DNA of 38,523 nucleotides from Bacteroidota bacterium (GTDB lineage: Bacteria; Bacteroidota; Ignavibacteria; Kryptoniales; JAKASW01), in NCBI GenBank assembly GCA_021789975.1, contig JAJYIT010000040.1, forward strand, positions 1-38,523, read 5' to 3'. Below the pieces are notes generated by a model. The model was not told where the DNA came from and searched no databases. It saw only the letters and a list, made by a program, of their open reading frames with translations. The position numbers and the translations under genes were made by a program. Below, piece by piece: positions 1 to 38,523 of the stretch. Position 1 is the stretch's first letter; every line of letters begins with the position of its first letter.

Positions 1-1
1 G

Positions 2-67
2 CTTCACCACTCCTATCCGTTCCTCATCAACGGAAAGAGCTTCCGTTTGAAAACCATTAACAAATAG
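2..67 (+). CDS. istB: IstB-like ATP-binding protein, C-terminal fragment
   Basis: Only 21 residues plus a stop codon are in the window; the start is off the left edge. They read LHHSYPFLINGKSFRLK followed by four more residues. IstB proteins (the AAA+ helper ATPase that works with the IstA transposase of IS21 elements) commonly end in a segment of the form LLHHS...I.GeSYRLK, which this matches well. The terminal repeats that follow support the call. The match is short, so the family assignment rests on the motif and its position. Nothing can be said about whether the element is intact. Confidence 0.55.
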   Translation, partial: LHHSYPFLINGKSFRLKTINK

Positions 68-78
68 GTATCTTCAAC

Positions 79-114
79 TGTGCAATTTTCCGCGGAATAT
101 TGTGCAACTTTCGG
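79..114 (+). repeat. Two direct repeats inside the IS21-like end
   Basis: TGTGCAATTTTCCG (79-92) and TGTGCAACTTTCGG (101-114) agree at 12 of 14 positions and start 22 nt apart, about two helical turns. In IS21-family elements repeats of this kind near the ends are taken to be transposase binding sites. Confidence 0.6.
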
Positions 115-171
115 ACGAAATCAACAGTCCTACGCTGTTACCAGAGAACGAACATTATAGAGGAGATTAAG

Positions 172-627
172 ATGAGACGTGAGATCGTGGCAGTGGTGTG
201 TGCGGGGCTTCTTATCTTAGGATGTAATTCTACAGGAGCACAGGTGGGTCCGAGACAGACTTCTCAAACGGCGGCTCAGCCTCAAATGAACGGTTACTGG
301 TTTACTCATGGCAGCGACACTGCGCTTGACGTTTGGGCTCTGCAGTCGGGTGAATCAGTAAGAGGATGGGGCACAATAGTGATAGGCGACTCATCCTGGA
401 TAGTGGGTGTGGATGGGACAAATATCTATCCCAACGTCTCGCTTAGTTTGATCAGAGACCCGCACGCGCCGTATCAAAGCAGTCTCTCGGCGTCATATTT
501 CAATGGCAGTTTTGTCGATTCATTGAAGATGAGCGGGACAATGCATGTGTATAAATTTGGAGACTTTCCCATCCAAGTGAGTCGGGACCCCTCGCCTTTG
601 CCGGTCGTGGCAGGTAGGGGGCGTTAG
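172..627 (+). CDS. Small lipoprotein of unknown function
   Basis: A 151-residue protein with a lipoprotein signal: MRRE, a hydrophobic stretch, then the lipobox LILGC, so the mature chain starts at a lipidated Cys near residue 18. The rest is rich in Ser, Gly, Asp and aromatic residues and looks like short beta-strands. It has no motif I recognise. The ATG at 172 is preferred over an upstream ATG at 100 because AGGAG lies at 161-165, the signal peptide starts cleanly there, and position 100 is inside the IS21 end. The gene starts only 45 nt after the presumed insertion-sequence boundary, so its native promoter may have been lost or replaced. Its stop codon overlaps the stop of the convergent EamA gene. 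Confidence 0.7.
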   Translation: MRREIVAVVCAGLLILGCNSTGAQVGPRQTSQTAAQPQMNGYWFTHGSDTALDVWALQSGESVRGWGTIVIGDSSWIVGVDGTNIYPNVSLSLIRDPHAPYQSSLSASYFNGSFVDSLKMSGTMHVYKFGDFPIQVSRDPSPLPVVAGRGR

Positions 628-1535
628 ACACGTTGTTTCCTCTTCCGTCCCTGGCTTAAGGTAATTTGAGTCGTGATCACACCCGCGATTGTGATCAGTG
701 CCCCAACTGCGAATCTTCCCGTGATGCCCTGTCTCAAAAACACGTAAGCTAGAATTGCAGTGATGACCGGCTGCCCATTTGTGAAGACAGACACCTTGCT
801 TGCTTCTATTCTACCGAGTGCGTAGTACCACAGCACGTATCCGGCAACTGAAGTTCCTAAAGACAAGTACAACACCTCCATCCATTGCCCCGTGGTAATA
901 GAGGAGTAGCTATACCCGACCGACGCCCATATCCCGACCGGCGCGAACATTGCACTGCCGATAAGGGCTGTGAAGACGGTACTGTTGATGGCGCCGTGTC
1001 TTACCACAAGTTTACGTCCAAGCGTTGTGTAGATTGCCCACGCCATAACCGCCAAAAGAATAAAAGCGTCCCCTTTCAAATGAGAGATAGTCAGGTGCGT
1101 TGCTGATCCGACAATTGGCTCCTTAGAAAGCACCGTCAGTGCAGCGCCGGATAGTGCCATTAACGTCCCGACCACTTTCAGCGCGGTTATCTTCTCGCGC
1201 AGGTAGGCCCGGGATAGAAACATTACGAGGACGGGCGTGAGGGTGTATAGAATTGCAGCTTCGGTCGCTGTCGTGTATTTCATCCCGTAGAGAAAGCCGA
1301 ACTGATTCAACGAGACTGAGAGCAGACTTAGAAAAAGGAGAAGCTGAAGGTCTTTGCCCCTGTATTTGAAGGGAAGTCCTGCGTAGAAAAAATAGGAGAG
1401 GTAGACTACGCCGGATATAACGGTTCGCAGGAATGTCAGATTTGCCGGTGGAATTACCTGCGTAGCAGTGTTGGCTATGATGTAGTTGAGCCCGGAAAGA
1501 AATAGCTGTATTACAAGGATTATATACGGATTCAA
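624..1535 (-). CDS. EamA/DMT-family membrane transporter
   Basis: A 303-residue, very hydrophobic protein with about ten membrane segments in two similar halves, the usual size and layout of drug/metabolite transporters with tandem EamA domains. Recognisable points are an N-terminal segment with PPANLTFLR, the TPVLVMFLSR region, ALSGAAL at the end of the first half, and a second-half segment beginning AWAIYTTLGR. Such proteins export amino acids, metabolites or drugs from the cytoplasm; the substrate cannot be told from sequence. It starts with TTG, overlapping the TGA of the upstream deacetylase gene by 4 nt (TTGA), and is the last gene of the coupled dnaG chain. It ends stop-on-stop with the convergent lipoprotein gene. 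Confidence 0.88.
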   Translation of the reverse strand: MNPYIILVIQLFLSGLNYIIANTATQVIPPANLTFLRTVISGVVYLSYFFYAGLPFKYRGKDLQLLLFLSLLSVSLNQFGFLYGMKYTTATEAAILYTLTPVLVMFLSRAYLREKITALKVVGTLMALSGAALTVLSKEPIVGSATHLTISHLKGDAFILLAVMAWAIYTTLGRKLVVRHGAINSTVFTALIGSAMFAPVGIWASVGYSYSSITTGQWMEVLYLSLGTSVAGYVLWYYALGRIEASKVSVFTNGQPVITAILAYVFLRQGITGRFAVGALITIAGVITTQITLSQGRKRKQRV

Positions 1536-2944
1536 GCGAAGTGTTCAGCGATGGATTTCACCGAGCCGAGAAAGAAGTTGTCTTTTCTCGCCTGCGCGAT
1601 GATCTCGCGATAGATGTGCTCGTAGCCCGGGAAGTCAACCGGATCGGAAATGGAATTATGAAAAAGAATTGACGCAGCTCCTTGGGATGCCCTTACTTCA
1701 TGGATAAGCGACGACATCTTGTCGAGCGCCCTTTCTGTCTCGAAGCGTCCGCTCTCAACAACCGTCCCATCCATAAAAACCAAAGGCAGTTCTGTGACGG
1801 TGGATATTCTGTCCGAAGCAAAATTGTACAGCGGGAAGGGGAACGCAACGCTGTTTCTGAATCCGACTCTTCTCGAAAACCCGAGCGTGGAGTCGTATTT
1901 CAAATCAGCCTTTTCCCAAATGTCTACGGTTTTCGAAGCCGTGAACTTCAAGTAGTGCTGCCTGACCGAGCTTACGCTTCTGCCTAACGAATTCTCCAGA
2001 CGGTTCTTTTCAGCCAGAAGATGCTCCAGATCAATGTATGTCTTCATGCTTGGGTGTATCCCTATCTCGAACCCGGAGTCTGAGAGCGACTTAAGAAATT
2101 CTCTCATCATGCCGGAAGTGCAGCTATAGTTGACATCTTCTTTCGATGTTGCACCGGTCTTTATGAAGAACGTCGATCTCAGGTTGTTTTCTCTCTCGAT
2201 ATTCCTCAGGAATGTCATTCCTTTCCTGGGAGGGTCGTAACCGAGAAGTGCAAGTGCAGGGAATGTCAGCTTTCTGATTCTTTCCTGCGGATACAGACTT
2301 TCTCTGTTGAGGATTGCATGTCCTACCACATTGCGTCTGATCATCCTCGGGTTGAGCGAACTCGTATAATCGATATCGTGACTCAAAGCAAGAGCGAAAC
2401 TGGAGTCTCCGTATTTTTTCTCTTCGATCAATGCTCCGGTACTCTGATGTATCACTTCTTTTAGAAACTTCGAATAGTAGTTGACGACCGGGTATTCCAA
2501 TATGCCGAGCTTATCCTGTAGCGAATCCATGGCTCGCATCCTGTCGAATTCGTCCCTCTCAAGGCTGATCAGGTCCTGGAAGTTCGATGCCAGTATGAAA
2601 GCAGCAGCGGCTATATCAAAATCGACATAAGTGCTGCCGCCGACGGCCGGGGAGGGATACAGCTTTGGAAGTCTCTTGCCCGAAAACTCGAACCATGCTA
2701 CCTCCGATATGTCGGGAAGCTTTGATTCTGAAATGCAACTTAGAAACTCCTCAGATGCCCTGATCCAAAGCGCTTTCCTAGGATCGCTCGGAAACTGACG
2801 ACCGTAGAATATGTTTACGCAATCTGCGCTGACCACGGGTTCGAATTGGAAGTCGATTCGCCATGGTTGGAAAAGCACGGTGAATCCGTACTCGATTTTT
2901 CTTTTGATCCTATAATCGCATGAAGTGATGACGTTGATCTTCAT
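1532..2944 (-). CDS. Polysaccharide deacetylase family protein (DUF7033-like N-terminus)
   Basis: A 470-residue protein without a signal peptide. Residues from about 185 form a divergent CE4/NodB-type domain. The metal and catalytic Asp motif reads LSHDID (H189, D190, D192), and motif 2 reads GIHPSMKT (H297). The usual second His of the HxxxH motif is absent, which I recall as normal for this Bacteroidota subgroup. An R-Q-H segment and a Y-D-S-T-LGF segment follow. The N-terminal 170 residues resemble the DUF7033 region found with these domains. Relatives sit in surface-polysaccharide loci, but no substrate is known to me. It is coupled by ATGA to the reductase gene upstream and by TTGA to the EamA gene downstream. 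Hydrolase activity is inferred from the family. Confidence 0.8.
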   Translation of the reverse strand: MKINVITSCDYRIKRKIEYGFTVLFQPWRIDFQFEPVVSADCVNIFYGRQFPSDPRKALWIRASEEFLSCISESKLPDISEVAWFEFSGKRLPKLYPSPAVGGSTYVDFDIAAAAFILASNFQDLISLERDEFDRMRAMDSLQDKLGILEYPVVNYYSKFLKEVIHQSTGALIEEKKYGDSSFALALSHDIDYTSSLNPRMIRRNVVGHAILNRESLYPQERIRKLTFPALALLGYDPPRKGMTFLRNIERENNLRSTFFIKTGATSKEDVNYSCTSGMMREFLKSLSDSGFEIGIHPSMKTYIDLEHLLAEKNRLENSLGRSVSSVRQHYLKFTASKTVDIWEKADLKYDSTLGFSRRVGFRNSVAFPFPLYNFASDRISTVTELPLVFMDGTVVESGRFETERALDKMSSLIHEVRASQGAASILFHNSISDPVDFPGYEHIYREIIAQARKDNFFLGSVKSIAEHFA

Positions 2945-4107
2945 GAAAAGAAGAGCTTCATCACGTCGATGATAAGAGAGGGGTGCTTGATCACTGCCTG
3001 CTTGAATAGATTTCCAAGAGTCTGCTCCAAGGGCGGGTACTTAGACATTTCGTGTGCAATGGAATTGAGGTCATCGTCTTTGAACTTATAGATGACTTTT
3101 TTTATCCGGTAATACCTGTGATGGCGTGCGCCGACCGAGTCGTTCCACTCACATTCGTAGTCTTCCAGCAAATTCATATTGTTCTTCTTTATTGCCTCGG
3201 CCGCAATCCTTCCGGCGATCTTTCCGGCGATCATCCCGCTTATGATTCCTCCGCCCGAAACCGGGTTTACCTGATGTGCAGCATCTCCGACGAGCATCAA
3301 TCCGGGCATCGTGGTTCTGGCCAGCGTCTCGGCACAAGGCACGCCGCCAGCCAGCTTCGTAAGAACGGAAGCCGAATGGAAATTCTCAGTCATGAACTCG
3401 TCGAGGAATTTCAAGGCGTGCTTCTGCCTGCTTCGGTCTGCCGCTACCGCAAGACCGATGTTGGCAGTTTTGTTGCCCTTCGGGAATACCCAGAGGTAAC
3501 CGCCGGGAGCATATTTCTCCCCGAAGTAGAAAAGGCACGTGTCCGGTTCCACGTCAACGTTGGCAGCCGTCACCTGCGCAGCAGACTCCATGTCATGCAT
3601 AGAAACTGTCGTGTCGATACCTGCCCATCTTCCGACACGTGATTCAACTCCGTCCGCTCCGATGACAATCTTGCTATTGAGAGTGATGTGGTCGCCATGG
3701 TACTGCAGGGTAACACCCGTGACAGTACCGTCGTTTCTCGTAACTCCGTCAACATAAGCTCTTGTAACTACCTCTGCACCTTCGTCAGCGGCAATTCGAG
3801 CCAGCTCGTAATCGAAAACCTTTCTGTCGAGGACGTATCCGAGTCCCTGGATGTTCGGCTGGACGACGCTCCCGTCGGGTGAAATCAACTTGAAGTTTGT
3901 AATGTGAGAGGCTATGAACTTCTCGTCCGGTTGAATGAAGGGGGCGAGACCTTCATGGTCAACTGCTTCACCACATCTTACCGGTACGCCGACCTCGCGG
4001 TCCTTTTCCAAGACAAGGACTTTTGCCCCTCCCAGTGCCGCATAACGGGCGGCCGTTGTGCCTGCCGGACCGCCACCAACGACAATTACATCATAACTGT
4101 CTTTCAT
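2941..4107 (-). CDS. Geranylgeranyl reductase family FAD-dependent oxidoreductase
   Basis: A 388-residue flavoprotein. The N-terminus carries the dinucleotide-binding motif VVVGGGPAGTTAA and then E-K for the ribose. A second FAD motif, GDAAHQVNPVSGGG, lies near residue 272, and a CGEA motif sits near residue 45. This arrangement is that of geranylgeranyl reductases (the ChlP/BchP and archaeal GGR group), which saturate isoprenoid double bonds of quinone side chains, chlorophyll tails or lipids. The gene overlaps the stop of a ferredoxin gene by 4 nt, and ferredoxin is a known electron donor for some archaeal GGRs. A role in saturating a menaquinone or other polyprenyl chain is therefore likely but inferred. 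Chlorophyll synthesis is unlikely because no other pigment gene is present. Confidence 0.85.
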   Translation of the reverse strand: MKDSYDVIVVGGGPAGTTAARYAALGGAKVLVLEKDREVGVPVRCGEAVDHEGLAPFIQPDEKFIASHITNFKLISPDGSVVQPNIQGLGYVLDRKVFDYELARIAADEGAEVVTRAYVDGVTRNDGTVTGVTLQYHGDHITLNSKIVIGADGVESRVGRWAGIDTTVSMHDMESAAQVTAANVDVEPDTCLFYFGEKYAPGGYLWVFPKGNKTANIGLAVAADRSRQKHALKFLDEFMTENFHSASVLTKLAGGVPCAETLARTTMPGLMLVGDAAHQVNPVSGGGIISGMIAGKIAGRIAAEAIKKNNMNLLEDYECEWNDSVGARHHRYYRIKKVIYKFKDDDLNSIAHEMSKYPPLEQTLGNLFKQAVIKHPSLIIDVMKLFFS

Positions 4108-4322
4108 ATAGTTGCCGTCGCCAACCTCTTTGGATTCGATTGAGTTCCTTCGCGGCGGAACTCAAAAACTTCAAACGGACAAGCCCACTCGCATTTCCTG
4201 CAATTAGTGCAAAGCTCTTCAGCTATCGATATGCGGCTTTCGGTCAGGTCGATGCAATTTTCAGGACAAACACCGACGCAACATCCGCAGAGGTCGCATT
4301 TCTCCTCGTGTATCTCTATCAT
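4104..4322 (-). CDS. 2[4Fe-4S] ferredoxin
   Basis: A 72-residue protein with two complete cluster motifs: C9-C12-C15-C19-P and C38-C41-C44-C48-P, each of the CxxCxxCxxxCP form. It also has two extra Cys at 14 and 23. The size and spacing are those of bacterial low-potential ferredoxins that pass single electrons between soluble enzymes. It begins with an ATGA overlap on the dnaG stop and ends with an ATGA overlap on the reductase start. It should therefore be made together with the flavoprotein, and the simplest reading is that it is that enzyme's electron donor. The link to dnaG looks like shared transcription rather than shared function. Confidence 0.93.
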   Translation of the reverse strand: MIEIHEEKCDLCGCCVGVCPENCIDLTESRISIAEELCTNCRKCEWACPFEVFEFRREGTQSNPKRLATATI

Positions 4323-6178
4323 GAGTTTCCGAGACTCCCTAAGTACTGATTGCGCAAATCTTTGTCGCGATATGTCTCCGTTAACACGCGCTTTCTCTCG
4401 ACAAGTTCCTGATACTGCAAATCGAAATCGGCCGTTGTGAGTCCCTTTCGCTCCGCTTCCCCGATCCGGGTGTTGATAATCTTCAAGCCTTGTTCGATCT
4501 GCTCAAGCTCAAACGAGATCAAGACCTGAGAGATCCATTTAGAATAGTCGGGAGTTTCTGATCCCGGCCTGATCTCCTCCCACCATACCTTGCTCCGCTG
4601 AGGAGTTGCGAAAGAGAGCTCTGCATATATTTGGCGGACTTCCTCTGAGGACAGCTCATCGAGTACCGATGAAGCAGATCTTCCTGAGGAGCGCGCATCA
4701 AGTATCCCTTCTATAATTTCTTTGCTGACCTGGTTTCTTATTTCCAGATTTGCGATCTCATTCGCAATTGTACCAAATACCGAATCTTCAACATTGGATA
4801 ATAGATTTATCAGATCTCGATCTGCCGGCGGAAGAGTCAACCCCGGGGATTTCGATTTAGCGTCGATCTGCGGTGCGCCCGTCCGACGGCCCGGGAGGCT
4901 CTTCCTCTTCAACTCCTGATATATTGCATCTTCGCGGATGCCGAACTTCTGAGCAAGGTCTTTCACGAGTACATTGACCTTTATCGCATCATTTACTTTT
5001 GCCAAGGAATCCACGATAGACTGGATCGTCTCTATCTGGCTTGCACCGGAAGTTTCCCGGCCGGCAAGCATTGCCGCTTTGAACTCCACGACGTTCATTG
5101 CATTCTTAATGAGCATCATGAATTCCTCTGCACCGTTCGACAGGACAAATGTATCCGGGTCTTCGCCCGATGGAAGTTCTACGATATAGACATTCATCCC
5201 CTGCTCCAGCAGAATATCCGAACCTCGAAGAGATGCATCCCGTCCCGCATTATCTGCATCGTAAACCAGGTAGACATTCTTCGTGTATCGAGATATGTAA
5301 TTGATCTGGTCTATGGTCAGCGCGGTACCGCTCGAAGCAACCGCGTTTCTGATACCCGACTGGTGTAGTGCAACAAGATCTGCGTATCCTTCGACCAATA
5401 TTGCAGAGTCTTTCTCGATAATCGCTTCCCTTGCCTGATAAATGCCGAACAGAGTCTTTCGTTTCAGATAGACCGCCGTCTCGGGTGAATTGATGTACTT
5501 TGCACTCTCATCCGCCTTCAAGGTCCTCCCTCCGAAAGCTATGACGGTGCCGCCAGCCGACTGAATAGGGAACATGACGCGAGATCTGAACCTGTCGTAG
5601 TAGCCCGATGCATCCTGTCGCTTGAGAATCAAACCGGATTTCTCGATCGTGGACTCACTGATCCCTTTCTTCTTCAGGAAATTCAGCAGCCCATCCCAAC
5701 GGTCCGGGGCATATCCGAGAAGGAACCTGTCTATAGTTTCGTCGGTGAACTGTCTCTTCTGACGGAGGTACACAAGCGCAGACTGTCCTTCATCAGAATG
5801 AAGCATGTCTCTATAATATCGAGTCGCTTTGTCGTTGATGTCGATTACTTCGTCAACTTCGTTTTGCTTCCCTTCTGAGTAAGCGGGAAGTGTTATGTTC
5901 GCGCGCGACGCGAGCTGTCGAAGCGCCTCTCCGAAAGAGATCTTGTCATGCTGCGTCAGAAACGTAAACACGTTTCCGCCAACTCCGCAACCGAAGCAGT
6001 GGTACAAGCCCTTCTCGCGGTTCACCGTGAACGAAGGCGTCTTCTCGCTGTGAAAGGGGCACAGTCCGAGAAAATTCTTCCCGCGTTTCTGCAGTCTTAC
6101 ATATTGAGAGATGACATCAACGATGTCGGTCGCCCGACGTACCTCTTCAACAACTGTATCAGTATCGAACTTCTTCAT
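4319..6178 (-). CDS. dnaG: DNA primase DnaG
   Basis: A 619-residue primase that makes RNA primers at the replication fork. The N-terminal CHC2 zinc ribbon is complete: C40, H43, C61 and C64, within LCPFHSEKTPSF and YHCFGCG. The TOPRIM catalytic core follows: AILVEGYADL near residue 260 with the catalytic Glu, and YDADNAGRD near residue 305 with the metal-binding Asp pair. The C-terminal 150 residues are a helical, DnaB-interacting type region. The reading frame stays open to 6358, but the ATG at 6178 is preferred: it has GGAAAG just upstream, and the protein then starts MKKFDTDTV, as primases usually do. The extra 60 residues would be basic and without similarity. It is the first gene of a five-gene overlapping chain. 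Confidence 0.96.
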   Translation of the reverse strand: MKKFDTDTVVEEVRRATDIVDVISQYVRLQKRGKNFLGLCPFHSEKTPSFTVNREKGLYHCFGCGVGGNVFTFLTQHDKISFGEALRQLASRANITLPAYSEGKQNEVDEVIDINDKATRYYRDMLHSDEGQSALVYLRQKRQFTDETIDRFLLGYAPDRWDGLLNFLKKKGISESTIEKSGLILKRQDASGYYDRFRSRVMFPIQSAGGTVIAFGGRTLKADESAKYINSPETAVYLKRKTLFGIYQAREAIIEKDSAILVEGYADLVALHQSGIRNAVASSGTALTIDQINYISRYTKNVYLVYDADNAGRDASLRGSDILLEQGMNVYIVELPSGEDPDTFVLSNGAEEFMMLIKNAMNVVEFKAAMLAGRETSGASQIETIQSIVDSLAKVNDAIKVNVLVKDLAQKFGIREDAIYQELKRKSLPGRRTGAPQIDAKSKSPGLTLPPADRDLINLLSNVEDSVFGTIANEIANLEIRNQVSKEIIEGILDARSSGRSASSVLDELSSEEVRQIYAELSFATPQRSKVWWEEIRPGSETPDYSKWISQVLISFELEQIEQGLKIINTRIGEAERKGLTTADFDLQYQELVERKRVLTETYRDKDLRNQYLGSLGNS

Positions 6179-6356
6179 ATCTTTCCATGGTACACATCTT
6201 AAAAAGGGCAGGTGGCGTTCAGCATGAACGGTAATGTGATATGCCCTCAACGTTATACGCAGAGAAAACTTAATGAAGACTCGATTGAGATTCAATCTGA
6301 GGATGTCGGGATTCGGTCGATATGAAATCCGGCTGCAATCTTCTTGAATATTATTC

Positions 6357-7076
6357 ATGAGGGTGATAACTTTTCATCGCATGATTGATAGAGCATTAGT
6401 CATTGTTTCACGCACTCCGCTGCCAAAGGAAGTGAATGCCAGCTTGGTTCCACCCTTGACACACGAGGAGGCCGCAGAGCTGCACGCCTCCATGCTATTT
6501 GATATAGTGGAACGCGCGGCTTTGCACCTGCATGCACAGCCCTATGTCTATTTCGATCCGGCAGACGCAAGGATGGATTTTGAGCACGTCTTCCGACACG
6601 CCAACTTCGAGTACAAGCTGAAGCCTGCCGGCGGCGGGAAACTTTCCGAGAAGATCGGCAACGCAGTCGACAATGTCTTCACCGATGGTGCAAAGAGATT
6701 GCTCTACGTGGATATAGATGCGGCAATCGTCCCTTTGCAATCCGTGAGGATAGGTTACGAACTGATGGGGTTGGATGACGATGTCGTCGTCCTCGGACCG
6801 GATATGTCCGACCAGCTCTATCTTGTCGGCTTGAAGAAACCACACGTGGGGGTCTTCGATTCACTAAATGCGAAAGATCCGTTTGAAGTAGCGATGAAAA
6901 TTTCTACTCCACTCTCGTCGATGCTTTTTACTTTGGAGAGGTCTCAATGTGTCCGCGATTTGGCCGGGCTGAGGCGGGTCTACACTTCATTCATGACTAA
7001 CGGCCAGACAATTGAACACGCACGTCGTACCACTGAATTCCTGCACGCACTGAAAGAGAGATACGGCGACATTTGA
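6357..7076 (+). CDS. DUF2064/TIGR04282-type glycosyltransferase-like protein
   Basis: A 239-residue soluble protein. It begins with a pattern like DUF2064 proteins (hydrophobic strand, then S-R-T-P-L-P-K near residue 20). It later has LLYVDIDAAIVP and GLDDDVVVLGPDMSDQLYLVGLKK, which correspond to the D-x-D region and the GPxxDGGYYLIGL region of the family. DUF2064 proteins have a GT-A nucleotidyl or glycosyltransferase fold and an unclear function. The second motif here is altered (MSDQLYL in place of DGGYYL), so activity may differ. The start is uncertain: ATG at 6357 or ATG at 6381, and neither has a convincing ribosome site. Its stop overlaps the TTG start of nadD, so the two are translated together. 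It is divergent from dnaG. Confidence 0.7.
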   Translation: MRVITFHRMIDRALVIVSRTPLPKEVNASLVPPLTHEEAAELHASMLFDIVERAALHLHAQPYVYFDPADARMDFEHVFRHANFEYKLKPAGGGKLSEKIGNAVDNVFTDGAKRLLYVDIDAAIVPLQSVRIGYELMGLDDDVVVLGPDMSDQLYLVGLKKPHVGVFDSLNAKDPFEVAMKISTPLSSMLFTLERSQCVRDLAGLRRVYTSFMTNGQTIEHARRTTEFLHALKERYGDI

Positions 7077-7651
7077 CGAGGGTAGGCTTTTTCGGGGGGA
7101 CATTTAACCCGCCCCATCTAGCACACCTTGCTGCAGCCGAAAGCGTCAGGGATCAGCTGAAGCTCGATAAGATTCTCTTTGTCCCCGCTGCTTTACCGCC
7201 TCACAAAATCAAAGCAAATATTACTCCCGCATCGCAGCGTCTTCAAATGGTGAAGCTTGCAATTGAGGATAACCCTTTTTTTGACTGCTCAGACATCGAG
7301 CTCCGACGTAAGGGTCTCTCCTACACCGTCGATACAATAACAGAAATCAAGAAGAAGTCGGAATATGATTTGTTTTTGATAATGGGAGTGGATCTCCTGG
7401 TGGATTTCGATAGCTGGAAATCGCCGAAACGCATTCTTGAAGAGTGCACGATCGTCGCCATGAACCGGCCTGGATTCGATCTTGCGGCGGTGGATAAAGA
7501 TCTGCTTAGTCGTGTGGAGATAGTGAACGTGCCGAGCGTGGATATCTCTTCGACAAGCATAAGGCGTAGGGTAAAGTCGGGCAGGTCTATCAAATACCTG
7601 GTTCCGCCTAAGGTCGAGGAATATATCCGCGCTAATTCTATATACACTTAA
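7073..7651 (+). CDS. nadD: Nicotinate-nucleotide adenylyltransferase
   Basis: A 192-residue enzyme that joins ATP and nicotinate mononucleotide to form deamido-NAD in NAD synthesis. The nucleotide-binding signature GGTFNPPHLAHL is at residues 8-19, with the HxxH pair (H15, H18). PHK follows near residue 44, the acceptor-site segment IMGVDLLVDFDSW near 103-115, and the ISSTSIRR motif near the C-terminus. The length is normal for bacterial NadD. The start is TTG at 7073, because the essential N-terminal strand begins immediately and no ATG is available. It overlaps the upstream stop by 4 nt (TTGA), so translation is probably coupled. Confidence 0.96.
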   Translation: MTRVGFFGGTFNPPHLAHLAAAESVRDQLKLDKILFVPAALPPHKIKANITPASQRLQMVKLAIEDNPFFDCSDIELRRKGLSYTVDTITEIKKKSEYDLFLIMGVDLLVDFDSWKSPKRILEECTIVAMNRPGFDLAAVDKDLLSRVEIVNVPSVDISSTSIRRRVKSGRSIKYLVPPKVEEYIRANSIYT

Positions 7652-7670
7652 GTTGTTGCAGCTTAGAGGA

Positions 7671-7699
7671 TTGTAATTGCTGGGGCGAAAATCTATATT
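7671..7699 (+). promoter_or_regulatory. Predicted sigma70-type promoter for the TPR gene
   Basis: TTGTAA (7671-7676), a 17-nt spacer, then TATATT (7694-7699). A start near 7706 would leave a leader of about 34 nt before the ATG at 7740. It would also exclude the upstream in-frame TTG at 7677, which supports the chosen start. Confidence 0.5.
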
Positions 7700-7739
7700 A
7701 ATAGCCGAAAGTCAGTGTAACCTTCAAATGGAGTCAAAG

Positions 7740-9254
7740 ATGAAGAATTATTACAGATTGCTAGCACCGTTAGTAATCATCATGGCAATTAGCTTTGCAT
7801 TCGTCGGATTTCAATGCTCGTCAGCAGAGTTGACGAGTGCCAAGTTATATATTCAAAGAAGTGAATGGGATAAGGCAGAAGAGCAGCTCCAGAAGGACGT
7901 TGCAAACAATCCGAAAGACGGGGAAGGCTGGTATTTGCTGGGAAGAGTCAGGGGGGAAAAGAGAGATTGGCCGGGGATGGTTCAGGCTTTCGACAGCTCG
8001 TTGGCGATCTCAAATGCGAATGAAAAAGATATCGTTCTCGTGAGAGAGCACTACTGGGTCCAGGCATACAACAATGGGACCCGCTATCTGCAGAATGCAA
8101 AGGACACCGCATCCTATTACGGGAAAGCTGTTCATGAGTTTAGAACTGCCATTCTTCTTGAGCCCGATAGTCTCATGAATTATCGTGGGCTCGCTTACAC
8201 GTATCTCAATATGGGTACAAACGACAGTGCGATTGCCCCCTTGAACATATTGTGGCAAAAAGAAAAGGATCAGCAGGCTGCCAAATTCCTCGGTGAGTTG
8301 TACTTCGAAAAAGGCCGAAGCCTCGTAAACGATTTTGAGAATGCCAACAGTGACAAGCTTTCGACTGTAAAACATGTGGAGTCTATCCAGGACGGAATGA
8401 GTAAACAAGAAGTCGCCGATGCGCTCGGCCAACCTGACGATAAGAATACAGTCGAACCCCCTACAGTTAGGGGCAAGAAAGAATCAAAATCTGTATCTGG
8501 GAAAGCAGTGTGGGACTATAAGACTTATGGTCTCTCTCTCTCTTTTGACAATGATCGGTTGACCAATAAGAAAGTCGACTTTGTGTATAATCCCGGTATT
8601 GATTCTACGAAGTTTCAACTCGCGGTCGCCGAGTTTGATACTGCTTTGAGTTATCTAGTCCCGGCAAGCAAACTATATCCTGACGATCAAAGTATCATGA
8701 CGGTGATGACAAACTGCTACATTGCTTCGGGAAGGACAACGGAAGCGACCGATGTGTTCAGGGAAGCAGCTCTGCAGAATCCGAACAATGCCGATTTTCA
8801 ATACAACTACGGTGTTATCCTTTTAAAGGCGAACGATTTCCAGAGCGCCATCGATCATTTCAATAGTGCTGCAACGCTCAGCAAGACCGAGCTCCAGAAA
8901 ATTTCATCGGAGTTGGGTAGTGCGACTCCTGATAAGGCCGAAAGCTTGAGGCAGGACTCTTTGAGGGAAACTAATACCCACTGGAACTCCATCTACAATC
9001 TCGGGGCTTCCTATGTCAACTGGGGTGTGGAGATGCAGAAGTCGGCGTCTGCTAACAGCGACCCGGATTCTCTTAGAAAAGCAGTGAGTGCAAAATTTGA
9101 AAAGGCGCTTCCGGAACTTGAAAAGTTTTCGACCTTTAAATCCGACGATCCGAATCTATGGGAGCTCCTTGGAAAAGTCTATGCCTTCACGAATCGAGTA
9201 AAAAAGGCGCAGGATGCTATGCAGAAGGCAGACTCACTTCGCCAGATCCGTTGA
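7740..9254 (+). CDS. Tetratricopeptide-repeat protein with an SmpA/OmlA-like insert
   Basis: A 504-residue exported protein. The N-terminus is a membrane signal (LLAPLVIIMAISFAFVGFQC); the Cys at 26 might be lipidated, but Gln at -1 is a poor lipobox. TPR-like helices fill residues 30-200 (for example WDKAEEQLQKDVANNPKDGE). Residues from about 210 to 285 read IQDGMSKQEVADALGQPDD, then V-WDYKTYGLSLSFDNDRL, the pattern of the SmpA/OmlA (BamE-like) fold. TPR units then resume to the end. TPR proteins hold complexes together, and SmpA/OmlA domains occur in envelope assembly lipoproteins. The role is unknown. The ATG at 7740 is chosen because GGAG at 7730-7733 precedes it and the signal peptide starts there. 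Nothing suggests an operon with DUF3467, which has its own promoter. Confidence 0.85.
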   Translation: MKNYYRLLAPLVIIMAISFAFVGFQCSSAELTSAKLYIQRSEWDKAEEQLQKDVANNPKDGEGWYLLGRVRGEKRDWPGMVQAFDSSLAISNANEKDIVLVREHYWVQAYNNGTRYLQNAKDTASYYGKAVHEFRTAILLEPDSLMNYRGLAYTYLNMGTNDSAIAPLNILWQKEKDQQAAKFLGELYFEKGRSLVNDFENANSDKLSTVKHVESIQDGMSKQEVADALGQPDDKNTVEPPTVRGKKESKSVSGKAVWDYKTYGLSLSFDNDRLTNKKVDFVYNPGIDSTKFQLAVAEFDTALSYLVPASKLYPDDQSIMTVMTNCYIASGRTTEATDVFREAALQNPNNADFQYNYGVILLKANDFQSAIDHFNSAATLSKTELQKISSELGSATPDKAESLRQDSLRETNTHWNSIYNLGASYVNWGVEMQKSASANSDPDSLRKAVSAKFEKALPELEKFSTFKSDDPNLWELLGKVYAFTNRVKKAQDAMQKADSLRQIR

Positions 9255-9277
9255 ACTATAGAAAATCGGAGAATCGG

Positions 9278-9305
9278 TTGAACGGTTCTGAGGATCGCAT
9301 ATAAG
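9278..9305 (+). promoter_or_regulatory. Predicted promoter for the DUF3467 gene
   Basis: TTGAAC (9278-9283), a 16-nt spacer, then TATAAG (9300-9305). Transcription from about 9312 would give a leader of roughly 130 nt, which contains the inverted repeat at 9340-9385. Confidence 0.4.
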
Positions 9306-9339
9306 TATGCGAGAGCGTTTTTCGATGCCGAAGATGTGT

Positions 9340-9385
9340 GCGGGGAAAGCTCTTAATTTCTCACGGGAAATGGCTCTCCCCCCGC
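9340..9385 (+). other. Imperfect GC-rich inverted repeat in the DUF3467 leader
   Basis: GCGGGG (9340-9345) pairs with CCCCGC (9380-9385), and AGC (9348-9350) can pair with GCT (9373-9375) across an internal loop. No U-run follows, so it is a weak terminator candidate for the TPR gene. It could equally be a structured 5' leader of the DUF3467 transcript. Confidence 0.35.
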
Positions 9386-9441
9386 GTGTTCTATTCTCCT
9401 CAATAATTTGAAAGAAAAGTCATAGATTTCAGGAGCAGCAA

Positions 9442-9756
9442 ATGGCGGAAGAAAAGAACCCGCAGCAGCAGATAAACATAGAACTTGGCGAGAAAGAGGG
9501 AGAAGGGATTTATTCGAATCTTGCGATCATTTCTCATTCGCCGGCAGAGTTTATAATTGATTTCACTCGTTTGCTTCCAGGAGTACCTAAAGCAAAGGTG
9601 CACGCGAGGATTATTATGACCCCGCAACACGCTAAGATGCTACTGGGGGCATTGCGGGAAAATGTCGAGAAATATGAGCGCACTTTCGGCGAAATAAAGG
9701 TCTTTGCAGGTCCCGTTCCTTCCGCTCCATTCGGCTTTCAGCCTCCAGGTGCGTAA
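9442..9756 (+). CDS. DUF3467 family protein
   Basis: A 104-residue soluble protein with the DUF3467 pattern: an acidic N-terminus, then IYSNLAIISHSPAEFIIDF, then the central segment P-x-AKVHARIIMTPQHAKMLL, and a helical end (LRENVEKYERTFGEI). The family is widespread in Bacteroidota, Chlorobiota and other bacteria as a stand-alone protein of unknown function. It may act as a small binding or regulatory protein, but there is no evidence here for a particular role. A good ribosome site (AGGAG, 9431-9435) sets the start. The gene appears to be a single transcription unit with its own promoter. After its stop, a 208-nt gap without a gene leads to the next lipoprotein; I see no clear terminator or promoter in that gap. 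Confidence 0.9.
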   Translation: MAEEKNPQQQINIELGEKEGEGIYSNLAIISHSPAEFIIDFTRLLPGVPKAKVHARIIMTPQHAKMLLGALRENVEKYERTFGEIKVFAGPVPSAPFGFQPPGA

Positions 9757-9964
9757 GTACCGGGCAAGTACATGCCGTTTCTGTCCCTTTTTTAGTGTAA
9801 ATGTCAGGGCGCTAAAGTAGCACTTCATCTTACCGACTATAAAGGAATAGGAGCCGTGCGTCATTCTGTGACATGCGGCAACTTGTATCCACCTCTAGTG
9901 CGGTATCTTTTCATTGAATTAAACGACCGGACTCAAAAATCCGGACAATCGCAGGGAGATATTT

Positions 9965-12076
9965 TTGAAAAGGAGTGCATGGTTGCCTCTCACTTTATTC
10001 ATGATCAGCATGATAGCGGGTTGCTCAAAATACAAGGTTAGTTCGTTCGTAATGCCGTCGTGGAATACTCAGCTTTCCGCACCACTCTTCGATCGAACTT
10101 ACACGCTGGGTGAACTGCTGTCGAAAGATACTTCGATGGTCAGCAATGGCGACACCACGTCCATAAGAACGATTTGGCCCGTCAATGCTTTTGAACTTTT
10201 CAAAACACAGGCACTCGCCGGCGATACTGTTGGCAATAACCTTGAGATCGGTTCTATACCTACATTCGCCGTGGCAGAGGGGCAGAACGACTTTACGGTT
10301 TCCGATCCGCCTGCTCTTCAGTATGCATCGTACGATCGTGCAATCACTCCGGGCTCAGTTGCATTCGTTCCACCTCTTCCGAAAATGAAAAGAACACTTG
10401 TGCCTGCCGATTCATTTCCGAATTTCGAGAACGCCACGTTGAGCAGCGGTACTATGACTATTGTGCTTTATAACGATTATCCTGCCCCCACAGACTTTGT
10501 GAACGGGCTGAATTTCACAGACGCATTTGGCAACGATGTCAATATCCCCATCCCTGGGAACTCAATCCCCCCGGCCGGTACTGTCACTCTCATTCGGTCT
10601 CTGGTCGGTCTCACAGTCTCAAATAGACCGATAATTACTTTTACTGACAGTTCAAAAGGAGAGAATAGCCCCGCAGTTCTCAAATCGGATACACTTTTGA
10701 CCATGTCTGCCACCCTAAGCAACTTGAGGGCTTCTCAAGCTTACGCAATCATCCCGGCACAAAACCCAATCCGGATTAGCCGGACCACTACGCTCTCTGA
10801 CAACAACAAGGTACAATCTGCCGGAATTCAAAAGGGGACTCTGAGCGTGACAATAGTTAACGACTACGAAATGAGCGTTCCCCTCAGAATCGTGGTGCCA
10901 AGTCTGGTCAGCCAAAACAATATTGCGCTAAGTGATAGTTTTGATATGCCGCCGGCAGGGACTATAACCAAGACTTACCCGCTGACAAATTACACACTGG
11001 AAATGGCAGACCCTGCTACCGGCGCTCCTACAGATTCTTTGCTCTATCGAATTACCGCGTATTTGTTGGGTTCGGGAAATAGATTTGTAAAAGTGTCATC
11101 AACCGACTCCATCAAGGCATCGTTTGGCTTGACCAATCTGCAATTCAACTACTTTACCGGCGAGGTACACCTGACACATAGGGTGAATATTTCTTCGACC
11201 ACACAAAAAATAAATCTGGGCGACTTTGCAACGAAATTCAGCGGGGCTTTTATATTTGGGGATTCCACGCAGTTAGTCCTCAACATTGACTCAAAGAGTG
11301 CTATTCCAAATAAAATCGGATTTCCTGATTCGATACACATAAAGCTTGTTCCGGCAAACAGCAAAACCGGTTTCATGGGTGATTCGGCTTGGGCCGACGC
11401 ATTGATACTTCCAGGGCAATCGAAATCCATTGTTCTCGGCAAGAGCTTTGTTGATGCATTGAACTCATTCACGAAAGCGACAAACACTTTACCGGACGAG
11501 TTCGTCGTTAGCGGCGATGCAACTATTAATCCTGAGCCGTATAAAGTGGGAACGGTCTCGAGTGGAGATATTATTGAGGGAACAGGTACGATCAGTGTTC
11601 CATTTGATTTCGGAATTACAAATGCTACTTATTCAGATACGACGCGGGCCAACGGGGAGATAACTCCAGCCATTACCGATTCCAGCACAGCCGCGGAATT
11701 GGCAAACGTGGATAGTGGAAAAGTAGTCTTAGAGGTCAACAACGGACTTCCGGTCCAATTTTCATTGATTTCTCAGTTGATCGATACGGTTACCCATCAG
11801 GTGGTTGCAACAATTCCTCAAGATAGCATCGTCATTCCTGCCGCAAACGACTTCAATGCCGATGGCACGGTCAGGTCGCCGGTCTTCAGCCGAAGCGAGA
11901 TTCCGATAACCCATCAACAGGCGATGGATCTGGGGCGCTGCTACATGAGATATGTATTTGGCGTTCGCACGTCAACGACTCGTCAAACGGTTCTGTTCAC
12001 GCAGAACAACACGATCTCCTTGAAGGCATATGCGAATCTGAGCCTTACCGTAGACAAGAATTTGGTAGGAAAGTGA
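9965..12076 (+). CDS. Large surface lipoprotein with internal beta-domain repeats
   Basis: A 703-residue protein with a clear lipoprotein signal (LFMISMIAGC). The mature part is Ser/Thr/Asp/Pro-rich and strand-like with no enzyme motif. Two units look alike: TMTIVLYNDY near residue 163, followed by PPAGTVT, and TLSVTIVNDY near residue 290, followed by PPAGTIT. They suggest tandem Ig- or LEA-like domains of about 130 residues. The start is TTG at 9965 with GGGAG at 9953-9957; no ATG in this frame fits the signal peptide. The gene runs directly into the DUF5723 gene, so the two probably form a lipoprotein and outer-membrane protein pair. I do not recognise a more specific family. A structural or adhesive role at the cell surface is inference. 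Confidence 0.78.
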   Translation: MKRSAWLPLTLFMISMIAGCSKYKVSSFVMPSWNTQLSAPLFDRTYTLGELLSKDTSMVSNGDTTSIRTIWPVNAFELFKTQALAGDTVGNNLEIGSIPTFAVAEGQNDFTVSDPPALQYASYDRAITPGSVAFVPPLPKMKRTLVPADSFPNFENATLSSGTMTIVLYNDYPAPTDFVNGLNFTDAFGNDVNIPIPGNSIPPAGTVTLIRSLVGLTVSNRPIITFTDSSKGENSPAVLKSDTLLTMSATLSNLRASQAYAIIPAQNPIRISRTTTLSDNNKVQSAGIQKGTLSVTIVNDYEMSVPLRIVVPSLVSQNNIALSDSFDMPPAGTITKTYPLTNYTLEMADPATGAPTDSLLYRITAYLLGSGNRFVKVSSTDSIKASFGLTNLQFNYFTGEVHLTHRVNISSTTQKINLGDFATKFSGAFIFGDSTQLVLNIDSKSAIPNKIGFPDSIHIKLVPANSKTGFMGDSAWADALILPGQSKSIVLGKSFVDALNSFTKATNTLPDEFVVSGDATINPEPYKVGTVSSGDIIEGTGTISVPFDFGITNATYSDTTRANGEITPAITDSSTAAELANVDSGKVVLEVNNGLPVQFSLISQLIDTVTHQVVATIPQDSIVIPAANDFNADGTVRSPVFSRSEIPITHQQAMDLGRCYMRYVFGVRTSTTRQTVLFTQNNTISLKAYANLSLTVDKNLVGK

Positions 12077-12090
12077 GGGAGCCTCGAGTG

Positions 12091-13554
12091 ATGACGAAAA
12101 TGATAGCTATCGTGATTCTTTGTCTGCTTCCGATGATGGTTGGAAATGCGCAGCAGATCTCCAGCGGTAGAATTACTGGACTTGGCGGGATGTCCGCGTC
12201 TGCTTCAACCGATGTGGATGCCATAGGGACTAATCCTGCTAATCTCCTTTATCCCTCCAATGGCGGAGTGGTCTTTGAACTAGCGCCGGTCAGTGTGAAC
12301 GCCGGAACGAATTTTCTATCACTCGGCATGTACAATAATTACTTCACCGGGACAGGGCAGACAGACAGTGCGGGCAACGCTATTGGCAGATTCCTGACGG
12401 CGAACGATAAGCAGACCATCCTCGATGCTTTTCCGGACGGAACCGGAACAGTAAGATTCGGATCCTTAGTGAGATTGCTGGCTTTCAGCGTAGATGAATC
12501 GTCATTCGCCTTCGGAGTGTCGGTCGACGTTAACGGGGGGGGGGTCGCAAAACTCCCGAATTCTTTACTCTTCCCGCTGGAAGGTGTCGCACCCGGAGAG
12601 ACGATATCCCTAAACCAGTTGAGTGCTGAGTCATGGTTGTACACAACGTATAATCTTGATTTCGCTACGAAGCTCCCTGTTGTATCTGACCTCATACCGC
12701 AGGATATTGCGCGGAATTTCCTGGCAGGTGTAGGGGTGAAACTCGTCTCCGGCTATTCCTATGAAAATGTTCAAAGCACAAATAGTTCTTTATACACAAG
12801 CGCCAGCGATTATTCGTATACACTAAACTTGGGTTTCAATGGAGTCAGGGCAGGACTTATCAGTTCAGCTGTTTCGAAGGGCGTAAAGAGCAAACTTGGA
12901 AACCAGGATGTGAACTTCAACCCTCTCAAACCGCAAGGATCCGGGTTCGGATTCGACCTTGGCACATCGGCTCAGATCCTGAATTATTTTAAGGTTGGAG
13001 TGAGCGTGACCAACATAGGGTGGATATCATGGACAAAGAATGTAGTGAATACGTTCGGTGATACGTCTGTTACATACTCTGGTTTCGCACCCGACCAAAC
13101 CAACGTACCGGGAAGCACAAGTAATCTTGACAGTCTTAAGGATGCTTTCAATGATTATTTTGCAAACAAAGACGTACCAGGTTCAAGTGTCTCCACTTCG
13201 CTGCCAACTCGATTTAATATCGGCGTATCGATGCAGGTCAACGATGTTGTCGGCGGCTTACCGGGTCAGCTGTTAGTTGGAATGGACTATCATCAGGGAT
13301 TGAATAGAACATTCGGGAACGTCATGACTCCCGAATTCATATTTGGTGCGGAGTGGAAACCGGTCGCTTTCTTGCCTATCAGATCTGCAGTCGGACTTGG
13401 AGGGGCATACGGTTTCGATTGGTCAATAGGGATCGGGGTTGACCTTGCATTCTACGATTTCGACCTCGGAATCGGGACTTTCAATTCGGTTGTTGCTCCG
13501 ACAAGTGCAAAGGCGATATCACTGGCTCTCAATGTCCTAAAATTCAGATTCTGA
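12091..13554 (+). CDS. DUF5723-type outer-membrane beta-barrel protein
   Basis: A 487-residue protein with a signal peptide ending NAQQ. Near the N-terminus of the mature part it has GGMSASASTDVDAIGTNPAN, the pattern shared by DUF5723, TraF-like and PorV-like Bacteroidota outer-membrane proteins. The body is made of alternating strands with many Gly and aromatic residues, and the chain ends in a strand with terminal Phe (ALNVLKFRF), as barrel proteins usually do. The function is unknown; some relatives of this fold transport or anchor secreted proteins. The ATG at 12091 is chosen, with GGGAG at 12077-12081. A GTG at 12073 overlapping the upstream stop is possible but would put charged residues ahead of the signal. 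It is co-transcribed with the large lipoprotein. Confidence 0.82.
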   Translation: MTKMIAIVILCLLPMMVGNAQQISSGRITGLGGMSASASTDVDAIGTNPANLLYPSNGGVVFELAPVSVNAGTNFLSLGMYNNYFTGTGQTDSAGNAIGRFLTANDKQTILDAFPDGTGTVRFGSLVRLLAFSVDESSFAFGVSVDVNGGGVAKLPNSLLFPLEGVAPGETISLNQLSAESWLYTTYNLDFATKLPVVSDLIPQDIARNFLAGVGVKLVSGYSYENVQSTNSSLYTSASDYSYTLNLGFNGVRAGLISSAVSKGVKSKLGNQDVNFNPLKPQGSGFGFDLGTSAQILNYFKVGVSVTNIGWISWTKNVVNTFGDTSVTYSGFAPDQTNVPGSTSNLDSLKDAFNDYFANKDVPGSSVSTSLPTRFNIGVSMQVNDVVGGLPGQLLVGMDYHQGLNRTFGNVMTPEFIFGAEWKPVAFLPIRSAVGLGGAYGFDWSIGIGVDLAFYDFDLGIGTFNSVVAPTSAKAISLALNVLKFRF

Positions 13555-13614
13555 CCAGAGCACCGGATTACCGATTTTCGAGAATTGCCAGGGGCGATTT
13601 TTGTGAATTTCCGC

Positions 13615-13643
13615 TTGATTGGGCTTCTACCGCTAACTATACT
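13615..13643 (+). promoter_or_regulatory. Predicted sigma70-type promoter for the hybrid kinase
   Basis: TTGATT (13615-13620), exactly 17 nt, then TATACT (13638-13643). The start codon at 13669 follows after 25 nt. It lies in the 114-nt gap after the DUF5723 gene. Confidence 0.5.
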
Positions 13644-13668
13644 ATTATCGGTTTATTGAAAACACGGG

Positions 13669-16600
13669 ATGATAATAGCTGCTGACATATTAGACTTTCT
13701 TTCGGTATTCCTGCCTGTACTTTTCCTCACTCATCTTGTGTTTCGCATTGGGCTTGCATACGGCAGGTCTCGCGGTACCACACTTCTCTTTGCCGGCAGT
13801 TCCATAATCGTCTTCTCCTACTTGTTCAAGATCTATTTCGATATCCTTTTCGGAAATGTCGACTCGTTTTGGCTTTTCGTGCTGACAATGTCCACAAGTA
13901 TTGGAGTGATACTTGCCTTCATGGGCACGAGCCGCACGCATCTATTTCTCCTTTCCACACGCGGCGAAAGTCGGAAGCCTGCCGCGAAGGGTGCGAAGAT
14001 AGCGGCGGCTGTCGTTTTGGTCTTCACAATATCGATGATGCTCTATTTCCTGACATTCAGCCGGCCTATTTATTGGCGCCTCGGTGCGATATGTTCGGTA
14101 ATAGTCCAGGTGAGTCTCTTCGGTATTGTCCTGATGATCGGCGAAATAATTTCAGTCGTTGACAGGCATAAGAAATCAAGCAGAGCCAAGGTCGCGAGGA
14201 TACTTGCATCTTACTATTTGATCGAGCCTGCTCTCTGGTGGACATTGATGAGAGAGATTGGGAAATTTCCTAATTACACCGCTGCCAGGGTGATTGTTAA
14301 TGTCCTCGGAGTTTTGGTCTCGCTATCCGTTTCTTCACTGGTTATCTATTTCATCTATTTCCAGTTGCCCAATCTTCTGCGCCAACTCAGGACCACCTAT
14401 CTCGATACTCTCCGGGTGAGAGTGCTTCGCGATTTGTACCTTATAGGGACGGGACTAATAGTCTTTGTCTTTGTCGTCCTCCTGGCAGCTGAAGCGTTGT
14501 ATGGGAACCTTCGGACGGGGACTCTTGCAAGCTACGCTGAGATGAGGTTGTCCGTCGGAAGACTTGCCGCCGCAAAGATTGAATCGACGCTTCAAAATGT
14601 TGTCATGCGCCTTCAGAGGTCTGAAGAATCGGGCGTGTCGCGCCTGCTCCTTTCAAACTTTCAGCGTGAATCAGATTATGTCGAGGCGGTCGGTTACGCC
14701 GATACGACCAAATCAATTTCTATCGTAAGGGCGTCGAGCTACGGACTGGCAGATTCTCTGTCTCCCCCTTTCCTGGAAAAGGCTTTGCGGGTCCAGCAGG
14801 ACAATGGTGTGGGAGTATACGTAAACAGGGATGATCACGGCCTGGAATGCATGGTCACCGTGAGGGGTACTGACAGAAATGGCAGGACCTCATATGTTTT
14901 CGCGCTCCTTGATTTTCAAAAGGTCCTCGCAAACAGCGTCATCGACCTCAACGGCTTTAGCCGAAATCTCCAGTTGTTGACGAAAGACCTGCATGTTATT
15001 TACTCCTCCGATCCAAATGAAGTCGGGGAGGGATTCCAACGCGCTGTTCTATCAAGGCATTTGCTCCAATCGGATGCGCTAGATGACGTTTTGATATCTC
15101 TGTCGAGCGAAGGGTATGAAGGTTTCCGTCTAATCAGGGGAGAGGACCGGGCCGGGGTAGGTGAGTATTTCATGCTGGTTACCACGCCGATACAGTTCCA
15201 CGGCTATCAGGGTATTCTTGCTTCAGTGGAACCCGAAGATCAGGTCTCAAGTGTGTTCAGGCCGACGGATTCCTTACTCGTGCTCGCGGGTATCTTGATT
15301 ATCGTCCTGTTCGGAGGAACACTCATAATAATATCCGTCGCTTTCAAATGGTCACTCAGATTGGAGAAGGAAGTTCAAAATAAGATTCATGAGCTGCGAA
15401 GTTCGGAGGACAAATACCGGAGAATAGTTGAGAATCCCTACATCGGAAGTTTCATCATGGTGGACGGGAGACTGATTTATTCGAATGCGAGACTGGCAGC
15501 AATTCTGGAGACTGAGGTTGACCGGCTATCGGGAAGTGATCTTTCTGTGTTCGTTGAGAGCAAGGACTACACAACTCTGAAGAACGTATTTAATTCGATA
15601 ATAAACGGGGAGAAGTTCGGAGACAGGTGGCAGGTTAGCGGGACCACTTCTTCCGGCAGGCACATAACTTTGTCCGGTTACTCAAGCGTTATTAACATAG
15701 GCAATAAACGCGGCGTTCAATCACTCGTAATTGACAGCACAAGTGAGTTCCGGGAAAAGGAGAAGATGGAGCAGTTCGAGAGGCTCGAGTCAATGGCGAC
15801 TCTTGCAGCCGGTATTGCACACGACTTTAACAACATATTGCAGGTGGTTCTCGGATCATCCCAACTTCTACAGCGAAGACTTGAGAATACCGATTTGAAG
15901 AAATATGCCGACAACATTACCAACGTTGCGATACGGGGCAGCGACCTTTCGAAGAGGCTTCTTACCTTCAGCAGGCACAAAGGGCTGGAGGAGCGGGAGG
16001 CATTCGATGTGAACGAAATAATATTGGAGTCGCTCCCTTTGTTTGAGGAGACGTTTCCGAGGACCATCAAGATAGAGACAAATTTGTCAAAGGCCCCTAT
16101 CTTTGTGGAAGGGGACCAGAGCCAGATACAGCAGGTCATCTTCAACCTCGCAGTTAACGCCCGCGACGCCATGCCACATGGCGGCACGCTTACAATCAAG
16201 ACTGAGGTGAGAGAAGTCTCGGTTGTGGAAGCAGAGATTTACCAGGTCATGCCAGGTTCGTACGCCTTTGTGATGATAAAGGACAACGGGGAAGGCATTT
16301 CGCCGGAGCTGATGTCGAAGATATTTGAACCATTCTTTACTACAAAAGGACCGGGTAAGGGCACAGGACTTGGCCTTAGCGTCGTATACGGCATCGTGCG
16401 CTCACACAACGGATTTTTGAAAGCCTATAGTGAAGTCAAGAAAGGGACGGTGTTCAGCATCCATCTTCCAACAAGGCTTGCGGTCGCAGGTCAGAGGAGC
16501 CGTCCTTCGCAAACTGCGCGTCCACCTGAAGAAGCATCTTCGTACGGAAAGAAACTTCTCTTTGTGGACGATGAGGCGGGTATTAGAGAAGCAGCACAAT

Positions 16601-16923
16601 TCCTCCTGGAGCAGGCCGGTTATACAGTAATTACGGCGATGGATGGAATGACTGCCATCGATATCTATAAGAGGGAGTGGAAGAGTATCGACCTGGTGGT
16701 TCTCGACCTCAATATGCCTGAGCTTTCCGGTAAAGAAGTCCTTGAGAATTTCGTTGTTATTAATCCGGACGTGAGAGTCTTGATCTCGACCGGATACATT
16801 ACTCCCGAAGAGCGCGCAGGCCTGAAAGGAACCGTCGAAGTAATCGAAAAGCCTTTTGATTTTGATCAGCTCATTCAAAAAGTTCGACTCGTAATAGACA
16901 CCGCGCCCAACGGTAATATGTAG
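13669..16923 (+). CDS. Membrane hybrid sensor histidine kinase with a C-terminal receiver
   Basis: A 1084-residue two-component sensor. About eight hydrophobic segments fill residues 5-275. A large region outside the membrane (about 280-530), with a double-Cache-like look, is closed by another membrane helix near 535-556. A PAS domain follows (575-695), then the HisKA helix with the phosphorylated His in [12 protein letters not shown] (H718). The ATPase domain has an N-box [10 protein letters not shown] near 828, DNGEGI, and the G-box GTGLGLSVV. The C-terminal receiver has the acidic pair VDDE near 965, Asp1013 in VVLDLNMP, and the late Lys in IEKPFDFD. It would autophosphorylate on His718 and pass phosphate to its own Asp1013. 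No response regulator with a DNA-binding domain is nearby, so the output is unknown. No clear ribosome site precedes the ATG. Confidence 0.93.
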
Positions 16924-17010
16924 TCCTTGTAGGTATCCACAAATCCAACCTGTTGCGTTCTCCTTGATGTGCTGCTTCACTTTTGACAAGTCGCTTGATT
17001 ATATTCTCAT

Positions 17011-19647
17011 ATGACTAAAGAGAATATCGCTTTGGAAGTAGAACAACTTAGTCTCCGACGAGAGGCTGCCAGGAAGCTCCATGAAGCTGGCGGCAAGGGC
17101 TCCGAGGTATCGATGGCGTTGACAAAAGCGGTTGACGATTCAATCAGGAACGCAATTGAGAGCAGTGATGCCGGGAATCATCTCTCTGCGTTCGCCGTAG
17201 GCGGTTACGGAAGGGCAGAACTATGTCCTCACTCCGATATCGATGTGACTTTCATAGTTGGCAAAGACATCGAAGCCACTTTCATGGCACAGAAGGTTCT
17301 TCATTGCCTCTGGGACATCGGTCTCAATATCGGACATTCGGTAAGAACCCTGAGTCAAATACTTGATACGTACAGGAACGATCATGACAGTTGGGCGGCC
17401 ACCCTGGAGTACCGACATATTGCGGGGAGTGAATCTCTGTTCCGCCAGTTTGCCGGTGCTATCCGTGAATTTGTCCTCAATAATAAAGACCGAAGCTTTG
17501 TTCAGTCGACTCTGGAGGGTATAAGAGTACGCCATAACAAATACGGCAAGTCCACTTCACTTTTGGAACCCAACCTAAAGAAGAGTGCCGGCGGTCTAAG
17601 GGACCTACACGCACTTCTGTGGATCTACAGGGCTTCCTATCCGGAGTTTCTTCCTGATATCGACACTACCGTTGAAGAGCCCGCAATCCTGAGATTCTTG
17701 GAGCAGCTACTTGAGAATGGGATTATCAACCAACTTCAATTCACCCATAATAGGGATGCTTTTGAGTTTATTCTTCGGACGAGGCAAAGCTTGCACTATC
17801 AGTCGTCAAGCTTAAACGATCTGCTGGATTTCGAAATCCAGAGGAAGGTTGCCGAGGACCTTGGGTATTCCAGTGCGGATTTTTCAAAAGGGGTCGAGAG
17901 CTTCATGAGAGACTATTTTCGTCATGCACGAAAAATCTACAGGCTGAACCAGGTGCTCTCAGACAAGATGCGTGGCATCCTGCAAACCAAGCATAGCTTT
18001 TCAGATACCCGGAATCTTGATGAAGACTATACGGTTGCTGATGGCAAGATAGCCTTCCGAAGGAAGGGGGATCACGATGCGGCTCAGCTGTTCCGGGCAT
18101 TCAAGCATAAGGCTGAAGCAGGACTACATTTTGATGAGAACGTTCACGAGACAATTGCACAGGAGCTTGACAGTTTCAGTGCTCCGGACTTCCGTAAATC
18201 ATCTGATGCCGCCGAGGTTTTTAGATCAATTCTGTCACGGGATACTAATGTTGCTTTCACGCTCAAGTCGATGAATGAACTCGGTGTACTTGGAAGATAC
18301 CTTCCGGAATTTGGAAAGTTGATAGGTTTCTTCCAGCACAACGTTTACCACTACTACACTGCAGATGAGCATACCTTGACTGCCATCGAGAATCTTGAGA
18401 ATGTTGCAGAGAGCGATAGTGCGCTCGCAGTATTGCTCGATACCGTTGCAAGACGTGATACCTTGTACCTCGGTATCCTGTTCCATGATATTGCTAAGCC
18501 GATCTCGATTGGAAAACATGAGGTGCTCGGCGTGGAAGTCGCCGAAAAGGCTCTGAGCAGAATCGGGTTCGAGGACATCATTGAAGACGTTGCGTTTCTT
18601 GTAAGAAACCACTTAAAAATGGAACAGATAGCTTTCCGACGCAACATTGGAGATCCGGAGACAGTATACACTTTCACAAGAATCTTTGCTAACGCGGAAC
18701 AGTTGAAGATGTTGTACCTCCTTACGTTTGCAGACCTGAGCGCTGTAAACCCGACCGTCTGGACGAAGTGGAAGGCTCAGCTGCTTAACGAATTGTTTAC
18801 TAAGTCATACCGCATAATAACCGAATTTCTAGACGCAAATGCTATTGAGACCTTACATGAGGAGCAAAAGGCAACTAAGGAAAAATCGGTACTCAGCAAA
18901 ATGCCTGCGGAGGAATCGTCCGCTGTAAGCAGACATTTTGGTGCGATCAAGAACGAGCTCTATGCAGTTGTGTTCGAGGACGATGAAATTGTGAATCACA
19001 TCCGGGCGATAAACTCTGACTTCGAAGATCTGTCTCTCCAGTTTAACCATAGCGAAGATTATACAGACGTGACTATCATTGCGAGAGATGCTCCATTTCA
19101 GCTTGCCAGGTTTTGCTCCTCGCTCAGTGCCAACGATGCGAATATAGTGGATGCAAACATTTTCACTCGGGACGACGGAGTGATCATTGACCGCTTCAAA
19201 GTGTTTGATAACATTACACGCCAAAGTCTGACTGGGTCACAGATGGAAAAAATCGGATCGGACTTGCGTGCCATGATAAACGGTCGGACCGACCCACAAG
19301 AGCTTTTTGAAAGACACCGTTTGCGTTGGCAACGGAAACTGAAGAATGAAGTCAACCCGAATATCAAAGTCGCCGTTCAAACTTCAGAGACCAAAGAATT
19401 TACTTTAGTCGAGGTTTTTGCGCCTGATTCGCTCGGCTTTTTATTCAGGGTTACCTCGGCGATATCCTCCGCCGGAATAAGTATCTATTTCGCAAAAATA
19501 GCTACACGGGTCGATGGAATTGTAGATACATTTTATGTCTTGAGAAACGACGGCTCGAAACCCGCCCCAGAGGAACTGGATGAACTTAGGGAAAAAATAC
19601 TTAAGATTATCCGTGAATCAATTGACATGGAACTCATTCTCAAATGA
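17011..19647 (+). CDS. glnD: [Protein-PII] uridylyltransferase GlnD-like bifunctional enzyme
   Basis: An 878-residue protein close to the E. coli GlnD length (890). Order of domains: a nucleotidyltransferase with AVGGYGRAELCPHSDID, giving the G64-G65 loop and metal Asp76 and Asp78; a PII-uridylyltransferase helical region near 185-330 (EPNLKKSAGGLRDLH); an HD phosphohydrolase domain with FHDIAKP (H492, D493); and two C-terminal ACT domains near 690-760 and 795-865 that sense glutamine. GlnD adds UMP to PII proteins when glutamine is low and removes it when glutamine is high. No PII (glnB/glnK) or glutamine synthetase gene is in the window. The ATG at 17011 has no obvious ribosome site. Its stop overlaps the murI start (ATGA). 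Confidence 0.92.
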   Translation: MTKENIALEVEQLSLRREAARKLHEAGGKGSEVSMALTKAVDDSIRNAIESSDAGNHLSAFAVGGYGRAELCPHSDIDVTFIVGKDIEATFMAQKVLHCLWDIGLNIGHSVRTLSQILDTYRNDHDSWAATLEYRHIAGSESLFRQFAGAIREFVLNNKDRSFVQSTLEGIRVRHNKYGKSTSLLEPNLKKSAGGLRDLHALLWIYRASYPEFLPDIDTTVEEPAILRFLEQLLENGIINQLQFTHNRDAFEFILRTRQSLHYQSSSLNDLLDFEIQRKVAEDLGYSSADFSKGVESFMRDYFRHARKIYRLNQVLSDKMRGILQTKHSFSDTRNLDEDYTVADGKIAFRRKGDHDAAQLFRAFKHKAEAGLHFDENVHETIAQELDSFSAPDFRKSSDAAEVFRSILSRDTNVAFTLKSMNELGVLGRYLPEFGKLIGFFQHNVYHYYTADEHTLTAIENLENVAESDSALAVLLDTVARRDTLYLGILFHDIAKPISIGKHEVLGVEVAEKALSRIGFEDIIEDVAFLVRNHLKMEQIAFRRNIGDPETVYTFTRIFANAEQLKMLYLLTFADLSAVNPTVWTKWKAQLLNELFTKSYRIITEFLDANAIETLHEEQKATKEKSVLSKMPAEESSAVSRHFGAIKNELYAVVFEDDEIVNHIRAINSDFEDLSLQFNHSEDYTDVTIIARDAPFQLARFCSSLSANDANIVDANIFTRDDGVIIDRFKVFDNITRQSLTGSQMEKIGSDLRAMINGRTDPQELFERHRLRWQRKLKNEVNPNIKVAVQTSETKEFTLVEVFAPDSLGFLFRVTSAISSAGISIYFAKIATRVDGIVDTFYVLRNDGSKPAPEELDELREKILKIIRESIDMELILK

Positions 19648-20462
19648 GTTCTTCTGAAAATCCGATTGGAGTGTTTGATTCGGGTATTGGTGGGCTGACT
19701 GTTGTAGGAGAGCTCATAAAGATCTTACCTTATGAAAACATTGTCTACTTCGGAGACACCGCCAGAGTCCCGTATGGAAACAAATCTGCTGATGTTGTAA
19801 GGGGTTACGCGGCGCAGGATACAAAGTTTCTAGTCTCAATTGGAGTGAAGATGATCGTCGTGGCTTGCAACACGGCGTCGGCACTCGCAATGGATGTGGT
19901 GAGAGCTCATTCGAATGTTCCTGCGATTGGCGTTATAGACCCGACTGTCCAAGAGGCTGTTAGACTTGCAGGGGAGCTTGGAATAGGCGTGATTGGAACT
20001 CTGTCTACTATTAACTCATGCGCCTACTCTTCGGCTATAAAGCAAGCTAACCCCAGCCTCAACATAATAACCAAAGCCTGCCCGCTTTTTGTGCCTCTTG
20101 CTGAGGAAGGGCTCTTTGAGCATCCGGTCGCTGATCTCATGTCACGCGAATATCTTTCGGGGTTCCCAGGCAGAATCGACGTGATGATATTGGGTTGTAC
20201 TCACTACCCGCTTCTCAAAGGACCCATTTCACGGTCACTCGGTGGAAAGATCAAACTCCTTGATTCCGGAGAGGTTACCGCAAGAGCCGTCAGGGAATTA
20301 TTGACTGCAGGTAACCTGCTGAACTCGCGGCGGTCAAAACCAAGATATGAATTCTATGTAAGTGATTTTCCTCAGAAGTTCAACGAAATCGCCGAAAGGT
20401 TTTTGGGCCGGGAACTGGAATTTGTCAGAAAGGTTCAGATTCTTTCGGACCGCATTACCTGA
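19644..20462 (+). CDS. murI: Glutamate racemase
   Basis: A 272-residue cofactor-independent racemase that makes D-glutamate for peptidoglycan. The opening IGVFDSGIGGLTV carries the substrate-binding Asp-Ser (D12, S13). The two catalytic cysteines are both present: C75 in VACNTAS and C185 in LGCTHYPLL. The region YFGDTARVPYG is also typical. The start overlaps the glnD stop by 4 nt, so the two are translationally coupled; both act on glutamate metabolism, though coupling may be simple compactness. The 3' end overlaps the convergent helicase gene by 8 nt. Confidence 0.96.
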   Translation: MSSSENPIGVFDSGIGGLTVVGELIKILPYENIVYFGDTARVPYGNKSADVVRGYAAQDTKFLVSIGVKMIVVACNTASALAMDVVRAHSNVPAIGVIDPTVQEAVRLAGELGIGVIGTLSTINSCAYSSAIKQANPSLNIITKACPLFVPLAEEGLFEHPVADLMSREYLSGFPGRIDVMILGCTHYPLLKGPISRSLGGKIKLLDSGEVTARAVRELLTAGNLLNSRRSKPRYEFYVSDFPQKFNEIAERFLGRELEFVRKVQILSDRIT

Positions 20463-22695
20463 CTAACGTTAGATTTGCGTAACGTAGCATAAGCTGCTTC
20501 TTCTGGTTGGCACCGAACAAAACTATCACGCGTTCGTTGTCCCCCTTTCCAGACACCTCGATCACTTTACCTTCTCCGAAGAACTCATGACGGACGATTG
20601 ATCCTATCCGCAACTTCGGGATGGACCTCCTTTCCTTTATTTCAGTTTGTCTATCCGATTCCTTAGCCAGAGGCGAGTCTAAATAATCGAGAGAGGGCGT
20701 GAGTGAAGTGACAATATTTGTGTCTTCCCAGAGAGTGTGCTGAGGCGCCTGTCGGGAGCTGCGTTCCAGTTCAAGAAGATCGGATTCTATCTCCGAAAGA
20801 AAACGAGATTGCGTTTGATACGAAAGTTTGCCAAACCTATATCGTTCGCGGGCGTGAGAAAGGTAGACTTTGCGTTTAGCTCTCGTGATCGCAACGTAAA
20901 AGAGGCGCCTCTCCTCTTCCAACTCATTCTGCTCCTTCGCCGGAAGAGGAAATAGCCCTTCTTCCAATCCCGAAACGAAAACGACAGGAAATTCGAGGCC
21001 CTTCGCAGCATGGACCGTCATCAGTGTAACTGCGTTTCTCTGTGTATCCCATCTATCAACATCTGCAACAAGAGTCACTTCTGACAGAAAGTCCTGAAGC
21101 GTCCCTTGCGGGTTGTCGGACTGGAACTCAGCAATTCCGGCGAGGAATTCCTGTATATTCTCCATCCTGTTACGGGCCTCGGGCGTGCCCTCATCTTTGA
21201 GCAGTCTAATGAACTGCAACTCGTCGGTCATGGATCTGGTCAGCTCGCTCACGGAAAGTTCATCCTTTAGCCTGACGTACTTCTTGATTAGCTCGGAGAA
21301 CAGTTTGAGCTGTCCCTTCTGTCTGGGTTGTATCTCGGGAATTTCGTCGACCCTGTCGGCGGCGTTGAACAATGCAATATTCGATTCTGTCGCGAAGTTG
21401 CGGAGATAATCGATTGTAACATCCCCCACACCTCTCGGTGGAGAATTGACCACTCGCATAAACGATTCGTCATCCAACTGGTTGACAACCAGCCTCAGGT
21501 ACGCCAGCAGATCTTTGATTTCCTTTCTCTTGTAAAAAGCCAGTCCGCCGATAATTAGGTATGGAATTCCACCGCGATTGAATGCTTCCTCGAGCGCCCG
21601 AGATTGATAATTCGTTCTGAACAAAACGACAAAGTCTTTCAGCTGGAGCTTCTCTTTTACACTCTCGTTTCTGATCTTCTGAACGATTTTATACCCTTCA
21701 TCTCTGTCACTCTCAGCCTCTATGACGGTCAAGTTGTCGCCGTCAAGATTCTCAGTCCAGAGCTCCTTATCAAGTTTCCGCTTGTTATGGACGATTAGAG
21801 AATTTGCAGCTTTCAAGATTTTTCCTGTTGACCTGTAATTTTGCTCCAGTCGGAACACTTTACAGTCGGGATAATCAGACTGGAAATCAAGTATGTTTTG
21901 AAGCTCTGCACCACGCCACGAATAGATACTCTGAGCATCGTCTCCGACCACGCACAAGTTTCGGTGTTTTTCCGAAAGCAGCTTCAGCAAAACGTATTGT
22001 GCACGGTTAGTGTCTTGATACTCGTCCACTAAAATAAACCTGAAACGATCCTGGTATCTTTCGAGCGATTCTCTGTTTCGGTTGAAAAGGAGGATGGGCT
22101 TTATCAGAAGATCGTCGAAGTCCATCGAGTTATTCTTTTTCAATCGATCTTCGTAAGTGGTATAGATGTCGGCAGTGACTTCGTCAAGCCTGCTCTTCGC
22201 GGTCTGTTCAAACTGGCTCGGAAGAATAACTGCGTTTTTGAGTTTACTTATTCTCGAGCGAATTGCCGCGGGAGCATATACTTCCTCCGCCAGGTTGCGC
22301 TCTTTCAGAATTTCCCTGACTTTTTTCAAGGAATCGTCTTCGTCGTAGATGGAGAAATTCTGCCCATAACCGATGTTCTTGCTTTCGACTCTCAGTATTT
22401 TCCCGAATAGAGAATGGAATGTGCCTATCCATGTATTGAAGGTTCTTTTGTTAGTCTCTTCAATCCCAAGCATCTTGTTTATCCTGGTGCGCATCTCGTT
22501 GGCGGCTTTGTTGGTGAAGGTTAGGCACAGGATGTTGTGGAGTGATACGCCCGCTGAAACAAGATATGCCACCCGGTATGTCAGTACTTTGGTTTTGCCG
22601 CTACCCGCTCCGGCGAGAACTAATTCAGGTCCTTCGATGAATTTGACTGCCTCCAGCTGTGCTGGATTGAGATCTCTCAAAAAGTCTTTCGTCAT
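20455..22695 (-). CDS. ATP-dependent 3'-5' DNA helicase, PcrA/UvrD type
   Basis: A 746-residue superfamily 1A helicase, close to PcrA in length. The Q-motif LNPAQLEAV is at residues 9-17, Walker A AGAGSGKT at 28-35 (K34), motif Ia LCLTFTNKAANEM, motif II VDEYQDTN, motif III GDDAQSIYSWRGA, motif IV with LEQNYRST, motif V VTLMTVHAAKGLEFPVVF, and motif VI VAITRAKRKVYL. The C-terminal 60 residues form the small PcrA/UvrD tail domain (G-V-HEFFGEGKV), which binds RNA polymerase in relatives. It unwinds DNA in repair and replication restart. I cannot choose between the names pcrA and uvrD by sequence alone. It is the last gene of the arginine operon, overlapping the argH stop by ATGA, so its expression is probably tied to arginine genes. 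Confidence 0.95.
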   Translation of the reverse strand: MTKDFLRDLNPAQLEAVKFIEGPELVLAGAGSGKTKVLTYRVAYLVSAGVSLHNILCLTFTNKAANEMRTRINKMLGIEETNKRTFNTWIGTFHSLFGKILRVESKNIGYGQNFSIYDEDDSLKKVREILKERNLAEEVYAPAAIRSRISKLKNAVILPSQFEQTAKSRLDEVTADIYTTYEDRLKKNNSMDFDDLLIKPILLFNRNRESLERYQDRFRFILVDEYQDTNRAQYVLLKLLSEKHRNLCVVGDDAQSIYSWRGAELQNILDFQSDYPDCKVFRLEQNYRSTGKILKAANSLIVHNKRKLDKELWTENLDGDNLTVIEAESDRDEGYKIVQKIRNESVKEKLQLKDFVVLFRTNYQSRALEEAFNRGGIPYLIIGGLAFYKRKEIKDLLAYLRLVVNQLDDESFMRVVNSPPRGVGDVTIDYLRNFATESNIALFNAADRVDEIPEIQPRQKGQLKLFSELIKKYVRLKDELSVSELTRSMTDELQFIRLLKDEGTPEARNRMENIQEFLAGIAEFQSDNPQGTLQDFLSEVTLVADVDRWDTQRNAVTLMTVHAAKGLEFPVVFVSGLEEGLFPLPAKEQNELEEERRLFYVAITRAKRKVYLSHARERYRFGKLSYQTQSRFLSEIESDLLELERSSRQAPQHTLWEDTNIVTSLTPSLDYLDSPLAKESDRQTEIKERRSIPKLRIGSIVRHEFFGEGKVIEVSGKGDNERVIVLFGANQKKQLMLRYANLTLVR

Positions 22696-24083
22696 CTACG
22701 GCTGGCTCTTACCTCTTTCATCATTTTGTGTGCGAGGCTGATTTGTTCCTTGACTCTTTTCAAGCTCGTTCCGCCGTATAGATCGTGTCTTTCAACAGAT
22801 TTCACAGGATTGAAGATGTCGTAATAGTCATCGCCAAATTTTGCCGACAGCTTTCTTAGTTTGGACAACTCGACATCCCTCAGAGCTTCGTTCTTATCAA
22901 GTGAGAGCAAAACCAATTTGCCGACGATCTTGTGTGCGTCACGGAAGGGAATTCCGCGTTCGGTCAAATAGTCTGCTATGTCCGTGGCGTAGATGGAATC
23001 ATCTACTCTCTGCAAGAGGTTGCTTCTATTTACTTTAAGAGTCGAGATCACCCCTTCGAATATCTTAACCGATATCAGAAGGGTTGCTACAGAGTCAAAC
23101 AGTGGCTCTTTGTCCTCCTGGAGATCTTTAGAATAAGTGAGAGGCAGACCTTTTTGAAGGATGAGGATTGAGTTCAGATTAGCGATCGCCCGTGATGCCT
23201 TCCCTCTGATCAATTCCAGTGAATCCGGGTTCTTCTTCTGCGGCATCATGCTGCTGCCCGTCGAGTACATGTCGTTAAGTTCGATGAACCTGAATTCGGA
23301 GGAACTCCATATGATCAGATCCTCTGCGAATCTGCTAAGGTGAACCAAAGTCTGAGCGGCGGCGTACAAAAACTCTGTGATAAATGCCCTGTCACTTACC
23401 CCGTACACGCTGTTCGGGGATAGAGCAACGAAACCCAACTCGCGCTTCAAAATTCTGCGATCGAGTTTTAGTGTCGAGCCGGCAGCCGCGCCGGATCCCA
23501 AGGGAAGTATATCGATTCTCTTAAGCACATCGACGAATCGCTCCTTATCGTCCTGGATCATAAAGAATAAGGACATGAAGTAATGGCCGAGCCTGATGAG
23601 CTGAGCTTGCTGCAAATGAGTATAGGAAGGAACTATGTCATCGATGGTATCTGAAGCAATTCTCACTGCCGTTTTCTGAAGAGACTTGAGAAGTAAAATC
23701 ACACCCACTGTTGTCTTCTTAAGATAAATTCGCTCATCGGTAGTTACTTGTTCATTCCTGCTTCTTCCGCTATGGATCTTCTTTCCGGTTTCTCCAATTT
23801 TCTCTACGAGCCGCCGCTCGATCGCAGTATGAATATCTTCGTCTTCCGCCTTGTAAGCGAATCTTTCGTTGACGAATTCCGTCTCGATTTCTCGGAAAGC
23901 CGCACGTACAAGCGCGAGCTCTCGCCCGGAATAGATGCCAGCATCGCGAAGAGCTAATGCATATGCGTCGCTGGCCTCAAGCTCTTCTTTCCATAGCCTG
24001 CGGTCGAACGAAAGAGAATCGTTGAATTCTTCCATCAGCTTTGGCGTGGGTGCGCTGAATCTGCCTCCCCAGAGTTTAGCCAT
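22692..24083 (-). CDS. argH: Argininosuccinate lyase
   Basis: A 463-residue enzyme that splits argininosuccinate into arginine and fumarate, the last step of arginine synthesis. It begins KLWGGRF, as ArgH proteins do, and has the HSGRSRNEQV and YTHLQQAQ segments. The fumarase/aspartase signature GSSMMPQKKNPD is near residues 275-287, with the catalytic Ser in its mobile loop. Length is normal. It lies 106 nt after the class IV aminotransferase gene; that gap has an AGGAG about 13 nt before the ATG and no other clear signal. The downstream helicase start overlaps its stop. Confidence 0.97.
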   Translation of the reverse strand: MAKLWGGRFSAPTPKLMEEFNDSLSFDRRLWKEELEASDAYALALRDAGIYSGRELALVRAAFREIETEFVNERFAYKAEDEDIHTAIERRLVEKIGETGKKIHSGRSRNEQVTTDERIYLKKTTVGVILLLKSLQKTAVRIASDTIDDIVPSYTHLQQAQLIRLGHYFMSLFFMIQDDKERFVDVLKRIDILPLGSGAAAGSTLKLDRRILKRELGFVALSPNSVYGVSDRAFITEFLYAAAQTLVHLSRFAEDLIIWSSSEFRFIELNDMYSTGSSMMPQKKNPDSLELIRGKASRAIANLNSILILQKGLPLTYSKDLQEDKEPLFDSVATLLISVKIFEGVISTLKVNRSNLLQRVDDSIYATDIADYLTERGIPFRDAHKIVGKLVLLSLDKNEALRDVELSKLRKLSAKFGDDYYDIFNPVKSVERHDLYGGTSLKRVKEQISLAHKMMKEVRASRR

Positions 24084-24189
24084 TTTTTTTAGTGCTCCTG
24101 GTAGTAGTGTTCGCCTGAAACTCGACGGCAGGGGGTGGGATCCGCAGAGTGCCGAAGACTATTTCTTGACCGTTCCAGAAACTCGATTT

Positions 24190-25155
24190 TCATTTTAACG
24201 GCGTCAGTTGCTTTTTGCCGGAAACGATGTCCTTGCGGAATAGATCGTGAAGCTTCCTGAATGCTTTCCCGGGCTTTCCATCGCCGATAATGCGGCCGTC
24301 ATATCGGACCACGGGTGCAACAAACAGGGAAGTACTGAAGAACAGAATCTCTGCCGCATTATAGGCTTCCGAGATCGTGATGTTCCCTGTGCTAACCCCC
24401 TTGAGGATTTTGCTTTTGACGAGACCATCAGTCAACTCAAGCGCTCGCATCAGAGTGGTCCCGCGAAGGATCTTCTCGTAAAGTGGAATTCGAAGCACCA
24501 TGTCTTTTCCAAGTATCGCGACATTCTTGTTCGAACCTTCGGTTATAAAGCCTGCTGCGTCGACCGCGATCGCAGCATCGGCGCCGGAATTCTTCGCTGC
24601 CAGCTCCATAAGAGCGTTCGAGAGATAGTCTACCGACTTAACCTGTGGTGAAGCTGGCGGCCTCATGCCGGTCGGACTTGTCACCGCGATCATTCCTTCT
24701 TTGAAGTATCGTTCCGGTGGAGCTGAGGATTTCCCGATCAGCACATACAAATTTGGAGAGATTGCTTCGTGCGGATAGACGCTCATGCTTCCGTGACCTC
24801 TGGACAGGAAAAATCTTGCTATGAAGTCTTGCTTGACGGAAAGTTTCCCGAGTCGAAGGAGTAAATCCTTCAAATCCTCGCGCGTGAATGGAGGTGCAAT
24901 GCCGATTGCGTTTGAAGAAAAGAAGAAACGGTCTAAATGCTGGTCGAGAAGGTAATATTTCCCGCTCACACAGAGCGCGTTGTCGAAAACCCCATCACCG
25001 CGATGAACTATATGATCGTCGATAGGAACCGACATCAAAGCCGGATTCCTCGTATAGCCTCTCAAATAAGTTGAATAGAAAAGATAGAATGCTCGCTCGT
25101 CTGGAGATGCCGCAATATCATCGAGGATTCTTATCTCATGGAGATGGAATTTCAT
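24190..25155 (-). CDS. Class IV PLP-dependent aminotransferase (BCAT / D-amino-acid / ADC lyase fold)
   Basis: A 321-residue fold-type IV PLP enzyme. The signature [10 protein letters not shown] is at residues 51-60, the Schiff-base lysine is K173 in [10 protein letters not shown], and the cofactor-contacting Glu is E206 in FITEGSNKN. Residues 1-45 form an N-terminal extension. Members include branched-chain aminotransferases, D-amino-acid transaminases and aminodeoxychorismate lyases, and these cannot be separated safely by eye. It sits between argG (4-nt ATGA overlap) and argH. Classic arginine synthesis uses the class III enzyme ArgD, so a class IV enzyme here is odd. It may serve a neighbouring pathway or be a replacement transaminase; the reaction is unknown. 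Confidence 0.85.
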
Positions 25156-26366
25156 TCCTTCGGTTTCCCGTGGACCATCGAGTTCACCTTCATCGAAAGT
25201 CCCATCAGGTCAATAAAACCCTCAGCCTTCTTTTGGTCGTAAACCTCATCGCGCGAGAATGTCGCCAATTCTTCCCGGTAGAGAGAGCTGGGACTTCTTC
25301 TGCCTGCTACTGTTATATTGCCCTTGTACAGCTTGAGTCTTACGGTGCCGGTGACAAATCTTTGCGTGGAATCTATGAACGAGTCCAGAGCTTCTCGCAA
25401 AGGCGTGTACCACTGCCCATTGTAAACCAATTCTGCATATCTTTGCGATATTAGATCTTTGTAGTGAAGCGTGTCTTTGTCTAAGACGATTTGTTCCAGC
25501 TCGCTGTGAGCCTGGAAAAGAATGGTCCCTCCGGGAGTTTCATACACGCCACGAGACTTCATTCCGACAAGTCTATTCTCGATCAGATCAGTCCGTCCAA
25601 TCGCATTTGCTGCGCCTATAATGTTAAGCGCCTCAACTAACGCAAGTGGAGACTTCTGCTTGCCGTTTAAGGATACAGGCACACCTTTTTCGAAGCCAAT
25701 GTCTACATAGGTGGAATGGTTTGGAGCTTTTTCAGGGGATTTGGTCCTGATAAACATATCTTGCTTTGGTTCCCCCCATGTGTTCTCAAGTTCGCCGCCC
25801 TCATGGCTCAGGTGCCAGAGATTCCCATCGCGACTGTAAATCTTCTTGAGAGTAGCTCTGATCGGCACCTTGTGCTCCTTAGCGTAGGCAATCGCGTCCT
25901 CGCGTGACCTTATCGACCATTCCCGCCACGGGGCGATCACCGTCAAGTCGGGAGCAAAGACTTTGTATGTAAGCTCAAACCTAACCTGATCGTTCCCTTT
26001 GCCGGTACACCCATGTGCAAGAGCATCAGCACCTTCCTTCCGGGCGATCAAAGTCTGATACTTGGCAATCAATGGTCTCGCTATAGAAGTACCAAGAAGG
26101 TACTTCCTCTCGTATATCGCACCCGCTTTAACAATCTTGAAAAGGAACTTCTCTACGAACTCTTTTCTGAGATCCAGGAGGTAGAATTTGTCGGCACCCG
26201 TCTTTTTCGCTTTCTCACCCAGGCCATCGAGTTCATCTTTGCCCTGTCCTATGTTGGCAGCGTAAGCAACTACTTTGCAGTTGTACTTTTCCTTTAAATA
26301 TGGAATGATTATTGATGTATCGAGACCGCCTGAATAGGCAAGTACCACTTTTCTTGCTTTATACAA
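25152..26366 (-). CDS. argG: Argininosuccinate synthase
   Basis: A 404-residue ligase that joins citrulline and aspartate with ATP. The PP-loop [12 protein letters not shown] is at the N-terminus. AYAANIGQG, the citrulline/aspartate-site segment [16 protein letters not shown], and ENTWGEP-type and RSPSSLY segments follow in the usual order. The frame is open to an ATG at 26414, but I prefer a TTG at 26366: AGGAG lies 7 nt upstream of it, and the protein then starts [14 protein letters not shown], as other ArgG proteins do. The longer form would add 16 atypical residues. It is the first gene of the argG-aminotransferase-argH-helicase operon. argC, argJ, argB and argF are not in the window. Confidence 0.96.
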
Positions 26367-26416
26367 CTCAATTCTCCTGTTTTGGAATGGAAATTTACTA
26401 AATATCATGGTCATAA

Positions 26417-26446
26417 AGTATCCTGGATGAAAAAAAATTAAGACAA
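26417..26446 (-). promoter_or_regulatory. Possible promoter of the argG operon
   Basis: On the minus strand TTGTCT (26446-26441), an 18-nt spacer, then GATACT (26422-26417). The spacing and distance to the TTG start at 26366 are reasonable, but the -10 is imperfect. A transcript from here would also include the ATG at 26414 only barely, which favours the 26366 start. No arginine-repressor box was recognised. Confidence 0.35.
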
Positions 26447-26462
26447 TTTTAGCCTTGAAAAC

Positions 26463-26491
26463 TTGACTAATAGGTCTGATTCAGTTAAAAT
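26463..26491 (+). promoter_or_regulatory. Predicted strong sigma70-type promoter for the lipoprotein-LysM pair
   Basis: TTGACT (26463-26468), exactly 17 nt, then TAAAAT (26486-26491). A near-perfect ribosome site, AAAGGAGGAT (26511-26520), follows before the ATG at 26524. The combination suggests high expression, as for an abundant envelope lipoprotein. Confidence 0.6.
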
Positions 26492-26523
26492 TAGGCTGTA
26501 GAAAATTTGCAAAGGAGGATACA

Positions 26524-26805
26524 ATGAAAAAATTGCCGGGTGCAATTCTGAGCCTCATTGTTGCGTCCGTCTTGCTTGCTGGTTGTACTAAGTACGCCAA
26601 TCAGAGCGAAATGCAGCAGCTAAGTAATCTTAAGAATGAAGTTGCTTCGCTCGAGCAGCAGATAAGCACAGCTCAGCAGCAAGTGGCAGAATTAAAGAAA
26701 CAAATTGCTGACAAACAGGACCAGGTAAAAAAGGTTCAAAGCAATGAGCAGTTCTTGCAACAAAAGTTGCAAGCAGCTGGCCAAGATACTACTTCTACAC
26801 AGTGA
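26524..26805 (+). CDS. Small coiled-coil lipoprotein (Lpp-like)
   Basis: A 93-residue protein with signal peptide and lipobox LLAGC (Cys near residue 21). The mature part is almost wholly a coiled coil rich in Gln, Lys and Glu with hydrophobic residues at heptad spacing (for example LEQQISTAQQQVAELKKQI). Size and shape resemble the Braun lipoprotein of enterobacteria, which ties the outer membrane to peptidoglycan. However, there is no C-terminal Lys (it ends DTTSTQ), so a covalent peptidoglycan link is not expected. It has a strong promoter and ribosome site and is followed 13 nt later by a LysM coiled-coil protein. An envelope-spacing role is inference from architecture; I know of no named family. 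Confidence 0.85.
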   Translation: MKKLPGAILSLIVASVLLAGCTKYANQSEMQQLSNLKNEVASLEQQISTAQQQVAELKKQIADKQDQVKKVQSNEQFLQQKLQAAGQDTTSTQ

Positions 26806-26818
26806 AAAGGAGCCATAG

Positions 26819-27586
26819 ATGAAAAGGTTATCAATACTGTTAGTTCTCGCGACAGTTTTCGCGATTTCCTCCGTGGCTTCTGCACAAGAGGAAAAAATGA
26901 AATATGACGAATGGCAGCAGCAGATTGCTATGTACACTGCGCAGCGCGATTCGTTGAAAAATGTTCTTAGTCAACTCAATACCAACATAGCAGATCTAAA
27001 GAGCCAACTCGCAGGTCTGGACCAGCAGTACCAATCCGAAATGCAGAAGTATCTCGGAATGTTGCACGCGACAGAAGCTGACATGCAATCGTTTGACAAG
27101 TCCTTGAGCGACCTTACAAACCAGATGAACAATTATATGTCAATGTCTGACCAGGATTTATGTTCGCATGCGGCAGAGGTGAAAGCCGCAGGAGCTGAGA
27201 TTGATTCGCTGAAGGCCATGCGACTTGCCCTCGCGGCAGAATTTTACGACAGGATGCAGACGCTTGAGAATGACTACTCGCAGGTCTCTGCCAGGGTTGC
27301 CAACTGCTCGCAGGTTGCTACATACACTGTCGGAACCTGGGCAAGGAACAGAGATTGTCTCTGGAACATCGCCAAGAAGGAGACCATTTACAACGATCCT
27401 TGGAAATGGCCGAAGATTTACGTTGCTAACCGTGACCAGATTAAGAACCCGGATCTAATTTATCCGAAGGAAGTGTTGAAGATACCTGTAAACGCTCCTC
27501 TTAACCAGGAAGAAAAAGCGGCGGCAAGAGCTTACTACGCAAAGAAAGCTCGCATGAAGGCGGCTGCCGGATCTACAGGTTCTTAA
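26819..27586 (+). CDS. Secreted coiled-coil protein with C-terminal LysM domain
   Basis: A 255-residue periplasmic protein. A signal peptide ends SVASAQ near residue 22. Residues 25-165 form a long coiled coil (RDSLKNVLSQLNTNIADLKSQ and similar). A LysM domain at about 175-225 begins YTVGTW, continues DCLWNIAKK and PWKWPKIYVANRDQI, and ends LIYPKEVLKIP. LysM domains bind N-acetylglucosamine in peptidoglycan. The basic, Ala-rich tail (AAARAYYAKKARMKAAAG) may be flexible. It is co-transcribed with the coiled-coil lipoprotein and ends at a strong terminator. Together they look like a two-part outer-membrane-to-cell-wall link, one half lipid-anchored and the other wall-bound. The interaction is a hypothesis. 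Confidence 0.9.
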   Translation: MKRLSILLVLATVFAISSVASAQEEKMKYDEWQQQIAMYTAQRDSLKNVLSQLNTNIADLKSQLAGLDQQYQSEMQKYLGMLHATEADMQSFDKSLSDLTNQMNNYMSMSDQDLCSHAAEVKAAGAEIDSLKAMRLALAAEFYDRMQTLENDYSQVSARVANCSQVATYTVGTWARNRDCLWNIAKKETIYNDPWKWPKIYVANRDQIKNPDLIYPKEVLKIPVNAPLNQEEKAAARAYYAKKARMKAAAGSTGS

Positions 27587-27636
27587 CCCGACTCTTCGAA
27601 GTTAGGATCTACACGAGAAGATCAGTCTTTTCCAAC

Positions 27637-27683
27637 AGCGCTCCTGTCTCAACTAAGTTTGGGAAGGAGCGCTTTCTTATTTT
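27637..27683 (+). terminator. Intrinsic terminator after the LysM gene
   Basis: AGCGCTCCT (27637-27645) pairs perfectly with AGGAGCGCT (27665-27673) over 9 bp. The loop is 19 nt, with some further weak pairing, and the stem is followed by TTCTTATTTT. It closes the lipoprotein-LysM unit just before phoH. Confidence 0.85.
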
Positions 27684-27707
27684 CCCTACAGCATCCTCAA
27701 TCCCCAC

Positions 27708-28673
27708 ATGGATTTAGTCGAAAAGCGAATCAAGATCGACGGGGTTGACCCGCTTTCGCTCCTCGGAATAAATGACTCTAACCTTCAGATAATCACCGAC
27801 AGGTTTGACGCAAATATCGTCGTCCGCGGCGACAATATACTTATCAGAGCCGGGGAAGATGAGGCTGTTCGCATTGAGAAAGTTTTCAAAGAGCTTATGT
27901 ACATTCTCGATCGCACGGGAATTCTGAAACCTGACGATGTTGTGACCGTTGTGGAGTTGATCTCGGGGGAAAGTGCGGAGGGTGAACAGGCGGATAGGGA
28001 CATCATAGTCCTCTCTGCAAAAAACGATCTGATAAAGCCAAAAACCCCGGGGCAGCGACAGCTCGTAAGAGCTGTCAGGAGAAATGATGTTGTTTTTGCC
28101 GTTGGACCGGCGGGTACCGGCAAGACTTATTTAGCCGTCGCTATGGCGGTCGCGGCTCTCAGAAACAAGGAAGTTCAGAAGATAGTCCTTACTCGCCCCG
28201 CGGTTGAAGCAGGCGAAAGCCTCGGGTTCCTTCCCGGAGATCTTAAGGAAAAGGTCGTACCGTATCTCCGTCCGCTTTACGATGCTCTTGATGACATGCT
28301 TCCCCAAGACAAATTGAAATTGTACGTTGAAAAGAACGCGATAGAGATGGCGCCGCTGGCATACATGAGAGGTAGAACTCTCGGCCATTCGTTCGTAATA
28401 CTTGACGAGGCACAAAACGCATCCAGTATGCAGATGAAGATGTTTCTTACGAGGCTAGGTCTCAACTCGAAGGCGATTATCACCGGCGACATCACTCAGA
28501 TCGATCTGCCCCAGAAAAGTCTCAGCGGACTGGTTGAGATTCAGAAGGTGCTGAAGAATGTTCAGGGGGTCAGCTTTGTTTTCCTCGACAAGACTGACGT
28601 GGTGCGTCACAAACTCGTTAAAGACATAATCGACGCATATGAGAGGTACAACACTTGGGACGGTAAGGACTGA
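27708..28673 (+). CDS. phoH: PhoH-like ATPase
   Basis: A 321-residue P-loop protein. An N-terminal region (about 15-70) resembles a small KH-like RNA-binding segment, as in other PhoH proteins. The Walker A motif is GPAGTGKT at 133-140 (K139), and Walker B is VILDEAQNAS with D233 and E234. GDITQIDLP and later sensor segments are in the family order. PhoH/PhoL proteins are ATPases linked to RNA metabolism, often encoded beside ybeY; no ybeY is adjacent here. The gene lies 34 nt after a terminator, and the short gap shows no clear promoter or ribosome site, so its transcription start is uncertain. Confidence 0.94.
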   Translation: MDLVEKRIKIDGVDPLSLLGINDSNLQIITDRFDANIVVRGDNILIRAGEDEAVRIEKVFKELMYILDRTGILKPDDVVTVVELISGESAEGEQADRDIIVLSAKNDLIKPKTPGQRQLVRAVRRNDVVFAVGPAGTGKTYLAVAMAVAALRNKEVQKIVLTRPAVEAGESLGFLPGDLKEKVVPYLRPLYDALDDMLPQDKLKLYVEKNAIEMAPLAYMRGRTLGHSFVILDEAQNASSMQMKMFLTRLGLNSKAIITGDITQIDLPQKSLSGLVEIQKVLKNVQGVSFVFLDKTDVVRHKLVKDIIDAYERYNTWDGKD

Positions 28674-28707
28674 GAAGTCCATACCTCTTCCAACTTCATG
28701 TCCAGGT

Positions 28708-28735
28708 TTGATCAGGGATCTTTGACAGGTAAATT
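28708..28735 (+). promoter_or_regulatory. Possible promoter of the polysaccharide operon
   Basis: TTGATC (28708-28713), a 16-nt spacer, then TAAATT (28730-28735), leaving 15 nt to the ATG at 28751. The match is moderate and the leader would be very short. Confidence 0.3.
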
Positions 28736-28750
28736 CTAGGGCTTGACGCT

Positions 28751-31700
28751 ATGATTCAGAGGCTTATACTCGCAACTTTGATGTTGGTTGGTGCCAGAGC
28801 GGTAGCTGGTAATCGGGTTCTGATCGTTTACGAGGGTAAGGATAGTCAAACCAATCCTGCGAAAGGGGACGCGCTTCAATTATTTCAACTACTTGGACAT
28901 TTCGATCTTCAGAAAACGCTCGTTCCCGATAGCCAGTACAAAACAGGCGAGTGCAACAGCTTCGACTTTGTCTTTTACACCGGTTTCACCAATGCGTGCC
29001 AACCACCCGACCGGTTTTTGGATGACATTTACAGCTACAGAGGAACGATCGTCTGGCTAAACACCGGGATTATTGCTCTCAACTCTCGGCATAATTTGTT
29101 GAAGAAATACGGTTTTATTCCTGAAAGGTACGACTCTACCGCAGGTTTTGATGCGGTAGTTGCTACGGATAGAAATTTCCGCTTCACTAAAGGTGACAAC
29201 TATCTTACCATAATGTCAATCAGAGACAGGGCGAAAGTTGAAGTCCTTGCCAACGCGGTAGCACCTGCTCATCTGGTTTCTCCGTATGCCATTCATTCGG
29301 GTAACCTTTACGTGTTTGGAGATTCACCGTTCTCATATGTGAGCACAACCGACCGGTATATCTTCTTTGCGGAAAAGCTGCACGATATCCTTGGACAGGA
29401 ACACAAGGAGTTTCATCCGGCGCTAATCAGAATAGAGGATGTCGATCCCACCGAGGATCCCAACAGCATTCGAAAGATCGCGGACTTACTGCATGGAGAG
29501 GGCGTCCCTTTTCTTGTTGCTGTTGTTCCCCTGTATGTGGATCCCGGCAACAATGTGAGGATCGCGCTTTCAGACAAGCCCGACATGGTGGACGCTCTGC
29601 GGTACGCCGAGCAGCATGGCGGAACTATTGTTATGCACGGAGTCACCCATCAGTACCATGGGGTTACTACTAACGACTACGAGTTTTGGGATGGGGCTGC
29701 GAACAAGCCGATCACGAACGACAATGCCGCATACGTTCAACAGAAACTGGAAATCGGAGTACAGGAGTTGATGCGGAATGGAATTTATCCTGTCGCCTGG
29801 GAGACTCCTCACTACGGCGCATCTGAAATCGACTACGCTGCTATCGGCAAAGTCTTTTCGACTGTGGTTGAGCAACGGATGCTGATGAACGATCTTAATT
29901 ACAGTCAATTCTTCCCTTATGAGATCAAGAAAGACATGTTCGGTGAGAAGATCATCCCTGAGAACCTCGGTTACGTCCCGCTCGGAAGTAATCAGGAAGA
30001 GGAACAAGCAGTGAAGGACATAATTGAGGGTGCGAGGATTAATCTTTATGTCCGTGATGGCTATGCCACGGCGTTCTTTCATCCGTTTATGCCGATCCAC
30101 CTGTTGAAGGAAATAGTAGAAGGCATAAAAGGACTGGGGTATACATTTGTGAGTCTGCGGGACCAGAACAATCTGGTGAAATTGCCCGACAGGGCCATTG
30201 TAACGGGAAAAGAGTCGTTTAGCATATCGCTCGAGGATCAGTATCTGAAAGAAGTATACCTCGACGGTAACGGAACTCAGGTCCGAAGGGATATAACTCC
30301 GGGACGCCTGACTGCCACCGTTAATCGAAACATAAAGCTGAAACAGGGTTGGATTTATGCAGCAGAGCCCATCGAGTATCGTGCAAAAGAGTTGACAGCT
30401 TTCGACAAGCTTGGAATTGCAATCAAGAATTTCTGGAAAGGGATCTTCCCGGAGAAGAAAACTGTGGTGCCTGCGCGAGCTGCGATAGTTTGGGATTCGA
30501 CCGCGAGAGGAAGTCCGAGGTTGGACCAGGAAAGCTTCTATGAGACGCTGCGTAGCGTCGGCATACCGACGGACACGCTCGCATTCGCTGACCTCGGAAA
30601 TATCGGTGAGTACAATCTCCTCATCGTACCATATTATGCCGCTGAAAATCTGCCTGACTCTCTCTACGAAGTCATTGAAAAGTATATCACGGACGGCGGG
30701 CACCTTATAACCGATTTGCAGAATCCGCTGGATATTGATCTTGGGGTGCAGTTCAGCAAGAATGTCATGAGGGTTGAAAAGATTAGAGATAGACTTTTTC
30801 CTGAGGAGCTTCTGACCTGGAGTACTTTTGAGACGGTTCACCGGATTGATATTCAGGAGAATGACAAGGTTATTTGCACCAATGACCTGAACGACGCCGC
30901 AGTTGTGTTCGAGCGTAGATATGGCAAAGGCGGATTCATCTGTTTGAGTGCCAGGTTTGACCCGGTGACGGGAGCGGGATACGGCAGGTTCCCCTATTTA
31001 GTAGACTGGATCAAAACTTACTTCGGTCTGTACCCAATTCTCGGGAGAAGCGACCTGGAGATGTACTTTGATCCGGGGCTTGAGAAGAATACCAGCATCG
31101 AAGTACTTGTGCAGAACTGGGCAAAGAAAGGAATTCGCATCATCGACGCCGCAGGATGGCACGAATACCCCAAGTACACGTACGACTATGACCGCCTCAT
31201 CAGACTTTGTCACGCATATGGAATCAAGGTCTATGCTTGGCTTGAGCCCCCTCAAATCAGCAAGAAGTTTTATGACGATCACCCCCAATGGCGGGAGAAG
31301 AACTACAGAGACAAGGATGTAACCCCTGATTGGAGATATCCGGTAGCATTGACTGATACCGCATGCATGAACGCCGCTACATCGTGGGTAGACAAGTTCT
31401 TGACGTCTCACGATTGGGACGGCGTAAACATAGCGGAGATATATTTTGGGGGGGAAGGTGCCCCGAGAGACCCGCGGCTTCTGACGCCTTTCCATCCCAG
31501 TGCCAGGGCTCTGTTCAAGAAAGAGTACGGATTCGATCCTGCCCAGCTTTTCCAACAGGACTCACCGCACTACTACGAGACCTCCCCGCAAGATTGGAAA
31601 ACGTTTCTCAATTTCCGGGCGAATTTGGTCACCCAATTCACTTCTCATTTTCTTTCGATCGCGACGCAGTCGTTCAACAACAAACCGGGAGCCAAAATCA

Positions 31701-32677
31701 TACTTACCGTTCTCGATCAGAAGACCTTTCCGGCCCTGCGCAGTTCCATAGGTGTGGACATCAACCAAATTCTGAAGTTGAAGAAGGACTATAATTTCAG
31801 CCTTCAGGTAGAAGACCCGCAGACAAGTTGGAATTCTGACCCAAGGCGGTACATTTCGATCGGCAATTCATATAAGGAGTTGTTGGGGCCTGATTCGTCT
31901 GAACTAATGCTCGATTTGAATATTCTCGCGTTTCGCCAGCCTGGTAACACGGGAGTCTTTCCAACGTTAGTCCCGACGGGTACAGAATCGTATCTTCTAG
32001 TCAACTCGGCTGCAAAGGCATCTTCCGGAGTTTCGATCTATTCGGAAGCAACGGCTTTGCCGCAGGATGTCGCAGATTTTCCCTACTCATTGGCCGCCGG
32101 AGCGGAGGTTGAAATCATACCGAATGGATTCAGGACTTACGCACCTTATTCAACGTTCATCCGGCTCAGCGACGACGTGGCGCAGATTTCGATTGACGGG
32201 CAGATCGTTTATCCTTATCAGCCCGGTCGTTTCTCAATCCCAGCGGGCGATCACTCGATCGAAATTGTGAAAACGGATGTAAATCCTTTCGAGAGCGGCA
32301 TTATGCAGTCGCACATTGAATATGCTTCATGCAATATACTTTCCGAGCGAACTTTTCAGCGCGGTGTAGAGTTCACATATAGCTCTCTGACGAGGTGCGC
32401 TGTCTCGTTCAGCAAAATGCCGTTTGCGGTTTTTGTGGATGACCATGAGATCGGTTTTTCTGTGGCGCGTGAAGAACAACACTATGGAATAATCCTTCCC
32501 CCGGGGCAGCACAAGGCACTTGTTGTTCTTGAAAGTGCGGTGTCATACGGCATCGATATGACAAGTCTCTGGTCGTCGGCATTAATTGCCATATTCGGAT
32601 CAGTCGCCGGCGGTCTCCTTATTGTCTTGTACGTCGTTTTGAAATTGAGAAAAAGAGGGGCTGTCGCGCGTGTATAA
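28751..32677 (+). CDS. Exported DUF2334 deacetylase-like and glycoside-hydrolase-like multidomain protein
   Basis: A 1308-residue membrane-anchored protein. Order: signal peptide (1-20); an N-terminal alpha/beta region (20-215); a DUF2334/CE4-like domain (about 220-500) with metal motifs RIEDVD (D230, D232), HGVTH (H296, H300) and WETPHYG (from W350); a Rossmann or ThuA/glutamine-amidotransferase-like domain (about 575-765); a TIM-barrel glycoside-hydrolase-like domain (about 771-1120) resembling GHL10/DUF187 proteins, with IKVYAWLEPP and WDGVNIAEIYFGG, where E896 is a candidate acid residue; beta domains; and a C-terminal membrane helix near 1275-1300 ending in RKRG. A deacetylase and a hydrolase joined in one exported chain recall PgaB and PelA, but the domain families and order differ. 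The next gene overlaps it by 8 nt and encodes a polysaccharide synthase-like enzyme. The substrate is unknown. Confidence 0.85.
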   Translation: MIQRLILATLMLVGARAVAGNRVLIVYEGKDSQTNPAKGDALQLFQLLGHFDLQKTLVPDSQYKTGECNSFDFVFYTGFTNACQPPDRFLDDIYSYRGTIVWLNTGIIALNSRHNLLKKYGFIPERYDSTAGFDAVVATDRNFRFTKGDNYLTIMSIRDRAKVEVLANAVAPAHLVSPYAIHSGNLYVFGDSPFSYVSTTDRYIFFAEKLHDILGQEHKEFHPALIRIEDVDPTEDPNSIRKIADLLHGEGVPFLVAVVPLYVDPGNNVRIALSDKPDMVDALRYAEQHGGTIVMHGVTHQYHGVTTNDYEFWDGAANKPITNDNAAYVQQKLEIGVQELMRNGIYPVAWETPHYGASEIDYAAIGKVFSTVVEQRMLMNDLNYSQFFPYEIKKDMFGEKIIPENLGYVPLGSNQEEEQAVKDIIEGARINLYVRDGYATAFFHPFMPIHLLKEIVEGIKGLGYTFVSLRDQNNLVKLPDRAIVTGKESFSISLEDQYLKEVYLDGNGTQVRRDITPGRLTATVNRNIKLKQGWIYAAEPIEYRAKELTAFDKLGIAIKNFWKGIFPEKKTVVPARAAIVWDSTARGSPRLDQESFYETLRSVGIPTDTLAFADLGNIGEYNLLIVPYYAAENLPDSLYEVIEKYITDGGHLITDLQNPLDIDLGVQFSKNVMRVEKIRDRLFPEELLTWSTFETVHRIDIQENDKVICTNDLNDAAVVFERRYGKGGFICLSARFDPVTGAGYGRFPYLVDWIKTYFGLYPILGRSDLEMYFDPGLEKNTSIEVLVQNWAKKGIRIIDAAGWHEYPKYTYDYDRLIRLCHAYGIKVYAWLEPPQISKKFYDDHPQWREKNYRDKDVTPDWRYPVALTDTACMNAATSWVDKFLTSHDWDGVNIAEIYFGGEGAPRDPRLLTPFHPSARALFKKEYGFDPAQLFQQDSPHYYETSPQDWKTFLNFRANLVTQFTSHFLSIATQSFNNKPGAKIILTVLDQKTFPALRSSIGVDINQILKLKKDYNFSLQVEDPQTSWNSDPRRYISIGNSYKELLGPDSSELMLDLNILAFRQPGNTGVFPTLVPTGTESYLLVNSAAKASSGVSIYSEATALPQDVADFPYSLAAGAEVEIIPNGFRTYAPYSTFIRLSDDVAQISIDGQIVYPYQPGRFSIPAGDHSIEIVKTDVNPFESGIMQSHIEYASCNILSERTFQRGVEFTYSSLTRCAVSFSKMPFAVFVDDHEIGFSVAREEQHYGIILPPGQHKALVVLESAVSYGIDMTSLWSSALIAIFGSVAGGLLIVLYVVLKLRKRGAVARV

Positions 32678-33959
32678 TTTCGTTACCACACTCCTGGGTG
32701 CTCTCTTCGTTTTGTCTGTTATACTCATTTGGTTTATGATCGCTTACCAGCTCGTACTTACAGTTGCGGGATTCTTCCATAACTGGGGATCGGCTAAGGA
32801 GAAAAGAGAGATCGATGGCATGACGCACCTTGAATATCCGACTGTGTGCGTTTTGATCCCGGCGCATAACGAAGAGACTGTCATCAGAGGAACCGTGGAA
32901 GCGATGATGGCTTTTGACTACCCACACGACAAGCTGGAAATACTTGTGATAAATGACGGATCGTCGGATAACACCGGACCGATCGTTGAAGATCTGGGAA
33001 GTAGAGATGGTAGAGTTAGGTGCTACAATGTTCCCAAGGGTGAGGGAGGAAAAGGGAAGTCTCGTGCACTAAATCTCGGTTTGAAACAGACCAATGCGGA
33101 GGTAATTGCGATTTACGACGCAGATAATCAACCTCTGCCTGATGCGTTGAAATATCTCGTGGCTGAATTGTTGATCCATCCGGATCTGGGTGCCGTGCTG
33201 GGAAATTTCAGGACAATCAACAGAGATCGTACCTGGCTTACAAGATTCATCAGCATTGAAACGATGAGCTTCCAGGCAATACTTCAAGCCGGGAGATGGG
33301 CGCTATTCAAAGTCTCGACACTTCCCGGGACTAATTTTGTGATCTGGAAAAGCCTGGTGGATGACCTGCATGGCTGGGACGAAGATGCGATTACCGAAGA
33401 CTCTGAATTGAGCATCCGAATTTACATGCGAGGATATAAAATAAAATACATCCCCTTCGCGGTGACACTTGAGCAGGAACCCGAAACGATGTCCGTCTGG
33501 ACAAAGCAGCGGACAAGGTGGGTTAGGGGGAACAATTATGTGGTGACGAAGTTCTTCAAGGAGATTCCCCAATTCAAGAATAAGTTTCTCGCTTTCGAAG
33601 TCCTTTACCTTCTCTTGCTGTATTACATCTTCCTGATCGCCATTGGCGTGAGCGATTTGATATTCATCCTGAGTGTAAGTCAATTGATAGCTATTCCGCT
33701 GCCCGGCCCATACACTGCTGTTTGGATCCTCGCGGTAATTTTGTTCTGTTTCGAGATATTCCTGGTTTTGTCATACGAAGGTATGGACTCATTTAAGAAT
33801 TTCGTCATGGCCTTCTTAATGTATTTTACTTACTGTCAGTTCTGGATCTATGTCGTGGGCAGGGGGATTTACCTCGACTACATAAAGCGAGAGAAACGAA
33901 CCTGGACAAAGACGGTCAGGTTCAAACTGGGAGAACAGGCGGAGAAATCGTCCGGATGA
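32670..33959 (+). CDS. Membrane family 2 glycosyltransferase (PgaC/BcsA-like processive synthase)
   Basis: A 429-residue enzyme, close to PgaC in length. One N-terminal membrane helix (about 5-30), a cytoplasmic GT2 domain (50-300), and three or four C-terminal membrane helices. The catalytic set of processive synthases is complete: VLIPAHNE and VINDGSSD for the nucleotide sugar, D150-A-D152 for metal, T-E243-D244 with the base, and Q280-R-T-R-W284 at the polymer-binding site. Such enzymes polymerise a sugar on the cytoplasmic face and push the chain through the membrane. No PilZ domain is present, so direct c-di-GMP control is not evident. The start is GTG with AGAGGGG about 9 nt upstream; it overlaps the deacetylase-like gene, and its stop overlaps the next start (ATGA). 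Confidence 0.94.
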   Translation: MYNFVTTLLGALFVLSVILIWFMIAYQLVLTVAGFFHNWGSAKEKREIDGMTHLEYPTVCVLIPAHNEETVIRGTVEAMMAFDYPHDKLEILVINDGSSDNTGPIVEDLGSRDGRVRCYNVPKGEGGKGKSRALNLGLKQTNAEVIAIYDADNQPLPDALKYLVAELLIHPDLGAVLGNFRTINRDRTWLTRFISIETMSFQAILQAGRWALFKVSTLPGTNFVIWKSLVDDLHGWDEDAITEDSELSIRIYMRGYKIKYIPFAVTLEQEPETMSVWTKQRTRWVRGNNYVVTKFFKEIPQFKNKFLAFEVLYLLLLYYIFLIAIGVSDLIFILSVSQLIAIPLPGPYTAVWILAVILFCFEIFLVLSYEGMDSFKNFVMAFLMYFTYCQFWIYVVGRGIYLDYIKREKRTWTKTVRFKLGEQAEKSSG

Positions 33960-35212
33960 CGAGGTCCGTATTCTTGTCACTTCTTTTCATCGTGTCCCAA
34001 GCTTCGGCACAGGTTGCATCTTCGATTAACCTGACATATGCGCGAGAATCCAATGTCCTCGGAAACTACGCCGAGATTCCAGATGATTACCTGTCGGCAG
34101 ATTTTTACCTTGATGATTTCACCGGGTGGGATTATTCGAGCCTGGATGTGAGCTATGATGGTACATTATCGAGCTATAATTCCTTTCCGGAACAGGACAA
34201 TTGGGTGCATAACTTCGCGGCTGAATATCGGATACAGTTGACCCGGCCGGATGCCGATAGTGTCCCAGCGGAAGACTCAGATCAGTCAGGAGGTAGTGAT
34301 TCCTTGCAGACCTTCCTTACGCTTGGAGGATTAATCACGAGGACCCTGCCTCACTCGGGCGAATTCCAGCTATACCAAAATTTTGTAAGCGGCGGCTCAG
34401 CCTTCCTCCGACTGCCGGTAGGCCGCAGCGCAGTTCTCCGTTTTGGGTACGTTGTAAACTATACTGGCTTTGATTTTCTGCCTCCTCTTTCGAGCCTTAA
34501 GAATGTCGGGTCGGTCAATTTCTCCGTTCCGGCAGGGAGTGGTGCCACCATCTATGTCGGTGGCGGCTTAGGCAATGAGATGTACTATGGTGTGGACACT
34601 TCCGGCACAGGGGTCCAGAAACTGATAAAGATGCATGGCAACTCCGGCTACAAAGGGAAAGGAAAAGGTGGCGCGCCGAATCCGACCACCTCGTCCAGTA
34701 CATTTCTGCTCACCTCCCCCTCAGTGACCCAGCTTACATACGGAGGCGGAGCCGTTATAGTCTCAGGGAGATGGTCAGCCGATGCCGCCATCATGTTCAG
34801 TAGTAATTTGACAGGCGACGCACGATATATCGACGCAGTCGCGAGGTTTGCCGGTGAAGCGTCTGCGGTCTATGACGATCCATATTCATATCATGGTGGA
34901 GAACTGAAATTAGCGGGCAAGAAAGACTCTCTCATAAATGCGGTTAACGTTGCGCTTGAGTTCACAGGAGCTGTTAAGAACTACGCCAGACCGGCATATG
35001 ATTACACACAAACAATTGAGCTTGCAGATCATAGAAGAGATAGGTATAGCCGCACCTCAGTGACTTTGTCGAGAGTCTTCCGCGTGTCCGGATTTTCTAA
35101 TGATTTTACATTGAGCCTGACTTACAGTCACCTCAGCAACTCTTCCAACGACCAGTACTACAATTTCTTCGACGATATATTCGCAGCTTCGCTCACGGTT
35201 AACCTACTGTGA
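33956..35212 (+). CDS. Putative outer-membrane protein of the polysaccharide operon
   Basis: A 418-residue protein with a signal peptide ending ASAQ near residue 19. The body has alternating strand-like segments with many Tyr, Ser, Asp and Gly residues, a Gly/Lys-rich loop (GNSGYKGKGKGGA) near residue 230, and a hydrophobic last strand (AASLTVNLL). This fits a beta-barrel of the outer membrane, but I recognise no family. It is translationally coupled to the glycosyltransferase gene by a 4-nt overlap. It therefore may be the outer-membrane exit for the polymer, the place taken by PgaA or BcsC in known systems, although it lacks their TPR scaffold. The role is inference. Confidence 0.75.
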   Translation: MTRSVFLSLLFIVSQASAQVASSINLTYARESNVLGNYAEIPDDYLSADFYLDDFTGWDYSSLDVSYDGTLSSYNSFPEQDNWVHNFAAEYRIQLTRPDADSVPAEDSDQSGGSDSLQTFLTLGGLITRTLPHSGEFQLYQNFVSGGSAFLRLPVGRSAVLRFGYVVNYTGFDFLPPLSSLKNVGSVNFSVPAGSGATIYVGGGLGNEMYYGVDTSGTGVQKLIKMHGNSGYKGKGKGGAPNPTTSSSTFLLTSPSVTQLTYGGGAVIVSGRWSADAAIMFSSNLTGDARYIDAVARFAGEASAVYDDPYSYHGGELKLAGKKDSLINAVNVALEFTGAVKNYARPAYDYTQTIELADHRRDRYSRTSVTLSRVFRVSGFSNDFTLSLTYSHLSNSSNDQYYNFFDDIFAASLTVNLL

Positions 35213-35241
35213 ACTGAGATAATTCAAGGCTTTATCGATAG

Positions 35242-35427
35242 CACTGTGAACGGGGGGCATTAAGGGCAAAAACGGAAGATCAGCCGGGAGGTTATTCGGT
35301 GACGTTCTCCGCCGAAGACGGGTCCGCCTCTGGCGGAAACGCGAGCCGACTGCCGAGCGGGGTGTATTTCTGCCGGCTTGAAGCAGGGGGCTACTCAGCG
35401 ACCAGGAAAATGCTGCTGCTTAGATAG
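35242..35427 (+). pseudogene. Remnant of a T9SS cargo gene: C-terminal sorting domain only
   Basis: This frame is open for 61 codons after a stop at 35239-35241. It has no ATG before the conserved part and no ribosome site. It reads DQPGGYSVTFSAEDG, then SRLPSGVYFCRLEAGG and ATRKMLLLR followed by a stop. This is the standard type A sorting domain of type IX secretion cargo (PAG.YSV.F....L.SGVY..RL..G....TKKM.L.K). The cargo body is missing; the sequence before 35242 in other frames shows only a short possible piece (STVNGG, 35237-35254) shifted by one frame. It is therefore a decayed or recombined 3' end. The 258-nt gap 35213-35470 holds nothing else I can identify. Confidence 0.72.
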
Positions 35428-35470
35428 CTGCTCTTTTCGACTCTCCTTTCTATTTCTTGCTGAGAGATTT

Positions 35471-35863
35471 CTATCCCTTTGACTGGCATTGAGGACATAC
35501 CCCGTAGAAATCCATCTTGACATTTTCAACGAGGTAACCGCGGGGAAGCTTGAACCCAGGCTCAGTCACTCTTGTCTCGTCGATGTCGAAAATCCCCTTG
35601 CATAACCTGCAGGTGAAATGGAAATGGTCGGTCTTGTTGGCATCAAACCGAAGCTGACCGTCGCAAAGAACTTCGTTTATTTCTCCGGATTGGACTAACA
35701 GATTGAGGTTCCGATAGACTGTCGCAAGACTGATGTTCGGAATCTCTTTTCGGACTTCGTGGAACACCCAGTCTGCTCCCGGGTGTGTCCTGGTAGAGCG
35801 GACAGCATCGAGCACTTTGTCGCGCTGTCTGCTCCGTTTTCTCTGGTGCGTTTCGCTGATCAT
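35471..35863 (-). CDS. perR: Fur-family peroxide regulator, PerR type
   Basis: A 130-residue metal-dependent repressor. The winged-helix part has ISLATVYRNLNLL (44-56) as recognition helix. The structural zinc site is C85/C88 and C123/C126. The regulatory-site ligands line up with B. subtilis PerR H37, D85, H91, H93 and D104 as H27, D74, H80, H82 and D93, with the same spacing from D74 onward. An Asp at the last position marks PerR, where Fur has Glu, and goes with oxidation of the sensor His by H2O2. It is the last gene of the rubrerythrin operon, 27 nt after DUF3501. Autoregulation through the operator at 38333-38347 is likely. The name perR is by ligand pattern and context. Confidence 0.88.
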   Translation of the reverse strand: MISETHQRKRSRQRDKVLDAVRSTRTHPGADWVFHEVRKEIPNISLATVYRNLNLLVQSGEINEVLCDGQLRFDANKTDHFHFTCRLCKGIFDIDETRVTEPGFKLPRGYLVENVKMDFYGVCPQCQSKG

Positions 35864-35890
35864 TTCTTCTTGCCTCTATTTAGAAACCCC

Positions 35891-36496
35891 TTAGTTCCAA
35901 ACGTTTGCAGCGGCTCCGGTTGTCATGTCCTCGTACAAGGCACGTCTAAGCTCCGACGGCATAACCACTTCTGCATTATAATTCTTGTGGCTAATAATCG
36001 CTTTGACCTCGACTGAAGTGTTTCCAAACATCTCGGCTTCCTCCCGTGCCATCTTAAACCTGATGTACTGCACGGCGCTGATGCGGTCATCCGTTGAGTG
36101 CCCCTCTTCGAATACCGCGGGTATCATTCGGTTGCCGATTCTCAGGAATAGGGAATCCTTGTTCATCCCGATGAGGGAATCCAAGAGAGGTTTTATCTTC
36201 GATTGCTCCTCGATCTCGACGAACAGCGTGGCGCTGAGCTCATTTTGTCGCGGTATCAACTCATTGTAGGTCTCTACCTCATCTCTGATCTTGACGTCGT
36301 CAATAATCCTTTCGATGCGCATCATTTCTTCGATCTGAAATGTTACGGTGTAGCGGTTCTCAAATGTGAGAGTAACAATCTCGCCGATCTTCAGTCTCCG
36401 ATGGTCCTTTATCGCGATGACTTTCTTTCGAAAATCATTTCTCACTTTTTCGTACTCAATGATATTTTTAATTTCGTCAAATTGAATTGGTTTCAC
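35891..36496 (-). CDS. DUF3501 family protein
   Basis: A 201-residue soluble protein with the DUF3501 pattern: an N-terminal D-E-I segment, EYEKVRNDFRKKVIAIKDHRR, then L-T-FENRYTVTFQIEEMMR, a YNELIP motif, ATLFVEIEE and a late QYIRFKM segment. It has no Cys and no membrane segment. DUF3501 genes are repeatedly found beside rubrerythrin and CCG-domain Fe-S oxidoreductase genes, which is the case here, but their function is unknown. The start is GTG at 36496 with AGAGG 7 nt upstream. It lies 18 nt after the oxidoreductase gene and is clearly in the same operon. A part in peroxide reduction or Fe-S protection is inferred from context only. Confidence 0.88.
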   Translation of the reverse strand: MKPIQFDEIKNIIEYEKVRNDFRKKVIAIKDHRRLKIGEIVTLTFENRYTVTFQIEEMMRIERIIDDVKIRDEVETYNELIPRQNELSATLFVEIEEQSKIKPLLDSLIGMNKDSLFLRIGNRMIPAVFEEGHSTDDRISAVQYIRFKMAREEAEMFGNTSVEVKAIISHKNYNAEVVMPSELRRALYEDMTTGAAANVWN

Positions 36497-36514
36497 TCTG
36501 CTACCTCTTTCGTT

Positions 36515-37798
36515 TCAATTGACCGGATCTTTCTCGAAACCATATGCATCACTCAATATTTGAATCGGGTGACGCGGCCTCTTTCCAGATCCCTTTTCGA
36601 TCTGAAGCTGCGCCAGAGGGCAATCGCTCACCGCGGCCGTTCCGTCCTTGAATTCATCGAAAAGGGGCTTGCCAACCTCCAGCGACATTTTGAAATTCTG
36701 TTTCTTTAAACTCCATGTCCCGTCATGTCCAGAGCACTTCGCTACCACCCGGACCTTTGTGTCCGGGATGAGCTCCATAACATCCCGCGACTTGAAGCCG
36801 ATGTTCTGGGCTTTGAGATGACAGGGTAGATGATAGGTGATCTCGCCCTGCGGCCGCAGGAAATCTTTTGCCAAGCGGCCTTCTTTGTTCAATTTCGCGA
36901 GGTATTCCATCAGGTCGTATGTGTGAGTCGCTACTAGCTTTGCATCCGGATTGGGTGATAAAAGTGGATATTCATGTTTCATCATGTAACTGCAGCTGGG
37001 TCCCGGTGAAACTATGTCATAGCCTTTCCTGATATACTCAACAAGGCGGTTGACATTGAAGTCGGCATTCTTTCTTGCGCCGTCAATGTCGCCTGCGTCG
37101 AGATAAGGCATCCCGCAGCATTTCTGAGTGGGAACTTCGACTTCTACCCCGTTTTTCTCCAGCACTTGGATCGCTGCTTTGCCGGTCTCCACGTCATTGT
37201 AATTAACCGAGCAGGTGTGAAAGAGCACAACCTTCGGCGCACCTCTTTCCTCTGAGACCCGACCTCTGCTGATGTGCTTCTCATGCTGTCTGTACCATGA
37301 CACGAAAGTTTTCCTGGAATAACCCGGCAGATTCCTGTCACGGTGTATGCCGACCGTCATCTCCATAAGGATTCGAAAAAGCGTGAGCGTCATCGTCCAG
37401 TTCACGAGGGATGCGAATGTTGTCGATATCTTACCGAGCAGGTCCGTATTGCTGAGCAATCTGTCTCTCAGCGGCACGCCTCTTTTCTTTGCTTCGACAG
37501 CCTTCCCGCGGAGCATCAGGCGAGGGAAGTCGAGCATATAATGATGAGGGGGAGTGTACGGGCATTTAGGGAAGCAGAGTTTGCAATCGTAGCATAGATC
37601 TACAACTTTCTTCGTATCTGCATCTGATAACTTCTCAAGATCACCGTCGAGTTCGTCGATTCGCTTGAAGAGACTATCAAACGAGGGACAGAGATTGAAG
37701 CAGAGCCTGCACCCGTTACAGATATCGAAGATTCGCGCCGTTTCTTTCGCGAATGCCTCCGGATTGTAGAAATCCGCCGAGCTGAAGTCAAATGCCAT
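36515..37798 (-). CDS. CCG-domain Fe-S oxidoreductase (GlpC/HdrD-like)
   Basis: A 427-residue protein. The N-terminal ferredoxin part has two cluster motifs, CNGCRLCFNLCP near residues 28-39 and CYDCKLCFPKCP near 69-80. Two cysteine-rich CCG domains follow: HTCSV with QKCCGMPYLDAGD, and LPCHLKAQN with AKCSGHDGTW and later DCPLAQ. The second has Ser in place of the middle Cys of the CCG motif. CCG domains bind unusual Fe-S clusters in heterodisulfide reductases, GlpC and glycolate oxidases, passing electrons from quinones or thiols. In this operon it is the likely electron supply to rubrerythrin, replacing the missing rubredoxin domain. That link is inference. The ATG at 37798 has TTGAGG upstream. 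Confidence 0.9.
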   Translation of the reverse strand: MAFDFSSADFYNPEAFAKETARIFDICNGCRLCFNLCPSFDSLFKRIDELDGDLEKLSDADTKKVVDLCYDCKLCFPKCPYTPPHHYMLDFPRLMLRGKAVEAKKRGVPLRDRLLSNTDLLGKISTTFASLVNWTMTLTLFRILMEMTVGIHRDRNLPGYSRKTFVSWYRQHEKHISRGRVSEERGAPKVVLFHTCSVNYNDVETGKAAIQVLEKNGVEVEVPTQKCCGMPYLDAGDIDGARKNADFNVNRLVEYIRKGYDIVSPGPSCSYMMKHEYPLLSPNPDAKLVATHTYDLMEYLAKLNKEGRLAKDFLRPQGEITYHLPCHLKAQNIGFKSRDVMELIPDTKVRVVAKCSGHDGTWSLKKQNFKMSLEVGKPLFDEFKDGTAAVSDCPLAQLQIEKGSGKRPRHPIQILSDAYGFEKDPVN

Positions 37799-37834
37799 TT
37801 AATGCCTCAAAGTTAAAGTGCGCCTCAATTTGGA

Positions 37835-37867
37835 AATTGCGACTCACTTTTGAAGTGAGTCGCAATT
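37835..37867 (-). terminator. Perfect 15-bp hairpin between rubrerythrin and Fe-S oxidoreductase genes
   Basis: AATTGCGACTCACTT (37835-37849) pairs perfectly with AAGTGAGTCGCAATT (37853-37867) around a 3-nt loop. In the direction of transcription (minus) only a few U residues follow, so termination is probably partial. Placed just after the rubrerythrin stop, it may lower expression of the three genes beyond it or protect the rubrerythrin mRNA end. Confidence 0.6.
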
Positions 37868-37884
37868 ACGATGGAATCTACTTA

Positions 37885-38310
37885 CTACTTTCCAAGTGTA
37901 TCGAGAGCCTTCTGGAACCTGCCGGCGTGAGATTTTTCCGCACGCGCAAGTGTTTCGAACCAGGTTGCGATCTCGGCGAACCCTTCCTCTCTGGCAGTCT
38001 TTGCGAATCCAGGATACATTTCTGTGTATTCATATGTCTCGCCTGTGACGGCCGAGCCGAGATTCTTCTTTGTGTCGCCAACCTCTACGTTGGTGACCGG
38101 ATCGCCTACTTCCTTCAGAAAATCGAAGTGGCCAAAAGCGTGTCCCGTTTCACCTTCTGCTGTGTCGCGAAATACACCTGCGACATCGGGGTACCCTTCA
38201 ATATCGGCCTGCCTTGCAAAATAGAGGTAGCGTCGGTTTGCCTGTGATTCACCCGCGAATCCCTCTTTGAGACAGTCGTAGGTCTTAGATCCTTTGAGTG
38301 GCTTTGCCAT
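37885..38310 (-). CDS. rbr: Rubrerythrin-family diiron peroxidase without rubredoxin domain
   Basis: A 141-residue ferritin-like protein that reduces H2O2 at a diiron site. All expected ligands are present and spaced as in rubrerythrin: E21 (AGESQANR), E54 and H57 (EGETGHAFGH), E94 and E97 (EYTEM), and E125 and H128 (RAEKSHAG). The C-terminal rubredoxin domain of classical rubrerythrin (about 50 residues with two CxxC pairs) is absent; the chain ends at the fourth helix. Electrons must come from another protein, plausibly the Fe-S oxidoreductase encoded next. The ATG at 38310 is chosen because AGGAGG lies 5 nt upstream; an open frame to 38385 runs through the promoter and operator. It is the first gene of the operon. 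Confidence 0.94.
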   Translation of the reverse strand: MAKPLKGSKTYDCLKEGFAGESQANRRYLYFARQADIEGYPDVAGVFRDTAEGETGHAFGHFDFLKEVGDPVTNVEVGDTKKNLGSAVTGETYEYTEMYPGFAKTAREEGFAEIATWFETLARAEKSHAGRFQKALDTLGK

Positions 38311-38332
38311 TTTTTCCTCCTGTTTGTAATGG

Positions 38333-38347
38333 TTATAATAATAGTAA
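38333..38347 (-). promoter_or_regulatory. PerR box-like operator at the rubrerythrin start site
   Basis: On the minus strand the 15-mer is TTACTATTATTATAA. It matches the B. subtilis PerR box consensus TTATAATTATTATAA at 13 of 15 positions. It begins about where transcription should start from the promoter at 38357-38385, so a bound repressor would block RNA polymerase. Confidence 0.68.
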
Positions 38348-38356
38348 TCGTTACTG

Positions 38357-38385
38357 ATTATAGTGGATTCTAATCGGAAAGTCAA
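38357..38385 (-). promoter_or_regulatory. Sigma70-type promoter of the rubrerythrin operon
   Basis: On the minus strand TTGACT (38385-38380), exactly 17 nt, then a perfect TATAAT (38362-38357). Transcription would begin near 38350, giving a leader of about 40 nt with AGGAGG before the ATG at 38310. Confidence 0.72.
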
Positions 38386-38523
38386 GCAGGATGCTTCACC
38401 TTAAATCCGCGATAGGGGCATAAATATTGACGGATAAAAAGATGAGAGGATCCGTTAAGTGATTGATATAGCGATAGACGCTGGATTGGCGAGAAAAGAT
38501 CGGGACACAACGGATTTTTCACC

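Follow-up and report, generated by a model that had tools for sequence, protein, structure and literature searches.

A probable synthase-dependent exopolysaccharide locus of the PssB/PssC kind with a fused DUF2334 and TIM-barrel-like partner protein in a Gram-negative lineage

The 38,523-nt stretch of DNA analysed here (the window) corresponds to contig 23 in a genome of 4.7 Mb; relatives of this genome are listed as MAGs of Bacteroidetes and of Candidatus Kryptoniota. Three genes follow each other on the + strand. F0 (28751-32677, 1308 aa) encodes an exported fusion of DUF2334, GATase-like, and GHL6-like parts with a C-terminal membrane anchor, F1 (32670-33959, GTG start, 429 aa) a processive GT2 synthase of the PssC subfamily, and F2 (33956-35212, 418 aa) a predicted 16-strand outer-membrane beta-barrel, which is accessory and not conserved everywhere. 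The ORFs overlap by 8 nt (F0/F1) and 4 nt (F1/F2); coordinates, strands, and overlaps are those of the original prediction, and the three overlapping genes are real.

F0 shows a modular architecture. A signal peptide, recognized by sequence and hydropathy (aa 1-19, 28751-28807), precedes an N-terminal Rossmann/GATase-like domain (aa 20-215, 28808-29395) that is common to stand-alone DUF2334 proteins. In hhalign comparisons, residues 20-470 of F0 match such proteins over their whole length, and the N-terminal domain reaches 99.8% with the Comamonadaceae proteins and 99.0% with those of Streptomyces. The DUF2334 deacetylase-like domain (aa 224-458, 29420-30124) is matched by its Pfam model at residues 224-458 with an E-value of 2.4e-50. 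It is followed by a second GATase-like (Glyco_hydro_42M-like) domain (aa 571-765, 30461-31045) and a GHL6-like TIM-barrel region (aa 766-1110, 31046-32080), both with approximate borders. In F0 itself the Glyco_hydro_42M and GHL6 matches lie below the curated Pfam cut-off; among 25 F0 homologues, the former model is matched by 22 (best 1e-8) and the latter by 11 (best 3.7e-5). The domain reading first proposed for F0 thus holds in general, except that the barrel appears nearer to GHL6 than to GHL10. This putative TIM-barrel assignment rests on a sub-threshold Pfam match, which counts against the explanation of the locus favored below. PDB searches with F0 (phmmer and profile) returned marginal matches only, and an AlphaFold2 model of residues 15-1208, computed with six close homologues, was not used (pLDDT 36.5). 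The only transmembrane helix of F0 (aa 1278-1296, 32582-32638) is preceded by a conserved TSLWSS motif and followed by KLRKR. Since the N-terminus is signal-like and the single C-terminal helix is followed by positively charged residues, the body of F0 should be periplasmic.

Within F0, conservation is highest in the DUF2334 domain and the TIM region. D230, H296, H300, and E896, for which the original prediction had expected conservation, are invariant in the alignment of the 25 homologues, and the same applies to E229, H354, H444, E832, and D890. The DUF2334 domain carries E229-D230, H296xxxH300, H354, and H444, and the TIM region E832, D890, and E896. As far as can be judged from sequence, the ED...HxxxH...H metal-site motif of metal-dependent N-deacetylases is present in F0 and invariant in all 25 proteins. 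An E-D pair, an HxxxH motif, and two more histidines fit CE4-like metal deacetylases. The ED, HxxxH, PHY, and H444 positions are also kept in the Comamonadaceae, Burkholderia, and Streptomyces DUF2334 proteins that were checked.

F1 harbors the full set of motifs of a processive synthase (D150xD152, TE243D244, Q280xxRW284) and matches the GT2 family in Pfam, confirming its assignment as a complete processive GT2 enzyme. D150, D244, Q280, R283, and W284 are invariant in 21 GT2s, and D152 and E243 are at least 90% conserved. Given the processive motifs and five hydrophobic segments, F1 should both polymerise and translocate its product. Among the proteins compared, Listeria PssC ranks first with 44% identity over 96% of the F1 length, followed by an Enterococcus faecalis glycosyltransferase (GT; 43%, nearly whole length) and a GT encoded on an Acinetobacter plasmid in the vicinity of wecB (38%); PgaC (29%) as well as BcsA and NodC (24-25%) are less similar. 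In a GT2 tree, F1 groups with PssC and the E. faecalis and Acinetobacter GTs, apart from PgaC/IcaA/NodC; the comparison relies on the identity ranking and this starred split only, as long-branch attraction draws Escherichia coli BcsA into the class, where its position is unsure. PssC-like GT2 genes are also found on plasmids: in Acinetobacter (L062 5359-12950 and L071 3359-10091) as part of an uncharacterised operon with membrane proteins and wecB nearby, and in Lactiplantibacillus (L070 5989-8422) followed by a GH8 gene.

A combination of deacetylase, hydrolase, and synthase is the common logic of Pga and Pel systems, and the best NCBIfam model for F1 is indeed PgaC_IcaA. The locus might hence be a diverged PNAG (Pga) or Pel system, with F0 as a PgaB or PelA homologue and poly-GlcNAc or Pel as the polymer. 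We consider this very improbable. F1 scores 168 bits with the PgaC_IcaA model, far below the cut-off of 422 bits, while E. coli PgaC reaches 648 and Listeria PssC 185 bits, and its 29% identity to PgaC contrasts with the 44% to PssC. The Pfam models for the PgaB hydrolase and for CE4 are matched by none of the 25 F0 proteins, and hhalign detects no relation between F0 and PgaB; PgaB/PelA homology of F0 was rejected on the basis of Pfam (25 homologues) and hhalign. The resemblance to PgaABCD (PNAG) is thus one of layout, i.e. a deacetylase fused to a hydrolase, a PgaC-like GT2, and a 16-strand barrel, but the deacetylase and hydrolase belong to other families, the GT2 is 29% identical, and a PgaD as well as TPRs are missing. 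No pgaA- or pgaD-like gene is present at the locus, including the ORFs beside F1. PelA, like F0, unites hydrolase, Rossmann-like, and deacetylase domains in one protein, but differs in domain order and shows no sequence relation detectable by Pfam. Among the Pfam hits of the 25 F0 homologues there is no match to a PelA-type hydrolase, and no Pel genes were seen among the ORFs beside F0. The glycosyltransferase of Pel systems is PelF, a GT4 enzyme.

The occurrence of the genes was followed across related genomes. Of 12 other same-genus genomes, 11 contain F0 according to a full-length search, which also detects it in several genera of the class. When a sample of the phylum was searched, F0 appeared within the class only; a search of phages for F0 yielded none. 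The full-length homologues, with 38-74% identity across the class, indicate that the locus is not a chance assembly. In 391 genomes of the class, nearly all strong DUF2334 matches are ORFs of ~1300-1400 aa, i.e. the F0 fusion. F0 and F1 occur together in 71 of these genomes, F0 alone in six, F1 alone in two, and neither in 312 (Fisher p 4e-68, a value that ignores kinship). Three of the six genomes with F0 only (G009, G444, G631) reach a contig end at or near the position just beyond F0, and in a further one (G473) F0 is truncated. At the level of loci, 63 of 65 have F1 directly downstream of F0 and in the same orientation; one exception is cut by a contig end and the other has a truncated F0. 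A few of the 65 loci are the same place entered twice (e.g. L003/L039, and same-genus records as well), so these counts do not represent independent species. The neighborhood of F0 shows further features. Genes for YCF48/BNR beta-propellers adjoin F0 on either strand in many loci of the class (L029, L031, L033, L034, L036, L051, L120, L121, L126, and others). Genes termed F3, located upstream of F0 in several loci, had been considered as TPR proteins; the one scanned turned out to be a YCF48/BNR propeller. A phoH gene beside F0 occurs only in this genus among the loci read; the parallel to E. coli, where phoH adjoins pga, was taken as coincidence.

F2 behaves differently. It shows no significant match to any Pfam family, TPR included. 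Its AlphaFold2 model displays 16 strands and a barrel only, at moderate confidence (pLDDT 64), and Foldseek returned general porin-like matches with a low TM of ~0.4. F2-like barrels exist in 34 of the 65 loci, some of them on the opposite strand, and F2 was not found anywhere in the complete genomes G006 and G008, which belong to the same genus and possess F0 and F1. The conserved unit is therefore F0-F1, with F2 as an accessory. Co-occurrence, originally proposed for all three genes, is borne out for F0 with F1 and not for F2. An obligatory role of F2 is not supported, because many genomes that are otherwise complete lack it, among them two from the same genus. In two same-genus genomes F2 is reduced to fragments, as if decaying (L004 13329-13556, L006 13176-13641). 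A basic KGKGKGG loop in the F2 barrel (residues ~227-240, window 34634-34675) is conserved in close homologues, and more distant homologues show it as well.

With F2 optional and no dedicated outer-membrane porin conserved, the F0-F1 pair could conceivably produce or edit a short glycan, such as a glycolipid or a cell-envelope oligosaccharide, and not an exported polymer. This is rather unlikely, as F1 carries the complete processive QxxRW set and belongs to the PssC subfamily, and a TIM-barrel hydrolase beside an adjoining synthase is typical of EPS systems.

A DUF2334 gene directly upstream of a GT2 of the same subfamily is a feature shared with the Pss system of Listeria (PssA-E, PssZ) and the Yda system of Bacillus subtilis (YdaJKLMN): F1 is a synthase of the PssC/YdaM type, and F0 is an exported, C-terminally anchored DUF2334 protein beside it. 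In L. innocua, the gene before PssC encodes the DUF2334 protein PssB with a signal peptide and a single C-terminal transmembrane helix, and the genes after PssC encode BcsB and a GGDEF protein. A DUF2334 family match was also obtained in B. subtilis, where YdaL is presumably the DUF2334 protein and the YdaL-YdaM arrangement presumably resembles PssB-PssC. The novelty originally attributed to the core of the locus is thus not upheld, since PssB-PssC is a known arrangement with the same signal peptide and anchor layout, and DUF2334 is likewise part of an Nfr-like operon of Comamonadaceae. Deletion of pssC abolishes the listerial EPS (PMC4125290), which consists of beta-1,4-ManNAc with terminal Gal branches and for which PssB is listed as deacetylase (PMC6307706). 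For the yda EPS of B. subtilis, ydaLMN were reported as essential (PMC13274460).

The differences from Pss and Yda concern three points. BcsB (PssD/YdaN; PF03170) is without a match in the whole genome, while the positive controls B. subtilis and E. coli were matched, and a degenerate GGDEF c-di-GMP receptor was not seen among the ORFs beside F0-F2. F0 adds the second GATase-like and the TIM-barrel-like domains to the PssB layout and keeps HxxxH, which PssB lacks. Finally, Listeria has its hydrolase, PssZ, as a protein of its own that belongs to a different family, GH126 (PMC7479077), in contrast to the fused domain of F0. New in comparison with the known systems are hence the one-piece deacetylase-hydrolase anchor, the genome without BcsB, and the intact metal-site motif. 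HxxxH is missing from both L. innocua PssB (L060 6473-7972) and the DUF2334 partner of the E. faecalis GT (L061 5418-7001), which makes active deacetylation more plausible for F0 than for PssB. The same two proteins, linked to the same GT2 subfamily without HxxxH, also speak for F0 being mainly a structural secretion partner that replaces BcsB, its DUF2334 and TIM domains being inactive, and the one conserved transmembrane anchor in a genome without BcsB would suit such a role. We judge this unlikely, given that ED, HxxxH, PHY, and H444 are retained in 25 of 25 full fusions as well as in the proteins checked from Comamonadaceae, Burkholderia, and Streptomyces, and that the two domains in question are the best conserved of F0.

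The sugar is suggested by gene neighborhood. WecB (UDP-GlcNAc 2-epimerase) is encoded directly upstream of F0 on the same strand, at a distance of 19-309 nt, in 20 of 65 loci from 13 genera, and in Comamonadaceae and Streptomyces, too, wecB has DUF2334 and GT genes as neighbors. From this linkage we infer that the donor is UDP-ManNAc and the polymer of ManNAc type. In the window and in the other 45 loci WecB is not beside F0, which counts against this explanation; the genome of the window encodes two WecB proteins elsewhere, of which one shares 53-54% identity with the F0-linked WecBs. A linear plasmid of Streptomyces (L058 4643-11656) carries GH16, wecB, GT2, DUF2334, and GH113-type genes together.

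An operon on a Comamonadaceae plasmid resembles the Nfr system: it contains wecB, a GT 40% identical to NfrB, a DUF2334 protein sharing the N-terminal ~450 residues of F0, a TPR/NfrA_C protein, and a DUF4434 protein 28% identical to YbcH. WecB is needed for the N4 glycan receptor of E. coli (PMC8669472), and the Nfr pathway was proposed to produce a ManNAc polymer (PMC8669472, PMC8669469). The E. coli system (NfrB-NfrA-YbcH and WecB) and its Comamonadaceae version share a GT2-type synthase, WecB, and a periplasmic protein with the locus described here, but their GT is distantly related, and they possess a separate DUF4434 (YbcH-like) protein and the TPR porin NfrA in place of a fusion. In blastp searches, F0, F1, and F2 gave no match to NfrA, NfrB, or YbcH at E 0.01.

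Taken together, the locus is probably a Gram-negative counterpart of the synthase-dependent PssB/PssC (YdaL/YdaM) exopolysaccharide systems, producing a cell-surface polymer that is probably of ManNAc type. The near-perfect co-occurrence of F0 and F1, the invariant D230, H296, H300, and E896, and the absence of BcsB from the genome support the original prediction of an EPS synthase with a tethered deacetylase/hydrolase-type fusion. The locus encodes neither a c-di-GMP receptor nor BcsB nor a TPR porin, which counts against this explanation with regard to regulation and to passage through the periplasm and the outer membrane.

The following course of events can be envisaged. WecB, encoded elsewhere in the genome, would provide UDP-ManNAc, which F1, judging by its motifs and its relation to PssC, would polymerise while threading the chain through the inner membrane. 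F0 would sit beside the synthase, held by its C-terminal helix; this region with its conserved TSLWSS motif may pack on F1 as the BcsB helix does on BcsA. In view of the conserved residues, the DUF2334 domain may strip N-acetyl groups and thus partly de-N-acetylate the polymer, and the TIM-barrel domain may trim chains or release them. In those loci that encode it, F2 is a candidate for the outer-membrane outlet. More tentatively, and with considerable doubt, the class might possess a common machine for a partly de-N-acetylated (cationic) poly-ManNAc, in which one protein anchored in the inner membrane would combine deacetylase, hydrolase, and the structural role of BcsB, and export would proceed without a dedicated TPR porin.

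The findings suggest an additional origin of deacetylase-hydrolase fusions besides PgaB and PelA. DUF2334, together with a PssC-type or Nfr-type synthase and WecB, would tie together the Pss system of Listeria, the Yda system of B. subtilis, and the N4 glycan receptor of E. coli, and this domain of unknown function would gain a testable role as de-N-acetylase of ManNAc-type exopolysaccharides.
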